NCBI GenBank assembly: GCA_017545585.1
Contig: JAFWMK010000004.1
Coordinates: forward strand, 1 to 41,304
Direction: 5' to 3'
DNA from: Candidatus Saccharimonadota bacterium
GTDB taxonomy: Bacteria; Patescibacteriota; Saccharimonadia; Saccharimonadales; Saccharimonadaceae
DNA length: 41,304 nt
A program made the translations under genes and the position numbers. This document shows positions 1-41,304 of the stretch, one piece after another. The notes under the pieces were generated by a model. The model was given only the letters and a program-made list of their open reading frames with translations. It had not been told where the DNA came from and did no database searches. The stretch's first letter is position 1. The number at the start of each line of letters is the position of its first letter.

Positions 1-140
1 AGATATTGACAATGCTGTCTGGGAGATTAATAATAGACCTAGAAAACGATTAGACTGGCATAGTCCACAGTGGGTAGCTAGACAAAAAGGCATACTCAAG
101 CAATTTAGAAAGGGTCGCAATTGGAACTAGAATTCAGCCA
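1..140 (+). mobile_element. Right end of an IS30-family insertion sequence (partial)
   Basis: The window opens inside an insertion sequence. The transposase C-terminus ends at 130. The following bases to about 140 read as a probable IS30-type terminal inverted repeat (roughly 113-140, TCGCAATTGGAACTAG then AATTCAGCC). The outer boundary is inferred from where homology of the neighbouring leftward gene to its paralogue stops. The left end lies outside the window, so the full element and its target duplication cannot be seen. Confidence 0.6.
2..130 (+). CDS. IS30-family transposase, C-terminal fragment
   Basis: An open frame of 42 codons ends with TAG at 128-130; its start is outside the window. 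The peptide contains NNRPRKRLDW followed by HSPQWVA, the typical C-terminal block of IS30-family DDE transposases just after the catalytic glutamate helix. These enzymes cut and join IS ends as copy-out/paste-in transposases. Only the tail is present, so activity cannot be judged. The adjacent leftward gene appears to have been cut by this insertion. Confidence 0.8.
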   Translation, partial: DIDNAVWEINNRPRKRLDWHSPQWVARQKGILKQFRKGRNWN

Positions 141-415
141 GTCATAAGTAGCGTATATCCGTACGGAGCAGTAGTAGTGACATAAGCCGAGAGATCTGCA
201 GTTTCTAGAGAAGCGGTAGAATCCAAATTTAAAAGCACAGAATTGTCCGGAATCGTCACGTCTAGAGCAATACTATTTATCTGAGCAGTAATTTCTGCGT
301 TGCCGGATGAATTTGCCCAGGCCGCATGGCTGCTGACCATAAGAGGCACTATTAGCGCCGCGAATATATATATATATATATATCTATATTCGTGAGTCAT
401 TTTACATTTAGTCAT
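134..415 (-). pseudogene. Secreted protein paralogue truncated by the IS30 element
   Basis: A 93-residue leftward frame starts at ATG 413-415 behind an AAAGGGG ribosome-binding site. It has a signal-peptide-like segment (residues about 16-34, ending ..SSHAAWA). Residues about 35-92 align with the upstream gene at 430-1005: N-S-G-x-AE, V-TIPDNS versus VTPDNF, VTT-(A/S)P-GY. Homology ends at GYTLLMT, exactly where the IS inverted repeat begins, and the TGA stop lies inside the IS end. The paralogue continues about 90 residues further. I infer a tandem duplicate whose 3' half was removed by insertion. A (AT)10 tract lies in its signal-peptide codons. Function unknown. Confidence 0.65.
364..383. 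repeat. (AT)10 dinucleotide microsatellite in the signal-peptide coding region
   Basis: Ten uninterrupted AT units lie at codons about 11-17 of the truncated secreted protein and encode alternating Tyr-Ile. The tract is bordered by CGAATA and TATTCG, so it can also fold as a hairpin. A change of one unit would shift the reading frame, which is the layout of a phase-variation tract, although this gene copy is already truncated. Confidence 0.85.
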
Positions 416-429
416 TATTCCCCTTTCTA

Positions 430-1005
430 TTACGTAGACATGATCGCTACGATTTTAAAATTTAATACCAAATTATAATTTCCTGCGGTACTGGCATAGC
501 TGGCTTTGGCTCCAAAAGTAACCGTAGAAGTCGCTTCATCAACTGGACCACTGGCAGTGTCGACAATGGCCCCAGATACGAACGGGAAATAATTTTCGGT
601 ACCCGCCTTATATCCCCACCTATCGGTAGGGAAATCGCTCTCACTATACCCAGTATCGGTGCTAGGTAATGTCTCTATAGTAGCGTCGTTGTATTGTTGG
701 TTGACTAGACTTGTGCTATCGGAATAGACGTACAAATTGTAACCGTTTGGACTATTAGTAGTAACACTAGTCGTTATGTCTTGGGATTCAAAATTCTCGT
801 TGATAGGATTCAAATCGAGTGTAAAATTATCTGGCGTAACTGTAATACTCATATCAGGATTAACCGTAGCCTGAAGTTCGGCGCTACCGGTAGAGGCAGA
901 ATAGCTAGCTGGCGCTGGAGACAAAACTAGTAGCATCAATAGAATAATTGGTAGCATTGTTACATATCCTATTTTTCTCTTGTGATATTTATTAATATTA
1001 ACCAC
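430..1005 (-). CDS. Secreted beta-rich surface protein of unknown function
   Basis: 191 residues. I use GTG at 1003-1005 because AGGAGG sits 7 nt upstream. The N-terminus is basic (KYHKRK), followed by a hydrophobic stretch (residues about 15-33) and a cleavage-like ASYSA site, so export is likely. The rest is Ser/Thr/Asn-rich and looks like beta structure, with VTTNSPNGY and a final F-AKAS-AGNYNLVLNFKIVA strand pattern. There is no C-terminal membrane anchor or sortase motif. It is paralogous to the truncated gene just downstream. I do not recognise a named family; WxL-type or pilin-like surface proteins are alternatives I cannot support. Confidence 0.7.
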   Translation of the reverse strand: MVNINKYHKRKIGYVTMLPIILLMLLVLSPAPASYSASTGSAELQATVNPDMSITVTPDNFTLDLNPINENFESQDITTSVTTNSPNGYNLYVYSDSTSLVNQQYNDATIETLPSTDTGYSESDFPTDRWGYKAGTENYFPFVSGAIVDTASGPVDEATSTVTFGAKASYASTAGNYNLVLNFKIVAIMST

Positions 1006-1028
1006 TATATAGCCTCCTGATTGTTATC

Positions 1029-1058
1029 ATTATACCATAAGTTCTTTTAAAAAAGCAA
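1029..1058 (-). promoter_or_regulatory. Promoter of the leftward secreted-protein genes
   Basis: Read on the minus strand: TTGCTT, an 18-nt spacer, then TATAAT preceded by TGG (extended -10). The leader carries AGGAGG before GTG 1003-1005, so this transcript has a conventional leader. Confidence 0.7.
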
Positions 1059-1076
1059 GGTTTTTTTAGTGGGGGG

Positions 1077-1106
1077 TTGATTTTTTGAGCGAGATATGAC
1101 TATAAT
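1077..1106 (+). promoter_or_regulatory. Promoter of the cutinase/VWA gene
   Basis: TTGATT, an 18-nt spacer and TATAAT at 1101-1106, followed by AAAGGAG and ATG 1133. It diverges from the leftward promoter in the same 127-bp gap. Confidence 0.7.
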
Positions 1107-1132
1107 TTTCAAACTAAACAGAAAGGAGATTC

Positions 1133-2815
1133 ATGCCGAAAAAAATCGGTCTATGGGTGGCAACAATACTAACCATAAATCTACTGGTACCAGCGGTGGC
1201 TTTTAGAGAAAAATCAGTTAGCGCGATAAGTTGTCCGGATGTAAAAATGATTTTTGCTAGAGGGTCGGGAGAAAAAAGGTGGGTAGATCAAAATTATCTA
1301 ACCTTTAGGTCGGAACTGGAGAGCAAACTAAAATTGACGGACCTTGAATACGAGTTTTTGGATTTGGATTATCCGGCAATCGATGTAGGAAATATCTGGA
1401 CACTTCTAACTACTTTTGTAGGACGAGGTGACGCCTATGAATTCGGCGCAAGCATAGACATAGGAGCCGAAAAACTAGTGCGCGAGATTGACAGCGCTAG
1501 TTGTCCGGACACGAAATTTGTAGTGGCCGGATATTCGCAAGGGGCGATGGTAATATCAAAAGCAGCGCCGCGATTGCCAGCAGATCGAATTATTTATGCA
1601 GCAACTTTTGGTGATCCAAAAATCTATCTTCCGGAAGGTTCTGGTGTGATGCCGGAGGCTTGCAGAGGCGCCAATCTCTCTAACTACCGAATTTACGTGC
1701 CGGACTGCCGAGTGTACGAAGGAATGCTAGGATCGTATCGACCGTATCAACCAGAAGCCCTGGTAGACAAAATGGGAACCTGGTGCAACCATACAGATAT
1801 TTTTTGTTCGACACATCTAAGTATCAAGAGTCATACTTCGTATGTCTCGGACGGATTATATGCGGATGCGTCTAAGCTAATTTTCGACAAAATCGTATCC
1901 GCTTTTGGAATTAAAAATAGCTATGTGTCGCTTCATGATACGGCGATTTTGATTGATTCGACTGGGTCGATGAGTGGACTGATTTCTCAATACAAAAATG
2001 AAGCTTTGAATCTAGCAAAGCAAACTTTTGAAAACGACGGCAGGGTGGCACTTTATGATTATCGCGATGTGGCAGATAGATACAAACCGAGGGAACGATG
2101 TAATTTTGAAACTTGTACGCCCGAAAATTTCCAGGCTAAGCTTAACGAGATTACCGTAAGCGGAGGAGGAGATACACCGGAGTCGCTACTTTCAGCAGGG
2201 CTCAAAATGATGCAGAGACTAGACTGGAAATATGGTTCAACCAAATCCGTGGTGGTCTTGACCGACGCATCCTATCATAGCCCAGACCTCGATGGCACAA
2301 CTTTTGATGATTTGGTGAACCTGAGTAAAAAAATCGATCCAGTCAATTTTTATTTTGTGGTGCCGAGTGGCGTGATGGGTTCGTATCAGGCCCTAGCGAC
2401 AGCGACGGACGGAAAAGTAGTGTCGTCAACTTCCGATCTCTCGGCCTTGACGTCTACGATTATTTCTAGATACGATAGTCTACCGCGAGTGGAGGATTTC
2501 GACGTAGATACCACAGATTTGCCAGAAATTACCAGTAGCGATTTTGAAAAAATCTCAGAAACGAGCATACAAATAAAATGGAATAATACGGGTACAAAGA
2601 CCCTAGTAGCCTTGAACGATTTTGTACTTGGAGTGACGGAAGAAAATGAAATTGTTCTGAATGATCTAGATTTTGCCAGAAAAAACACGGTCACACTAGT
2701 ACCTTTAAATGAAACTAGACGAGGCCGAGGTGTCAATTTGAATATTTCGAGTGCTTCAAATGTCGGGCGTGGAGATTTAGTGATTCCAAAAGCCCCTAAC
2801 ACTGGGAGGCGGTAA
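1133..2815 (+). CDS. Secreted cutinase-family esterase fused to a von Willebrand A domain
   Basis: 560 residues with a signal peptide (about 5-23). Residues about 33-250 match the cutinase fold: FARGSGE, nucleophile elbow GYSQGA (Ser135), then the C-x-x-x-D-x-x-C block with Asp222 and the downstream His234. All three triad positions are present. Residues about 268-455 form a VWA domain with MIDAS DSTGS (275-279), a Thr in GGGDTPES and VVLTDAS. The tail ends APNTG-RR and stops, like a P-x-TG sortase motif lacking its membrane helix. Cutinases hydrolyse ester bonds in lipids or cutin-like polymers and are typical of Actinobacteria and fungi. A role on host envelope lipids is inference. The 3' end overlaps the convergent gene by 20 bp. 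Confidence 0.85.
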   Translation: MPKKIGLWVATILTINLLVPAVAFREKSVSAISCPDVKMIFARGSGEKRWVDQNYLTFRSELESKLKLTDLEYEFLDLDYPAIDVGNIWTLLTTFVGRGDAYEFGASIDIGAEKLVREIDSASCPDTKFVVAGYSQGAMVISKAAPRLPADRIIYAATFGDPKIYLPEGSGVMPEACRGANLSNYRIYVPDCRVYEGMLGSYRPYQPEALVDKMGTWCNHTDIFCSTHLSIKSHTSYVSDGLYADASKLIFDKIVSAFGIKNSYVSLHDTAILIDSTGSMSGLISQYKNEALNLAKQTFENDGRVALYDYRDVADRYKPRERCNFETCTPENFQAKLNEITVSGGGDTPESLLSAGLKMMQRLDWKYGSTKSVVVLTDASYHSPDLDGTTFDDLVNLSKKIDPVNFYFVVPSGVMGSYQALATATDGKVVSSTSDLSALTSTIISRYDSLPRVEDFDVDTTDLPEITSSDFEKISETSIQIKWNNTGTKTLVALNDFVLGVTEENEIVLNDLDFARKNTVTLVPLNETRRGRGVNLNISSASNVGRGDLVIPKAPNTGRR

Positions 2816-2999
2816 GATGCCAGTGATCGCCGTATTCGCATTTATAGACGCCTAGTTTGGTCTTGAGATGATGGTCATATTCGGCGACGCGAGCGGCAGC
2901 CTCGGCTTCTTCTCTGGTGGCGTAGCAAATTTTGTGCTGGTCGCCGACCCAACAACGCTCAGGTTCGTAGATTTTGTTGTAGTTTGTGTTTTTTGCCAT
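2796..2999 (-). CDS. Small Cys/His-rich protein, possibly metal-binding
   Basis: 67 residues starting at ATG 2997-2999. It has Cys in PERCW, in HKICY, in YKCEYGDHWHL and at the C-terminus, a spacing suggestive of a small zinc-ribbon-like fold. A charged helix (TREEAEAAARVAEYDHHL) lies in the middle. No signal peptide. A perfect consensus promoter lies 8 nt upstream, so its mRNA is probably leaderless. The composition and strong promoter argue that it is real despite its size. Its 3' end overlaps the end of the convergent cutinase gene. Function unknown. Confidence 0.7.
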   Translation of the reverse strand: MAKNTNYNKIYEPERCWVGDQHKICYATREEAEAAARVAEYDHHLKTKLGVYKCEYGDHWHLTASQC

Positions 3000-3007
3000 A
3001 TAATACC

Positions 3008-3036
3008 ATTATATCACATATTGAATATTTTGTCAA
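3008..3036 (-). promoter_or_regulatory. Consensus promoter for the small Cys-rich gene
   Basis: On the minus strand TTGACA, a 17-nt spacer and TATAAT preceded by TGA. The -10 ends 8 nt before the ATG at 2999, predicting a leaderless transcript. It overlaps, head to head, the typA promoter. Confidence 0.8.
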
Positions 3037-3049
3037 TGTATGGTATAAT
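3021..3049 (+). promoter_or_regulatory. typA promoter
   Basis: TTGAAT, a 17-nt spacer and TATAAT preceded by TGG; only 7 nt separate the -10 box from ATG 3057. The two divergent promoters share most of a 57-bp gap, so polymerase occupancy at one may exclude the other. Confidence 0.75.
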
Positions 3050-3056
3050 CGTCTCT

Positions 3057-4874
3057 ATGGTTTTAAACAAAGATATGATTCGAAATGTGGCAATTATTGC
3101 GCACGTAGACCACGGCAAAACTACGCTCGTGGATGGACTTTTGAAGCAATCTCATACTTTTCGCGATAATCAAGCAGAAATGCAACAGACCCTCATTATG
3201 GATTCGATGGATCAAGAGCATGAGCGGGGAATTACAATTACTGCCAAGCAGACCTGTGTATATTATAATGGGTATAAAATTAATATCATCGATACGCCTG
3301 GGCACGCAGATTTCTCTGGCGAAGTAGAGCGGACACTTAATATGGCCGATGGAGTAATCCTGATTGTAGATGCGCAGGAAGGCCCAATGCCGCAAACCAA
3401 ATTTGTACTTTCTAAAGCTCTCGACCTAGGACTAAAACCAGTGGTGGTAATTAATAAGATCGACAAGCCAGCCGCAAGAATCAATGAAGTACTATCCGAA
3501 GTAGAGAGTTTATTTTTGGAGCTCGCGACGGACGAATCGCAATTATTCTATCCAGTTTATTACGCAATCGCGCGAGAAGGTAAAGCCGGTAAAACTACCG
3601 ATCTAGACGATGATCTACATGTGATTTTTGAATCAATCATTAACGATATCCCAGCACCATCAGTAGACCCTGATCACGCCTCAGCACAACTTTTGGTAGC
3701 GGCGCTGGCAGCGGATAATTATCTTGGTAAATATTGTATCGGTAAGATTTTTAGAGGCAAACTCAAAAAAGGTCAGAGCGTCAAAGTACTTGGAAATAGT
3801 GGCGTCAAAAATGGTAAGATTGATAGCTTGTTTACTTATAAAGGGCTCGGTAAAGAGGAAGTGAACGAAGCAATTGCAGGTGATATCGTGGCAATTGCTG
3901 GTGTATCGGAAGCCAATATTGGTGACACAATCGCCACTGGTGACAACCCGGAGGCGCTACCTACGATTGAGCTTGAAGCACCAACTCTTTCTATCTATAT
4001 TGGTCCAAACACTTCTCCTCTAAAGGGGCGTGAAGGCGAATTTACGACTTCACGGCAAATTGCAGAGAGACTCGAGAAAGAGCTCGAAACTAATATCGCT
4101 TTAAAAATTCAACCGGACGGCTTAGGTTATAAAGTATCGGGGCGAGGCGAGCTGCATTTATCTGTTTTGATCGAGACGATGAGACGGGAAGGTTATGAGC
4201 TAGAAGCGGGCCGACCTGAGGTGGTTTATCGTGAAATCGACGGAGTAAAATCCGAGCCAATCGAATCTCTCACTATTGAAGTCTCGCCGGAGTTTGTAGG
4301 GGCCGTTTCGCAAGAACTCGGCATCAGAAAAGCAGAGCTAAAATCTCAAGAAATCACCACTTCGGGCTCTACGAGATTTGTTTATGAGATTTCGACAGCA
4401 GCTTTAATCGGGCTTCGCAATAATCTTCTCACTGCCACTAAAGGTACGGTGATTATGTCTTCGATTCCTTCAGGATATCGACCAGTAGACGCCAAGTATC
4501 GTCCAGAAAGAAACGGTGCCTTGATTGCTTCTGAGGACGGAGTCTCGACGGCTTACGCCCTAGATGCAGCTCAAGCGCGTGGCGTCTTATATATTCCTCC
4601 GCAAGTGCCGGTCTATCAAGGAATGATTGTGGGGCTTTCCAACAAAAAAGAAGATCTCGATTTTAACGTCTGCCGAGAAAAACAACTCACAAATATGCGA
4701 ACTCACGCATCGGATGGAGCAATTCAGCTCACACCTTACACACAATTGTCTTTGGAACAATGTCTTGATTTTCTGCTTGACGATGAACTTCTCGAAGTCA
4801 CGCCTAAATCACTTAGGCTCCGCAAGCGCCAGCTCGACCCAATTAAACGCAAGCGTGAAAATAGACAAAATTAG
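3057..4874 (+). CDS. typA: Translational GTPase TypA/BipA
   Basis: 605 residues, the normal family length, starting at ATG 3057 immediately after the promoter; an in-frame upstream extension has no family resemblance. G1 is AHVDHGKTT, the switch I region has RGITITAK, G3 is DTPGHADF and G4 is NKIDK. The C-terminus carries the family-specific domain ([20 protein letters not shown]). TypA is an EF-G-like ribosome-associated GTPase acting in ribosome assembly and stress translation. It stands alone transcriptionally. Assignment is very secure. Confidence 0.97.
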
Positions 4875-4901
4875 CAAAATATACTATAATATATAGATAG
4901 G

Positions 4902-5705
4902 GTGGCGTTTTTTAATAGAAAGGTGGTGAGGTTTTTGAATTTTTCAAGAGATTTTGAAGAAAGACATTATCAAATTCCAGAATATCTTACAGAAATAAAT
5001 ACCCAGTTTGGCAAAGCAATTATGCGAGTAGCTACAGCTGCGGAAAAACTATATATCGATGGAGTGAACATTTTTGACATAGTAAAGCACCGCTTTTTGG
5101 TGGATATGTATAATTTTACCAAATACGGTCTTTGCTATGAAGCGGCGGCCATTGCGATGATGCTACTAAAGGGTAATTCCACTGCTAGATTGGTGTTAGG
5201 AACAGGAGAATATCGTCATATCACACACGAGCGTTGCAATCACGCATGGGTTGAATTTGAAGAAGATGGAGTACCTTTTGCGATAGATTTCGCCTGGTTT
5301 GATAGTGAATTTTGTATACCAAGAATAGTACATGTAGACGCCTGCAAATCGATTGTTTATCGCACTTACGACTACAACTATTTCTGGCAGATGCCCATAA
5401 GCCAAAGGCTTTATAGGCTGTGTCACGATCGCAAAACTTCTTACATCATGCCATGGCTATCTTTGTATCGCTCGATCAGAAGAGAGTATTACGATTTGTC
5501 GTTAGTTCAATTGTCGAAATGCGCATGTTGCTCTGATTTTGCACCAACTGGTGAATATAGACAATTTATGTACTTTCTGGACCTTTTTTTTAAAAGACTA
5601 TCCTGGAGAATATTTGCCAGTAGAGCTAAAATATGTTGCCACCTAAATCCTAAAATCCCCGAAGTTTATCTCGGGGATTTTTTAAAACTTTATGTGATAA
5701 AATAA
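4902..5705 (+). CDS. Transglutaminase-like (Cys-His-Asp) protein, apparent 3' frameshift
   Basis: 267 residues as an open frame from GTG 4902 (TATAAT at 4885-4890; a TTG at 4935 is an alternative start). Residues 76-130 show a transglutaminase/papain-like core: GLCYEAAA (Cys78), NHAWVEFE (His114) and FAIDFAW (Asp129). No signal peptide. The last third looks wrong: after a T8 run (5584-5591) the peptide turns basic and reads straight through a strong terminator to a stop at 5703. Removing one T gives LFLKDYPGEYLPVELKYVA and a TAA at 5644-5646, just before the terminator, for a 247-residue protein. I infer a one-base indel (mutation, slippage or sequencing error). The substrate is unknown. Confidence 0.6.
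   Translation: MAFFNRKVVRFLNFSRDFEERHYQIPEYLTEINTQFGKAIMRVATAAEKLYIDGVNIFDIVKHRFLVDMYNFTKYGLCYEAAAIAMMLLKGNSTARLVLGTGEYRHITHERCNHAWVEFEEDGVPFAIDFAWFDSEFCIPRIVHVDACKSIVYRTYDYNYFWQMPISQRLYRLCHDRKTSYIMPWLSLYRSIRREYYDLSLVQLSKCACCSDFAPTGEYRQFMYFLDLFFKRLSWRIFASRAKICCHLNPKIPEVYLGDFLKLYVIK
5652..5683 (+). terminator. Rho-independent terminator inside the annotated 3' coding end
   Basis: An 11-bp perfect stem (AAAATCCCCGA / TCGGGGATTTT), an 8-nt loop and a T6 run. It sits 20 bp before the open-frame stop at 5703 but 5 bp after the frameshift-corrected stop at 5646, supporting the corrected reading. The tatD promoter follows directly. Confidence 0.85.
5698..5703 (+). promoter_or_regulatory. -10 box for tatD
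   Basis: TAAAAT preceded by TGA (extended -10), 6 nt before ATG 5710. Predicts a leaderless tatD mRNA starting right after the terminator of the upstream gene. Confidence 0.55.
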
Positions 5706-5709
5706 AGAT

Positions 5710-6462
5710 ATGTTGATTGATACACATTGTCATCTGCACGATAGAGAATTTTTTACTGCAAAGCAGGCGGAAGAGATACTAAAAAGAGCACACGAAAAAA
5801 ATGTACAGAGAATTATTTGTATTGGCACCTCACACGAAGATTCTTTGAACGCGCGTGATTTCGCCTCGACTCATAATAACGTATATTGGACCTATGGCAT
5901 TCACCCCGAAGGGGCAGTACGAGAATTAATAGTAGCCGGACGCGGCTTTAAAATGGATGTTTCCCCTGTGGCAATCGGTGAGGTAGGGCTGGATTACCAT
6001 TACGAGGGATACGATCGGGAGGCACAGATTCGCCTGTTCGAAGAGATGTTGCAGCTAGCGTCTGACAATGGTTTACCCGTATCTTTTCATGTGCGAGAAG
6101 CATTTGATGATTTTTTCCCAGTGATTTCGAATTTCTCTAAGATTCGTGGGGTAGTACATTCTTTCTCTGACAATAAGAAAAATTTAAAACGGATTCTTAA
6201 CGAAACAGATTTTTATGTTGGAGTGAATGGAATGGCGACTTATTCTACCTTGCCGACCCCTCCACTTGATAGAATTTTGCTCGAGACGGATGCGCCTTTC
6301 TTGACTCCAGTGCCATTTCGTGGTATAATTAATGAATGTGGTTATATTTATGAGATAGCCCAGTGGTTATCTGATAAGTTAGCCGTAGATTTTGACATTA
6401 TAGAAAGGGAAACGACGAAAAATGCGGAAAAACTTTTCAAATTCAACAGTACCGGCGTTTAG
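5710..6462 (+). CDS. tatD: TatD-family metal-dependent hydrolase (DNase)
   Basis: 250 residues, normal length. Metal ligands are visible: DTHCHL near the start (HxH), Glu in GEVGLDYH, His in SFHVRE and VVHSFS, and Asp in LETDAPFLTP. TatD proteins are cytoplasmic TIM-barrel amidohydrolases with 3'-5' exonuclease or DNA/D-aminoacyl repair activity. The start is fixed by the -10 box 6 nt upstream. A small frame (6422-6589) overlaps its 3' end. Assignment to the family is secure; substrate is not shown by sequence. Confidence 0.93.
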   Translation: MLIDTHCHLHDREFFTAKQAEEILKRAHEKNVQRIICIGTSHEDSLNARDFASTHNNVYWTYGIHPEGAVRELIVAGRGFKMDVSPVAIGEVGLDYHYEGYDREAQIRLFEEMLQLASDNGLPVSFHVREAFDDFFPVISNFSKIRGVVHSFSDNKKNLKRILNETDFYVGVNGMATYSTLPTPPLDRILLETDAPFLTPVPFRGIINECGYIYEIAQWLSDKLAVDFDIIERETTKNAEKLFKFNSTGV

Positions 6463-6589
6463 GCGATCTAGTACAATTGATTTTGACACCGAAAAATTCG
6501 TACCTAGCCTAGAATCAGTTAAAATTTACGAAGAGCTTAACGCAATTTCAGAGGAGATAGAAAAATGTCGCGAGAGAAATTGCCAATAA
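6422..6589 (+). CDS. Possible 55-residue small protein bridging tatD and the next gene
   Basis: A frame from ATG 6422 to TAA 6589 overlaps tatD by 41 nt and the next gene by 25 nt, in different frames. AAAGGG lies about 10 nt upstream. The peptide is Ser/Arg-rich at first, then an acidic amphipathic segment (ESVKIYEELNAISEEIEKC). Its chained overlaps fit translational coupling. Without it, 102 bp would separate tatD from the next gene. There is no family match I recognise and no conservation test was possible. Confidence 0.4.
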   Translation: MRKNFSNSTVPAFRRSSTIDFDTEKFVPSLESVKIYEELNAISEEIEKCRERNCQ

Positions 6590-6957
6590 AGACCAAGAAA
6601 AAGTTATTTAAAAAGCGTAGAAAAACTGTTATTCCACGCTATTCTAATAGTCTTTCTTATGCCGACTTGATGAACTTGGAATCTCAGTGGGGAGGCACGC
6701 TGTTTGGGCCAATTCCGGCTGGTCACCAGAGAGAGTTTTTTGAACACAAAAAGAATGTATGGATCTGGTATGAGGGTTGGAAAGATCAGACTGGAACTCA
6801 GCAAGAAATAATGATTCGCTATGAGGTAAGACCAGCTGGAGTTTTTAAGCGTGTAGGTGGACAAAAATACGAAAAATTATCGGGCAAAGAATTGGATAAC
6901 TTCCGTATTGCTGCCAAAAATTACCTTACCTTAATGAAAACCAAATTATATTATTAA
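6565..6957 (+). CDS. Conserved-looking basic protein of unknown function
   Basis: 130 residues from ATG 6565 with GAGGAG 10 nt upstream. A very basic N-terminus (KTKKKLFKKRRK) is followed by a compact region rich in Trp and Tyr: WGGTLFGPIPAGHQREFF, VWIWYEGW and MIRYEVRP. No membrane segment. The basic start could bind nucleic acid or ribosomes, but that is only inference. The last four codons lie in the first copy of a 19-bp tandem repeat. Confidence 0.7.
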   Translation: MSREKLPIKTKKKLFKKRRKTVIPRYSNSLSYADLMNLESQWGGTLFGPIPAGHQREFFEHKKNVWIWYEGWKDQTGTQQEIMIRYEVRPAGVFKRVGGQKYEKLSGKELDNFRIAAKNYLTLMKTKLYY

Positions 6958-6983
6958 TACTATTTTATATTATTAATACTATT
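6946..6983. repeat. Perfect 19-bp tandem duplication
   Basis: Two identical 19-bp AT-rich copies (6946-6964 and 6965-6983, each beginning TTATATTATT) at the end of the 130-residue gene. The first copy holds its stop codon. The second extends the spacer before the next promoter. It is probably a slippage product. Confidence 0.85.
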
Positions 6984-7001
6984 ATTTTTCGTTTTTTTTG
7001 C

Positions 7002-7007
7002 TATAAT
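7002..7007 (+). promoter_or_regulatory. -10 box for the membrane-anchored repeat protein
   Basis: TATAAT preceded by TGC, 6 nt before ATG 7014. No convincing -35; the extended -10 may suffice. Leaderless transcript predicted. Confidence 0.55.
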
Positions 7008-7013
7008 AGTAAT

Positions 7014-7649
7014 ATGGAAAGCGAGGTAAATACTATTAATACGGGGGAACTAGCAAGGGCTTTTGAGTCCAAAGACAATACACACAAAAGCAATACGTAC
7101 AAAAGAAAGAATGGTCCCAAAAAATTGGCCTTGGTCGTGCTATTCATTGGCGTAGCAGCGCTGATTGCTGGGGCGGTCGTCTTGATACTTAGGAATATTT
7201 CTCAACCAAAGGCGGCAGATGCGGATTTTTTGGTTTCGGCTGGAGAATGGCAACAAGAAGATCGACCGACGGTAATTTGGAATTTCACTGAAGTGGGCAA
7301 TGGCAAATTGACTACCGATGGACATCTCAATGATTATGATTTTATTTGGTCACTCGAAAACGGAAAGCTCAAGATTGAAACGGACTGGCTGTACGATCTC
7401 AATGACGAATTTGACTATTCTCTAGATCAAGGAGGCAAAATTCTGACCGTCAAAAATGCGGACAAAGGCATAGAGATAAAATTCAAGGCTAAAGAGCGCA
7501 AGGAACGCAATGCTGAAGCAGAAACAAACACTGGCAGCGAAGAAGGCAATGCTAACGCAGAAACAAACACTGGTAGCGAAGAAAACAATGCTAACGCAGA
7601 AATAAACACTGGCAGCGAAGAAGGCAATGCTAACGCTAGCGAAAATTAG
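7014..7649 (+). CDS. Single-pass membrane protein with C-terminal 13-residue repeats
   Basis: 211 residues. A cytoplasmic N-terminus of about 35 residues is followed by a transmembrane helix (about 37-59, LALVVLFIGVAALIAGAVVL). An outer globular part (about 68-160) reads VSAGEWQQEDRPTVIWNF and KIETDWLYDLNDEF, similar to small lipocalin-like extracytoplasmic domains in general character only. The C-terminus has three 13-residue repeats (NTGSEE-NANAE) plus a partial one. I infer type II orientation, with the repeats outside the cell. Family not recognised. Confidence 0.7.
   Translation: MESEVNTINTGELARAFESKDNTHKSNTYKRKNGPKKLALVVLFIGVAALIAGAVVLILRNISQPKAADADFLVSAGEWQQEDRPTVIWNFTEVGNGKLTTDGHLNDYDFIWSLENGKLKIETDWLYDLNDEFDYSLDQGGKILTVKNADKGIEIKFKAKERKERNAEAETNTGSEEGNANAETNTGSEENNANAEINTGSEEGNANASEN
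7509..7643 (+). repeat. 39-bp in-frame tandem repeat (3 copies plus a partial)
   Basis: Units start at 7509, 7548 and 7587, with a partial unit at 7626. Each encodes 13 residues containing NTGSEE. Units differ at a few bases. Because the period is a multiple of three, copy-number change would alter length without frameshift. Confidence 0.85.
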
Positions 7650-7659
7650 CATTTAATGT

Positions 7660-7665
7660 TATAAT
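7660..7665 (+). promoter_or_regulatory. -10 box for the cysteine desulfurase gene
   Basis: TATAAT preceded by TGT, 6 nt before ATG 7672. Leaderless transcript predicted for the desulfurase-mnmA pair. Confidence 0.6.
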
Positions 7666-7671
7666 ATAATT

Positions 7672-8802
7672 ATGATTTATTTGGACCACGCGGCGGGAAC
7701 GCCGGTGAGTGATAGAGTGCTTAAAGCAATGAAACCGTATTTTACGGAAGAGTTTTTTAATCCTTCTGCAGCTTATCTTCCAGCCAAAAGAGTCTCTGCC
7801 GATTACGAAGCAGCTAAAGGGGTGATTGCGCATACAATTGGAGCCAAAGCGCATGATCTTGTGATGACTGCAGGAGCGACCGAGGCGAATAATCTCGCTT
7901 TTTCAACGGTAGCTCTAGACGGGACTTGCTTGTACCTTGCTACCGAGCACGATTCGGTTCGAAAAGTGGCGGAAAAACATGATGGCGCATCGATCGCTGT
8001 TGATAAAAATGGGCGGATTTTGCTTGATGATTTGAAGGCTAAAATTACTGATGAGACAATGCTGATTTCGGTGGCGCTAGCTAATAACGAACTTGGTACA
8101 ATCCAGCCTTTATCAGAAATCGCAGCAATTATCCGTAAGGTCAGATTAGACAGACTATCTCGCGGAATCAAACAGCCTCTATATCTTCATTCAGATGCTT
8201 CACAAGCGCTAAATCTCCTCAATGTTAATGTGGCGAGGCTTGGAGTAGACCTTTTGACTTTGAACGCAGCTAAAATCTACGGACCAAAAGGGGTAGGATG
8301 CTTATACGTATCGCATGACGTAAAGCTATCTCCGCTTTTTGTGGGTGGTGGTCAAGAGGGAGGGCTTAGGTCTGGCACTGAAAATGTACCTGGAGTAATC
8401 GGCTTTGCCAAGGCTGTGGAAGATACCGCAGCACATCTTAATGGCAATCGCAAAAAATACGCCCAGTGGAAGCAAATTTTGTTATCCGAATTACAGGGGT
8501 ATGAATTAGTCAACAAGAAGCATTCTCTTGACAATTTTGTAGTTTTGTGCTATAATGGTATAGATGCAGAAAGATTGATCTTTCTTCTTGAAGAAAAAGG
8601 TGTGTATGTCTCGACAGGGGCGGCCTGTGCAGCTTCTAAAGGCGAGAAATCTCATGTACTCTCCGCAATTGGCCTGTCGGATTCTGAAATTGCCGGGTCT
8701 TTGCGCTTGACGCTTGGCGAGACCAACACTAAAGAGCAGATCCATGAGGCTGCGCGGCTTATCAACGAAGCTGTCGAGTCTGAAAGAAGGCGTTGTGCAT
8801 AA
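7672..8802 (+). CDS. Cysteine desulfurase (NifS/IscS family)
   Basis: 376 residues. A fold-type I PLP enzyme: N-terminal YLDHAAGTP, TAGATEANN, His93 in TEHDSV, SDASQAL, PLP lysine 201 in AKIYGPKG, and catalytic Cys319 in STGAACAAS. It removes sulfur from cysteine as an enzyme persulfide. It overlaps mnmA by 8 bp, so the likely sulfur acceptor is the tRNA 2-thiouridine pathway. No IscU-type scaffold gene is nearby. It could also be called iscS or nifS; the sequence alone does not decide. Confidence 0.93.
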   Translation: MIYLDHAAGTPVSDRVLKAMKPYFTEEFFNPSAAYLPAKRVSADYEAAKGVIAHTIGAKAHDLVMTAGATEANNLAFSTVALDGTCLYLATEHDSVRKVAEKHDGASIAVDKNGRILLDDLKAKITDETMLISVALANNELGTIQPLSEIAAIIRKVRLDRLSRGIKQPLYLHSDASQALNLLNVNVARLGVDLLTLNAAKIYGPKGVGCLYVSHDVKLSPLFVGGGQEGGLRSGTENVPGVIGFAKAVEDTAAHLNGNRKKYAQWKQILLSELQGYELVNKKHSLDNFVVLCYNGIDAERLIFLLEEKGVYVSTGAACAASKGEKSHVLSAIGLSDSEIAGSLRLTLGETNTKEQIHEAARLINEAVESERRRCA

Positions 8803-9925
8803 AAAAGTTTTTGTCGGAATGAGTGGCGGGGTAGATTCGTCGGTTTCGGCGCTGCTTTTAAAAGAGCAAGGTTACGAAGTAACTGGCGTTTATATGAAAA
8901 ACTGGTCTAAAGACCTTCCGGGTATGAAGTGCCCGTGGGCCGAAGACCTTGCCGACGCCAAAAGAGTGGCAGTAAAGCTCGGGATAGATTTTGAGGTTTG
9001 GGATTTTGAAAAAGCCTATTTTGAAAAAGTGGTAGAATATATGCTTTCTGAATTCAAAAAAGGCAATACGCCAAATCCGGATATCATGTGCAACCAAGAA
9101 ATCAAATTTAAACTTTTTTACGAAAAGGCGCGTGAGCGAGGAGCGGATTTTATTGCCACTGGGCACTATGCTAGGATAATTGATGGTCAGCTAGCCAGAG
9201 CTATTGACGAGAAAAAGGATCAAACCTATTTCCTCTATCGAATTTCCGAAGAAGCGCTTTCTCATACGATTTTTCCAATTGGCGGAATGGTAAAATCTGA
9301 TGTAAAAAAACTGGCGGAAAAGAATGGACTCCATAATGCATACAAAAAAGAATCAATGGGGGTATGTTTTGTGGGTGAAGTAGGGATAAAAGATTTTCTT
9401 AAAGAATACATCAACATAGAGCCGGGAGAAATCCGCGAAATTGAGACCGAAAAGGTAGTTGGACATCACGAGGGCGCGGTTTTTTATACAATTGGGCAAC
9501 GGCACGGACTGTATATTTCTGGGAATACGGGCGAGGTCAATACCGGATTGCCGTATTATGTGGTCAAAAAAGATCTCCAAAAGAATATTGTGTATGTATC
9601 AAGAAATTTGAATGATTCAAATATTTGGGTGGATGAGCTAAAGCTAAAAGATATCGTATTACGAACCGAATACATTGTTTCTCGGGCCGCGTCGCTCGCT
9701 CCCGTCGCCACGGGGCTCGCGCGCTCATCCTCGCGCTGCCGCGCTCCGGAGGCCCTTCGAAACAAGTATTCAGTTCGTTTAAGACACCTTGGGCAACTTA
9801 TTCTCGCAAATTTTGACGGGGAAAAGTTGCATTTTGAACAAAAGATCAAAAAGCCAGCAGCTGGGCAATCAGCAGTATTTTATAATAATGAGATCTGTAT
9901 TGGTGGCGGGATAATCGCGGAATAA
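8795..9925 (+). CDS. mnmA: tRNA-specific 2-thiouridylase MnmA, with an in-frame GC-rich insert
   Basis: 376 residues from GTG 8795, overlapping the desulfurase stop. The P-loop is GMSGGVDSS; the two catalytic Cys are in DIMCNQEIKF and SMGVCFVG; YTIGQRHGL follows. It thiolates U34 of tRNA Lys/Glu/Gln with sulfur from the neighbouring desulfurase. Residues about 289-328, in the C-terminal beta-barrel region, are encoded by a GC-rich palindromic element (9661-9778) and read SRAASLAPVATGLARSSSRC. Canonical sequence resumes at KYSVRLRHLGQL. The insertion sits between conserved blocks and keeps the frame. Confidence 0.95.
   Translation: MHKKVFVGMSGGVDSSVSALLLKEQGYEVTGVYMKNWSKDLPGMKCPWAEDLADAKRVAVKLGIDFEVWDFEKAYFEKVVEYMLSEFKKGNTPNPDIMCNQEIKFKLFYEKARERGADFIATGHYARIIDGQLARAIDEKKDQTYFLYRISEEALSHTIFPIGGMVKSDVKKLAEKNGLHNAYKKESMGVCFVGEVGIKDFLKEYINIEPGEIREIETEKVVGHHEGAVFYTIGQRHGLYISGNTGEVNTGLPYYVVKKDLQKNIVYVSRNLNDSNIWVDELKLKDIVLRTEYIVSRAASLAPVATGLARSSSRCRAPEALRNKYSVRLRHLGQLILANFDGEKLHFEQKIKKPAAGQSAVFYNNEICIGGGIIAE
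9661..9778 (+). repeat. GC-rich palindromic in-frame element, copy A (mnmA)
   Basis: The core is 9678-9762 (85 bp, about 74% G+C), from TTTCTCGGGCC to GGCCCTTCGAAA. It aligns without gaps with copy D in trmD (68 of 85 bases). Arm 1 is a hairpin around a CGCC loop, arm 2 is GCGC-TGCC-GCGC. The core is flanked by locus-specific inverted arms, 9661-9681 and 9759-9778, which pair over 20 positions with one mismatch and one bulged A. It is read through in the mnmA frame. Confidence 0.85.
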
Positions 9926-9930
9926 TCAAA

Positions 9931-10131
9931 TTATGCTACGGCTATCATAGCTGCGTCAGCAACCAGTAATATCCCAGCAATAATACTTAGCGATGTCACA
10001 ATATAGACATGCCATTTTTCGCGTGGTTCGACACCTTTACACTTGGTGCGAGAAACCGCTTTTCTGCGACTGGTTTTGGCTACCGGTTTTTTTGCAGTTT
10101 TGGTTGATTTTTTCTTTTTTGCTTGGGGCAT
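9931..10131 (-). CDS. Small basic single-pass membrane protein
   Basis: 66 residues from ATG 10129-10131, with AAGGAG 6 nt upstream. Residues 1-38 are very basic (KKKKSTKTAKKP and similar); a hydrophobic helix follows (about 42-63, VYIVTSLSIIAGILLVADAAM). Positive charges inside predict an N-in orientation. It lies between mnmA and alaS on the opposite strand. No family is recognised; the good ribosome-binding site and typical membrane composition support a real gene. Confidence 0.6.
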   Translation of the reverse strand: MPQAKKKKSTKTAKKPVAKTSRRKAVSRTKCKGVEPREKWHVYIVTSLSIIAGILLVADAAMIAVA

Positions 10132-10182
10132 TATAACTCCTTTTCTTAATGCTTATTCTTATAGTAGCATAGATGGGATGGT

Positions 10183-10212
10183 TTGGCAATACCTAGAGTT
10201 TTGTGGTATAAT
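10183..10212 (+). promoter_or_regulatory. alaS promoter
   Basis: TTGGCA, an 18-nt spacer and TATAAT preceded by TGG; 7 nt to ATG 10220. Leaderless alaS mRNA predicted. Confidence 0.7.
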
Positions 10213-10219
10213 TATCTCT

Positions 10220-12100
10220 ATGAACGCGAGTGAAATTAGACAAAAATTCTTAGATTTTCAAGTAAAAAACGGACACAAGATAATTCAGCCGGCGCCACTA
10301 GTTTTGGAAGGAGACCCGACTACGCTATTTACTGGCTCAGGGATGCAACCCTTACTTCCATATTTGCTTGGCAAAGAGCATCCAGAAGGCAAAAGGCTTT
10401 GCGATGCACAGCCATCGATGCGACTTCAAGATATTGAAGACGTGGGCGACCCTAGACATACGACCGTTTTTGAGATGCTTGGCAACTGGTCTCTTGGCGA
10501 TTATTTTAAGCGCGAACAAATCGAGAATTTTTTTGAATTTTTGACTCAAGTTGTGGGGCTAGACCCTAACAAAATTTATGTAACTTGTTTTATCGGGAAC
10601 GAAAAATATGGCATCCCAAAAGACACTGAAGCGGCAGAAATTTGGCAGTCGGTATTTGAGAAAGCCGGAGTGGAAGCTAAGATCGCCGAGATTGGCTCGG
10701 CCTCTAATGGTGACAAACGAGGGATCAAGCCAGGGGAGAGGATTTTCTTCTATGACGACAAAGAAAACTGGTGGAGCCGAGGCGGCGGTTGCGAATCTAC
10801 TCCGATTGGCGACCCGTGTGGGCCAGATTCGGAAGTGTTTTATGATTTTGGCGAAGATAAACAAGATGTTGCCAAATATGGTCAGGCGCATCCAGCTTCG
10901 GATGGGGCGAGATTTATGGAGATTGGCAACCAAGTGTTTATGCAGTATCGCCGGCTTGAAGACGGTTCTTTTGAGGAACTTGAGAAGAAAAATGTGGACT
11001 TTGGGGGTGGGCTAGAAAGGATTGCGGCAGCGGCAATCGGTTCGTTTGACGTATTTAAAATCTCCTTAATGCAACCGATCATTGAGAAGCTAGAAGAAAT
11101 CTCGGGCAAGTCTTACGACAATAATACCGACGAGATGCGCGTGATTGCCGATCATATTAGAGGAGCATATTTATTAGCTGCGCAAGGCTTAGTGCCTTCA
11201 AATAAGACTCAAGGCTACGCGATGCGGCGATTGGTGCGCCGGGCAATCCTCAGAGCTCTAGATCTTGGAATTTCGTCAAATTTCCTATCCGAAATCGTGC
11301 CAATCGTGGCAGAAAATTACAGAGATTTGCCGGATTCAATTTTGACTCATCGAGAACTCGCGCTTGATGTGCTCCTAAAAGAAGAGAATGCGTTTAGAAA
11401 GACTTTGAATCGAGGACTAAAAGAGCTAAACAAGATGACACGAGACGGCAAAGCGTTGTCTGGTTTTGACATTTTTAAGCTCCAGGATACATATGGTTTT
11501 CCAATGGAACTTTCCGTGGAGGAATGTTTCCGACAGGGAATCGAACTAGCTCCTAAATACCGAGAAGAATTTGATGCGGCCCTAAAAGAGCAGAGAGAAA
11601 GATCTCAGACCGCCTCGAAGGGCATGTTTAAGGGTGGTCTGGAGGATCATGGTGAGCAGACCGTCAAGTATCATACCGCTACACATTTGCTTCTTGCGGC
11701 CCTGCAAAAGATAATTTCGCCAGACATCGTGCAAAAAGGTTCCAATACTACTTCGGAGAGGACACGTTTTGATTTTAATTGTGATCACAAATTGACTCCA
11801 GAAGAGATTTCTGCCGTAGAAAATCAAGTAAACGAGTGGATCTTAGCCGATCTTCCAGTAGTTTTTGATGAATACGACAAAGAATATGCGCGGGATGTTT
11901 TGAAAGCGCATGGCCAGTTCTGGGATAAATACCCAGACGTTCTCAAAGTCTATACGATTGGGGACTTCGAAAATCCGATTTCGCGCGAAGTTTGCGGTGG
12001 TCCACACGTAGAACACACTGGCGTGATTGGTCATTTCAAAATTAAAAAAGAAGAGTCTTCTGCGGCAGGAATCAGAAGAATCAAAGCGGTGATCGAATAA
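10220..12100 (+). CDS. alaS: Alanyl-tRNA synthetase lacking the C-Ala domain
   Basis: 626 residues against about 875 in most bacteria. The start is ATG 10220 (MNASEIRQKFLDF), fixed by the promoter 7 nt upstream. The class II core is complete: GSGMQPLLPYL, RHTTVFEMLGNWSLGDYFK and GGGLERI. The editing domain has HTATH (zinc/editing histidines) and CGGPHVEHTG, where most bacteria have CGGTHV. The protein ends at GIRRIKAVIE, so the whole C-Ala oligomerisation and tRNA-elbow domain is absent. It charges tRNA-Ala and edits Ser/Gly. The stop is clean, so this is a lineage-type shortening rather than a broken gene. Confidence 0.95.
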   Translation: MNASEIRQKFLDFQVKNGHKIIQPAPLVLEGDPTTLFTGSGMQPLLPYLLGKEHPEGKRLCDAQPSMRLQDIEDVGDPRHTTVFEMLGNWSLGDYFKREQIENFFEFLTQVVGLDPNKIYVTCFIGNEKYGIPKDTEAAEIWQSVFEKAGVEAKIAEIGSASNGDKRGIKPGERIFFYDDKENWWSRGGGCESTPIGDPCGPDSEVFYDFGEDKQDVAKYGQAHPASDGARFMEIGNQVFMQYRRLEDGSFEELEKKNVDFGGGLERIAAAAIGSFDVFKISLMQPIIEKLEEISGKSYDNNTDEMRVIADHIRGAYLLAAQGLVPSNKTQGYAMRRLVRRAILRALDLGISSNFLSEIVPIVAENYRDLPDSILTHRELALDVLLKEENAFRKTLNRGLKELNKMTRDGKALSGFDIFKLQDTYGFPMELSVEECFRQGIELAPKYREEFDAALKEQRERSQTASKGMFKGGLEDHGEQTVKYHTATHLLLAALQKIISPDIVQKGSNTTSERTRFDFNCDHKLTPEEISAVENQVNEWILADLPVVFDEYDKEYARDVLKAHGQFWDKYPDVLKVYTIGDFENPISREVCGGPHVEHTGVIGHFKIKKEESSAAGIRRIKAVIE

Positions 12101-12101
12101 T

Positions 12102-13328
12102 TTAATTTTGCAGAAGTTTGGCAAATTTGGCTTTTAGGCCACCTTCTTCTGGGGCGCCTTCCAAAGTGTCGGTGCCGACACGAAGAAGTCCGAGAGCCGT
12201 GGCAAAAGAATGATCTAATTTTGGCGCAAACTCACCGAGAATGAGATTTGGTAAACCATTAATGTCTAGGAGATTAATCACCGGGCGGCGAGAAAACGGA
12301 AGGCTGGTATACCAATCGGATGTAGCAAGCTCTTCTTGGAGAAGCGACAACCCAGCGCCGCCACCACACAAAACTACATTGCGAGGGAGGCTACCTAGGC
12401 TGGAGAAATCTTCTAAAGCTACTTCTACGCCGGTAAACCAGACGGAGAGGTTGCGCGAAAGCGCAGTCTCGACTTTGGCTTTCACCGCGTCGTCGAGCTT
12501 GCCAGTGTCAAAATTCAATTTGTCTTTTTCGGCGGTTTCGTAGTCTACTCCTAAGGCTTCTTCGATTTGGTGGGTAAAGCTCTTGCCACCAATAGAGAAC
12601 ATCTTTGTGCCTTCTACACCACCATCATCGATAATAGCAATGTCGGTAGTGCCGCCACCAATATCCATTACGACGCCAGAAAAATTACTATCAAGATCGT
12701 CGCCAAGACAAGCGCGACAGACCGCAAATGGTTCTACGGCTACAGTTAGTAAGTCTAGATTGAGCTCGGCGCAAACTTTTTCGATAGCAGAAACATGAAT
12801 CATTGGAGCAAAAGCAGTGTAAAATTGAATCACCACATCAGAACCGTTAAAGCCAATCGGATTGGAAATTTTGTAACCATCAATCATAAGGGAAACAATA
12901 GCGGAATTAATTAGGCGGACTTCTACGTTTTTGTTGCCAGTTTCGAGTGCAACGGTCTTTTTGGCAACTTCGCCAGATTTTTGCTGAACGCGAGTGATAA
13001 TGTTTTGCATCTCGGTCTCAGTAATAGGCTTTTTGGGATCTTTTCTAGCATAGTGAACGGTGGTAGTATTGCCTTTAATGAGTTCACCGGCGATGCCAAC
13101 TACCGTAAGTTCAGCGCGTTCACCAGATTGATCTTCTACTTTGACTAGAGCCTCTTCGCAAGTAGCAACTACGGCTGAAATATCAGCGATGGCGCCATTA
13201 TACATATTACCGTCTTTTTGACGGACTTTAGCGACACCGAGAATTTCGATATTACCTTTTTTGACTGGTTTTCCTAGAACCGCCTTAACGAATTCAGTAC
13301 CAATATCTAAGCCCAAAATAGTACTCAT
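12102..13328 (-). CDS. FtsA-like actin-fold ATPase
   Basis: 408 residues. Actin/Hsp70 phosphate-1 motif ILGLDIGT at the N-terminus, phosphate-2 VVMDIGGGTTDIAI, adenosine motif VVLCGGGAGL. The middle segment with GYKISNPIGFNG resembles the SHS2/1C region of FtsA. FtsA tethers FtsZ to the membrane; a short C-terminal helix (LKAKFAKLLQN) could act as its membrane anchor. PilM is the main alternative. No ftsZ is in the window. ATG 13326-13328 overlaps the TGA of the upstream gene, and an internal promoter (13335-13340) lies 6 nt before it. Confidence 0.7.
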   Translation of the reverse strand: MSTILGLDIGTEFVKAVLGKPVKKGNIEILGVAKVRQKDGNMYNGAIADISAVVATCEEALVKVEDQSGERAELTVVGIAGELIKGNTTTVHYARKDPKKPITETEMQNIITRVQQKSGEVAKKTVALETGNKNVEVRLINSAIVSLMIDGYKISNPIGFNGSDVVIQFYTAFAPMIHVSAIEKVCAELNLDLLTVAVEPFAVCRACLGDDLDSNFSGVVMDIGGGTTDIAIIDDGGVEGTKMFSIGGKSFTHQIEEALGVDYETAEKDKLNFDTGKLDDAVKAKVETALSRNLSVWFTGVEVALEDFSSLGSLPRNVVLCGGGAGLSLLQEELATSDWYTSLPFSRRPVINLLDINGLPNLILGEFAPKLDHSFATALGLLRVGTDTLEGAPEEGGLKAKFAKLLQN

Positions 13329-14110
13329 GGTTTAATTATAGCACACTTTCCGGGTTTAAGCCCACTTAATTCATATTTGCCAAAATTAGTCCGATGCAAT
13401 CTTGTAACTTGGTAGCCTAATGCGGCGAAAGTACGGCGGATTTGACGATTGCGGCCTTCAGATATTTTTACGATATATTTACCATCATTTTTGATGATAG
13501 TAAATTTTGACGGACCATCGTCGAGCATAATGCCATAGTCGGAGATCATTTGCTGATGAAGCGGTTCGAGAATCCTATTAAGCTCCACCTCGTAAATTTT
13601 TTCTTTTCTAAATTTGGGGTGGGTGTGCTGAAAAGCAAAATCACCGTCATTGGTGAGGAGAATTAAACCAGAGCTATCTTTATCTAAACGACCGACGGTC
13701 TTTAGTTTTTGGTATTCTTTGGGTAAAAGTTCGTAGATAGTAGGGGCGTCGCCCTGAGCGCGGCGCGAGCAAACATAGCCTACCGGCTTATTCATTGCTA
13801 TATACAAGTAGTCCGTTTCAAACGGAATTATCTTTTTATTATAGCACACTTTGTCATTTTTGTCAATTCTTGCCCCTGTTACAGCTGGCTTACCGTTGAC
13901 TATAATTTTGCCGGCGGCAATCAAATCATCGGCTTCTCGACGCGAGACACCGATGCGCTCGGCTAAGAATTTGTTCAAGCGCAAGCATGCCTTCGGATAC
14001 GCGTCGCTCGCGCCCGTCGACCCTTCGGGTCGTCCGCGTCCCAAGGGGCGGTCTGTTACGGGGCGAGCGCGCTCATTCTCGGTCGTAACCTCCGAAAGAT
14101 CCTCAGGCAT
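13325..14110 (-). CDS. Pseudouridine synthase, RsuA/RluB/E/F family, with element-derived N-terminus
   Basis: About 261 residues from ATG 14108-14110 (an in-frame GTG at 14125 adds five). Residues about 46-90 form an S4 RNA-binding domain (LRLNKFLAERIGVSRREADDL). The catalytic block is GRLDKDSSGLILLTNDG with the conserved Asp; RQIRRTFAALGY follows. It isomerises uridine in rRNA. The first about 45 residues (DRPLGRGRPEGSTGASDA within) come from GC-rich element copy B and are not part of the family. The start codon lies in the flanking arm, so the element supplies the present translation start. The 5' end overlaps the response-regulator stop. Confidence 0.88.
   Translation of the reverse strand: MPEDLSEVTTENERARPVTDRPLGRGRPEGSTGASDAYPKACLRLNKFLAERIGVSRREADDLIAAGKIIVNGKPAVTGARIDKNDKVCYNKKIIPFETDYLYIAMNKPVGYVCSRRAQGDAPTIYELLPKEYQKLKTVGRLDKDSSGLILLTNDGDFAFQHTHPKFRKEKIYEVELNRILEPLHQQMISDYGIMLDDGPSKFTIIKNDGKYIVKISEGRNRQIRRTFAALGYQVTRLHRTNFGKYELSGLKPGKCAIIKP
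13335..13340 (-). promoter_or_regulatory. Internal -10 box for the FtsA-like gene
   Basis: On the minus strand TATAAT preceded by TGC, 6 nt before the ATG at 13328, embedded in the last codons of the pseudouridine synthase. It allows leaderless expression of the FtsA-like gene apart from its operon. Confidence 0.6.
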
Positions 14111-14121
14111 TGCTTGCACTT
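13977..14121 (+). repeat. GC-rich palindromic in-frame element, copy B (pseudouridine synthase)
   Basis: The recognisable core is 14001-14080 in the same genomic orientation as copy A, so it is read in reverse by the leftward gene. It holds the 36-bp module also in copy C (from ACCCTTCGGGTCG). Arm 1 pairs GCTCGC-g-CCCGT with ACGGGGCGAGC perfectly except for one bulged base. The ends are degenerate. Flanking arms 13977-13992 and 14105-14121 are inverted copies (GCAAGCA..TGCCT) with one mismatch and one bulge. It is probably the oldest copy. Confidence 0.75.
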
Positions 14122-14498
14122 TCACTAGGTCTATCGCCCAACACTTCGTGGATCGCGTTGACTACGTCCTCGATGCCGACTTGAGACTTTACCAAATAGC
14201 GGTCGCAACCGAGTTGCTCGCCACGAGTGCGTTGGTCGTCGGCGGAGAGAGCCGTCATCATAATTACATGGATATTAGCGGTCTCTGGGGTGTGCCTCAG
14301 GATATCTAGCATGTCAAAACCAGAAATCTTTGGCATCATCACATCACTCAAAATCAAGTCTGGTTTTTCTTTGACTGCTACGGCCAAAGCTTCTTCTCCA
14401 TCACCGGCCGATACTACTTCGTAGCCTTCAGCAGCAACACGAATACTATAAATTTCTCTCAAAGCCGCATCGTCTTCTACGATCATTACTTTACTCAT
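14103..14498 (-). CDS. Single-domain response regulator (CheY-like)
   Basis: 131 residues, only a receiver domain. Acidic pocket EDD (8-10), phospho-acceptor Asp52 in LILSDVMMP, Thr82 and Lys104 in YLVKSQ. No output domain, so signalling must be by protein contact or phosphorelay. ATG 14496-14498 overlaps the kinase stop (TAATG) with GGAGG just upstream, so the pair is translationally coupled. Its last codons (ASNA-stop) overlap the start of the pseudouridine synthase and form one arm of element B. Confidence 0.93.
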   Translation of the reverse strand: MSKVMIVEDDAALREIYSIRVAAEGYEVVSAGDGEEALAVAVKEKPDLILSDVMMPKISGFDMLDILRHTPETANIHVIMMTALSADDQRTRGEQLGCDRYLVKSQVGIEDVVNAIHEVLGDRPSESASNA

Positions 14499-15763
14499 TA
14501 TTTTCCTCCTTCATTATTATTAATCATACTAGCATTCTGAACAGCAATCAAGCGTTTTTGATATTCTTCAGCAGTAATACGAGGGAGTGAGACGTAAAAA
14601 GTCGTACCTTCACCATAGGTCGACTCGGCAGTAACGTGTCCACCCATAGCCTCGGTGCGCTGTTTGACGATATACAACCCAAGACCAGTACCACCAATTT
14701 CGCGAGTGTCGGAGTTGTCAGCGCGGTAAAATTTTTGAAAAATATGTTGAAGATCTTCTGAAGAAATGCCAATGCCAGTGTCAGTAACATTGATAAGGAC
14801 GCGATCGTTATCGCCAACCACATTAACGAATACTGAACCGCCTGAGGGAGTATATTTGATAGCATTATCGAGAAGATTGTCCATGATTTCGCGCATGAAA
14901 TTAAGGTCCACAGAAGCGTAAACCACCTGCTCCAAACGATGCTCACCTACTGGTTCGGAGGTTTTGGCACCAAAAGTAAAATTGATTTTTTTCTCGGCAG
15001 CTTTGCTAGCATGGTCGGCAACGATTTGTTTGATTAGGCCAATCATTTCAGCTGGAACAAACTTAGGGCGAATGCGACCATCGTCTAACTTGGTAACGTC
15101 AAGCAAATTCTGAAATAAATGTCCGAGATGTTCGGAAGCTTTTTTGGCGGATTCTAGATAGCCCTTGGCGCGATCATCAATCGTAGCAGTCTGAGGATTG
15201 AGACACAGAGCAAGGTATCCATCGATAGTGGCTACCGGGGTACGCATCTCGTGGGAAGCCGTAGAGATAAATTCATTATGCTCACTCTCTTCGGCAAGTT
15301 CTTTTTCAATATTTCTAAAAGTAATGATTCTACTACCGGCATTAATCGGAATAACCGTAATAGAAATCGGAATGCGTTTCATTGAGGCACCAGAAATTAG
15401 CGCACAACTATAACCTTCTAGTGCCTGACCGGATTGCATAGCACGAATTAGGGGGTTTTCTTCTGGAGTAAGCTCCCGACCTTCTTTGGTTTCAATTTTG
15501 ATCAAAAGTCCATAATCTAGCCCAATTGCATTGGAAGGATCTTTACAGTCAGTCATAACAGCCGCAGCGGGATTGATAAATTGAATAACGCCACTGGCGT
15601 TTGTCATGACAACGCCATCATGGATGGAATTTAAAGCGATTTCGGCAAAACTAGTTTGACTAGGCGACATAGCTGGAGCTACAGTAGGCATAGTGGCACT
15701 AGCGACAGGTGCAGTAGATTCGGTTGGTGTAGCAGTTTTTTTCTTACTAAAAATATTCAGCAT
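14498..15763 (-). CDS. Soluble PAS-domain sensor histidine kinase
   Basis: 421 residues, no transmembrane helix. An N-terminal Ala/Pro/Thr linker (1-38) precedes a PAS domain (about 40-155, HDGVVMTNASGVIQFINPA). HisKA has phospho-acceptor His171 in HEMRTP. The HATPase part shows DNLLDNAIKYTPSGG (N box), DTGIGI (G1), FQKFYRAD and GGTGLGLYIVK (G2). It should phosphorylate the adjacent receiver protein in response to a cytoplasmic cue sensed by PAS. A TAAAAT -10 preceded by TGC lies at 15773-15778. Confidence 0.93.
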   Translation of the reverse strand: MLNIFSKKKTATPTESTAPVASATMPTVAPAMSPSQTSFAEIALNSIHDGVVMTNASGVIQFINPAAAVMTDCKDPSNAIGLDYGLLIKIETKEGRELTPEENPLIRAMQSGQALEGYSCALISGASMKRIPISITVIPINAGSRIITFRNIEKELAEESEHNEFISTASHEMRTPVATIDGYLALCLNPQTATIDDRAKGYLESAKKASEHLGHLFQNLLDVTKLDDGRIRPKFVPAEMIGLIKQIVADHASKAAEKKINFTFGAKTSEPVGEHRLEQVVYASVDLNFMREIMDNLLDNAIKYTPSGGSVFVNVVGDNDRVLINVTDTGIGISSEDLQHIFQKFYRADNSDTREIGGTGLGLYIVKQRTEAMGGHVTAESTYGEGTTFYVSLPRITAEEYQKRLIAVQNASMINNNEGGK

Positions 15764-15822
15764 TTCGTCTTCATTTTAGCATAAACTTTTAAAAAATGGT
15801 AGCGGTTAGCGAAAAAGTATGT

Positions 15823-15828
15823 TATATT
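15823..15828 (+). promoter_or_regulatory. -10 box of the envelope operon
   Basis: TATATT preceded by TGT, 6 nt before ATG 15835. It is divergent from the kinase promoter in a 71-bp gap. It probably drives the three genes to 20078. Confidence 0.55.
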
Positions 15829-15834
15829 AGAAAT

Positions 15835-17598
15835 ATGAATAAAGACGTCGTTTATATCGAGCCTGAAGAGGATATTACTGATATTATCAGTAAAATCGAG
15901 GGTTCAAAATCTAAAATCGTGGCAATTGTACCACCCAAAAAAGCTGGGGTTTTTAAGAGTATTGTAAATATCAAACTAATGATGAAAACTGGACAGAATG
16001 CCGAAAAGACCATTGTACTAGTGACTACCGATCCATCAATTATTAAGCTTGCTGCTGCCACCAAAATCCCTGTAACTAAAGATCTAAAATCCGCACCAAA
16101 AATTCCTGAATTAGACGAAGAGGTTGATGATTCTGAAGTAGTAGATGTAGATGATGAAGGCGAGGAGGAGCCAGAAGATAAATCCAGAAAAGCTGATGAG
16201 TCAGACAAAAATGACGACGAGAAGAATGACAAGGATGATAATGAGGAGAAGGACGACGAAGAGGAAAAGGGCAAAGAAGAAGATACGGATGACAAAGAGG
16301 CAAAAAAAATAGACGATGACGACGAAGACAAGAAAGACGCAGAAAAAAAGCCTGCCAAAAAAGACAAAAAAGAGGGTAAGTTGGCTGGCAGCAACAATCC
16401 AGTGCTAAGATGGATCGGCACACATAAGAAAATTACTGCCGGTATCGGTGCAGGTTTAGTGCTTTTGATCATTGTTTGCATTTGGGCATTTGGAATTGCT
16501 CCGGCAGTTACGATTACTTTGAAACTAGAGACAACAACCGGTAATTTTTCCGAAAATATCTCCTTTGTAGACAAGCTCGCCGACGAAAAAGTAGAAGAGG
16601 GCAAGTTCTATATCGAAGAGAAGAAATTTGAAGGCAAGTCCGAGGTAGAGTTTGAAGCCACCGGCAAGAAGAATGTAGGCGAAAAAGCGAGCGGAACTTT
16701 AAGCGTATACGCAGTAATAGACAAGGGTGGCGGCTCAGTGGCTGTTAATGCTGGTTCTGGCTTTTCTTATAGTGGTTTGTCTTATATTGCGACAGGAAAT
16801 GTAGTTTTCACCTATGACGGGATCGATGCAGATGTGTGCGATAACAGAGATAAACCAGTTAGCGAGTTTAATAAAACTGGATGTATAATCTCTAAAGAAA
16901 TAAACGTTCAAGCTACTGAGGCGGGAGCAAACTATAACATTTCAGCTACCACCACTGGGTGGGCTACAAGTTCTGGCGTTTATGTCACTAAGGGTTCAGC
17001 AATGACCGGCGGAACAGATAAAACTATTACTATTGTTCAACAATCGGATATTGACAAGGCTATGAAAGATATCACTTCCGAAAACGAATCCGTAAATAAA
17101 GAAAAATTACTTGATACGCTTGCCGATGACGATTTTCCAATCGAATCTAGCTTCAAGCAGACCGTAAGCGACCCAGTTTCTACCCCAGCAGTAGGAGAAG
17201 AAGTCGCAGAAGGCAAGAAAGCTAAACTTACCGTCACTACTACAGATACTATTTTTGTAATAGACGAAACCAAGCTCAAAGAATATATCGCCGAAAAGGC
17301 CAAGCTTGATAAGGGCTACAAGATTTACGAAATGAACGATCCATTCGTAGAAAACTTTACCAAAACTGACAACGGTTACGTAGGTAAGCTCAAAACTTCT
17401 TATGTGGCGGGTTCAACCATCACAGAGAATGACATAGTAGAGACCGTCAAGGGTAAAGGTATCGGTACCGCCAAAAGAGATTTGACCGATAACTTCAAAG
17501 GAATTAAATCGATTAACTTTGAGACATCCGTGCCTTGGGTAACATCCGTACCTGGCGATACCAACAAAATCACTGTAAACATTAAGACCGAGGAGTAA
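15835..17598 (+). CDS. Membrane-anchored baseplate J/gp47-like protein
   Basis: 587 residues from ATG 15835 (the first in-frame ATG after the -10 box). Residues 1-80 form a cytoplasmic domain (DVVYIEPEEDITDIISKI, VTTDPSIIKLAA). Residues about 95-185 are a low-complexity Asp/Glu/Lys linker. One membrane helix follows (about 200-222, ITAGIGAGLVLLIIVCIWAF), then a large outer part. That part has ATGKKNVGEKASGTLSVY, VQATEAGANYNIS and MTGGTDKTITIVQQSDID, resembling the proteins called baseplate J-like in CPR genomes. The role is unknown; a surface or assembly function is inference. It heads the operon with ruvX-mltG and the CHAP hydrolase. Confidence 0.75.
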   Translation: MNKDVVYIEPEEDITDIISKIEGSKSKIVAIVPPKKAGVFKSIVNIKLMMKTGQNAEKTIVLVTTDPSIIKLAAATKIPVTKDLKSAPKIPELDEEVDDSEVVDVDDEGEEEPEDKSRKADESDKNDDEKNDKDDNEEKDDEEEKGKEEDTDDKEAKKIDDDDEDKKDAEKKPAKKDKKEGKLAGSNNPVLRWIGTHKKITAGIGAGLVLLIIVCIWAFGIAPAVTITLKLETTTGNFSENISFVDKLADEKVEEGKFYIEEKKFEGKSEVEFEATGKKNVGEKASGTLSVYAVIDKGGGSVAVNAGSGFSYSGLSYIATGNVVFTYDGIDADVCDNRDKPVSEFNKTGCIISKEINVQATEAGANYNISATTTGWATSSGVYVTKGSAMTGGTDKTITIVQQSDIDKAMKDITSENESVNKEKLLDTLADDDFPIESSFKQTVSDPVSTPAVGEEVAEGKKAKLTVTTTDTIFVIDETKLKEYIAEKAKLDKGYKIYEMNDPFVENFTKTDNGYVGKLKTSYVAGSTITENDIVETVKGKGIGTAKRDLTDNFKGIKSINFETSVPWVTSVPGDTNKITVNIKTEE

Positions 17599-17601
17599 AA
17601 G

Positions 17602-18984
17602 TTGAAAATTATTGGCCTAGATGTAGGTACTAAGCGTATTGGCGTGGCACGCGTTGATTCGAGTACCAAAATAGCCGTACCAATAGGGTTTTTGAATGTA
17701 GATGGCTCTGAATGGCAGGAAATTGCCAGAATAGCCAATATTCATAGCACTAATTGGTTTGTTTTGGGGCTTCCTCGTAGTAATGAAGGCAACGAAACCA
17801 AACAATCAGTTTATGTACGCCAGTTTGCCAAAAAGCTAGTACAAAAGATACCAGGGGCCAGGGTACGTTTTCAGGATGAATCGCTTACATCAGTAGAAGC
17901 AGAAAATCGTTTAAAATCACGAAGAAGAGCCTACGAAAAAGGCGAGATTGACGCCGAAGCAGCAGCAATTATCTTGCAAGATTTTATAGAGGGATTTAAG
18001 GAATCTGCGGCGCCTCTTCCGAGGAAGATGGTGTCACAGATTCCTATTCAGGATACTATAGAAAATGTTAAAGCGGTTGGGAGGAAGGAAGCTGATAAGG
18101 CAAGGATGAATGCAATGAAGACTAAACATAAGATGAAAAAATGGCCAATTTTGGTAATAGCACTGGTCCTGATTGGAGCTGGTGTCGGCGGTGGAATATG
18201 GTGGATCAATAGGGAGCAAGCTCGGAAAGAATATGAAGCTTATGTGGCAGAAATAGCCAATAAGAAAGCCGAGGTTTTTCAGTTTACCATTAGGCCAGGA
18301 GAAACTATTTTTGATGTCAAAGACAGCCTGATTAATGAAGGATACTCTGTCGCCGAGGTAGAAGAGGCTTTTAATGCCGATTATGACTTTGATTTTCTAA
18401 AAAAGCGTCCAGCGGGAGCAACGCTCGAGGGTTATCTTTACGGAGAAACTTACGAATTTTACAAATCGGCTACCGTAAAAGAAATTTTAACTAAATTTTT
18501 GGCTGGAATGGGACAGGTTATATCTGATAACGATTTAGAAGCCAGATATGCAGCACATGGTTTATCGCTTTTTGAAGGGATCACACTAGCTTCGGTAGTA
18601 CAGAAAGAATCGCCAGCCGGAGAACATGCTAGAGTAGCACAGGTATTTTTATCTAGATTGGCTTATGGCTGGAAAATGGGTAGTGATGTGACCGTAAAAT
18701 ACGCACTAGACGTAGTAGACCCAAAGCGCACTACTTATACAGATAACGCAGCCGCGCTTACCATTGACTCATGCTACAACACTAGACTTTATACTGGGCT
18801 TCCTTGCGGACCGATCTCTAATCCAAATCTGACTTCACTACTCGCAGTAGCAGACCCAAGCGACACCTCTTATCTGTTTTTCTTGACAGGGGATGATGGT
18901 TTGATGTATTATAGTTATACAGAGTCTGAGCATAACCAGAATGCGGCTTTACATTGCCAGAATCTCTGTAATATTTCATTATGA
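17602..18984 (+). CDS. Fusion of YqgF/RuvX nuclease domain with MltG endolytic transglycosylase
   Basis: 460 residues from TTG 17602, with GAGGAG 6 nt upstream. Residues 1-135 are YqgF/RuvX-like (GLDVGTKRIGVA, GLPRSNEGNET, FQDESLTSVEAE), an RNase H-fold nuclease for Holliday junctions or 16S rRNA processing. A basic linker and a membrane helix (about 179-201) follow. Residues about 225-455 are MltG/YceG: a LysM-like start (IRPGETIFDVKDSL), ASVVQKESPAGEHARVAQVFLSRL, and GLPCGPISNP. MltG cleaves nascent peptidoglycan strands. The usual VEKE block reads VQKE: one of the two glutamates is Gln. yqgF and mltG-type genes are neighbours in other bacteria, so the fusion is plausible. The 3' end overlaps the next gene by 4 bp. 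Confidence 0.85.
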   Translation: MKIIGLDVGTKRIGVARVDSSTKIAVPIGFLNVDGSEWQEIARIANIHSTNWFVLGLPRSNEGNETKQSVYVRQFAKKLVQKIPGARVRFQDESLTSVEAENRLKSRRRAYEKGEIDAEAAAIILQDFIEGFKESAAPLPRKMVSQIPIQDTIENVKAVGRKEADKARMNAMKTKHKMKKWPILVIALVLIGAGVGGGIWWINREQARKEYEAYVAEIANKKAEVFQFTIRPGETIFDVKDSLINEGYSVAEVEEAFNADYDFDFLKKRPAGATLEGYLYGETYEFYKSATVKEILTKFLAGMGQVISDNDLEARYAAHGLSLFEGITLASVVQKESPAGEHARVAQVFLSRLAYGWKMGSDVTVKYALDVVDPKRTTYTDNAAALTIDSCYNTRLYTGLPCGPISNPNLTSLLAVADPSDTSYLFFLTGDDGLMYYSYTESEHNQNAALHCQNLCNISL

Positions 18985-20078
18985 TAGAGACAAACGAACC
19001 TATTCCAAAGAGTGGCTTCAAGCAAATTTTGCCATACATTTTGGCGGCTTTAGCTGTCATCGGAATTGCAGCGCTCGGTTCGATCAGTAAACAAGAATCT
19101 GGCACCACTCTGTCGCTCGATTCTTTTGCCAAAAGCGATTACGATATTTCCGTAGATCAGCTAACCGAGATGTACGTGGTAGCAGACCTTTCTGATGCGT
19201 TAGGACTAGCTTCGGCGTCAGACGTGGCTTCTAATTACGTAGTAACTACTTCTATGTACGATGCTGGACAAACCGCTACTGGCAAGCTCGAAAAACCATC
19301 AATTACCAACATTGCAATTTCTCGTGGCGTAATAGAATATGTTGTGCAAGAAGGCGATTCAATGGAATCTATTGCTGCTAAGCATGGAGTTTCTACCGAC
19401 CAAATCAGATGGTCCAACAATCTTAAAACTACTGATATATCAGCAGGAAATACCTTGTATATCCCTAGCGTATCTGGTATTGTTTATACTGTAAAAGGTG
19501 GGGACACCATAGAATCGATCGCAGCCAAATATGGTTCCACCGCAGCAGAGATCACAGCTCTTAACGATCTTGAGGTCGGCGGAGTTTCTGAAGGAACCAG
19601 AATTGTAATCAAGAATGGTTCCTTGCCGGAGACCGAACGACCAGAATATGTAGCGCCAAGGCAGCCTACTACTACTTATCGAGCTACCACTTATCGTTAT
19701 TCTTATTTAGGCAATACTTCTGAGCGTCAGGATGTGACAGTGCTAGGCTACGTTTATGGATTAGGTGGTCCGTATGGAGCCGGTCAGTGTACGCAGTGGG
19801 CTTGGAGTAAGAGGCGAGACATTCCTTCTACACTCGGGAACGCCAACACCTGGGCAGCTAGAGCTGCGGCAGCCGGATATACCGTCAATAGGACGCCGTC
19901 GGCTGGAGCAATTTTCCAAACGTCTTCTGGTTGGTATGGACACGTTGGTTATGTAGAAAGCGTAAATGGGGATGGGTCTATCGTGGTAACAGAGATGAAT
20001 TACAATTATCGTCCATATATGGTAATCCGGGCGACAATTCCAGCCAGCGCTGTGGGAAACTTCAATTACATTCATTAG
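18981..20078 (+). CDS. Membrane-anchored LysM-CHAP peptidoglycan hydrolase
   Basis: 365 residues, starting in an ATGA overlap with the MltG fusion. A membrane helix (about 15-33) is followed by a linker and two LysM domains (about 117-161, YVVQEGDSMESIAAKHGVS; and about 165-210, YTVKGGDTIESIAAKYGS). The C-terminal CHAP domain has Cys in GAGQCTQWAW, His in GWYGHVGYVE and the acidic partner in VTEMNYN. CHAP enzymes are amidases or endopeptidases cutting peptidoglycan peptides. With MltG it forms a wall-remodelling pair outside the membrane. Confidence 0.92.
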   Translation: MIETNEPIPKSGFKQILPYILAALAVIGIAALGSISKQESGTTLSLDSFAKSDYDISVDQLTEMYVVADLSDALGLASASDVASNYVVTTSMYDAGQTATGKLEKPSITNIAISRGVIEYVVQEGDSMESIAAKHGVSTDQIRWSNNLKTTDISAGNTLYIPSVSGIVYTVKGGDTIESIAAKYGSTAAEITALNDLEVGGVSEGTRIVIKNGSLPETERPEYVAPRQPTTTYRATTYRYSYLGNTSERQDVTVLGYVYGLGGPYGAGQCTQWAWSKRRDIPSTLGNANTWAARAAAAGYTVNRTPSAGAIFQTSSGWYGHVGYVESVNGDGSIVVTEMNYNYRPYMVIRATIPASAVGNFNYIH

Positions 20079-20095
20079 TTTTTCATAAAAAGGTA

Positions 20096-20124
20096 TTGAC
20101 ATTATCGCGCTTATGCTTTATTAT
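20096..20124 (+). promoter_or_regulatory. Promoter of the candidate ncRNA
   Basis: TTGACA, a 17-nt spacer and TATTAT. It lies just after the CHAP gene and 194 bp before obg; no coding frame with a good start follows. Confidence 0.65.
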
Positions 20125-20130
20125 TAAATT

Positions 20131-20287
20131 AAGCTGGTACGCTTCACAGGGTTCCACTGACAACGTGATTAGTGGAGTGTGGAGACTTACATTAATAACC
20201 AAAACAAACAGCGGATTAAAACAAACCAATGTGCCCTAGGGTGGGCGCGTAACAGCGGGAAAGCGGCTTTCAAGGAAGCCGCTTTTT
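20131..20287 (+). ncRNA. Candidate structured non-coding RNA between the CHAP gene and obg
   Basis: About 157 nt from the predicted start to the terminator. A closing stem pairs GCTG-gt-ACGC (20133-20142) with GCGT-aa-CAGC (20047 +200 = 20247-20256). Hairpin 1 is 14 bp with a GGG bulge: CTTCACA/TGTGGAG (20142-20148 with 20178-20184) and TTCCACT/AGTGGAG (20152-20158 with 20171-20177). Hairpin 2 is GCCC-tagggt-GGGC (20233-20246). An A-rich unpaired strand (20185-20229) joins them. A 10-bp terminator ends it. It has its own promoter, and obg has another downstream, so it is more likely a free RNA than an obg leader. It does not match SRP, tmRNA or RNase P motifs I know. A riboswitch or 6S-like RNA remains possible. 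Confidence 0.55.
20260..20287 (+). terminator. Rho-independent terminator of the ncRNA
   Basis: Perfect 10-bp stem AAAGCGGCTT / AAGCCGCTTT, 6-nt loop, T5 run at 20283-20287. Confidence 0.85.
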
Positions 20288-20305
20288 AATTGTGCTATTT
20301 TATGG

Positions 20306-20311
20306 TATAAT
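20306..20311 (+). promoter_or_regulatory. -10 box of the obg operon
   Basis: TATAAT preceded by TGG, 6 nt before ATG 20318; leaderless obg mRNA predicted. Confidence 0.65.
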
Positions 20312-20317
20312 AAGTTT

Positions 20318-21709
20318 ATGTTTGTGGATAAGGCTAAAGTAAGTTTGAAGGCAGGAAAAGGCGGCGATGGCGCTGTATCTTTTCGTCACGAAATTTACAT
20401 TCCGAAAGGCGGGCCTGATGGTGGCGACGGTGGCAAAGGCGGAGATATTGTTTTTAAGGCCGACAAAGATACTGACACTCTGGTAGATTTTAGATTTACG
20501 CCAATTTTGACAGCCGAAGATGGTAAAGGTGGTTCTGGGCAACGTTCTGCTGGTAGATCCGGTAAAGATTTGGTAGTGGAAGTGCCTATCGGGACCACAG
20601 TATACAGGGACGATACTTTGATCGCCGATCTTACTCAAGACGGACAAACGGCAATCATTGCACATGGTGGTGATGGCGGTTTTGGCAATGCGCATTTCAA
20701 AAGCTCCGTTAGACAAGCTCCGATAGTAGCGGAAGTAGGTGAGCCGGGCGAAGAATTTGAAGCAACTTTAGAATTAAAAACTCTTGCAGACGTAGGCCTG
20801 GTGGGTTTACCAAATGCAGGAAAGTCCACTTTTCTTTCAGTAGTCTCCAATGCCAAGCCGGAGATTGCGGACTATCCTTTTACCACATTGACGCCGCAGC
20901 TAGGGGTAGCCACGGTAGATGGTCATGATATTTTGATTGCTGATATCCCTGGGTTGATTGAAGGCGCTGCCGAGGGAAAAGGTCTGGGACATGATTTTTT
21001 ACGCCACGTAGAAAGAACTGCAGTCTTGCTCCATTTGATAGATGTCTATAATGATGATGCGGGAGTAGCCTACGAAACCATCAGGAAAGAACTTTCAAAA
21101 TATGCAGATCTGGCGAGTCGTCCAGAAATCGTGGCGCTGACCAAATGTGAAGGCGTAGACGAAGACATCATCAAAATGCAAATGAGTTCTATTCTCGCTA
21201 AAAATTCAGAGGCCAAGATTTTTGCGATTTCTGCGCAAGCACATACGGGGATTACGGAGCTTTTGCGCGAATTATATTCAGAAATAAATGATTCTGAATA
21301 TGCTTTTCGACGGGCCTCCGGAGCGCGGCAGCGCGAGGATGAGCGCGCGAGCCCCGTGGCCGACCGCCCCTTGGGACGCGGACGACCCGAAGGGTCGACG
21401 GGAGCGAGCGACGCGGCCCAAGAAAAGTCATATTCAGACCCTTTCTCTATTCCAACCATAAAGTTAAATGATAATCTTCTAAAAGATGTTTGGAATGTCG
21501 AGAAAGATGGTGATAGATTTGTGGTAACGGGAGAAAAAATTGAGAAATTTGCCCGCCGTACTGATCTTAGCAATTATGCTAGCGTGAATAGACTTCGTGA
21601 TATTATGAAAAAAATGGGGATTAGAGCCGAGTTGACCTCTCTTGGAGCGGAACCAGAATCGATTATCTCAATCGCTGGAAAGGAATTCACCCTGGTGGAG
21701 GATTATTGA
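20318..21709 (+). CDS. obg: Obg/CgtA ribosome-assembly GTPase with an in-frame GC-rich insert
   Basis: 463 residues. The glycine-rich Obg domain (1-155, KAGKGGDGAVSFRHE) precedes the G domain (GLPNAGKST, DIPGLIEGA, ALTKCEG) and the C-terminal OCT domain (about 390-460, FARRTDLSNYASVNRL). Obg binds the 50S subunit and couples its assembly to the GTP/ppGpp state. Residues about 326-374, in the G-OCT linker, are encoded by GC-rich element copy C and contain ADRPLGRGRPEGSTGASDA. The linker position explains tolerance. The stop overlaps the trmD start by 1 nt. Confidence 0.96.
   Translation: MFVDKAKVSLKAGKGGDGAVSFRHEIYIPKGGPDGGDGGKGGDIVFKADKDTDTLVDFRFTPILTAEDGKGGSGQRSAGRSGKDLVVEVPIGTTVYRDDTLIADLTQDGQTAIIAHGGDGGFGNAHFKSSVRQAPIVAEVGEPGEEFEATLELKTLADVGLVGLPNAGKSTFLSVVSNAKPEIADYPFTTLTPQLGVATVDGHDILIADIPGLIEGAAEGKGLGHDFLRHVERTAVLLHLIDVYNDDAGVAYETIRKELSKYADLASRPEIVALTKCEGVDEDIIKMQMSSILAKNSEAKIFAISAQAHTGITELLRELYSEINDSEYAFRRASGARQREDERASPVADRPLGRGRPEGSTGASDAAQEKSYSDPFSIPTIKLNDNLLKDVWNVEKDGDRFVVTGEKIEKFARRTDLSNYASVNRLRDIMKKMGIRAELTSLGAEPESIISIAGKEFTLVEDY
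21293..21438 (-). repeat. GC-rich palindromic in-frame element, copy C (obg)
   Basis: The core is 21305-21425 (121 bp), reversed relative to copies A and D. Its reverse complement equals the 85-bp A type plus a 36-bp internal module (ACCCTTCGGGTCG..GGTCGG) between CCCGTCG and CCACGGGG. Locus-specific arms TCTGAATATGCTTTTC (21293-21308) and its inverted copy (21422-21438) match except for one bulged base. Read through in the obg frame. Confidence 0.85.
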
Positions 21710-22479
21710 TGCTTAAATTTACAATCATTACGCTTTTTCAAGAAGCCTTGGAACCTTATCTCAACACTTCTATGATGTGGAAAGCAGTGGACAAGGGGCT
21801 GGCTAAATTTGAATTTGTAAATTTACGAGATTTTGGACTAGGTCCACATAAATCAGTAGACGATACGCCGTATGGGGGCGGAGATGGAATGCTACTTCGG
21901 TGTGAGCCGGTATTTAATGCGATAGAGTCCGTCAAGGCTAAAGATCCGGACGCTAAAGTGATTTTGCCGACGCCAGTAGGGGAAATTTGGAATCAAAAGA
22001 TGGCGCGAGAGATGTCTGGGGTAGATCTTTCTCGGGCCGCGTCCGGCCGGCCCATCGCCATGGGCGGCCGGCGCTCATCCTCGCCTTGCCAGGCTCCGGA
22101 GGCCCTTCGAAAGACTACCCCAGACATCCATTACATCATTTTGTGTCCACATTACGAGGGGTATGATGAGAGGATTTTGTCGATTGTGGATTATCAGATT
22201 TCTTTGGGGAAGTTCGTACTAACTGGTGGGGAATTACCAGCGCTTGTGATCATCGATTCTATCGTACGGCTAATTCCAGGGGTGCTTGGAGGTGAAAATT
22301 CCGCTCTGATTGAATCTTTTTCTGACGGAGATAATTTGGAATATCCACAATATACCAAGCCTTATGATTTTCGTGGAATGAAAGTTCCAGACATCTTGCT
22401 TTCTGGCAATCACGGCGAAGTAGACAAGTGGCGTGAAGCTGAAAGCCAAAAAAAGAGGACATCAAAAGATGTCGCTTGA
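21709..22479 (+). CDS. trmD: tRNA (guanine-37-N1)-methyltransferase TrmD, with an in-frame GC-rich insert
   Basis: 256 residues from ATG 21709 (TGATG overlap with obg, GGAGG upstream). SPOUT-family blocks: FTIITLFQEALEPYL, DDTPYGGGDGM, LCPHYEGYDERI (usually LCGRYEGIDERI), and the knot region SLGKFVLTGGELPALVIID. It makes m1G37 in tRNAs, preventing frameshifts. Residues about 101-140, just before the LCPHYEG strand, are encoded by GC-rich element copy D (SRAASGRPIAMGGRRSSSPC). The insert is in a surface loop position close to the knot, so an effect on activity is possible. It overlaps recG by 11 bp. Confidence 0.95.
   Translation: MLKFTIITLFQEALEPYLNTSMMWKAVDKGLAKFEFVNLRDFGLGPHKSVDDTPYGGGDGMLLRCEPVFNAIESVKAKDPDAKVILPTPVGEIWNQKMAREMSGVDLSRAASGRPIAMGGRRSSSPCQAPEALRKTTPDIHYIILCPHYEGYDERILSIVDYQISLGKFVLTGGELPALVIIDSIVRLIPGVLGGENSALIESFSDGDNLEYPQYTKPYDFRGMKVPDILLSGNHGEVDKWREAESQKKRTSKDVA
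22011..22128 (+). repeat. GC-rich palindromic in-frame element, copy D (trmD)
   Basis: The core is 22028-22112 (85 bp), gap-free with copy A. Arm 1 is a perfect 11-bp hairpin with one bulged G around the loop CGCC (CGGCCG-g-CCCAT / ATGGGCGGCCG). Arm 2 is GCCT-TGCC-AGGC. The flanking arms 22011-22031 and 22109-22128 pair over 20 bp with a single bulged A (GATGTCTGGGGTAG-a-TCTTTC). Total length 118 bp, the same as copy A. Confidence 0.87.
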
Positions 22480-24502
22480 CTTGACTCAGCCAATCGAGAC
22501 TCTTAAAGGGATTGGTCCAAAGACTGCAGAGACCCTCGGAAAAGCAGGGATTAAGACTTTGAGGGATTTTTTTTATAATTTACCGAGGGATTACGAGAAT
22601 TTTCAAGCCGCAACTTCAATTTCGGAACTAAAACCAGGTAAAGTGGTAGTAAAAGGAAAAATCGAAAATCTCACTTCTAAACGTTCTCGGAAACGAAATC
22701 TATCAATTATTGAGGGGACGGTTAGAGACGATACCGGAAGTGTAAGAGTGGTATGGTTTAATCAAAATTACCGCTTGAGACAGTTTGTCCCAGATAAGGA
22801 ATACCTGTTTTCGGGCACTTTTGAGCTAAAATTTGGGCGTTTTCAGTTAACTTCGCCATCTTCGGCTCTCTATGCCGATGTGGACCTAAAAAGCGGCCTT
22901 TCGCCTATCTATGTGGCTCACGGAGGGGTAAAATCGGGCGATTATCGACGTTTTTTGAATAATTCTCGGGATAAGTTTGCAGAGATTCCAGATTTGTTAC
23001 CATCTGTAAAGACTGGGACGAGAAAAGAATCTTTATTTAGGGCACATTTTCCAGATTCCTTAGAATCGATCAAGGCGGCACGCGAATATCTGGCATACGA
23101 GGAGCTTTTTGAGCTGATTTTGGCTTCAAAACTCAATCGCCTGGAAAACGAAAAGTTAAAAGCCAGCCCGATAGAGTTTGAGGCCCAAAAAATACGTGAT
23201 TTTGTAAGTAAACTGCCTTTTAAATTAACTAATGCTCAGAGAAGAGCGGCATGGGAGATTTTTCAAGATATGGAAAAGTCTCAGCCAATGAACCGACTTT
23301 TGCAAGGTGATGTAGGTTCAGGAAAAACCATGGTAGCAGCACTGGCGGCTTTTGAGGCGGTTGCTTCTGACAAGCAGGTGGCAATTTTGGCGCCAACGGC
23401 AATTTTGGCCTCACAGCATTACGAGGGAATCGGGCCACTACTTGGCACTTTTGGGATAAAAACCGCGCTTTTAACCGGCGCTACCAAGAAAAAACCAGAA
23501 CTAAAAAAGCTAATTTCCTCTGGGGAGGTAAATGTAGTGATCGGCACGCACGCACTTCTGACCGACGATACGGAATTTTCCAATTTGTCGCTCGTGATTA
23601 TCGACGAGCAGCACCGATTTGGCGTAGAACAGAGGCAGAGATTGGTTCTAAAATCACCTTCTGGATTAGCACCACATCTTCTTACGATGACAGCCACCCC
23701 AATCCCAAGATCTTTGCAATTGACGATTTTTGGCGATCTTGATGTTTCGATTCTGGATGAACTGCCTAAAGGAAGACAACCGATTGAGACGAAAATTTTG
23801 CCAGAGATAGAGATGTCGGAAAAACTTTATCCAGAAATAATGAGAACGGTCAAGAACGGTAATCAGGTTTATTGGATTTGTAAAGCGATCGAAGACGGCG
23901 AACCCAAAGGAGAAAAAGCCGATATTACTTCCGTAAAATCACGGGTGAAAAGATTGACCGAGCAGTTTCCGAAGCTCAAAATTGAATTTTTGCATGGCAA
24001 GATGAAACCAGCTGAAAAAGATGACGTGATGGGACGTTTTTCAGAGGGGAAGATCGACATTTTGGTCTCTACCACAGTGGTAGAAGTAGGGGTAGATGTA
24101 CCAAATGCCTCTCTTATGATAATAGAGAATGCCGAAAGCTATGGCTTGGCGCAGCTGCATCAGCTCAGAGGTCGGGTAGGACGAGGCTCGATCAAATCTG
24201 ATTGTTTCCTTCTTACCTCAGGGGACGCTTTCCCGTCTAGGCGACTAAAAGAGATGGAAAAATCTACCGACGGTTTTCACCTGGCAGAAGTGGATTTAAA
24301 ATTACGGGGGCCAGGGGAAATTTATGGAGCCCTGCAGCATGGAGCACTAGATCTTAGAATTGCCTCTCTTAGCGACACCAAGATTATCGCAAAGGCCAGA
24401 AAAGACGCGGAGGAGTTTTTGAAACTGGGCTCTGGTATGCTAAAATATAAGGAACTGATGACAGGGATTTCTAAATATCAGCAACTAACTACCCTAAATT
24501 AG
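22469..24502 (+). CDS. recG: ATP-dependent DNA helicase RecG
   Basis: 677 residues from ATG 22469 (AGAGGA upstream); an in-frame ATG further up lies within trmD. N-terminal HhH-like start (LKGIGPKTAETLGKAGI), the wedge OB domain, then helicase motifs: Walker A GDVGSGKT, motif II DEQH, TMTATPIPRSL, VVEVGVDVPNA and QLRGRVGRG. RecG reverses stalled forks and branch-migrates Holliday junctions. It sits in the obg-trmD-recG-rsmD operon. Confidence 0.96.
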   Translation: MSLDLTQPIETLKGIGPKTAETLGKAGIKTLRDFFYNLPRDYENFQAATSISELKPGKVVVKGKIENLTSKRSRKRNLSIIEGTVRDDTGSVRVVWFNQNYRLRQFVPDKEYLFSGTFELKFGRFQLTSPSSALYADVDLKSGLSPIYVAHGGVKSGDYRRFLNNSRDKFAEIPDLLPSVKTGTRKESLFRAHFPDSLESIKAAREYLAYEELFELILASKLNRLENEKLKASPIEFEAQKIRDFVSKLPFKLTNAQRRAAWEIFQDMEKSQPMNRLLQGDVGSGKTMVAALAAFEAVASDKQVAILAPTAILASQHYEGIGPLLGTFGIKTALLTGATKKKPELKKLISSGEVNVVIGTHALLTDDTEFSNLSLVIIDEQHRFGVEQRQRLVLKSPSGLAPHLLTMTATPIPRSLQLTIFGDLDVSILDELPKGRQPIETKILPEIEMSEKLYPEIMRTVKNGNQVYWICKAIEDGEPKGEKADITSVKSRVKRLTEQFPKLKIEFLHGKMKPAEKDDVMGRFSEGKIDILVSTTVVEVGVDVPNASLMIIENAESYGLAQLHQLRGRVGRGSIKSDCFLLTSGDAFPSRRLKEMEKSTDGFHLAEVDLKLRGPGEIYGALQHGALDLRIASLSDTKIIAKARKDAEEFLKLGSGMLKYKELMTGISKYQQLTTLN

Positions 24503-24509
24503 GAGATAT

Positions 24510-25046
24510 ATGAACAAAAACGATGGCGGAATTGTTAGAATAACTGGAGGCGAACTGAGAGGACGCAAGATTTCTACCCCTGGTGGCAAGACTCATCCGA
24601 TGGGTGAGAGAGAAAGACTGGCGCTTTTCAATATGGTTGGGCCAGAGATACAAGGGATGAAGGTGCTAGACGCTTTTGCTGGGTCGGGAGCGCTGGGAAT
24701 AGAGGCGTTATCTCGTGGAGCTTCTAAAGTGATTTTTGTAGATGATTCTGCTATGGCTATACGCGTAATTAAGGAAAATTTGACAGCATTAGGGGTGAAC
24801 GAGGAAGTAGTCAAATGCAAAATCAGTGGGCTTGCTAGTGATTTTGGTAGTTTTGATCTAATTTTGGCCGATCCGCCATATAATGAGTTTGATTTATCAG
24901 AGGTGAAATGTTTAGGTGCTTTTGCTTCAAAAGGCGGAGTTTTGGCCTTATCTCACCCTGGTGAAGCACCAGAGATAGAGGGCTTTACACTAATAAAAAC
25001 TCGTCAGTATGCGGCGGCACACTTATCCCTGTATGTTAAAGATTAG
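24510..25046 (+). CDS. rsmD: 16S rRNA (guanine-966-N2)-methyltransferase RsmD
   Basis: 178 residues; ATG 24510 follows AGGAG, 7 bp after recG. Start RITGGELRGRKI; SAM motif VLDAFAGSGALGIEALSRGA; catalytic DPPY. It methylates G966 of 16S rRNA. Typical family length and complete motifs. Last gene of the obg operon. Confidence 0.93.
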   Translation: MNKNDGGIVRITGGELRGRKISTPGGKTHPMGERERLALFNMVGPEIQGMKVLDAFAGSGALGIEALSRGASKVIFVDDSAMAIRVIKENLTALGVNEEVVKCKISGLASDFGSFDLILADPPYNEFDLSEVKCLGAFASKGGVLALSHPGEAPEIEGFTLIKTRQYAAAHLSLYVKD

Positions 25047-25074
25047 CGCTTTTGTGAATTTTAGTAGATAATAC

Positions 25075-25103
25075 TTGCTTTTTTAGCAAAAGTGTGATAT
25101 AAT
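25075..25103 (+). promoter_or_regulatory. Promoter of the sortase-type surface protein
   Basis: TTGCTT, a 17-nt spacer and TATAAT preceded by TGA. Followed by AAGGAG and ATG 25124, a leadered transcript. Confidence 0.75.
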
Positions 25104-25123
25104 GGGTTTTATAAGGAGTTTTT

Positions 25124-25507
25124 ATGTATTATCAGGGAGATATTGAAAAGAAGGATCGTAAGAAAGTAATTATGATCGCGACTGCGATTGTAGCTGTAGT
25201 GTTGGTTTTGATTGCTTCTATCATTGTGGTTGCCACCAAGAAATCTGGGGGCGAGAACCAAGGCGGCAAGGATAATGCATCTTTCTCGATTGATGACAAT
25301 AAAGACGAAAAGAAAGATGATCAAAACAAATCCGACGCCGGTAGCACCGAGACCGTAGTGGTATCAACCAAACCAGCTGCCGAAACCCCGGCCGCAGTTC
25401 CTACTACTGGTCCTGAGGACGTGCTTCCTACCGCTTTAGCGCTAGGTAGCCTCACTACTGCAGGTACAGCTTACGCTTTGAGCTTCTCTTCAAGAAGAAA
25501 AGCCTAA
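25124..25507 (+). CDS. Small surface protein with sortase-like C-terminal signal
   Basis: 127 residues. An N-terminal hydrophobic segment (about 15-37) follows a basic start and could be a signal anchor. The middle is low-complexity Asp/Lys/Ser/Pro-rich. The C-terminus has VPTTG (about 91-95), a hydrophobic stretch (TALALGSLTTAGTAYAL) and RRK, the order of a sortase signal with a P-x-TG core instead of LPxTG. No sortase is encoded in this window. Function unknown; wall or surface attachment is inferred. Confidence 0.7.
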   Translation: MYYQGDIEKKDRKKVIMIATAIVAVVLVLIASIIVVATKKSGGENQGGKDNASFSIDDNKDEKKDDQNKSDAGSTETVVVSTKPAAETPAAVPTTGPEDVLPTALALGSLTTAGTAYALSFSSRRKA

Positions 25508-25520
25508 AAATAAGGCCCAA

Positions 25521-25556
25521 AAACGAATCGAGAGTAAAATCCCGATTCGTTTTTTT
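25521..25556 (+). terminator. Rho-independent terminator after the surface protein
   Basis: Perfect 10-bp stem AAACGAATCG / CGATTCGTTT, a 12-nt loop and a T7 run (25550-25556). Confidence 0.88.
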
Positions 25557-25577
25557 GGTTTTTAGATGAAGATATGT

Positions 25578-25583
25578 TATAAT
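25578..25583 (+). promoter_or_regulatory. -10 box for tRNA-Leu
   Basis: TATAAT preceded by TGT, 8 nt before the first base of the tRNA, so transcription should start at or next to the mature 5' end. Confidence 0.6.
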
Positions 25584-25591
25584 AAAAGTAC

Positions 25592-25676
25592 GCCCGAGTG
25601 GTGAAATTGGTATACACGTATGCCTTAGGAGCATATGCCATTTGGTGTGCAGGTTCAAGTCCTGTCTCGGGCACCA
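25592..25676 (+). tRNA. tRNA-Leu (anticodon TAG)
   Basis: 85 nt including encoded CCA. Acceptor stem GCCCGAG (25592-25598) pairs with CTCGGGC (25666-25672); discriminator A, then CCA. Anticodon arm TATGC-CTTAGGA-GCATA gives anticodon TAG (codon CUA and wobble). A long variable arm fits class II Leu. T arm GCAGG-TTCAAGT-CCTGT. Its 3' end from 25655 is the first copy of the downstream tandem repeat. Confidence 0.95.
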
Positions 25677-25823
25677 CGCTGCTTTACAGCATCGCTCAAA
25701 AAGTAGGACATTGTCCTCCTTCGGCGGTCAAGTCCTGTCTCGGGCACCACGCTGCTTTGCAGCATCGCTCAAAAAGTAGGACTGTGAATCTTCGATGCAA
25801 GTCCTGTCCCAAAGCACCACGCT
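25655..25823 (+). repeat. tRNA-3'-end-derived tandem repeats with a degenerate tRNA-like unit
   Basis: A 55-bp sequence starting in the tRNA-Leu T loop (25655-25709) recurs at 25728-25782 with one mismatch (period 73). A third partial copy of CAAGTCCTGTC and CACCACGCT follows from 25798. The last unit, 25753-25819, has an acceptor-like TGCTTTG/CAAAGCA pair, an anticodon-like loop CTGTGAA and a terminal CCA, but no proper D or T arm. I regard it as a tRNA relic rather than a working tRNA. Confidence 0.75.
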
Positions 25824-25841
25824 AAAGATAGCGTGTTTTTT
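25818..25841 (+). terminator. Terminator closing the tRNA-Leu/repeat transcript
   Basis: Stem CACGCT / AGCGTG, loop AAAGAT and a T6 run (25836-25841). The left arm is the same CACGCT that follows each CCA in the repeat array. Confidence 0.8.
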
Positions 25842-25845
25842 GTGT

Positions 25846-25851
25846 TATAAT
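25846..25851 (+). promoter_or_regulatory. -10 box for the 151-residue unknown protein
   Basis: TATAAT preceded by TGT, 6 nt before ATG 25858, right after the terminator; leaderless transcript predicted. Confidence 0.6.
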
Positions 25852-25857
25852 CTAGAT

Positions 25858-26313
25858 ATGGACAGTAGTATAAAAGCTAGTATCGACGCTAGAAAAAATG
25901 CAATTACAAACGCTTACAAATTGGACGAGAAGACAAAAAAGGAAGTCGACGATTTGTTCGTTAGAATAGAGAAACTCGGTGCAGAATGTAAAGACGCAGG
26001 TGAATTCGAAAACAAACTCGCTGCAAGCCCATTAAATCAAGAATATATCAATATGTTTACCAAAGTTGCGACAGCAGATGCTTCTACTGCCGCTACGCAA
26101 GATATAGCCAAACAAATGGTCACCAATGCAGCTGAGGGCGCTATAAGAAATGCCGTTGGGAGCACAATCCCAACCACTAGAGCCGCCGTCAACCAAAAGG
26201 TTTACGATGCCGCTAGAGACATTCCGGGCGTAGGTGACGCGATTGACATCGGACAAAAAGCCAGCTACATTAAACATCTCGGCAAAGTTTTTGGCAGAAG
26301 AAAAGATCACTAG
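25858..26313 (+). CDS. Soluble helical protein of unknown function
   Basis: 151 residues from ATG 25858, chosen because the -10 box is 6 nt upstream; an in-frame extension from 25795 would run through the terminator. Mostly helical and charged at first (DARKNAITNAYKLDEKTKKEVDDLF), Ala/Thr-rich in the middle (ATADASTAATQDIAKQM), with a basic end (FGRRKDH). A PGVGDAIDIG segment near the C-terminus is the only motif-like stretch. No signal peptide or membrane helix. Not recognised. Confidence 0.65.
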   Translation: MDSSIKASIDARKNAITNAYKLDEKTKKEVDDLFVRIEKLGAECKDAGEFENKLAASPLNQEYINMFTKVATADASTAATQDIAKQMVTNAAEGAIRNAVGSTIPTTRAAVNQKVYDAARDIPGVGDAIDIGQKASYIKHLGKVFGRRKDH

Positions 26314-26392
26314 TTAATAATATTTTAGATAGTTTTCCACAACTATACCAAAAATTATGCGTTTTTAAATGGCAAAAACAAAATTCGTGTGA

Positions 26393-26398
26393 TATAAT
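26393..26398 (+). promoter_or_regulatory. -10 box of the FAD-oxidase gene
   Basis: TATAAT preceded by TGA, 10 nt before ATG 26409. The leader would be at most a few nucleotides. Confidence 0.55.
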
Positions 26399-26408
26399 CA
26401 TAAGCAGG

Positions 26409-27995
26409 ATGGGCAAGGTTGCTAAATATTTAAATCAGTTGACTATCGGAAACGTTTTTGACGCACCAGATGTGCTTGAGGCTTATGCCGATGATTGTTC
26501 TGCGCTTAGAATTAAACCAAAATTAGTGGCGCTCCCGGAATCTACTGAGGATATCCGTAAGGTTATGCGTTTTTGTTATCAATTGGCTGCTAAGGGAATC
26601 AAAATCCCAGTAACTGTACGTGGCTCTGGCCTTGACGAGATGGGGGCAGACCTCGGAAACGGTTTGGTAATTTCGACTGAAAAACTAAATAATCTACTTG
26701 AGTTTGATAAACGAGAAAGATTGGTTCGCGTACAAGCCGGCATTACTTTAAAAGAACTAAATACTGCACTTTCAGTAAATGGCCTCGGGATTCCAATCGG
26801 CGGTCATGATAATGAGACGATTGGTGGACTAATCTCTAATTGCCCGAGCGACGATTACGCTGGTAAATACGGCGGCATTATGAGCTACGTCGAAAGAATA
26901 GAAGTAGTGCTTCCTAATGGTGATATATTGCAGACAAACCACATAAGCGCACATGCAGCGACCAAAAAAGCCAAAGAAAAGACTCTTGAAGGAGGCATTT
27001 ATCGTAAAGTCCTTGCCATATTAAAGGATAATGGTGAGCTAATCAAGAAGATTCAAAAAAATAACACCGGCTCTGCTGGGTATCCGACCATTGCGCAGGT
27101 TAAAAAAGGTGGTACGATCGACCTTGCAACGTTATTTTTCGGTGCGCAAGGCACACTTGGAACAATTTCGGAAGTGATCTTGAGAGCCGTGCCAGTTAAA
27201 TTACAAGCCAAACGCGTAGTAGCGACTTTTGAAGATTTTGATACTGCACAAAAATTCTTAGACCTCGCTAATTCTTTGAAACCTAAAGAACTTAATATCT
27301 ATGACATTAAAATCACCAAAATTGCCGAAGATTCTGGCAAAAGACTGAGCGAGATTACCAAGCAAAAAGAGACTGGCTATGTTGTATTCGCTAAATTTGA
27401 TGATAAAAGCAAGTCTTGCATTAGAAAAATTATAGGCATAAAGAAGGTCTTGCCAAAGTCCAGTCAACTAATCGCAGAATCTCCAAAGAATGAGGCCAAG
27501 CTCGATGAATTCGAAAATTCTTTACTATCATTTCTAAATAGTACTCGTGCAGGAGAAAGAGTCCCGCTTGTGACCGATTTTTATTTACCGGCAGAAAACC
27601 TCGCCAAGTTCTTAGAGGACCTAAAAGTCCTGGAAAAGAGCTTAAGACTCGACCTTGCATTATATGGGTCTTACTCGGCGTCAAACTATAGTCTAAGACC
27701 GCGATTCAAAGTCGAAGATAGAGATTTTAAGCAAAAAGCAGTTGCTTTTCTCAGGGCCGGATCTTATATCATCAATCACGAAGGCGGTTCGATTACTGGT
27801 GGTCTACCTGAGGGTAGAGTAAAGGCCTTAGTAACTAACGGCGCGATGGATAAGACCGAAAAAGAGCTATACGCCACAGTCAAACAAATTTTTGATCGAC
27901 ATGGAATCATGAATCCGGGAGTTAAGCTAGGAACCGATCCTAGGTTTACGATTACGCATTTTCGGACTACTAGTTCATCTAAATTTGTGATATAA
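26409..27995 (+). CDS. FAD-binding oxidoreductase (GlcD / D-lactate dehydrogenase-like)
   Basis: 528 residues. The PCMH-type FAD domain spans about 30-270: PESTEDIRKVMRFCY, VTVRGSGLDEMGADLGNGLVIST, RVQAGITLKELN, GGHDNETIGGLISNCPSDDYAGKYG and FGAQGTLGTISEVILRAVP. The C-terminal half is the variable substrate domain and ends with DRHGIMNPGVKLG, a family signature. It oxidises a 2-hydroxy acid or similar substrate with FAD; the electron acceptor and substrate are not shown. No partner Fe-S subunit is adjacent. The stop codon overlaps the -10 box of tig. Confidence 0.87.
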   Translation: MGKVAKYLNQLTIGNVFDAPDVLEAYADDCSALRIKPKLVALPESTEDIRKVMRFCYQLAAKGIKIPVTVRGSGLDEMGADLGNGLVISTEKLNNLLEFDKRERLVRVQAGITLKELNTALSVNGLGIPIGGHDNETIGGLISNCPSDDYAGKYGGIMSYVERIEVVLPNGDILQTNHISAHAATKKAKEKTLEGGIYRKVLAILKDNGELIKKIQKNNTGSAGYPTIAQVKKGGTIDLATLFFGAQGTLGTISEVILRAVPVKLQAKRVVATFEDFDTAQKFLDLANSLKPKELNIYDIKITKIAEDSGKRLSEITKQKETGYVVFAKFDDKSKSCIRKIIGIKKVLPKSSQLIAESPKNEAKLDEFENSLLSFLNSTRAGERVPLVTDFYLPAENLAKFLEDLKVLEKSLRLDLALYGSYSASNYSLRPRFKVEDRDFKQKAVAFLRAGSYIINHEGGSITGGLPEGRVKALVTNGAMDKTEKELYATVKQIFDRHGIMNPGVKLGTDPRFTITHFRTTSSSKFVI

Positions 27996-27996
27996 T
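27991..27996 (+). promoter_or_regulatory. -10 box of tig
   Basis: TATAAT preceded by TGA and overlapping the upstream stop TAA (27993-27995). GAGGAG then precedes GTG 28023, so this transcript carries a short leader. Confidence 0.6.
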
Positions 27997-28022
27997 ATAT
28001 ACAATATATTGAGGAGTTTAAA

Positions 28023-29303
28023 GTGAAAACAAAATCCAAGAAGATTTCTGATACGCGCATAGAAATCACCGTAACACTAGATGCGAAAGACTTGAAAAAA
28101 GCAGAGGAGCAAGCGCTCAAAAAGTTGGCCGCCGAAGTACGCGTGGAAGGCTTTAGAAAGGGCAAAGCGCCAGCCGATATCGCTAAGAAATTTATTCCAG
28201 AAAACGATTTGAACGCTGAGACCATTGATACCGCAGTAAGGACTACCGCCTTTTTGGCATTTCAAGAATGCGAAAAAATGCCACTAGTTGCACCAAATAT
28301 TAACGTAACCAAATATGTACCTGGCGAAATGGCAGAATATACCGCAACGGCGGATATCGTGCCAGAAGTAACGCTCGGAGACTACAAAAAACTCAAAGTC
28401 AAAAGAGAAAAAGTTTCAATCACAGAAGCTCAAATCAAAGAAGTACTAGACAACCTCACTAGCTCTTTTGCAGAAAAAAAGCCGGTCAAACGCGCGGCCA
28501 AGCTCACCGATGAGGTAATTATTGATTTTGTAGGCAAGAAAGATGGCGAACCTTTTCAGGGTGGCTCAGCCAAAGATTATAAGCTGGTGCTCGGATCTAA
28601 AACTTTCATACCAGGTTTTGAAGAAGGAATCGTGGGGCATGAGCCGGGTGACAAATTCGACCTCAAATTAACATTTCCTAAAGATTATGGTGTAAAAGAT
28701 TTGGCTGGGGCCAAGGTAGTATTCGAGACCCTGCTCAAACAAATCAACGAGGTAAAAAAGCCAGAAATTGATGACAAATTGGCAGCCAAGTGTGGGCCAT
28801 TCAAGACACTCAAAGATCTCAAGGCCGACATCAAGAAGAATCTCGAGATGCAAGACGAACATCGTCTAAATGAAAAATTCAAAGATGATTTGGTAGCTGA
28901 GCTAGTCAAGGTTTCTAAGATTCCAGCACCAGACATTCTGATTGAAGACCAGATGAGAATTATTAAGGACGACATGACCAGAAATGCAATGTCTCGTGGC
29001 ATCGGCAGTCTAGAAGAATTCGTAAAAATTTCTGGTGAGACTATGGAGAATTGGGAAAAAGAAGCTAAAAAAGTTGCCGAAACCCGCGTCAAGGCTTCGA
29101 TGGCTCTGCAGAACTTAGCAGTTAAAGAAAAAATTACCGTATCTGATGATGAGGTGGCCGCCAAATTAGCCGAACTTAAAGATGTTTACAAAAAATCTCC
29201 GGAAGCGGTTAAACAGCTCAAAGACCCGAATGTCAAAATGGATATCAAAAATCGCATGACGATCGAAAAAACTTTAGATTATCTTGTAAAAGTCAATAAA
29301 TAG
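28023..29303 (+). CDS. tig: Trigger factor
   Basis: 426 residues from GTG 28023 (GAGGAG upstream). The ribosome-binding domain has the signature VEGFRKGKAP. The PPIase (FKBP-like) domain (about 160-245) has DEVIIDFVGKKDGEPFQGG and FIPGFEEGIVGHEPGD. The helical C-terminal chaperone domain follows. It binds nascent chains at L23 on the ribosome exit and assists folding. Complete and typical. It precedes rpsL, which has its own promoter. Confidence 0.95.
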   Translation: MKTKSKKISDTRIEITVTLDAKDLKKAEEQALKKLAAEVRVEGFRKGKAPADIAKKFIPENDLNAETIDTAVRTTAFLAFQECEKMPLVAPNINVTKYVPGEMAEYTATADIVPEVTLGDYKKLKVKREKVSITEAQIKEVLDNLTSSFAEKKPVKRAAKLTDEVIIDFVGKKDGEPFQGGSAKDYKLVLGSKTFIPGFEEGIVGHEPGDKFDLKLTFPKDYGVKDLAGAKVVFETLLKQINEVKKPEIDDKLAAKCGPFKTLKDLKADIKKNLEMQDEHRLNEKFKDDLVAELVKVSKIPAPDILIEDQMRIIKDDMTRNAMSRGIGSLEEFVKISGETMENWEKEAKKVAETRVKASMALQNLAVKEKITVSDDEVAAKLAELKDVYKKSPEAVKQLKDPNVKMDIKNRMTIEKTLDYLVKVNK

Positions 29304-29306
29304 TGA

Positions 29307-29312
29307 TATAAT
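29307..29312 (+). promoter_or_regulatory. -10 box of rpsL-rpsG
   Basis: TATAAT preceded by TGA, starting just after the tig stop. It gives an rpsL leader of about 75 nt, unlike the leaderless pattern elsewhere. Confidence 0.6.
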
Positions 29313-29329
29313 AATATAAAGAGTTTCAT

Positions 29330-29358
29330 CTCGTTTGTCATTGCTGTAAACAAACGAG
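29330..29358 (+). promoter_or_regulatory. Hairpin in the rpsL leader
   Basis: A perfect 9-bp stem CTCGTTTGT / ACAAACGAG with an 11-nt loop lies between the promoter and the rpsL ribosome-binding site (AAGGA). No T run follows, so it is not a terminator. It may be a ribosomal-protein autoregulatory site or a stability element; this is inference. Confidence 0.5.
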
Positions 29359-29393
29359 GACAATAATAATAATTTTAATGTAAGGAAATTTTA

Positions 29394-29807
29394 ATGCCAA
29401 CTATTAATCAGTTGATTAGAAAGCCTCGCAAGAAGGCGGCAAAAAAGTCAAAATCTCCAGCTCTTGGTTCAATTGTGAACACACTAAAAACCAAGCGTTA
29501 CGAGAAAGCTGCACCTTTGAAGCGTGGTGTATGTATTAAAGTAACTACCAAGACTCCAAAGAAACCAAACTCCGCGATGCGCAAAGTCGCTCGTGTGCGT
29601 CTTACTAATGGTCAGGAAGTTTGGGCTTATATTGGTGGTGAAGGTCACAATCTTCAGGAGCACGCCGTAGTATTAGTACGCGGTGGTCGTGTGCCAGATC
29701 TTCCTGGTGTGCGTTACCACGTGGTTAGAGGCACCTTGGATCTTCAAGGTGTACAAGGCCGCAAACAAGGTCGCTCCAAATATGGCGCCAAAAAGGAGGG
29801 TAAGTAA
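29394..29807 (+). CDS. rpsL: 30S ribosomal protein S12
   Basis: 137 residues. Canonical blocks: [31 protein letters not shown] and [19 protein letters not shown]. The streptomycin-site lysine in TPKKPNSA (Lys56) is retained. The second classical site, normally Lys in [12 protein letters not shown], is Pro here (Pro101). The following Asp, the methylthiolation site, is kept. S12 lies at the decoding centre. It is 2 bp upstream of rpsG; tufA/fusA do not follow in this window. Confidence 0.98.
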
Positions 29808-29809
29808 TT

Positions 29810-30286
29810 ATGCCTAGAAAAACTACCAAATCTCTAGAGAGAAAAGTTAATCCTGATCGTAAGTATCAGTCGATTATGGTACAAAGACTTATCAATAAGT
29901 CGATGCTTGATGGCAAGAAGCAAGTAGCAGAGCGAGCAGTTTATGCCGCAATTGAAGGGGCTGCGAAAAAACTTGATTCTGAAAATCCAGTGGAAGTACT
30001 CGAAAAAGCAATTGCTAACGTTTCACCAGATTTCGAAGTGAAGTCCCGCCGGGTTGGTGGCGCTAACTACCAAATCCCATTCCCAATTTCGGGTCATCGC
30101 CAACTTCATTTTGCTTTCTCTTGGCTCGTACAATCCGCTCGCGCTCGCAGCGGCATGCCATACGCTAAGAGACTAGAAGCCGAAATCGTCGATGCTTATC
30201 ATGAGCAAGGAGCAGCTTTCAAGAAGAAAGAAGATTGTCACAGAATGGCGGAAGCCAACCGTGCATTTGCACACTTTGCAAGATAA
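29810..30286 (+). CDS. rpsG: 30S ribosomal protein S7
   Basis: 158 residues with MPRKTTKSLERKVNPDRKY at the start, VEVLEKAIANVSPDFEVKSRRVGG and the C-terminal AEANRAFAHFAR. S7 organises the 3' major domain of 16S rRNA and lies at the E site. Cotranscribed with rpsL (GGAGG in the last rpsL codons). The operon ends at a strong terminator rather than continuing into fusA. Confidence 0.98.
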   Translation: MPRKTTKSLERKVNPDRKYQSIMVQRLINKSMLDGKKQVAERAVYAAIEGAAKKLDSENPVEVLEKAIANVSPDFEVKSRRVGGANYQIPFPISGHRQLHFAFSWLVQSARARSGMPYAKRLEAEIVDAYHEQGAAFKKKEDCHRMAEANRAFAHFAR

Positions 30287-30300
30287 AATTCAAGCAAGAA

Positions 30301-30328
30301 AAAAGCCCCGAGAGATCGGGGCTTTTTG
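30301..30328. terminator. Bidirectional terminator between rpsG and the leftward HTH gene
   Basis: Perfect 12-bp stem AAAAAGCCCCGA / TCGGGGCTTTTT with a GAGA loop. The A and T runs make it usable from both strands, for rpsG rightward and the 30349-30975 gene leftward. Confidence 0.9.
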
Positions 30329-30348
30329 GATTTAGAGAAGCTTGTTAA

Positions 30349-30975
30349 CTAAAGCTCGATAAGAAGCATTCTTTCTAATCGCGTTTTAGCGTTTTTGGCC
30401 GAAGAGCTTAGTGTCTGATTGCGAGCGCGTCTAGTGCCGTCCGCCAAGTATTCACAGACATAACTATAGTTAGATGACAGAAGATCAAGATGCCTATTCT
30501 GCTGATAAATCAGCAGAGCAAATGATTGAAGCTTTTTGGGGATTTTAAGTCCAGATTCAAAACGACCTTCGATGTAATCGTCGATAGACTCGTTATCTCC
30601 TTCTGCTACTCGCCAAAGATACTCCAGAGTTATATCATAACCTGCGTACACTTTAGCGGTTTCAACGCTTCTCGAATCAAACATAGCGCCAAGATAAGCA
30701 CGCGCAACCATCCGCTCCAGAGGCTCTTCCATTGGACCAAAGTACAGTCCTCTTAGCGACATCATGGTTGCAAATGGATAGATTGATACATCTCTTAACA
30801 AATCCATCACGACACGTTTACTTACGCCGAGATAGTCCGCCAAGTCCTCCTTGATCGGCATTTTGCCAAGAAACACGGTGGTACAGATTGCGCCAGTAAC
30901 GCATTTTAGTTTGTCACCGTCAAAACCAGTTAGTTGCCTAACTCCTGCCAACAAATCTTCACTAAAGTCTTTCAA
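30349..30975 (-). CDS. Putative helix-turn-helix protein of unknown function
   Basis: 208 residues from TTG 30973-30975 (AAGGGGGTG upstream). Residues about 39-62 (KEDLADYLGVSKRVVMDLLRDV) have HTH spacing, with a sharp turn at LGVSKR. The rest is helical with no enzyme motif. The C-terminus is basic (DGTRRARNQTLSSSAKNAK). It has an upstream promoter and a structured leader, and diverges from gap. A transcriptional regulator of gap or of itself is a reasonable guess, not shown. Family not recognised. Confidence 0.6.
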   Translation of the reverse strand: MKDFSEDLLAGVRQLTGFDGDKLKCVTGAICTTVFLGKMPIKEDLADYLGVSKRVVMDLLRDVSIYPFATMMSLRGLYFGPMEEPLERMVARAYLGAMFDSRSVETAKVYAGYDITLEYLWRVAEGDNESIDDYIEGRFESGLKIPKKLQSFALLIYQQNRHLDLLSSNYSYVCEYLADGTRRARNQTLSSSAKNAKTRLERMLLIEL

Positions 30976-31008
30976 TGTACACCCCCTTTTTTTGAATTGC
31001 GAACCGTC

Positions 31009-31027
31009 CTATCCCCCTATGGGATAG
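31009..31027 (-). promoter_or_regulatory. Inverted repeat in the leader of the HTH gene
   Basis: CTATCCC / GGGATAG, a 7-bp stem with a 5-nt loop, followed by the palindrome AGCTATAGCT. It lies between the leftward promoter and the TTG start. It could be an operator or an RNA hairpin; undecided. Confidence 0.45.
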
Positions 31028-31044
31028 CTATAGCTCATTTTTTT

Positions 31045-31073
31045 ATTATACCACACTTTTACTTAAAAATCAA
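31045..31073 (-). promoter_or_regulatory. Promoter of the leftward HTH gene
   Basis: On the minus strand TTGATT, a 17-nt spacer and TATAAT preceded by TGG. Gives a leader of about 60 nt. Confidence 0.7.
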
Positions 31074-31097
31074 TAAGCGGAATAGCTTAATGTATGC

Positions 31098-31103
31098 TAT
31101 AAT
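31098..31103 (+). promoter_or_regulatory. -10 box of the gap operon
   Basis: TATAAT preceded by TGC; AGGAGG (31119-31124) and ATG 31129 follow. It drives gap-rpiB-rpe-pfkB. Confidence 0.65.
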
Positions 31104-31128
31104 AAGGTTAAGTATATTAGGAGGTAAA

Positions 31129-32133
31129 ATGACGAAGATAGCGATTAACGGATTCGGACGAATCGGTCGGAATGTTTTGAAGATTTTGATGGAGAGAGAT
31201 GATGTAGAAGTTGTTGCAATCAACGATATCACGGATGCAAAAACTTTAGCACATCTTCTTAAATATGATTCTAGTTATGGAACCTACGGCCGGGAAGTCA
31301 AATCTACAGATAACGAAATTATCGTAGACGGTAAAAAAATTAAAATTTTAGCTGAAAAAGAGCCAGCCAAATTACCATGGAAAGATCTAGGTATAGACGT
31401 GGTGATTGAATCGACCGGGTTCTTTACCAAACCGGAAGACGCAAGAAAACATATCGAAGCTGGAGCTAAACGCGTGGTTATCTCTGCACCGGCCAAAGGC
31501 GAAGGAGCCAAAACCATTGTGATTGGCGTAAACGACGAGACGGTAGAAGATACGGACGAAATTCTTTCTAATGCTTCCTGTACCACCAACTGTATCGCAC
31601 CGATTATGAAAGTTTTGGAAGATAATTTTGGGATCGAAAAAGCCATGATGACAACAGTACACTCCTACACCGGCTCGCAAAGAATTTTGGACGCACCTGC
31701 CAAAGATCTTCGCGAAGCTAGAAGCGCAGCCGAGAATATCGTGCCGACCACAACTGGCGCTTCAAAAGCCGCCGCTCTTACTGTACCGGCTTTGAAAGAC
31801 AAATTCAATGGTCTCTCCATACGTGTACCGACACCAGTGGTATCTTTATCAGACATTACTGCTTTAATCAAAAAGGACACCACCAAAGAAGAGATCAATA
31901 AACTATTCAAGCGCGTAGCTAGCGAGCCTGAGTATGATGGAATAATCGGAGTGAGCGAAGAGGAATTGGTTTCCAAAGATTTTGTGGGCGATCCACATTC
32001 ATGTATTGTAGATTTACCACTAACTGACGTGGTGGGCGGTAACATGATAAAAGTCGTGGCTTGGTATGACAACGAATGGGGTTATTCTAATCGCTTAGCG
32101 GAGCTCGCGGCAGATTTTAAGAAAGAGGGCTAG
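31129..32133 (+). CDS. gap: Glyceraldehyde-3-phosphate dehydrogenase
   Basis: 334 residues from ATG 31129 with AGGAGG 4 nt upstream; an in-frame upstream extension is not family-like. NAD site INGFGRIGRN, coenzyme-selecting AINDITD (Asp after beta-2, NAD-type), catalytic SNASCTTNC, HSYTGSQ and WYDNEWGYSNRL. It interconverts glyceraldehyde-3-phosphate and 1,3-bisphosphoglycerate. First gene of a four-gene sugar-phosphate operon; rpiB starts immediately after its stop. Confidence 0.98.
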   Translation: MTKIAINGFGRIGRNVLKILMERDDVEVVAINDITDAKTLAHLLKYDSSYGTYGREVKSTDNEIIVDGKKIKILAEKEPAKLPWKDLGIDVVIESTGFFTKPEDARKHIEAGAKRVVISAPAKGEGAKTIVIGVNDETVEDTDEILSNASCTTNCIAPIMKVLEDNFGIEKAMMTTVHSYTGSQRILDAPAKDLREARSAAENIVPTTTGASKAAALTVPALKDKFNGLSIRVPTPVVSLSDITALIKKDTTKEEINKLFKRVASEPEYDGIIGVSEEELVSKDFVGDPHSCIVDLPLTDVVGGNMIKVVAWYDNEWGYSNRLAELAADFKKEG

Positions 32134-32583
32134 ATGCAGATTTTTATCGGAGCGGATTATCGTGGATTAGAAAGAAAAAACCAACTGAGAGATTTCTTGG
32201 TGGGTGCCGGATTTAACGTAGAAGATATGGGGGAATATGAATATCGGGAAGGGAGTGATTTTAACGATCCAGCTATCAATGTAGCTTTAAAAGTTCGTGA
32301 AAACCCACACAGTTTTGGTATTTTGATTTGCGATTCTGCGCATGGTATGACAATGCAGGCAAACCGTTTTAAAGGTATTCGAGCGGCACATTGTGATTCT
32401 CCTGAGTCTGCTAGGCTCGCGAGGGAACATGATAACGCCAATATTTTGTGTTTATCAGCACATTTTACTGATGAAGAAAATTGTAAAAAAATTGCTACTA
32501 TATTTATCGAAACCAATTTTGAAAATCTAGAACGCCGAGTAAGGCGCATTAATCGTTTAGACGAAAGGGAAGGCAATGATTAG
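32134..32583 (+). CDS. rpiB: RpiB/LacA-type sugar-phosphate isomerase
   Basis: 149 residues. N-terminal IFIGADYRGLERKNQL (usual GADHAG), then GILICDSAHGMTMQANRFKGIRAAHC, which corresponds to the family CGTGIGMSIAANK block, and REHDNANILCLSAHF. The catalytic Cys position appears in ICDS, but the following GTG is changed to SAH, so substrate preference may differ. The expected role is ribose-5-phosphate/ribulose-5-phosphate isomerisation. It overlaps rpe by 8 bp. Confidence 0.85.
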   Translation: MQIFIGADYRGLERKNQLRDFLVGAGFNVEDMGEYEYREGSDFNDPAINVALKVRENPHSFGILICDSAHGMTMQANRFKGIRAAHCDSPESARLAREHDNANILCLSAHFTDEENCKKIATIFIETNFENLERRVRRINRLDEREGND

Positions 32584-33232
32584 AACAGTTACCGTAGTGC
32601 CAGCAATTTTGGCCGAAAGTAAGTTAGAGTATCGCACGCAAATTGAGCGGGTAAACAACTTTGCAAGAAGAGTGCATATTGACGTATCGGATGGAGTATT
32701 TGCACCAGCAACCACGTTAGATATTTCGAATATTTGGTGGCCAAAAGAATGGAAAGCTGATATCCATCTAATGTCAGCCCATCCATCACAACAGCTCGAC
32801 ATGATTATGAAATTAGCGCCTTCGCTTTGCATTCTCCATGGGGAAGCAAGCGAAGATTTGTTGCCGATTTTTGCTACCCTTAAAAAAGAAGGGATTCGGA
32901 CTGGACTTGCGATTTTGCCGTCTACCTATCCTGGATTAGTGAGGCAATATATCGACGTAGTAGATCATGTATTAATTTTTGCTGGACAACTAGGTATGCA
33001 AGGTAGCCCAGCTGACATGATGCAAATGGAAAAAATTGCAATCGTAAGAAGCATGAAACCAGAATTAGAAATTGGCTGGGATGGCGGCGCAAATGTTTCA
33101 ACGATGCGAGCTCTTGCTCATGCGGACTTAGATGTAATTAACGTAGGGTCGGCTTTGTCAAAAGTAGACAATCCAGCCGAGGTCTATCATGCAATGGTAG
33201 CCGAAATCGATAAGAATGGAGTGGTGATATAA
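32576..33232 (+). CDS. rpe: Ribulose-phosphate 3-epimerase-like TIM-barrel protein
   Basis: 218 residues. Rpe-like order of motifs: VVPAILAES, HIDVSDGVFAP (usual DVMDGHFVPN), IHLMSAHP, GQLGMQG, and IGWDGGANVSTM. The metal/acid positions His and Asp in HIDVSD and Asp in WDGG are present, but the family is divergent here. It would interconvert ribulose-5-P and xylulose-5-P. Its position between rpiB and a sugar kinase supports that role. The rpe stop abuts the next ATG. Confidence 0.8.
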   Translation: MIRTVTVVPAILAESKLEYRTQIERVNNFARRVHIDVSDGVFAPATTLDISNIWWPKEWKADIHLMSAHPSQQLDMIMKLAPSLCILHGEASEDLLPIFATLKKEGIRTGLAILPSTYPGLVRQYIDVVDHVLIFAGQLGMQGSPADMMQMEKIAIVRSMKPELEIGWDGGANVSTMRALAHADLDVINVGSALSKVDNPAEVYHAMVAEIDKNGVVI

Positions 33233-34195
33233 ATGGCCCGGATTTTATCGCTAGGTTCCGCTCTAAATGATATTTATTTAATCGATCACGATGATCTTAC
33301 CCCTACCGAGATTGGCGAAGAGTCGATTTTTGGCAAAATTTTGGTAGGATCAAAAATTGATATCGACAAATTAAGCTATGAAGTGGGTGGTGGCGGAGTG
33401 AATTCAGCGATTTCTTTTGCAAGACATGGACATGAAGCAATTTTGATGGCAAATATCTCCCACGATGCGGCGGGCGATGCGATCTTGAGAGCACTAGATC
33501 ATGAGGGGGTGGATACTAGTTATATCGATTACGTATCATCTAAGGCCACGGGTAGTTCAGTTATTTTGCTAGACTCGCGCGGAGGAGAAAGGACAATTCT
33601 AACTTATCGAGGGGTTAGTAGTAAATTTGATAATTTTACTCCCGATGATCTCGATAGGATTCATCCAGATTTTATATATATTACAACTTTACGCGGAGAT
33701 ATCGAGACACTAACCAAATTTCTAAAAAAGGCTCACGATTCTAGCACGAAAGTGATGTTTAATCCTGGCGTGAAAGAGCTTGAAAAAAGCACCGAAATTT
33801 TGAGGCTACTAAAGCATGTTGATATTTTGTTAGTCAATAAACGCGAAGCGGCCATGCTGGTGCCTGGAGAATCATTAAATGAATTGATCTACCATCTGAA
33901 AGGATATCTAGATACTATAATTATTACAGATGGGCCAATGGGGGGAATCGCCACAAACGGTACCGATACTTACCGATTTGGGGTATATGAAGATACCAAA
34001 ATCAAAGATGCGACTGGAGCTGGAGATGCTTTTGGATCGGGTTTTTTGGCAGCGCTAGCTTCTGGCAAAGATTTTCGAAAATCGTTAATTTTTGCTTCAG
34101 CTAATTCAACGGCGGTGGTATCAAAAATTGGGGCAAACAAGGGTATTCTGACTAATCACGTAGATTTGCACCCGATGCCAATTCAAAAAATATGA
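33233..34195 (+). CDS. PfkB/ribokinase-family sugar or nucleoside kinase
   Basis: 320 residues. GGGGVNSAISFARHG is the PfkB N-terminal signature and DATGAGDAFGSGFLAAL is the C-terminal signature with the catalytic Asp. VNKREAAML is also typical. The family phosphorylates ribose, fructose-6-P, adenosine or similar sugars. Which one cannot be told. With rpiB and rpe, ribose or nucleoside salvage into pentose phosphates is an attractive guess. Last gene of the operon. Confidence 0.88.
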   Translation: MARILSLGSALNDIYLIDHDDLTPTEIGEESIFGKILVGSKIDIDKLSYEVGGGGVNSAISFARHGHEAILMANISHDAAGDAILRALDHEGVDTSYIDYVSSKATGSSVILLDSRGGERTILTYRGVSSKFDNFTPDDLDRIHPDFIYITTLRGDIETLTKFLKKAHDSSTKVMFNPGVKELEKSTEILRLLKHVDILLVNKREAAMLVPGESLNELIYHLKGYLDTIIITDGPMGGIATNGTDTYRFGVYEDTKIKDATGAGDAFGSGFLAALASGKDFRKSLIFASANSTAVVSKIGANKGILTNHVDLHPMPIQKI

Positions 34196-34209
34196 TAAAA
34201 TAGGTATTA

Positions 34210-34215
34210 TATAAT
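34210..34215 (+). promoter_or_regulatory. -10 box of the LOG-family gene
   Basis: TATAAT without the TG extension, followed by CGGAGG and ATG 34229. Confidence 0.5.
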
Positions 34216-34228
34216 ATACGGAGGTTTT

Positions 34229-34942
34229 ATGCTGCCAACACAAGAAGATCTAATTGAAAAAATGACCATTGAGGACCTAGAAAGAATCAATGCCTATTCG
34301 AAAGATTTGGCTTCGGGTCTTAGAATGGTAAGGTCTTTTCCTCAAGGCGTGACGGTTTTTGGTTCAGCAAGGCTCGCACAAGATAGTAAATATTGCGAAA
34401 TGGCAAGACAGCTCGGCGAAATGCTAGCCAAAAATGGGCATGCAGTAGTTACTGGCGGTGGTCCCGGAATTATGGAAGCGGCATCAAAAGGCGCCTACGA
34501 AATCGGCGGAAGAACTGTGGGCTTCAACATCACGCTCGCACATGAGCAATTTCCAAATCCATATCTTTCGGAATGCTATACTTTTGAATATTTCTTCGCT
34601 CGAAAAGTTTCACTCGCGATGGCAGCAAAAGTATTCGTATTTTTTCCAGGTGGTTTTGGAACGATGGATGAGATTTCAGAAATTTTATGCCTAATGCAAG
34701 AAAACAAAATGCCAAAGATGCCGATGTTCTTGATTGGCACAGATTATTGGTCGGCTTTTGAACAGGTAATCCAAAAAATGGTTGAATTAAAGCTAGTAAA
34801 CGAAGAGGACACTCATATTTTTGAAATCACAGACGATCTTCAAAAAGTAGTAGACGCAGCTAACAAAATTGGGCATCCAAAAATCTCTGAAAACTTTTAC
34901 GATGGCTTCAAAGAAGCTCGTGCTATCGCACAAGCGGCTTAG
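34229..34942 (+). CDS. LOG-family nucleotide phosphoribohydrolase-like protein
   Basis: 237 residues, Rossmann-like. Motifs: [22 protein letters not shown] and [14 protein letters not shown] (PGGxGTxxE), the LOG/TIGR00730 signature. Members cleave nucleoside 5'-monophosphates (e.g. AMP or cytokinin ribotides) to base plus ribose-5-phosphate; older annotations call them lysine decarboxylases, for which there is no support here. Ribose-5-P release would fit the neighbouring pentose genes. Its last 20 bp overlap the convergent enolase gene. Confidence 0.87.
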
Positions 34943-36236
34943 CCAATTTTAATTCTGGGTTGGTTTCGGCGATACGAATTAACTCGTTATATTTGGCGAT
35001 GCGTTCGCTACGAGAAAGGGAACCGGTTTTGATTTGACCGGTGCCAAGACCAACGGCAAGGTGTGCAATAGAAACATCTTCGGTTTCACCAGAGCGATGC
35101 GACATAATCGTGTTGTAACCAGCATTTTTGGCCATTTTAACCGCATCAATCGTCTCGGTGAGAGTGCCAATTTGGTTGGGCTTGATCAAAATAGCATTGG
35201 CGATTTTTGATTCGATGCCACGACTAAGCAATTTGGTATTAGTGACAAACAAATCATCACCTACTAGCTGAGCCTTGTCGCCGAGACGTCTAGTCATGAT
35301 TTGCCAGTTTTTCCAATCGTTTTCTGAAAGTCCGTCTTCGATTGAAACTACAGAATAATTATCAATCAAATACTCATACCAATTAATCATATCATCAGCA
35401 GTTTTCCATTCACCATTAGTTTTTAGTTCATAATGGCCTTTGTCGTATGGTGGCGCAGCAGGCTCATTATTATAAAATTCACTAGCGGCAATGTCTAGCG
35501 CGATTAAAATATCCTTGCCAAATTCGTAGCCGGCTTTCGCTACGGCTTCTCTGATACAATCGAGTGGTTCATTGTTGCCTTCTTTGACTTTTGGTGCATA
35601 GCCACCTTCATCGCCAACCGTAGTAGGATAGTCTTTGTTTTTTAGGACCTCTTTTAATGCATGGAAGACTTCGGCGCCGATACGAACCGCTTCGTCGATC
35701 GTGCCAGCAGCGGCTGGGATAATCATATATTCCTGAAAATCAGTCGACCAAGCGGCGTGTTCACCGCCGTTCATTACATTCATCATCGGGAGCGGAATAG
35801 ACATTTCATCGGTAATGCCAGCTAGCTCAGAAACATATTGGTAAAATGGCATATTGGCGCCTCTAGCGTTAGCCTTGGCATTAGCGAGCGAAACTGCAAG
35901 AATTGCGTTGGCGCCAAGATTGGACTTATTTTCAGTATCATCGAGTTCTTGCATCAAAGTATCTACCTGGAATTGATCTGAAGAGTTGCCAACCAGCACG
36001 TCGCTGATTTTTGAATTAATATTCCAAACGGCCTTTAACACACCTTTACCATTAAATCTCTCGGGATCGTTATCGCGAAGTTCTAAAGCCTCGCCAGAAC
36101 CGGTCGAGGCTCCAGAAGGTACGGCGGCACGGCCAAAAGCGCCATTTCTTAATACCACTTCGGCTTCTACAGTAGGATTGCCACGTGAATCCAGAATTTG
36201 CCGAGCTTTAATTTTTGAAATTACAAAATTATCCAT
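34923..36236 (-). CDS. eno: Enolase
   Basis: 437 residues. Signatures: [42 protein letters not shown], metal ligands in [10 protein letters not shown] and VGDDLFVTN, and [10 protein letters not shown]. It converts 2-phosphoglycerate to phosphoenolpyruvate. Start ATG 36234-36236 with TATAAT (36243-36248, preceded by TGC) 6 nt upstream, so it is leaderless. Together with gap this indicates lower glycolysis. Confidence 0.98.
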
Positions 36237-36242
36237 AACTTT

Positions 36243-36248
36243 ATTATA
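36243..36248 (-). promoter_or_regulatory. -10 box of eno
   Basis: On the minus strand TATAAT preceded by TGC, 6 nt before the eno ATG. Confidence 0.6.
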
Positions 36249-36310
36249 GCAAAAATATAGAACTTATGCTAAAATGGTATTAATTAGTAGTTTAAAGGAG
36301 GTTTCAAAAA

Positions 36311-37867
36311 ATGAACAACAACCCTGAAGGGACGCCGAATCCCCTCAATCCTGGTCCTGGTGTCGCAAATACACCAAGAGAGCCGAGGCGAGAAGAAGCG
36401 ATGGGCACAGGGATGCTGGATTATACAGAATCGCCAGCGCCGGCAAAACCTGAAATGCCAAAAGAAGAAAAAAGAGAAGTAGTAGCAAGGCCTGTTCCAC
36501 CGAGGACAAATCATGGCGTCGTAGATCCGATGATGCGTCCAATTGCGCACACCGAACCAGTTCGTGATAATTTTGAGTCATTGGAAATGGACAGTATTTC
36601 TATAGAAGAATTGGCTACCGACGAGCCAGTAAATTCAGTTAGACCTGCTGCGAATACTACCGATCCAGTAGCTACGCCTTTTATGACGCGCACTCCACAA
36701 AATACTAATTCTGATTTTGTGGCTAGGGATTCTATAGTGGAGCCAGCCGGCAAAAAAAGTAGCAAAAAACCTTTTATCATTGGAGCAATCATATTTTTGA
36801 TAGTTGCGATTATCTGCGGTGCAGCTGCGGTCGCGATTATTATGATGGGGAATAGTAGCGATCGCGTGAGTAAAGCGATCGACAAAATCATGAACGGACA
36901 AGGTCCTAGTATCGTCCATATAGACGGAAATATTACGTCCGTCAGCGATGGAGGGATGCCGTCAGATACTAGTATTAATTTTGACGGGACTTTTGATTTG
37001 CTCAATTCCGTCAATAAAGTTTCCGCCGATATAACGACTACATATGCTGGTGGCACGGGATTATCCATTGCCTTAAATGAAGTACAAACTCAATCTGGTG
37101 ATGTGTTCTTTAAGCTTAGCGGGCTCGGCGACATCATCGACATGCCTAGCGACGAGAGTTCGGCCGAGATGGTCCAGACGAATTGCGTAGATGGCCCAGA
37201 AGGCACAAATTGTGGTAGCTCTACCGCTGAATCTAATCCACTGTCCGTATATAGTGGTTTGTTTGAGGTGATAGATGATGAATGGATCAGAGTGTCTGAC
37301 AACTTTGCTGATTCGATGAAGGGTCTGCAACTTTTTGACAATAACTCAACTTGTCTAATCAATGCATTAGGGACTCTCCCGGAATATGCTAATAATCTCG
37401 CTGCCAAATACAAGGCTAGTCCATTTATCACCTATTCAACTGACAAATTAGAAATCTCCAAAAAGAAAAATGAGCTTTACCGATTAGGTTTTGACCAGAA
37501 CAAAATGAGCGCGTTTGCAAATAGTTTATCTAATAGTGGCTTTATTAATGAACTAAACGCCTGCGCTGGTAATACAGCTACAAACTCTGGTATTTCAGCA
37601 GCCGATATCCAGGATATATTTTCTAGGTTTCCGTCTATGTACGTAGAAATTGACGACAATGATAATATTACTCGTCTATACTTCAAAGCCAATATAGACA
37701 CCGGCACAGATAGTACAACTACAACAGCGGATCTAAATATCACATACCCGGAAAGAATCCAGCTCCAAGAACCAGCTAGCTATATTGAAATGTCTACGTT
37801 ACTAAATAGCGTTATGACTACTCTGCTTTCGACAAACAGCGAAAACGGAGTAACTACGACGGAATAA
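36311..37867 (+). CDS. Membrane-anchored extracellular protein of unknown function
   Basis: 518 residues from ATG 36311 (AAAGGAGG upstream; TAAAAT preceded by TGC at 36270-36275). Residues 1-150 are disordered, Pro/Glu/Arg-rich and cytoplasmic. One membrane helix (about 157-180, IIGAIIFLIVAIICGAAAVAIIM) is followed by a large Ser/Thr/Asp-rich outer domain with beta character (IHIDGNITSV, INFDGTFDLLNSVNKVSADI), a Cys pair around NCVDGPEGTNC and another Cys pair further on. The layout recalls substrate- or lipid-carrying outer domains in general, but no family is recognised. Confidence 0.7.
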   Translation: MNNNPEGTPNPLNPGPGVANTPREPRREEAMGTGMLDYTESPAPAKPEMPKEEKREVVARPVPPRTNHGVVDPMMRPIAHTEPVRDNFESLEMDSISIEELATDEPVNSVRPAANTTDPVATPFMTRTPQNTNSDFVARDSIVEPAGKKSSKKPFIIGAIIFLIVAIICGAAAVAIIMMGNSSDRVSKAIDKIMNGQGPSIVHIDGNITSVSDGGMPSDTSINFDGTFDLLNSVNKVSADITTTYAGGTGLSIALNEVQTQSGDVFFKLSGLGDIIDMPSDESSAEMVQTNCVDGPEGTNCGSSTAESNPLSVYSGLFEVIDDEWIRVSDNFADSMKGLQLFDNNSTCLINALGTLPEYANNLAAKYKASPFITYSTDKLEISKKKNELYRLGFDQNKMSAFANSLSNSGFINELNACAGNTATNSGISAADIQDIFSRFPSMYVEIDDNDNITRLYFKANIDTGTDSTTTTADLNITYPERIQLQEPASYIEMSTLLNSVMTTLLSTNSENGVTTTE

Positions 37868-37879
37868 CAGAGGTAGACA

Positions 37880-37908
37880 TTGACATTTTGACATAAGTGT
37901 GATATAAT
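37880..37908 (+). promoter_or_regulatory. Consensus promoter of uvrC
   Basis: TTGACA, a 17-nt spacer and TATAAT preceded by TGA; 6 nt to ATG 37915. A perfect consensus and leaderless. Confidence 0.8.
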
Positions 37909-37914
37909 TAGAGT

Positions 37915-39168
37915 ATGGACACAAAGCTGAAACAAAAACTAAAAGAACTCCCGGCTAGTCCGGGGGTTTATTTTCATAAAAATTCAGCAGGGGAGATTAT
38001 TTACGTTGGAAAGGCAGCGGTTCTCAAAAATCGAGTACGGCAATATTTCCAGAAATCCGAGAAAGACCCAAAAACCGAAGCTCTAGTTCGTGAAATCGCG
38101 GATACAGACTGGATCGTAGTGGATACCGAAATGGATGCATTATTTTTGGAATCCGAGATGATTAAACGCTATATGCCAAAATGGAATATTTTACTTCGAG
38201 ACGACAAAACCGTAAGTTACGTGCGAGTTTCGATGGGCGACGAAGTGCCATATGTGAGTTTTACAAGGACTCCGATGGATGATAAGGCCATCTACGTGGG
38301 ACCTTTCTATGGAAAACTAGCGGTCGAGAAGGCATTGCGACAACTCAGAAGGGTATTTCCGTATTACACCAAACCTTACAATGGTCGCAAAACTTTGGAT
38401 ACGGACCTTGGGCTAACGCCGGGCATTGAAATAAATAAATCCACTCCATCCGAATACAAAAAGAATCTTCGCAAATTAATTAAATATTTGGAAGGCGGCA
38501 GAAATAAATTGTTAAAAGAGCTCGAGGACGCCATGAAAAAAGCGGCAAGAGAGAAGGATTTTGAGAAAGCAGCCGAGGCGAGGGATCAGTTACTTGGATT
38601 AAAAGAGCTCCGAAAGAAAATTGTTTTTTCAGACAAAGAATTTTTGGATATTTCTTCAGACCAAGCACTTTCAAAACTACAAGAGCTGCTTGGGCTCGAA
38701 AAACCGCCGCGGAGGATCGAGGGGTATGATATTTCACATCAATCAGGAACCAATACGGTGGGGAGCATGGTGGTATTTATTAATGGAGCAGCCGCGAGAA
38801 ATGAATATCGCAAATTCAAAATTCGTTCATCCAAAAATGACGACCTCAAAAGTATGACCGAGGTCCTAATTAGGAGATTAAAACACTCAGAGTGGGATTT
38901 GCCTGATTTAATTATACTAGATGGTGGAAAAACGCAGGTAAATGCAGTTCTAGCAATCGTAGCACCATTTAATATTCCGGTGATCGGACGAGATAAATCT
39001 GGCGACCATTCAAAATCAGCGGAAGTAAAGATAGTATTCGAGGACAAAATTATCCCGTTAGAAAAAACTTCACATATCGCACGACTGATTGCGCGGATCG
39101 ACGAAGAAGCGCATCGTTTTGCAATCACTTATCATTCTTTGCTAAAACGAAAATCTATGCTAAAATAG
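37915..39168 (+). CDS. uvrC: Excinuclease subunit UvrC, shortened (no C-terminal HhH2)
   Basis: 417 residues against about 600 in most bacteria. GIY-YIG domain (PASPGVYFHKNSAGEIIYVGKA), UVR motif (KDFEKAAEARDQL), and the RNase H-like 5'-nuclease part (RIEGYDISHQSGTNTVGSMV, LIILDGGKTQVNA). The protein stops after ITYHSLLKRKSML, so the tandem helix-hairpin-helix DNA-binding domain is missing. The central four-Cys segment that carries an Fe-S cluster in E. coli-type UvrC is also absent (TDLGLTPGIEINK here). It should incise either side of lesions with UvrAB. The start and stop look clean, so this is a reduced form rather than a pseudogene. Confidence 0.92.
   Translation: MDTKLKQKLKELPASPGVYFHKNSAGEIIYVGKAAVLKNRVRQYFQKSEKDPKTEALVREIADTDWIVVDTEMDALFLESEMIKRYMPKWNILLRDDKTVSYVRVSMGDEVPYVSFTRTPMDDKAIYVGPFYGKLAVEKALRQLRRVFPYYTKPYNGRKTLDTDLGLTPGIEINKSTPSEYKKNLRKLIKYLEGGRNKLLKELEDAMKKAAREKDFEKAAEARDQLLGLKELRKKIVFSDKEFLDISSDQALSKLQELLGLEKPPRRIEGYDISHQSGTNTVGSMVVFINGAAARNEYRKFKIRSSKNDDLKSMTEVLIRRLKHSEWDLPDLIILDGGKTQVNAVLAIVAPFNIPVIGRDKSGDHSKSAEVKIVFEDKIIPLEKTSHIARLIARIDEEAHRFAITYHSLLKRKSMLK
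39161..39166 (+). promoter_or_regulatory. -10 box of secG
   Basis: TAAAAT preceded by TGC in the last codons of uvrC, followed by AGGAG and ATG 39187. Confidence 0.5.
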
Positions 39169-39186
39169 ATAGTATAGGAGTTATAT

Positions 39187-39417
39187 ATGCAGATAGGAAC
39201 GTTTTTACAGGTAACGACATTGGTTTCAGCGATCTTGACCGTACTTCTGATTCTTTTGCAGCAGCGCGGAGCTTCACTGGGGGCGGGTTTTGGTAGCTCT
39301 GGCGAGTTATATACCACGAGGCGCGGGCTAGAAAAATCACTTTTTGTCGCTACAATTGTGTTTGCAGTGATTTTTGTGTTATCAATTTTAGGTTCACTTT
39401 TAATTCCGACGGAGTAA
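39187..39417 (+). CDS. secG: Preprotein translocase subunit SecG
   Basis: 76 residues, two membrane helices (about 5-24 and 52-72) joined by the diagnostic loop LLQQRGASLGAGFGSSGELY-TTRRGLEK. SecG assists SecYE in protein export across the cytoplasmic membrane. ATG 39187 follows AGGAG. The next gene begins 1 nt after its stop, so the two are cotranscribed. Confidence 0.95.
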   Translation: MQIGTFLQVTTLVSAILTVLLILLQQRGASLGAGFGSSGELYTTRRGLEKSLFVATIVFAVIFVLSILGSLLIPTE

Positions 39418-39418
39418 A

Positions 39419-41152
39419 ATGGCAGGTACACTCAAAAAACGTGGGCAAAAATTTGTGCGAAAATTTTCGCGAGCTTCTCTCAAGGCTAGCGAAGAAAGTA
39501 AGGAACATATCAAAGAGAATTTCATCCAGAGGCTTTCGCACATCAAAAAGATCCGTTTGTTGGTGCTAGAATGGGTGCTTCTAGTCATTGCCCTAATTCT
39601 TCTGTCGATAGCCCAAGCTTTTTGGTCTGGAGAATCTTATGCGGTAGATACATACATAGATGGAGGCACCTACATCGAAGCTACGATCGGGCGAGTAAAT
39701 TCATTGAATCCTTTATTTGCCACCACTAGTAGTGAAAAAGTTTTAAGTAAATTAATGTTTTCTACGCTAGCGGCGGATGATTACTCTGGCCACCCTGGTC
39801 CGAGCCTAGCAGATAGTATCAGGCATTCCGACGACGGAAAAACTTGGTGGATTCACTTGCGGGATGGTCTGACTTGGTCGGACGGGGAACCTATCACCAA
39901 TCAAGATGTATTGTTTACCACTCAATTGATTCAAAATCCAGCTGTTAGTACGATTTACACCGCTAATCTCGAAAATGTGCGAATCAGTGAGAATGAAAAT
40001 AGTGAAATCGTTTTCGAGCTACCTTCCGCTTATGCAGATTTCGTTTCAGCTTTAAATATTCCAGTTGTGCCAAAGCATATCCTGGAAGATGCGCCACTTA
40101 AAACTTTGGTTGAAGCGAATTTTTCAAAAACCCCGGTGACTAGCGGAGCTTTTAGTTTTAATGCAGTGCAAAGTACTGGCGTCGAAGATGAAAAAGTGTT
40201 TTATCTCACAGCCAATCCAAAATATTATCTTGGCAAGCCAATGATAAGCAGTTTTGCAGTGCATGTGTATGACAACAAGGACGGCGTAGTGGCGGCGCTT
40301 AATTCCGCTGCAATCACTGCAACGGCGGAATTGGATGGCAAGGATACTGATGAAGTGTCGACTTTGAATTATTACAAAAGACATACCGATATCAATTCGG
40401 GTGCTTTTGCATTTTTCAATACCTCTTCGACGCTTAGCAATGTAGATCTTAGGCGAGCCATTAGGCAAGGTCTTAATTTAGCAGAAATCCGTTCTGCATC
40501 ACCTGGGGCCAAAGCCTTGGACTATCCAATTTTAGATTCTCAGATCAATATTGCCAACCACCCAATAATTCCTGCCGGCAACGAAATAGAGGCTAAGGCC
40601 AAGATCGAGGAGTTGACTGGCGGAGAACCGATTCATTTGGAGATTGCCACGGTAAATTCGGGATATTTACCGGAAGTGGCAGAAAAATTTGCAGAAAACC
40701 TGCGAGCGCTTGGTATCGAATGTAGCGTAACTCCATACACCGAGAGTCAGGAATTTGTAGCCAACATTATATCTAAACGAAATTATGACATTTTGATTTA
40801 CGAGATTATACTTGGTAGCGATCCAGATCCTTTGCCGTATTATCACTCGTCGCAGGCCAAAGCAGCCGGATTGAATTTATCCAATTATCGCAATTCTTTG
40901 GTGGATGATCTTTTGGTGGGTGCGAGAGGAGCATTAGATGAGACTTTGAGAACTAGGAAATACGAAAGGTTTTTGGAATATTGGGCAACAGACGTACCAG
41001 CAATCGGACTTTATCAGGCTAATATGACATATATATATAATAAGAACGTGCAAACCTACAATGAGTCTAACACCCTAGTGACTGCAATTGACAGGTTTTT
41101 GGACGTTGAAAACTGGGGTGTAACTAGAGGCACAAAAAATCAGACCCCGTAA
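39419..41152 (+). CDS. Family 5 extracellular solute-binding protein (peptide-binding type), membrane-tethered
   Basis: 577 residues. A basic cytoplasmic tail of about 45 residues precedes one membrane helix (about 46-66, LLVLEWVLLVIALILLSIAQAF), so it is anchored without a lipobox. The outer part is SBP_bac_5-like: YIEATIGRVNSLNPLF, LADSIRHSDDGKTWWIHLRDGLTWSDGEPIT and VDLRRAIRQGLNLAEI. Such proteins feed oligopeptides to ABC permeases. No permease is in the window; it lies directly behind secG. The stop is inside a small hairpin (41141-41158). Confidence 0.9.
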   Translation: MAGTLKKRGQKFVRKFSRASLKASEESKEHIKENFIQRLSHIKKIRLLVLEWVLLVIALILLSIAQAFWSGESYAVDTYIDGGTYIEATIGRVNSLNPLFATTSSEKVLSKLMFSTLAADDYSGHPGPSLADSIRHSDDGKTWWIHLRDGLTWSDGEPITNQDVLFTTQLIQNPAVSTIYTANLENVRISENENSEIVFELPSAYADFVSALNIPVVPKHILEDAPLKTLVEANFSKTPVTSGAFSFNAVQSTGVEDEKVFYLTANPKYYLGKPMISSFAVHVYDNKDGVVAALNSAAITATAELDGKDTDEVSTLNYYKRHTDINSGAFAFFNTSSTLSNVDLRRAIRQGLNLAEIRSASPGAKALDYPILDSQINIANHPIIPAGNEIEAKAKIEELTGGEPIHLEIATVNSGYLPEVAEKFAENLRALGIECSVTPYTESQEFVANIISKRNYDILIYEIILGSDPDPLPYYHSSQAKAAGLNLSNYRNSLVDDLLVGARGALDETLRTRKYERFLEYWATDVPAIGLYQANMTYIYNKNVQTYNESNTLVTAIDRFLDVENWGVTRGTKNQTP

Positions 41153-41304
41153 GGTCTGCAAACTTGGTGCGCGGTATCTAAATCTCTACGAACCTCTCTG
41201 TGGGGTAGTTGAATACGTTATTGTGAATCCAACTTGGCGGCCAGACTTCGATTTGGTCGAAAGTAAACTTAACCCTGAACTGCAAGATTTTATATATTAG
41301 TGCC
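41153..41304. other. Unassigned end of window with two opposing open frames
   Basis: The plus strand is open from 41116 to TAG 41298-41300 and reads natural-looking peptide (CGVVEYVIVNPTWRPDFDLV) but has no ATG, GTG or TTG start. The minus strand is open from beyond the window to a stop at 41178-41180 (FDQIEVWPPSWIHNNVFNY). Only one can be real, and 150 bp is too little to choose. A hairpin CAGACC/GGTCTG (41141-41158) without a T run overlaps the preceding stop. Confidence 0.3.

Follow-up and report, generated by a model that had tools for sequence, protein, structure and literature searches.

An exported cutinase-VWA protein of Nanosyncoccus Saccharibacteria and its conserved anchorless PNTG tail, a candidate substitute for a membrane anchor

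Saccharibacteria of the genus Nanosyncoccus encode an exported cutinase-family protein with a short conserved C-terminal tail and no membrane helix, and the same tail occurs on unrelated exported proteins of the genus, so that it appears, from comparison of their sequences, to be a portable, genus-restricted substitute for a membrane anchor. The gene lies on the forward strand of the 41,304-nucleotide stretch of DNA analysed here (the window), and its predicted 560-aa product comprises a Sec signal peptide, a cutinase domain, an integrin-beta-like VWA domain and a small beta domain (Table 1). A preliminary description of the window had proposed that a cutinase and a MIDAS-type VWA domain are combined in one exported protein of a Saccharibacterium, and this is supported both by Pfam matches above cut-off to the two domains and by the signal peptide, which looks cleavable when orthologues are compared. 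The interest of the protein rests on its exchangeable anchorless tail, and not on the cutinase itself.

Table 1. Features of the cutinase-VWA locus, in window positions
Feature	Positions	Strand	Basis
Cutinase-VWA gene, stop included	1133..2815	+	ORF, ATG start, 560 aa
Promoter-like TTGATT (1077-1082)-N18-TATAAT (1101-1106) and Shine-Dalgarno AAGGAG (1123-1128)	1077..1128	+	Sequence reading, predicted
Signal peptide, residues 1-31; probable cleavage after SVSA	1133..1225	+	Sequence; AxA right before SCPD in most orthologues
Cutinase domain, residues 33-255; Ser135, Asp222, His234	1229..1897	+	Pfam, fold match, triad conservation
Integrin-beta-like VWA domain, residues 264-448; MIDAS DSTGS 275-279, E350, D378	1922..2476	+	Pfam, fold match, conservation
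Small C-terminal beta domain, residues 463-540	2519..2752	+	Predicted strands 466-538; PKD and/or fibronectin-III-like domains at this place in homologues
Anchorless C-terminal tail IPKAPNTGRR; P555 and G558 invariant	2783..2812	+	Alignment; pLDDT <50 at 542-560
Convergent 67-aa ORF overlapping the tail codons	2796..2999	-	Conserved neighbour; overlap itself not conserved

The protein is a member of the cutinase family (PF01083, CE5-like) by profile, catalytic triad, cysteine pairs and alpha/beta hydrolase fold. The Pfam profile matches residues 33-252 with E=2.4e-22 (80.1 bits against a cut-off of 25.9), and cutinases of solved structure also match the protein by sequence. Ser135 (within GYSQG), Asp222 and His234 occur in this order and are identical in 96 of 96 genus members, so that the three catalytic positions named in the preliminary description hold throughout the orthologues; the four canonical cutinase cysteines (C34, C124, C218 and C225, with predicted pairing) are kept in all 96 as well. 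In a structure model built on 30 orthologues (mean pLDDT 81.8, pTM 0.76), residues 33-255 superpose on acetylxylan esterase 1bs9, which is among the nearest folds (Z 19.8), on the cutinase-like protein 2czq (Z 19.4) and on Rv3802c of Mycobacterium (5w95, Z 19.3), and S135 sits between a strand (128-134) and a helix (136-147), in the place of a nucleophile elbow; the expected cutinase fold is thus recovered by structure prediction. We note that the rows of the fold search are mostly integrins, and that the absence of a fold from them carries no meaning. The mycobacterial cutinase-like proteins (Culp, Rv3802c) have domain, fold and triad in common with the Nanosyncoccus protein, but they have no VWA domain and no such tail.

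The second domain is a MIDAS-type, integrin-beta-like VWA domain, as had been supposed, with putative ligand binding. Residues 272-387 match VWA_4 (PF25106; E=1.6e-10, above the curated cut-off), and residues 264-448 of the model superpose on the I domain of integrin beta3, 3ze2 (3ze2_D), with Z 22.4 and rmsd 2.1 over 182 aligned residues. The metal-site residues are well conserved, with D275 present in 95, S279 in 94, E350 in 90 and D378 in 88 of the 96 genus members, and the segment D347-E350 reads D-x-P-E, which we take to be like that of integrin beta I domains. Fold and MIDAS-type residues are therefore those of the integrin domains, from which the Nanosyncoccus domain differs in being bacterial and in being joined to an esterase.

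The cutinase-VWA gene is a core gene of the ruminant-gut Saccharibacteria of the genus Nanosyncoccus. The protein is found in 34 of 36 genomes of the genus, counting the source genome (549 kb, 76% complete), and an order-wide sample gives a Cutinase match in 39 of its 43 members of the genus; elsewhere in the order the family has a scattered distribution (15 of 143 genera), and 5 of 287 genomes sampled across the phylum have it. Named orthologues are mostly from Saccharibacteria of ruminant digestive tracts, including Ca. Nanosyncoccus alces, and the genus name used here for the source genome rests on kinship with them. In 50-62 of 80 contigs the gene has typA, tatD and the small convergent gene as its neighbours, which argues for an inherited core gene within the genus and against a recent arrival. 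Upstream, on the reverse strand, there are two adjacent exported ORFs at window positions 134-415 and 430-1005 with alike N-terminal segments (SGNAEITAQ / GSAELQATV); the signal peptide of the shorter (134-415) is encoded by an (AT)n run near 363-381, and the longer (430-1005) has a homologue in only one of 80 orthologous loci. The start of the contig (1-130, forward strand) looks like the C-terminal end of what is presumably an IS30-type transposase (NNRPRKRLDWHSPQWVA).

The C-terminus reads ...IPKAPNTGRR-stop, with no hydrophobic segment beyond, and the likeness to a PxTG signal that the preliminary description had pointed out extends to all of the orthologues. A PxTG-type motif is present near the end of 79 of 79 complete named orthologues (PNTG in 53 and PDTG in 15, with A or S in place of T in a few); it lies no more than seven residues from the end in 78 of these, usually with exactly two residues following, and a membrane helix after the motif is found in none of the 79. 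A lysine, arginine or histidine follows the glycine in 71 tails. When the sequences are aligned on the motif, [IV]-P-K-A-P-N-T-G carries 2.5-4.3 bits per residue, compared with about 0.4-1.1 in the preceding 20 residues, and the tail codons vary synonymously, with all four proline and all four glycine codons in use; both features point to selection on the protein. In two cutinase-VWA orthologues, L228 (in genome G314) and L201, PNTG is followed by about 18 to more than 60 hydrophilic residues.

In most homologues beyond the genus, the C-terminus is a membrane helix with basic residues. Relatives with a helix behind the motif, for which the preliminary description had suggested a search, do exist; for example, the Arthrobacter homologue ends in LASTG, a helix and RRRR, and a homologue from the same family as the source genome (L239) ends in PKTG and a helix. 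The Nanosyncoccus tail shares the P-[ND]-T-G core and the basic end with canonical LPXTG/LAXTG cell-wall sorting signals, but unlike these it has no hydrophobic helix between motif and basic residues. Because the helix was looked for and is absent, the protein is not a canonical sortase substrate, but it may work like one.

It had been suggested that this end is a sorting signal cut off where the convergent gene overlaps, but the helix-less tail turns out to be the conserved genus-wide form. Truncation by the overlapping gene was rejected, as the motif is conserved and the tail is unchanged at a locus (L135) where the convergent gene ends about 640 bases downstream; a frameshift into a helix after the tail was also rejected, a hydrophobic alternative frame being present at only 3 of 79 loci. 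The tail might also be a functionless vestige of a canonical sorting signal that the convergent gene or a deletion has shortened. This would agree with the existence of helix-bearing homologues and with the overlap of tail codons and convergent gene at this locus, but it is very improbable in view of the strong conservation at the protein level amid synonymous codon changes, the same tail at loci where the convergent gene lies far off, and the repeated exchange and presence of the tail on unrelated proteins.

A search of 108 genus genomes with the DNA pattern P[ND][TS]G[KR]x-stop gave 38 matches, compared with five for a reversed control, and the tail is also present on an unrelated lipase-3-like exported hydrolase and, once, on a Fib_succ-like exported protein. 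This last protein (L110, in genome G353, ending at ~1521), which matches Fib_succ_major and CBM_X2 weakly, has the end ENIKAPNTGRR. Of 106 genus genomes, 34 encode the lipase-3-like family, for the most part at 56-63% identity, and among its 29 complete ends there are 9 with the tail, 19 with a membrane helix and one with neither. In a phylogeny of the protein core, the tail label changes five times on the best tree, two of these changes being required by well-supported branches; the AU test rejects a single tail clade (p=0.0003), and one tail-bearing lipase (L323) groups with five helix sequences (100/99). The numbers of tail and helix ends, together with the rejection of a single tail origin, suggest that tail and helix replace each other. 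We rejected the tail as an order-wide feature, since all 14 pattern matches outside the genus (about 220 genomes) lie in frames of at most 32 aa. Many tail proteins per genome were likewise rejected, with one clear case each in the source genome and in Ca. N. alces (G001); both of these genomes also encode several ordinary PDTG/PNTG proteins with a helix.

Most simply, the tail would take the place of the helix in localising the protein, with a sortase as its probable partner and the envelope as the probable site of attachment. A sortase family scores above cut-off in 60 of 60 genomes checked, and the His, Cys and Arg motifs are readable in that of the source genome (G000:C9:23233-23634). No sortase type going with the tail in particular was seen among the genomes checked for sortase; a dedicated short sortase (about 170 aa) was not supported as the partner, as Ca. 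N. alces (G001) has the tail but two sortases in longer frames. Sortase recognition without a helix is the leading idea because the core of the tail equals the PxTG motif of the genus and the end is basic and disordered, and purified sortases can act on soluble proteins that carry such a tag. The protein would be exported via Sec and stabilised by disulfides, as a serine esterase coupled to an integrin-beta-like MIDAS domain, and the VWA domain would keep the enzyme attached to its target. In Saccharibacteria of other groups, and likewise in Arthrobacter, a C-terminal membrane helix would retain the protein on the producing cell, sometimes behind a sortase motif; in Nanosyncoccus, with the helix gone, the ten-residue [IV]PKAPNTG[KR][KR]-COOH would take over anchoring as a flexible, sortase-type recognition tag. 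We put at about even the chances that the protein is an exported cutinase-family esterase with a VWA domain whose tail is a sortase-type tag that is processed in the absence of a membrane helix. The helix by which canonical sortase substrates must be kept at the membrane is absent here; the tail might instead signal release or serve stability or binding; and 8 of the 79 tails have no lysine, arginine or histidine after the glycine, while L201 and L228 have longer ends.

The main rival to a sortase tag is loss of the helix to release the enzyme in soluble form, with the tail as a sortase-independent element that, for example, serves binding or stability or is recognised by a surface receptor. 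The lack of a helix in all 79 orthologues and the apparently cleavable signal peptide are consistent with release, and the tail is disordered, and so exposed, in the model. We nevertheless consider release somewhat unlikely, as the P-[ND]-T-G core is that of the helix-bearing PxTG proteins of the genus, and the replacement of helices by the tail in the lipase family is a better fit to anchoring. If the tail is indeed a sortase-type tag, a sortase might attach soluble exported enzymes ending in PKAPNTG[KR][KR] to an acceptor once they have left the cell, possibly one on the neighbouring partner cell; this proposal is speculative and, in our judgement, doubtful, but if true the episymbiont could mount its own esterase on the surface of its host.

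As judged by sequence matches, the cutinase-VWA fusion is not peculiar to this organism and is wider than the genus. Several other families of Saccharibacteria have cutinases with VWA-like, PKD and fibronectin-like domains, Rhodococcus plasmids encode cutinase-VWA proteins, and an Arthrobacter plasmid from marmot gut encodes a cutinase-VWA-PKD protein with a full LASTG anchor. The plasmid protein of Arthrobacter sp. zg-Y1110 (NZ_CP104273.1, about 311808-314324, of which the PLSDB annotation covers only the 3' part) has the same order of cutinase, VWA, PKD and FN3-like domains, and differs from the Nanosyncoccus protein in its PKD domain and in its full anchor of LASTG, membrane helix and RRRR. 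The 'cutinase family proteins' of Rhodococcus plasmids (WP_231783644 and WP_192378962) are, like the Nanosyncoccus protein, exported, with cutinase followed by VWA, but they belong to a distant cutinase branch and have neither PNTG tail nor helix.

The 40-sequence tree samples Actinobacteria thinly, from plasmids only, and contains several long branches. In it the Arthrobacter sequence falls together with two other genera from the source genome's family (95/90), and exchange of the gene between Saccharibacteria and Actinobacteria, in one direction or the other, is therefore likely; acquisition from an actinobacterial host, as the preliminary description had suggested, is one possibility. The Nanosyncoccus sequences form one side of a weak branch (64/87), and a topology that keeps the whole family together to the exclusion of Arthrobacter is not rejected (p=0.188). 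A Corynebacterium plasmid match (L220) was excluded from all analyses. A phage origin through LysB was rejected, with distant matches only (E about 1e-2 to 1e-3) and one partial match in IMG/VR.

In another genus of the same family, g32 (L236 in G277, L237 in G172, L238 in G281 and L239 in G203), the cutinase gene contains in-frame TGA codons. Those inspected by eye lie where homologues have tryptophan, and one position is common to three species (E*RQF/REF). TGA terminates ordinary ORFs in the g32 genomes and is not seen within tRNA synthetases, which argues against genome-wide UGA recoding; the in-frame TGA thus looks specific to the cutinase gene, and may reflect readthrough or decay. UGA as tryptophan has been reported in another class of Patescibacteriota (2026 paper, PMC13092985).

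The probable substrates of the cutinase domain are ester lipids of a partner cell, such as phospholipids or glycerides, which we favour over plant polymers since homologues are found far outside ruminant lineages; the host mycolate-type esters raised in the preliminary description are a hypothetical substrate. It could be argued that the enzyme acts on rumen plant material (cutin, acetylated xylan) and not on a bacterial partner, since close named orthologues with a stated site are from ruminant digestive tracts and acetylxylan esterase is among the nearest folds. We think this improbable, as fused homologues are also present in other Saccharibacteria families and in Actinobacteria, the fold is also that of Rv3802c from Mycobacterium, and cutinases of mycobacteria have activity on lipids and phospholipids (PMC3699616). 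In the library searched, the papers naming cutinase with Saccharibacteria or Patescibacteria deal, by title and abstract, with plastics, gut or fruit, and we found none that pairs cutinase with 'VWA domain'.

The gene is thus a genus-wide candidate for an exported esterase and adhesin in the means by which ultra-small episymbionts attack and hold their hosts, and its tail would be a short C-terminal tag that has been swapped with membrane anchors in the course of evolution. Processing of the tag by a sortase, if it occurs, would alter the definition of a sorting signal and, with it, the prediction of surface proteins.
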